From the NCBI GenBank assembly GCA_001507935.1, contig LGET01000078.1:1-7325 (forward strand): a stretch of DNA of 7,325 bases. Reading direction: 5' to 3'. Shown one piece after another: positions 1 to 7,325 of this stretch. Position 1 is the first letter of the stretch. Every line of letters starts with the position of its first letter. This stretch comes from Thermococcales archaeon 44_46. Its GTDB lineage: Archaea > Methanobacteriota_B > Thermococci > Thermococcales > Thermococcaceae. Position numbers and translations under genes: made by a program. The notes beneath the pieces were generated by a model. The model saw only the letters and a program-made list of their open reading frames with translations, did not search any database and had not been told where the DNA came from.

Positions 1-501
1 AACTTAGGAACTCACTATTATGAAACCAATCGCCCTGAAGAGGCACTCCCAGTACTTAAGAGGGCACTGGAATACGCAAAGACGCCCGAGGAGAAGGGCC
101 TTGTTCTGCACAATCTTGCCCTTACTTATGCAGACCTCGGCATGAAGAAAGAGGCCGTCAGCTCCATGGTGAAGTCGATCTGCACTCACTACTCGACACA
201 GCATGAGTTGGGAGATGCTTCACTCTACGACGATGCCATCAACAGGATAATCGAAATGACAGGCGATTCTCACACTGACGTCTATGCCCTCAAGATAGCT
301 CTAGACCTGATCGGAGGGAATCTAAGCGTAGAAGAGGCCAGAGGGATGCTTGAAGGAATTAACAGAGAAGAATGGCCACTAGCTGGGGCTCTGCTCTCAA
401 TGCTAAATGGGAAAGAATACCAGACCCTAACTGAGACACAAGAATGTGAGAAGCTCCTGCAGGATGTTGCAGAAAGGCTCAAAAGGATTGAACACGATTA
501 A
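1..501 (+). CDS. TPR-repeat protein, C-terminal part (5' end outside window)
   Basis: The frame is open from base 1, so the N-terminus is missing; 166 residues are visible before the TAA at 499-501. The first visible residues form a recognisable tetratricopeptide repeat: NLGTHYYETNRPEEALPVLK, followed by a second unit with LHNLALTYADLGMKKEA. The spacing of Leu/Gly/Tyr and Ala positions matches the TPR helix A/helix B consensus. Further helices follow with weaker TPR character, including an acidic segment near VEEARGMLEGINREEW. TPR proteins are scaffolds for protein-protein contacts; no catalytic motif is visible, so the specific role is unknown. The next gene starts 19 nt after the stop with its own ribosome site, so the two are probably cotranscribed. 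An internal ATG at 142 is not the real start, because the TPR reading continues upstream of it. Confidence is high for coding and family, low for function. Confidence 0.85.
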   Translation, partial: NLGTHYYETNRPEEALPVLKRALEYAKTPEEKGLVLHNLALTYADLGMKKEAVSSMVKSICTHYSTQHELGDASLYDDAINRIIEMTGDSHTDVYALKIALDLIGGNLSVEEARGMLEGINREEWPLAGALLSMLNGKEYQTLTETQECEKLLQDVAERLKRIEHD

Positions 502-506
502 CCTTG

Positions 507-513
507 GGTGATG
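507..513 (+). promoter_or_regulatory. Ribosome binding site GGTGATG deciding the GTG start at 521
   Basis: GGTGATG matches the archaeal anti-Shine-Dalgarno complement (GGAGGTGATC). It ends 7 nt before the GTG at 521. An in-frame TGA at 512-514 excludes any start further upstream, so GTG 521 is the best-supported initiation codon. Confidence 0.65.
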
Positions 514-520
514 AAGTTGG

Positions 521-1042
521 GTGCTACAGCCTTCATTCTCGTGGGGGAACCGGCCGTACCTCACACTAGGCCTGCCTAACCCGGGCTACCTATTGGTTCT
601 CTACGAGAACAACATGCCAGCTTGGGAGCTGATACCGCTCTACCCATGTCTTGAGAAAGACTTGGGAAAAAGATCAGTAATCTGGATTCCCTCCATTGAA
701 AATATGCTTGAAGATGCTCTCCTAATGGTGGGGATTTACGTTACCAAAGATCCCGAGCTCATAAAGATGGCGGAAAAGGTCTTTGGACGTAATTTCAAAG
801 CGGAGAGAATAGAAATTGGGGGAAACCCGGAAGTTGAAAAGCTGAGGGAAATAGCCCGCAGAAACCTTCAGAGGGATGATATCGGCCTCTTGATAGTTCC
901 ACTCCCTGACAGCACAGTGGTCAGGCAGCTCGACTATCTAAAGCGCTATGGGGGCCTGTGGTATTCCGTCCACATCAGAAATGAGAAGCTTTCAAGTCCG
1001 CTGGATGACTGGGAGGGGGAATCTACCAAGAGCTTGGGCTGA
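521..1042 (+). CDS. Unrecognised 173-aa protein, probably with a disrupted C-terminus
   Basis: I do not recognise this family. The product begins with GTG at 521, downstream of a good ribosome site. It reads as a mixed alpha/beta soluble protein: an N-terminal segment rich in Pro/Tyr/Leu (PYLTLGLPNPGYLLVLYENN), a helical middle (PELIKMAEKVFGRNFKAERI), a predicted beta strand DIGLLIVPLPDS and a final YGGLWYSVHI. There is no signal peptide, long membrane segment or Cys motif. It lies 19 nt behind the TPR gene and is probably in the same operon. The C-terminus is suspicious: after LDDWEG the annotated frame gives a polar tail, ESTKSLG. The +1 frame gives the more protein-like GIYQELGLKKEVYTSNPE, running to TAA at 1072-1074. 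The switch point is a G5 run at 1015-1019, where one extra G would join the frames. Either the gene is frameshifted, or the sequence has an indel error. Confidence 0.7.
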   Translation: MLQPSFSWGNRPYLTLGLPNPGYLLVLYENNMPAWELIPLYPCLEKDLGKRSVIWIPSIENMLEDALLMVGIYVTKDPELIKMAEKVFGRNFKAERIEIGGNPEVEKLREIARRNLQRDDIGLLIVPLPDSTVVRQLDYLKRYGGLWYSVHIRNEKLSSPLDDWEGESTKSLG

Positions 1043-1119
1043 AAAAAGAAGTTTACACTTCCAATCCAGAATAATGGAAGTATCCGATTAGGGAGTATTG
1101 TAAATTCGGGGGCGCTTGA
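1021..1119 (+). pseudogene. Possible out-of-frame 3' remnant of the 521-1042 gene
   Basis: In the frame one base ahead of the annotated one, codons from 1021 read IYQELGLKKEVYTSNPE and meet TAA at 1072. The same frame then continues as WKYPIREYCKFGGA to a tandem stop TGA-TAA at 1117-1122. The residue content (Lys, Glu, Tyr, Ile) looks like ordinary Thermococcales coding sequence, not random intergenic DNA. This supports a coding remnant carrying one frameshift and perhaps one in-frame stop. It is an inference from composition only, with no homolog comparison available. Confidence 0.35.
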
Positions 1120-1157
1120 TAATGCTCATTCCCGAAGGAATATTCCTTGGTCTTTTT
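1105..1157 (+). terminator. Two hairpins followed by a T-run, probable terminator of the upstream operon
   Basis: TTCGGG at 1105-1110 can pair with CCCGAA at 1131-1136 (6 bp, 20-nt loop). Overlapping it is a perfect 14-bp palindrome, AAGGAATATTCCTT, at 1135-1148. A T5 run lies at 1153-1157. The two hairpins share bases 1135-1136, so they compete in part. Position after the 521-1042 gene and before the next promoter fits transcript termination, but archaeal terminators depend mainly on T-runs. The palindrome could instead be a protein-binding site. Confidence 0.4.
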
Positions 1158-1192
1158 GTGAGTCAAAGAGAAGGTATGATGTATTTTGGAAA

Positions 1193-1202
1193 TTTTTATT
1201 TA
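1193..1202 (+). promoter_or_regulatory. Probable TATA box of the mcr operon
   Basis: TTTTTATTTA is preceded by GGAAA, a purine-rich BRE-like stretch. It sits in the most AT-rich part of the window, followed by repeated AAT triplets at 1213-1230. A start site about 25 nt downstream would fall near 1223-1228, giving a leader of roughly 30 nt before the ATG at 1258. It is the only good promoter candidate upstream of the restriction genes. Confidence 0.45.
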
Positions 1203-1257
1203 GGATTTGAAAAATAATAAAATAATAATAAGTTAAGTCACTCATCGGGGTGTAAAT

Positions 1258-1380
1258 ATGAGGGTAACAATTTACGATGACATCCAAACTATTGGTTGCT
1301 CAAAGATACATGTTCAAGAAGGACTAAAAAAACTATCAAGGGGGCCGTTTCGTGGAGACTTCCGAAGAGAATGTTATTGA
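1258..1380 (+). CDS. 40-residue ORF overlapping the McrC start: leader peptide or McrC N-terminus
   Basis: An ATG at 1258 follows GGGGTG (1247-1252) with a 5-nt spacer, one of the better ribosome sites in the window, and stands downstream of the candidate promoter. It encodes 40 residues beginning MRVTIYDDIQTIGCSKIHVQ and ends with TGA at 1378-1380, overlapping the McrC-like gene by 29 nt in another frame. I recognise no family. Two readings are possible. It may be a short leader whose translation couples to the nuclease gene. Alternatively, it is the true N-terminus of the nuclease: removing one G from the G5 run at 1340-1344 would join LKKLSRG directly to RFVETSEENVIELERG. The fused reading looks natural, so a frameshift or sequencing indel is a serious possibility. 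The last residues (PFRGDFRRECY), which lie mostly over the McrC coding region, look less protein-like. Confidence 0.45.
   Translation: MRVTIYDDIQTIGCSKIHVQEGLKKLSRGPFRGDFRRECY
1339..1344 (+). promoter_or_regulatory. Ribosome binding site AGGGGG for the McrC-like gene
   Basis: AGGGGG ends 7 nt before the GTG at 1352, which is the first possible start after an in-frame TAA at 1325-1327. The match to the anti-Shine-Dalgarno is partial (a G-run rather than GGTGA). The same G5 run is where a single-base indel would fuse this frame to the 40-residue ORF, so its role as a ribosome site is uncertain. Confidence 0.4.
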
Positions 1381-2965
1381 ACTTGAACGTGGATATCACC
1401 TTAAGCCCAAGGTTCAGTCAACGGGTAAAGAAGATGCAGAATTGTGGCTAGACCCAGAGAATGGGACGGTTTATCTTTTTGAGTGGAAGCCATATCTTCT
1501 AATAGGTGATCGAGAATTTATCTTACGCCTTTTTGATAAAAAAATAAAAGCCACGAAAATTACTCCTGAGATTTACATGGCAGAGTTTCAATTCGAGAAC
1601 TATGTAGGTAAGAGTTTCATAGAGATTTATGAAAACGGTCAGCGAACACTCAAAAAGCCTATTGAAGTCCTTTCCACGAAAGTTCGTGAGATCATGAAGA
1701 GAAAGGGTCAGAACATCGTAGATGCTCATAAGAAGTTCTACAACGCTCTCTTTGAAGACATTTTAAGGGTCTCTTCATCTTTACCATTTTCTCTTTCTGC
1801 TCCGACAGCATTTGCAGCAGGAGAAGGAGAGGAACCGGTAAACGAGCTCTTTGCTTATCATTATCTTCGGTCAAATAAAGAACGCATTAAGGAAGCCTTT
1901 AAAACTGTGATAAAAAATGCCAAAAGAAAACTCATCATCGAAGAGGAATGGATTGAGCCCTATGAACTGGATGAGATAACTCCCGACACTATCGTTTCGA
2001 TGATCCAAAACCCACAGTATTTAGCACCAGCGGGAGAAGGTGTATCAGTCGCTCAGCACCTTAATGGCTTTGCTCCAACCAAGGTTTTTGCTTTCAGGAA
2101 GTATGAGAACTTTGACACCCCAGAAAACCGCTTTGCAAAATATTTCCTCGACATGCTGATAGTGTGGGCAGAAAGAGTAATTGAAAGCTTTAGAGAAACT
2201 AAAGGGACAAATATGAACTCTATCCTTGAACTTTATGGAGAGCTTGAGTTTCTCAGAGCAGACCCCATATGGGAAGAAGTGGGGGAAATGACAGTGTTTC
2301 CATACACCTCACAGACCCTCCTCAAAGGTGATGGCTACAGAGACTTACTTGAGCTTTACCGTGAGTTTACGGCTTATGTCCCCTTCTTTGAAAGGCTTTG
2401 GACAGCTATCGAGAACAAAGATATTGCCACACTCTATGAGTACTGGGCATTCTTCAGACTTGTCAAAGAACTTAGTACAATTCTAGGAGAACCGAGATTT
2501 CACATTGGAGTGGACGTCAGTGGCATCCTTTCAGAGGGTCTAAATTCGTATGTATCTTTTGGAAAAGCATGGAGACTTTATTACAACAGGAAATTTCGGT
2601 CCAAGAGTTATTCAGTCCCCGTTAAGCCAGACTTTGCCCTTCTCAAGAACAAAAAGATTGTTGGAGTCTTTGATGCTAAATTTAAAGTCGAGATTCCACC
2701 AATTGAAGAGTTCGCAGATATGGACAAGGACATGGAACGAACCCCAGATCTTCAGACGTGGGCAAAGATCGAGGACATTTACAAGATGCACACTTACAGA
2801 GATGCCCTAAAATGCAGGTTCGCCATTGCAATCTATCTTGGCACTCAAACCAAATTTTTTGATGTTAATAATGGAAAAATTGAGAATATTTCTCTGGATG
2901 AAATTCTCACAGGTCAGATTGCTGGAGTTGGATACCTAAGTTTTGTCCCGGAGGTGAAAAAATGA
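1352..2965 (+). CDS. mcrC: McrC-like restriction nuclease subunit (DUF2357, PD-(D/E)XK)
   Basis: The 537-aa product is the nuclease half of a McrBC-type, modification-dependent restriction system. It is expected to act in the cytoplasm in complex with the NTPase encoded next. Domains: a beta-rich N-terminal part (about 1-110, with LERGYHLKPK and NGTVYLFEWKPYLLI), a long helical middle, and a C-terminal nuclease domain. Family hallmarks are FDTPENRFAKYFLDML at 254-269 and LYEYW at 361-365. The catalytic core reads KPDFALL (Asp427) followed by VFDAKFK (Asp441, Lys443), the PD...(D/E)xK pattern. The helix YKMHTYRDAL (Tyr482) resembles the late conserved helix of McrC nucleases. All catalytic residues appear present. 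The product is longer than classical E. coli McrC (about 350 aa), as is usual for DUF2357 members. GTG 1352 is the first start after the TAA at 1325-1327, but the N-terminus may extend into the 40-residue ORF. The stop overlaps the next ATG (ATGA), which suggests translational coupling. Here the nuclease gene precedes the motor gene, the reverse of E. coli mcrB-mcrC. Confidence 0.82.
   Translation: METSEENVIELERGYHLKPKVQSTGKEDAELWLDPENGTVYLFEWKPYLLIGDREFILRLFDKKIKATKITPEIYMAEFQFENYVGKSFIEIYENGQRTLKKPIEVLSTKVREIMKRKGQNIVDAHKKFYNALFEDILRVSSSLPFSLSAPTAFAAGEGEEPVNELFAYHYLRSNKERIKEAFKTVIKNAKRKLIIEEEWIEPYELDEITPDTIVSMIQNPQYLAPAGEGVSVAQHLNGFAPTKVFAFRKYENFDTPENRFAKYFLDMLIVWAERVIESFRETKGTNMNSILELYGELEFLRADPIWEEVGEMTVFPYTSQTLLKGDGYRDLLELYREFTAYVPFFERLWTAIENKDIATLYEYWAFFRLVKELSTILGEPRFHIGVDVSGILSEGLNSYVSFGKAWRLYYNRKFRSKSYSVPVKPDFALLKNKKIVGVFDAKFKVEIPPIEEFADMDKDMERTPDLQTWAKIEDIYKMHTYRDALKCRFAIAIYLGTQTKFFDVNNGKIENISLDEILTGQIAGVGYLSFVPEVKK
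2950..2957 (+). promoter_or_regulatory. Strong ribosome binding site GGAGGTGA for the McrB-like gene
   Basis: GGAGGTGA is a full match to the archaeal anti-Shine-Dalgarno complement. It lies 4 nt before the ATG at 2962, inside the end of the nuclease gene. It fixes the start of the NTPase gene. It is stronger than the site of the nuclease gene, in keeping with the excess of motor over nuclease subunits in McrBC complexes (hexamers with one McrC). Confidence 0.75.
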
Positions 2966-5448
2966 TTGAGGAGACTGAGCTTAGAGAATTGATTAGAGAA
3001 TACTGCCGCACTGAATTCCAAAAGGCAAAAAAAGAATGGGCTGAGGTAAACATTAATGAATTTAGGAAAATTCTTGATGAAGTTAGATATACTGGCAATT
3101 ATGAGCTTCTAAAACAGGCTATTCGCCGTCTGCATTCTGGTGCCTTTGTCCTCCAATACCATTTTAAATCAATAGCAGATTTGGAGAACCTCTGGCAGAA
3201 TTTCCTCAAGGAGATCGTTGAAACTCGCCCGGAGGAGCTTTTAGAGAACATCGATGAACGTTTTGAAAAGTGGAAAAAGATAAAAGGGGTGGGAAAAGGC
3301 CTTATTTCCGAGGCACTAGCTTTTTATTATCCTAATTATTTTGTTCCTTGGAATAATGTTGTTGACTGGTATTTCCAAGAACTCGGATGGGGAAAGCCCA
3401 CAAAATATTCAGAAGTTCTTTCCCGCCTTAGAGGACTGAGGGAAATTTTTGAAGAAGAGTGTAGTGATGAGAACGTTGATTTCGTGATAGTAGATCACTT
3501 TGGTTGGTGGCTTCAGGTGAAAGTAGCAACGAAAAACTTGTCAAAAAGGCTAGCATCTCTATTAAAAGAACGCAAAATGGCACATAAAGAGGAGTGGATC
3601 TTAAAAGAGAAAGAATTTAGAGAGTACCTTCAGAAGATAAAGGAATTAGCAAAGAAAGGTGACTCCATAACCGAAGAGGAGTTTAAAGAGCTTCTGAATA
3701 CTGTCAACAAGATTCGTGACTTGTTAGACAGGGAGGTATTATGGTTATGGGGAAGTGCAAAGGCTCCAGTTGAGGTTGCACACGAAATATTATCTAGATC
3801 AGATTTTCGAGAACTAATGGAGATTGTGGAAGAAATTAACGACATAAAAGAGATCGAGATAGATCAGGAGATCTTCGAGCGTATTCTCCAAGTAATGAGC
3901 GCTCCCCACACCAAATTGTCCACACTAAGCTCTTGGCTATTTGTTTTTAATCCCAGGGTATTCTTTCCTATCAACAGTTATGTAATGAACGAGGAAGCAC
4001 TTAAGAGATTGGAACTGGATAAGTTCTGGGTCGTTCAAAAATACAACAAAAAGAAACTTAGAAAAGTCACCGAGGAATATCTAAGGTTCCTAAGTGCTTT
4101 GAATATTGCTATTGAGGAGGCTGAGGTCGAGGACATGAGTGAGGCATTGTTTTATTTCACTAAGGGAACAGGACCCAAGGGCAAATCCATTACATTAAAG
4201 CGCTACTTTGATTCACGGGGATACAGTTATCCTCCTCATTTAGTTTCCCAGTTCTACGTTGCATTAAAAACGAAGGGCTTCGTAATCCTCTCAGGCCTAA
4301 CCGGAACCGGGAAGACAAAAATTGCCCAGGAACTGGCTAAGTTACTTGACCCTTCACAAGAAAACTTCCTCTTTTTACCCGTCCGCCCGGATTGGCGTGA
4401 TTCCAAGGCGCTCTTAGGATATTACAACCCGCTGACCGGCGAGTACCCTAGAACCAAGCTCCTCAACTTCATCTTAAAGGCCGTGGAAGACTACCAGAAC
4501 AACGGCGTTAATGCGAAGCCCTACTTTGTCCTCTTAGACGAGATGAACCTAGCTCACGTTGAGTACTACTTTGCCGACTTCCTGAGCGTTTTGGAGAGTG
4601 GAAGAGAAGAAAATGGATTCACGAGGGAAAGCATAAAACTGCACGACAACAGTGAGGTTGAGACATTCGAAGGTATTCCAAGGGAGCTTAAACTCCCACC
4701 TAACCTCTACATCATTGGAACGGTTAACATGGATGAGACTACTTACGCCTTCAGCCCAAAAGTACTTGATAGGGCCTTTGTGGTGGAGTTTCACGACGTC
4801 GACCTCAAGAATTATCCGCCAGGGGAGGACAAAATATCACAAGAAGAACTTGAAAAAATAAGAGAATCCATCCTTAATGACTTAAGAAGGGGTGGAAAAT
4901 TCTTAGCAGTCCGCAAGAAAGGAGAAGACGGCCAAGAAAAAGGTGATATTGAGGAAGCCCTTGAAAAGCTCAAAAATGCCAATAGTGGGAAATACTGGCA
5001 GATACTTCCTAAGCTGAATAAAGTCCTTGAACCCTACGATTTCCACTTCGGCTACCGTGTTGTTGATGAGATTGCACTCTTTTTCGAGAATTCTAAAGAG
5101 AGCCAAAAAAACGGAATCATTGACTTCAGGGGCGAGGATGAAATCTTCGACCTCGCCCTGCTCATGAAAGTCCTCCCCAAGTTCCACGGCAACAGAAAGA
5201 AGCTGGAAAAACCTCTACTCATAGTTTTGAAGTTAGCTAAGGATGGAGAGTTGGAAGGTACTGAATATCAGCTTAAAACTGAAGATCTCTTCAAAATGCT
5301 TTTTGAAGAGGATAAAGCTACAAAGAAACTTGGAGCAGTCGTCGAGAAAATGGGAAACATTGAAGACTACAAGTTTAAACACACTGCCAAGAAAGTCCTC
5401 CGCATGCTCAGGCAGCTCTACGAGATAGGCTTTGCGAGCTTCAGCTAG
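2962..5448 (+). CDS. mcrB: McrB-like AAA+ NTPase with unusual N-terminal specificity region
   Basis: The 828-aa motor and DNA-recognition subunit is the partner of the preceding nuclease. The AAA+ core starts near residue 435. Walker A is GLTGTGKT (445-452). A McrB-like element follows: RPDWRDSKALLGYYNP (475-490). Walker B is FVLLDEMN (Asp526-Glu527). The McrB signature region reads GTVNMDETT (Asn589) where classical McrB has MNTADRS, and LDRAF (Arg604) is a likely arginine-finger position. The C-terminal lid contains FGYRVVDEI (Arg699, a sensor-2 candidate) and LLMKVLPKFHG (733-743). GTP or ATP preference cannot be read. The N-terminal 430 residues are helical and charged, with a coiled-coil-like stretch near 195-255. 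Two related elements occur there: ALAFYYPNYFVPWNN (118-132) and WLFVFNPRVFFPINS (325-339), each P-x-x-F-x-P-x-N. Neither looks like E. coli McrB DUF3578, nor do I see an obvious YTH/EVE pattern as in T. gammatolerans McrB. The N-terminal coding region is far more AT-rich than the core. The reading frame is intact. Confidence 0.88.
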   Translation: MIEETELRELIREYCRTEFQKAKKEWAEVNINEFRKILDEVRYTGNYELLKQAIRRLHSGAFVLQYHFKSIADLENLWQNFLKEIVETRPEELLENIDERFEKWKKIKGVGKGLISEALAFYYPNYFVPWNNVVDWYFQELGWGKPTKYSEVLSRLRGLREIFEEECSDENVDFVIVDHFGWWLQVKVATKNLSKRLASLLKERKMAHKEEWILKEKEFREYLQKIKELAKKGDSITEEEFKELLNTVNKIRDLLDREVLWLWGSAKAPVEVAHEILSRSDFRELMEIVEEINDIKEIEIDQEIFERILQVMSAPHTKLSTLSSWLFVFNPRVFFPINSYVMNEEALKRLELDKFWVVQKYNKKKLRKVTEEYLRFLSALNIAIEEAEVEDMSEALFYFTKGTGPKGKSITLKRYFDSRGYSYPPHLVSQFYVALKTKGFVILSGLTGTGKTKIAQELAKLLDPSQENFLFLPVRPDWRDSKALLGYYNPLTGEYPRTKLLNFILKAVEDYQNNGVNAKPYFVLLDEMNLAHVEYYFADFLSVLESGREENGFTRESIKLHDNSEVETFEGIPRELKLPPNLYIIGTVNMDETTYAFSPKVLDRAFVVEFHDVDLKNYPPGEDKISQEELEKIRESILNDLRRGGKFLAVRKKGEDGQEKGDIEEALEKLKNANSGKYWQILPKLNKVLEPYDFHFGYRVVDEIALFFENSKESQKNGIIDFRGEDEIFDLALLMKVLPKFHGNRKKLEKPLLIVLKLAKDGELEGTEYQLKTEDLFKMLFEEDKATKKLGAVVEKMGNIEDYKFKHTAKKVLRMLRQLYEIGFASFS

Positions 5449-5463
5449 TTAGTCCTCTTCCGC

Positions 5464-5479
5464 TTTTTTGCTGTATTTT
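5464..5479 (+). terminator. T-rich terminator of the mcr operon
   Basis: A T6 run (5464-5469) and a T4 run (5476-5479) begin 16 nt after the stop of the NTPase gene. Archaeal RNA polymerase stops at such T-rich tracts without needing a hairpin. No other termination signal lies before the next promoter. Confidence 0.5.
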
Positions 5480-5504
5480 GTGCTTTATCCTTGGAAGACA
5501 CTTC

Positions 5505-5540
5505 GTGAGAGGTCATGAGACCGGAAGTCTCGTGACCCAC
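5505..5540 (+). other. Stable 11-bp hairpin of unknown role
   Basis: GGTCATGAGAC (5511-5521) pairs with GTCTCGTGACC (5527-5537) through 10 Watson-Crick pairs and one G-T wobble, around a 5-nt loop CGGAA. GTG (5505-5507) and CAC (5538-5540) can add three more pairs across a 3-nt bulge. No T-run follows on either strand, so it does not look like a terminator. A weak TATA-like CTTTAT at 5483-5488 stands about 26 nt upstream. A small RNA, a regulatory element or a dyad operator are all possible; nothing in the sequence decides. The remainder of 5449-5597 shows no gene. Confidence 0.45.
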
Positions 5541-5597
5541 TTGAGAATCGAACTACCATTGCCCATTAGAGGTTTTTGCCGAATGTATCATAAAAAG

Positions 5598-5605
5598 CTT
5601 TATTA
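5598..5605 (+). promoter_or_regulatory. Weak TATA-like promoter for the small plus-strand ORF
   Basis: CTTTATTA is preceded by AAAAAG, an acceptable BRE. A start about 25 nt downstream (near 5628) would leave a short leader before the ATG at 5654. The match is modest. Confidence 0.3.
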
Positions 5606-5653
5606 GAGCCTTAATGCATAATTGCTGGTTGAAAACGTCCTGTGGTGGCGGCC

Positions 5654-6004
5654 ATGAGAAGGCGTAGGAATAGTTCGAATTTCGAACAGAACGAATGGGT
5701 CATGGGACATTTTGGTGATCCCGCGACCCATTATGAGGAAGAAACAAAAGAGCCGTATTTACCAGAAAATATGGAATTATTTATGGAGTTGTTCAGCAGA
5801 GCAATGGGAGCCTTGTTTAGGGAAATTGCAGGTTTTTCTGGTAGCCCCGCGGGGATTCGAACCCCGGTCGCGGGATCCAAAGTCCCGCATGCTTGGCCGC
5901 TACACCACGGGGCTGCGCCCAATCACTACTTTATGGATGCATTTATAAATTTTACTGCAGGAGAACAGCTAGAAGATAATCTCTTCCTCTCCAATGCCCA
6001 ATGA
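5654..6004 (+). CDS. Possible small protein, C-terminus antisense to tRNA-Gln
   Basis: The reading starts MRRRRNSSNF at ATG 5654, with GGTGGCGG just upstream; a GTG at 5642 is an alternative start. It runs 116 residues to TGA at 6002-6004. The first 60 or so residues look like a genuine protein: a basic start, an acidic centre, and an amphipathic helix in NMELFMELFSRAMGALFREI. From about residue 63 (SGSPAGIRTPVAGSK) the frame runs through the antisense of the tRNA gene, which gives a typical artefactual peptide. It then crosses the tRNA promoter and the 3' end of the minus-strand neighbour. So either the gene is real but has lost its original C-terminus at the tRNA boundary, or only the N-terminal part is conserved, or the whole ORF is chance. 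I recognise no family; it has no integrase motifs. Confidence 0.4.
   Translation: MRRRRNSSNFEQNEWVMGHFGDPATHYEEETKEPYLPENMELFMELFSRAMGALFREIAGFSGSPAGIRTPVAGSKVPHAWPLHHGAAPNHYFMDAFINFTAGEQLEDNLFLSNAQ
5839..5914 (-). tRNA. tRNA-Gln (anticodon TTG), CCA encoded
   Basis: Read on the minus strand, the cloverleaf is complete. The acceptor stem AGCCCCG pairs fully with CGGGGCT (7 of 7). The D arm contains GTAGCGGCCAAGC. The anticodon stem CGGGA/TCCCG encloses the loop CTTTGGA, giving anticodon TTG for glutamine. The T arm is CCGGGG-TTCGAAT-CCCCGC. Position 73 is A (base 5842) and CCA is encoded at 5839-5841. There is no intron. The mature length is 76 nt including CCA. No convincing T-run follows immediately on the minus strand; the first TTTT is about 90 nt downstream. 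Confidence 0.97.
5941..5950 (-). promoter_or_regulatory. TATA box of tRNA-Gln
   Basis: ATTTATAAAT (self-complementary) is centred 31 nt before the tRNA 5' end, with an A-rich BRE (GTAAA) upstream on the minus strand. Transcription would begin about 5 nt before the mature 5' end, leaving a short leader for RNase P. This is the best TATA match in the window. Confidence 0.7.
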
Positions 6005-6655
6005 GAACCTTGATACTACCTTCTCGAACTCGCTTTCAGCTGTATATACAAATCCGCAGGTGTGGCATTTTAGATAGTTGTCCTCCACACTCAGCTCGGA
6101 AAAGCAGACTGGACAGCGGTACTCATTTCTCTCGAGCTCTTCGAATATCTCATCTCTCATAACCAGCATCTTTAAGTCGTTTTCCCAGTCCTCGTGCACC
6201 ATTCCCCAATAGGGAGTTGATATTGGGTAGTAGTCCTCAAGGATTAATGGATTAATGCCCAGACTTCTTATTCCAGGCGGAAGCTTTTGTGCGGGCTCGA
6301 TTGAAACAACGAACTGGTCGTAGAACTCTATGTACTGGGCCCTTACGCTCACACCAGAGGAAAGCCTCTTTTTGAGGGGATACACCTGAAGAAACAGCAG
6401 GTCGTTTGAGGGTTCAAAAAATGCAGAAATTCCTATATCTTTTCTCTTAAAGAAATAGGAATATTCATCATCACCAATGTCTTCACCCACGAGAGAAAAG
6501 CCAAGCTTTTTCAAAGCCCTGTCAACAAAAGAAGGCTTCGGAAGGGCCTTACGAATAACCAGATGCTCCCCTATCCATCCGGCTAATGCCATCGAATAAC
6601 CCACATAAAACTGCCGCTGGATTCTAAGGTAAGCCACACTAGGCACTAATTTCAT
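5969..6655 (-). CDS. Conserved-type hypothetical protein with C-terminal zinc ribbon, 228 aa
   Basis: I do not recognise a named family. The N-terminal two thirds look like an alpha/beta domain: MKLVPSVAYLRIQRQFYVGY, a YSYFFKRKDIGISAFF strand pair, then DLLFLQVYPLKKR. Towards the C-terminus, CPVC (Cys181, Cys184) and CHTCG (Cys197, Cys200) form a four-cysteine zinc ribbon separated by a 12-residue loop. The Cys-x-x-Cys pairs suggest nucleic-acid or protein binding; the specific role is unknown. The frame permits a TTG three codons earlier (6664), but ATG 6655 is preferred. A TATA box at 6683-6690 predicts a transcription start near 6660, so the mRNA would be nearly leaderless. The gene is on the same strand as DP2, 70 nt after its stop, but has its own promoter. 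It is followed 54 nt later by tRNA-Gln. Confidence 0.78.
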   Translation of the reverse strand: MKLVPSVAYLRIQRQFYVGYSMALAGWIGEHLVIRKALPKPSFVDRALKKLGFSLVGEDIGDDEYSYFFKRKDIGISAFFEPSNDLLFLQVYPLKKRLSSGVSVRAQYIEFYDQFVVSIEPAQKLPPGIRSLGINPLILEDYYPISTPYWGMVHEDWENDLKMLVMRDEIFEELERNEYRCPVCFSELSVEDNYLKCHTCGFVYTAESEFEKVVSRFSLGIGEEEIIF

Positions 6656-6682
6656 CTTTCTCAAAAGATATTGTCACTTGAA

Positions 6683-6690
6683 GTATTTAT
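6683..6690 (-). promoter_or_regulatory. TATA box of the zinc-ribbon gene
   Basis: On the minus strand ATAAATAC is preceded by AAAAAGG, a good purine-rich BRE. The expected start, about 25 nt downstream, falls around 6660, only a few bases before the ATG at 6655. This makes a leaderless or near-leaderless transcript likely. Confidence 0.55.
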
Positions 6691-6709
6691 CCTTTTTGTC
6701 TAGACATTG

Positions 6710-6715
6710 AAAAAA
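6710..6715 (-). terminator. T6 terminator of the DP2 gene
   Basis: Read on the minus strand, ATTATTTTTTC begins 6-8 nt after the DP2 stop and contains a T6 run. It stands just upstream of the next promoter, as expected for archaeal intrinsic termination between two separately transcribed genes. Confidence 0.45.
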
Positions 6716-6725
6716 TAATGGATAA

Positions 6726-7325
6726 TTAGCTGCCGAAAAACTCCTCAAGGCTAATGACCTTCTTGGTCTTTTTCTTGAGCTTGGGCTTTTCTTTTTCCTC
6801 TTTTCTTTCTTGTTTTGCAGCTTTTTCCTTTTTGTTCTCTTCCTTTTTGGAGTTGTTTAATTTACCGTTTTCTTTTAGCTCATCGAGATATCCATTCTTC
6901 TTTGTGATCTTCCCAGTTCTTTCCGCTATCATTCTCTCACAAATGTCAGCTCCAAAACCAAAGAGTGTTCTTTGAGTTTCCGGGAAGACGTTTTGGAAGA
7001 GCGTCTTTATGTCTTTCTCCGTCAGGCAGATTCTCTGTCTTGTGTAGTCTATAACATTGTAGCGGGTAACCAGCATCTTTGCTGTCGGGAGATATTTCTC
7101 AATAGCTCCCTTTGAGACTGTAAGCACTATCTTACCACCGCACTTCGGACATTTTCCGCTCAGAGGTGGTCTCCGGTATTTGGTGTTGCATTTCACACAC
7201 CTGAACTCCTGCCTTGTAAAGCTCCTCAGGTTTCCTCTTAAATCCGGCACTATGTGGGAGTTTATTATAGTTTCGGCGACGTGGTGCTCGTTTACCGCTC
7301 TAATACGTTCCGCTAGAGCCAACTG
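6726..7325 (-). CDS. polC: DNA polymerase D (Pol II) large subunit DP2, C-terminal 199 residues
   Basis: This is the C-terminal end of the catalytic subunit of the archaeal D-family replicative DNA polymerase, which works with DP1, the proofreading small subunit. The 5' end lies beyond the window; the leftmost visible codons read QLALAERIRAVNEHH, and a TTG there is an internal Leu, not a start. The segment HVAETIINSHIVPDLRGNLR is characteristic of Thermococcales DP2. A zinc ribbon follows: FRCVKC (Cys43, Cys46 of the visible part) and CPKC (Cys59, Cys62). After ISRQRICLTEKD-like sequence (YTRQRICLTEKD), FQNVFPETQ and a variable region come a highly charged Lys/Glu linker (about residues 153-189) and the terminal VISLEEFFGS. 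That end is a PCNA-interacting (PIP) box, with Leu193, Phe196 and Phe197 as contact residues. No intein is present in the visible part. In known Thermococcales the gene order is cdc6-DP1-DP2. Confidence 0.95.
   Translation of the reverse strand, partial: QLALAERIRAVNEHHVAETIINSHIVPDLRGNLRSFTRQEFRCVKCNTKYRRPPLSGKCPKCGGKIVLTVSKGAIEKYLPTAKMLVTRYNVIDYTRQRICLTEKDIKTLFQNVFPETQRTLFGFGADICERMIAERTGKITKKNGYLDELKENGKLNNSKKEENKKEKAAKQERKEEKEKPKLKKKTKKVISLEEFFGS

Follow-up and report, generated by a model that had tools for sequence, protein, structure and literature searches.

The window analysed here, meaning the whole stretch of DNA of 7,325 nucleotides, belongs to a genome assembly of 1.70 Mb in 272 contigs that is 79% complete, and the named relatives recovered by protein search were mostly species of Thermococcus and Pyrococcus. 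It carries a pair of genes encoding McrC and McrB, in which the start of McrB overlaps the stop of McrC by 4 bases:

1352..2965, plus strand: McrC, 537 aa, with DUF2357 (PF09823, E 1.9e-30) and a PD-(D/E)xK nuclease (PF04411, E 6.5e-14), both over the cut-off
2630..2680, plus strand: McrC nuclease motif D427 ... D441-A-K443, from the sequence
2962..5448, plus strand: McrB, 828 aa, an open reading frame with AAA_5 (PF07728) over the cut-off
4195..5445, plus strand: McrB-type AAA+ core, residues 412-828, from Pfam and sequence searches
4294..4317, plus strand: Walker A, GLTGTGKT, residues 445-452, from the sequence
4531..4548, plus strand: Walker B, LLDEMN, residues 524-529, from the sequence
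4726..4737, plus strand: NMDE, residues 589-592, the NxD variant of the McrB signature, from the sequence (NxD branch as described in PMC11090510)

The McrB protein harbors the AAA+ core, the Walker A and B motifs and the Nx(x)D signature of an McrB, and its partner combines DUF2357 with an intact PD-(D/E)xK motif. Judged from these sequence features, the window's McrB is the NxD-type McrB subunit of an McrBC pair. Its best match in PADLOC was the candidate model PDC-M26A (E 1.1e-48), with the best stretch at residues 412-549, inside the AAA+ core. Upstream of McrC there is a TPR gene (1-501, plus strand), and between the two lies a 173-aa open reading frame (521-1042, plus strand) that gave no Pfam match over the cut-off. 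A tRNA-Gln (TTG) gene is located about 390 bases downstream of McrB (5839-5914, minus strand); tRNA genes are often found at island borders.

About 410 residues precede the AAA+ core, somewhat fewer than the approximately 430 given in an earlier note on this DNA, which had described this region as duplicated on the basis of two copies of the pattern P-x-x-F-x-P-x-N, each following a helix. The region was divided into two modules:

2962..3531, plus strand: module N1, residues 1-190, with a predicted HhH-GPD glycosylase-like fold
3538..4197, plus strand: module N2, residues 193-412, homologous to N1
3331..3354, plus strand: octamer PNYFVPWN, residues 124-131, with Asn131 occupying the catalytic Asp position (alignment and counts)
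3952..3975, plus strand: octamer PRVFFPIN, residues 331-338, with Asn338 occupying the catalytic Asp position (counts)

The pattern indeed occurs exactly twice in McrB, the copies being 207 residues apart, and when residues 1-430 were shuffled 20,000 times, at least one copy appeared in 13 shuffles and two copies in none. Helices are predicted ahead of both octamers, at residues 112-122 in N1 and 319-329 in N2 (protein numbering). The likeness is wider than the octamer, as the profile alignment of N1 with N2 spans most of both halves. Using clean sub-range alignments (A1, 8 rows; A2, 13 rows), hhalign returned 86% with an E of 4.8e-6, and deeper profiles (22 and 26 rows) raised this to 93.4%, with an E of 2.6e-7 and a score of 50.8. 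Removal of the window and of four proteins that carry both modules, leaving 18 and 22 rows, gave 93.2% and a score of 50.5; among the controls, the best score of 100 column shuffles was 19.5, and the reversed profile scored 13.8. In addition, a profile built from 13 N1 sequences only (A5) picked up the window's N2 at 3610-4029 (E 1.9e-5, for one genome), and the second domain of protein P0006 is intermediate, matching the N2 profile at 8e-16 and a single N1 sequence at 8e-5. The predicted folds, compared through the PDB matches and profiles of the two models, were also similar. Taken together, these profile comparisons show that N1 and N2 are homologous domains, and the duplication proposed earlier is borne out.

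The absence of DUF3578 and YTH reported earlier was also confirmed, since no Pfam match to DUF3578/ADAM, YTH or EVE was obtained for the whole protein at E<=1 or for the two pieces at E<=10; no known McrB recognition domain was matched confidently, and the two predicted folds were not dissimilar. The further suggestion that the modules represent a new fold did not survive for N1 and is unlikely for N2, because both match HhH-GPD DNA glycosylases, N2 less clearly, with archaeal Ogg as the nearest. Among the structure matches listed for N1, 50 of 50 were HhH-GPD proteins, and after realignment N1 and N2 each independently chose archaeal Ogg as the best match, the nearest solved folds being those of archaeal Ogg2 (3knt and 3fhg). 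Both models are all-helical. The predicted overall fold of N1 is that of the HhH-GPD superfamily, and its helix-hairpin-helix (3250..3327, plus strand, residues 97-122, from the model helices) aligns with that of Ogg/EndoIII, with a GVG hairpin at 109-111 flanked by helices 97-104 and 112-122; in N1 the residues leading to the Asp position and a C-terminal D...W stretch align with Ogg2 as well. The window's N2 has APHTKLST at the place of the GxG hairpin. The models argue strongly for an HhH-GPD fold in N1 and moderately, though not decisively, for the same fold in N2.

No glycosylase family of Pfam matched the window's two modules at E<=10, and consequently none was over the cut-off. The putative 8-oxoguanine DNA glycosylase OGG-like family PF21790 matches the N1-family proteins L103 and L034, and weakly L104, but these matches fall short of Pfam's curated cut-off, and no match came from the window's protein. 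PF28530, which did not appear in the Pfam matches obtained here, is a precomputed label on some relatives and could name N1 or N2. Among the predicted viral structures of BFVD there were 22 matches at E<=10, none of them significant, and the top one was a viral DNA-3-methyladenine glycosylase (prob 0.10). Against PADLOC, N1 alone matched no model at E<=1 and N2 alone gave weak matches to other models (best Cas8a, 0.0092), while PHROGs and NCBIfam returned weak, chance-level rows at most. One might suppose that the glycosylase match is an accident of helical packing and that N1 and N2 form a separate helical fold serving oligomerisation or partner binding. We consider this highly improbable, given the uniformity of the listed N1 matches, the separate choice of Ogg by both modules, and the fact that PF21790 and the N1 profile match in one and the same protein.

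The catalytic residues of M. jannaschii Ogg are Lys129 and Asp147, and the 8-oxoG base is sandwiched between His133 and Trp198 (PMC5069365). By alignment, the N1 counterparts of Lys129, Asp147, His133 and Trp198 are G113, N131, E117 and W182, and the spacing of 18 between the Lys and the Asp is retained between G113 and N131. Two of these positions are added to the features of N1:

3298..3300, plus strand: Gly113, where Ogg/EndoIII carry the catalytic Lys (alignment and counts)
3310..3312, plus strand: Glu117, where M. jannaschii Ogg has its base-stacking His (alignment; E in all 22 A3 rows)

In the 22 rows of the N1 alignment A3, which like those of the N2 alignment A4 are related to one another, position 113 is G in 17, A in 2 and S in 3; positions 131, 117 and 178 are invariably N, E and D; position 182 is W in 19, N in 2 and F in 1; and position 183 is W in all. 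Across the 26 rows of A4, the residue aligned with the catalytic Asp is H in 14, N in 4, W in 3 and a different residue in the remainder, but D in none. N1 therefore lacks the catalytic Lys of the bifunctional HhH-GPD members, and the conserved catalytic Asp is missing from both modules. As the Asp is replaced by Asn in 22 of 22 N1 rows and is found in 0 of 26 N2 rows, we did not file the modules as glycosylases; the loss of the canonical catalytic residues suggests that N1 and N2 likely sense altered bases instead of removing them. A precedent for an Asp-to-Asn form that binds DNA is given by the title of PDB entry 4ypr, D144N MutY bound to DNA.

A counter-example is provided by Sis-HhH-GPD, which is active with Ser at the Asp place (PMC11754123). 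Together with the invariance of Glu117, it raises the question of whether N1 (or N2) has remained a working monofunctional glycosylase, one that excises a modified base with the help of another acid, such as Glu117, after which McrC would cut near the resulting abasic site; free-standing glycosylases are also known in phage defence (Brig1, of the uracil-DNA-glycosylase superfamily; PMC11078745). However, both canonical catalytic positions are altered in every N1 row, a Ser occupies the E117 column in P0104, a protein outside A3, and a nuclease is already supplied by the partner McrC, so that we regard continued excision as quite unlikely.

The distribution of the modules among relatives was then compared with that of McrC. 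An N1-N2 query matched 19 of 101 relatives' genomes at E<=0.01, and among 115 genomes of the phylum the profiles matched 12 for N1 and 35 for N2 at the same threshold, many of the N2 matches being weak. Of 27 McrC matches, the distant one in G083 was left out, and 21 of the remaining 26 copies adjoin an McrB with N1 and/or N2 (8 with N1, 16 with N2, 3 of these with both); at the other five loci (G000:C111, G004, G026, G028 and G046), neither module was found alongside at E<=0.01. The following architectures were observed:

N1-AAA: L009, L011
N2-AAA: L013, L014, L016, L020, L023
N2-AAA with an insertion after Walker A: L015, L021, L022
N1-other-AAA: L008, L010, L012
other-N2-AAA: L017, L018
N2-other-AAA: L019
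N1-N2-AAA: the window, L002 and the frame-broken L007

With 18 of the 21 McrBs carrying one module only, N1 and N2 are not an obligatory pair; the relatives' McrBs show the two swapped independently on the same AAA+ core. N2 also stands ahead of the core in the NxxD-type McrBs L053-L055 (GTMNTADRS), and the N1 profile reaches further, to more distant McrBs that come mainly from metagenomes, among them P0085, P0094, P0098 and P0107, named Candidatus Bathyarchaeia. Going by source names, cultured carriers include T. zilligii and T. nautili for N1 and T. litoralis, P. yayanosii and P. horikoshii for N2. Scans of viral contigs with A6, McrB and A1 gave pattern matches and no confirmed relative, and a tblastn search of plasmids and phages with residues 1-413 found no match; distant relatives are possible in both sets.

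The window's own genome encodes two further McrBs. L002 has the N1-N2-AAA architecture and 70% identity to the window's McrB, and a near relative of this paralogue, L007 in G002, is broken into two reading frames close to residue 515 of the window's McrB. The third McrB, L003 (1498-3963, minus strand), has another N-terminus and about 150 residues inserted directly past Walker A; insertions into McrB GTPase domains are on record (Bell et al. 2024, PMC11090510).

N1-like domains also occur apart from McrB. Nine stand-alone N1-like genes were found in eight genomes (L104-L110, L114 and L115). Their open frames encode 272-303 aa, with a GFG hairpin, the sequence SEILF or TEILF, and Asn where the catalytic Asp would be. 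Their neighbours, assessed by eye, include an ADP-ribosylglycohydrolase-like gene (L107, L114) and a small KKTIEYA protein (L107, L109), and in L105 a 218-aa minus-strand frame resembles a DNA-repair-glycosylase-like HhH protein (KGIGKVTVYHYLTDLGFEVMKPDRTILR) beside the stand-alone N1-like and TPR genes. The window's TPR gene was found 12 times across 10 of 101 genomes. In 5 of these 10 (G006, G038, G044, G048 and G055) one of the copies is no more than 5 kb from a stand-alone N1-like gene, and in G000:C168, the contig of the window, and in G028 one adjoins McrC, making the TPR gene a possible partner of glycosylase-like defence genes. In L034 (1417-2568, plus strand) and L103, an N1-like domain is followed by a C-terminal pattern that by eye resembles a restriction nuclease (RVDVVW...E-V/I-H); these proteins may be single-chain restriction enzymes with the same kind of reader.

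HhH-GPD proteins act by flipping a base out of the helix, which places modification sensing by the N-terminal region on better ground, although as a proposal still. We consider it probable that N1 and N2, homologous HhH-GPD-like modules without the canonical Lys and Asp, serve as base-flipping readers that bring the motor and McrC to altered DNA; base flipping, reading without excision and recruitment of motor and nuclease are all steps that we infer. N1 would grip the DNA by its hairpin and flip a base into the pocket, where the conserved E117 and N131 would take the places of the Ogg His and Asp, and would hold the flipped base with its glycosidic bond uncut. N2 might read a second base or add to the grip on DNA, and the McrB ring would then drive McrC to cleave. 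Owing to the Ogg relationship, an oxidised or otherwise altered purine is the first candidate base and phage base modifications are the second; the altered purine is suggested by an Ogg-like pocket in which, however, two key residues differ.

HhH motifs are general DNA-binding elements, and the modules might simply bind plain DNA, either sequence-specifically or as a non-specific clamp, with no modified base being read. The McrB relative LlaJI binds DNA site-specifically via its B3 domain (PMC7680126), and the window's N2 is devoid of the hairpin and variable at its Asp position. As the conserved polar residues of N1 map to base-pocket positions of Ogg, and the other McrB readers named in PMC7680126 and PMC7641849 recognise modified bases, we hold plain-DNA binding to be unlikely. 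The N1 matches also include structures of Mag2, titled 'sculpting of DNA at abasic sites by DNA glycosylase homolog Mag2', and McrBC deletions in T. kodakarensis slow growth with m5C below detection (PMC13385129), as might be expected if the modules recognised abasic sites or gross damage and the system mainly policed the cell's own damaged DNA. A role in sensing damage could account for this slow growth, the T. kodakarensis McrBs being ones that may or may not carry N1 or N2. The patchy spread of the modules (21 McrBs in about 100 relatives' genomes) suits defence better than housekeeping, and a system devoted mainly to self-policing therefore appears very unlikely. Returning to base-flipping readers, a broader version of that proposal is plausible, if on balance somewhat doubtful: a pseudo-glycosylase family, exchanged between archaeal McrBs and also fused to nucleases of other kinds, might flip and read a base that is oxidised, alkylated or hyper-modified. 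McrBC would then fire on DNA that is damaged or phage-modified, and the tandem copies would test two bases, or both strands, before the motor is committed.

What an McrBC cuts is determined by its specificity domain. A reader that keeps the place of the base pocket without the scissors would link base-excision repair to restriction and suggest new target bases, and one of the N1/N2 type would supply a small thermostable domain for binding tests. Compared with archaeal Ogg2, N1 has Gly for the catalytic Lys, Asn for the catalytic Asp and Glu for the base-stacking His, and the modules are fused to a motor. The EVE, YTH and DCD readers are PUA-like beta-barrels, unlike the all-helical models of N1 and N2. 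They resemble the latter as swappable McrB modules that are thought to read modified bases (PMC7641849).

Within the NxD branch of McrB GTPases, of which no member had been characterised as of Bell et al. 2024, the window's protein shares the NxD motif followed by E; the domains named in that paper include EVE, ADAM/DUF3578, YTH, Hsp70, HEAT, cold-shock and coiled-coil, and the word 'glycosylase' has no occurrence in the main text (PMC11090510). The NxD motif is common to CoCoNuT systems, which are defined by a long coiled-coil on the NxD McrB and RNA-targeting domains in the operon and are nearly absent in archaea (PMC11090510). The literature searched contained no paper joining McrB with an HhH-GPD or OGG-like reader, a mention in supplementary files being possible; the readers named in PMC11090510, PMC7680126 and PMC7641849 are DUF3578/ADAM, YTH, EVE, DCD and B3, and the known McrBC specificity domains named in the cited papers recognise C in methylated or hydroxymethylated form, m6A or a plain sequence site. 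Like the E. coli and T. gammatolerans systems, the window's pair joins an AAA+ McrB bearing an N-terminal specificity region to an McrC with DUF2357 and PD-(D/E)xK; it differs from them in its gene order, C then B, in the signature NxD instead of NxxD, and in having two glycosylase-like modules not recognised as DUF3578 or YTH, which, if they do sense altered bases, would represent a new kind of sensor for the McrBC defence family.
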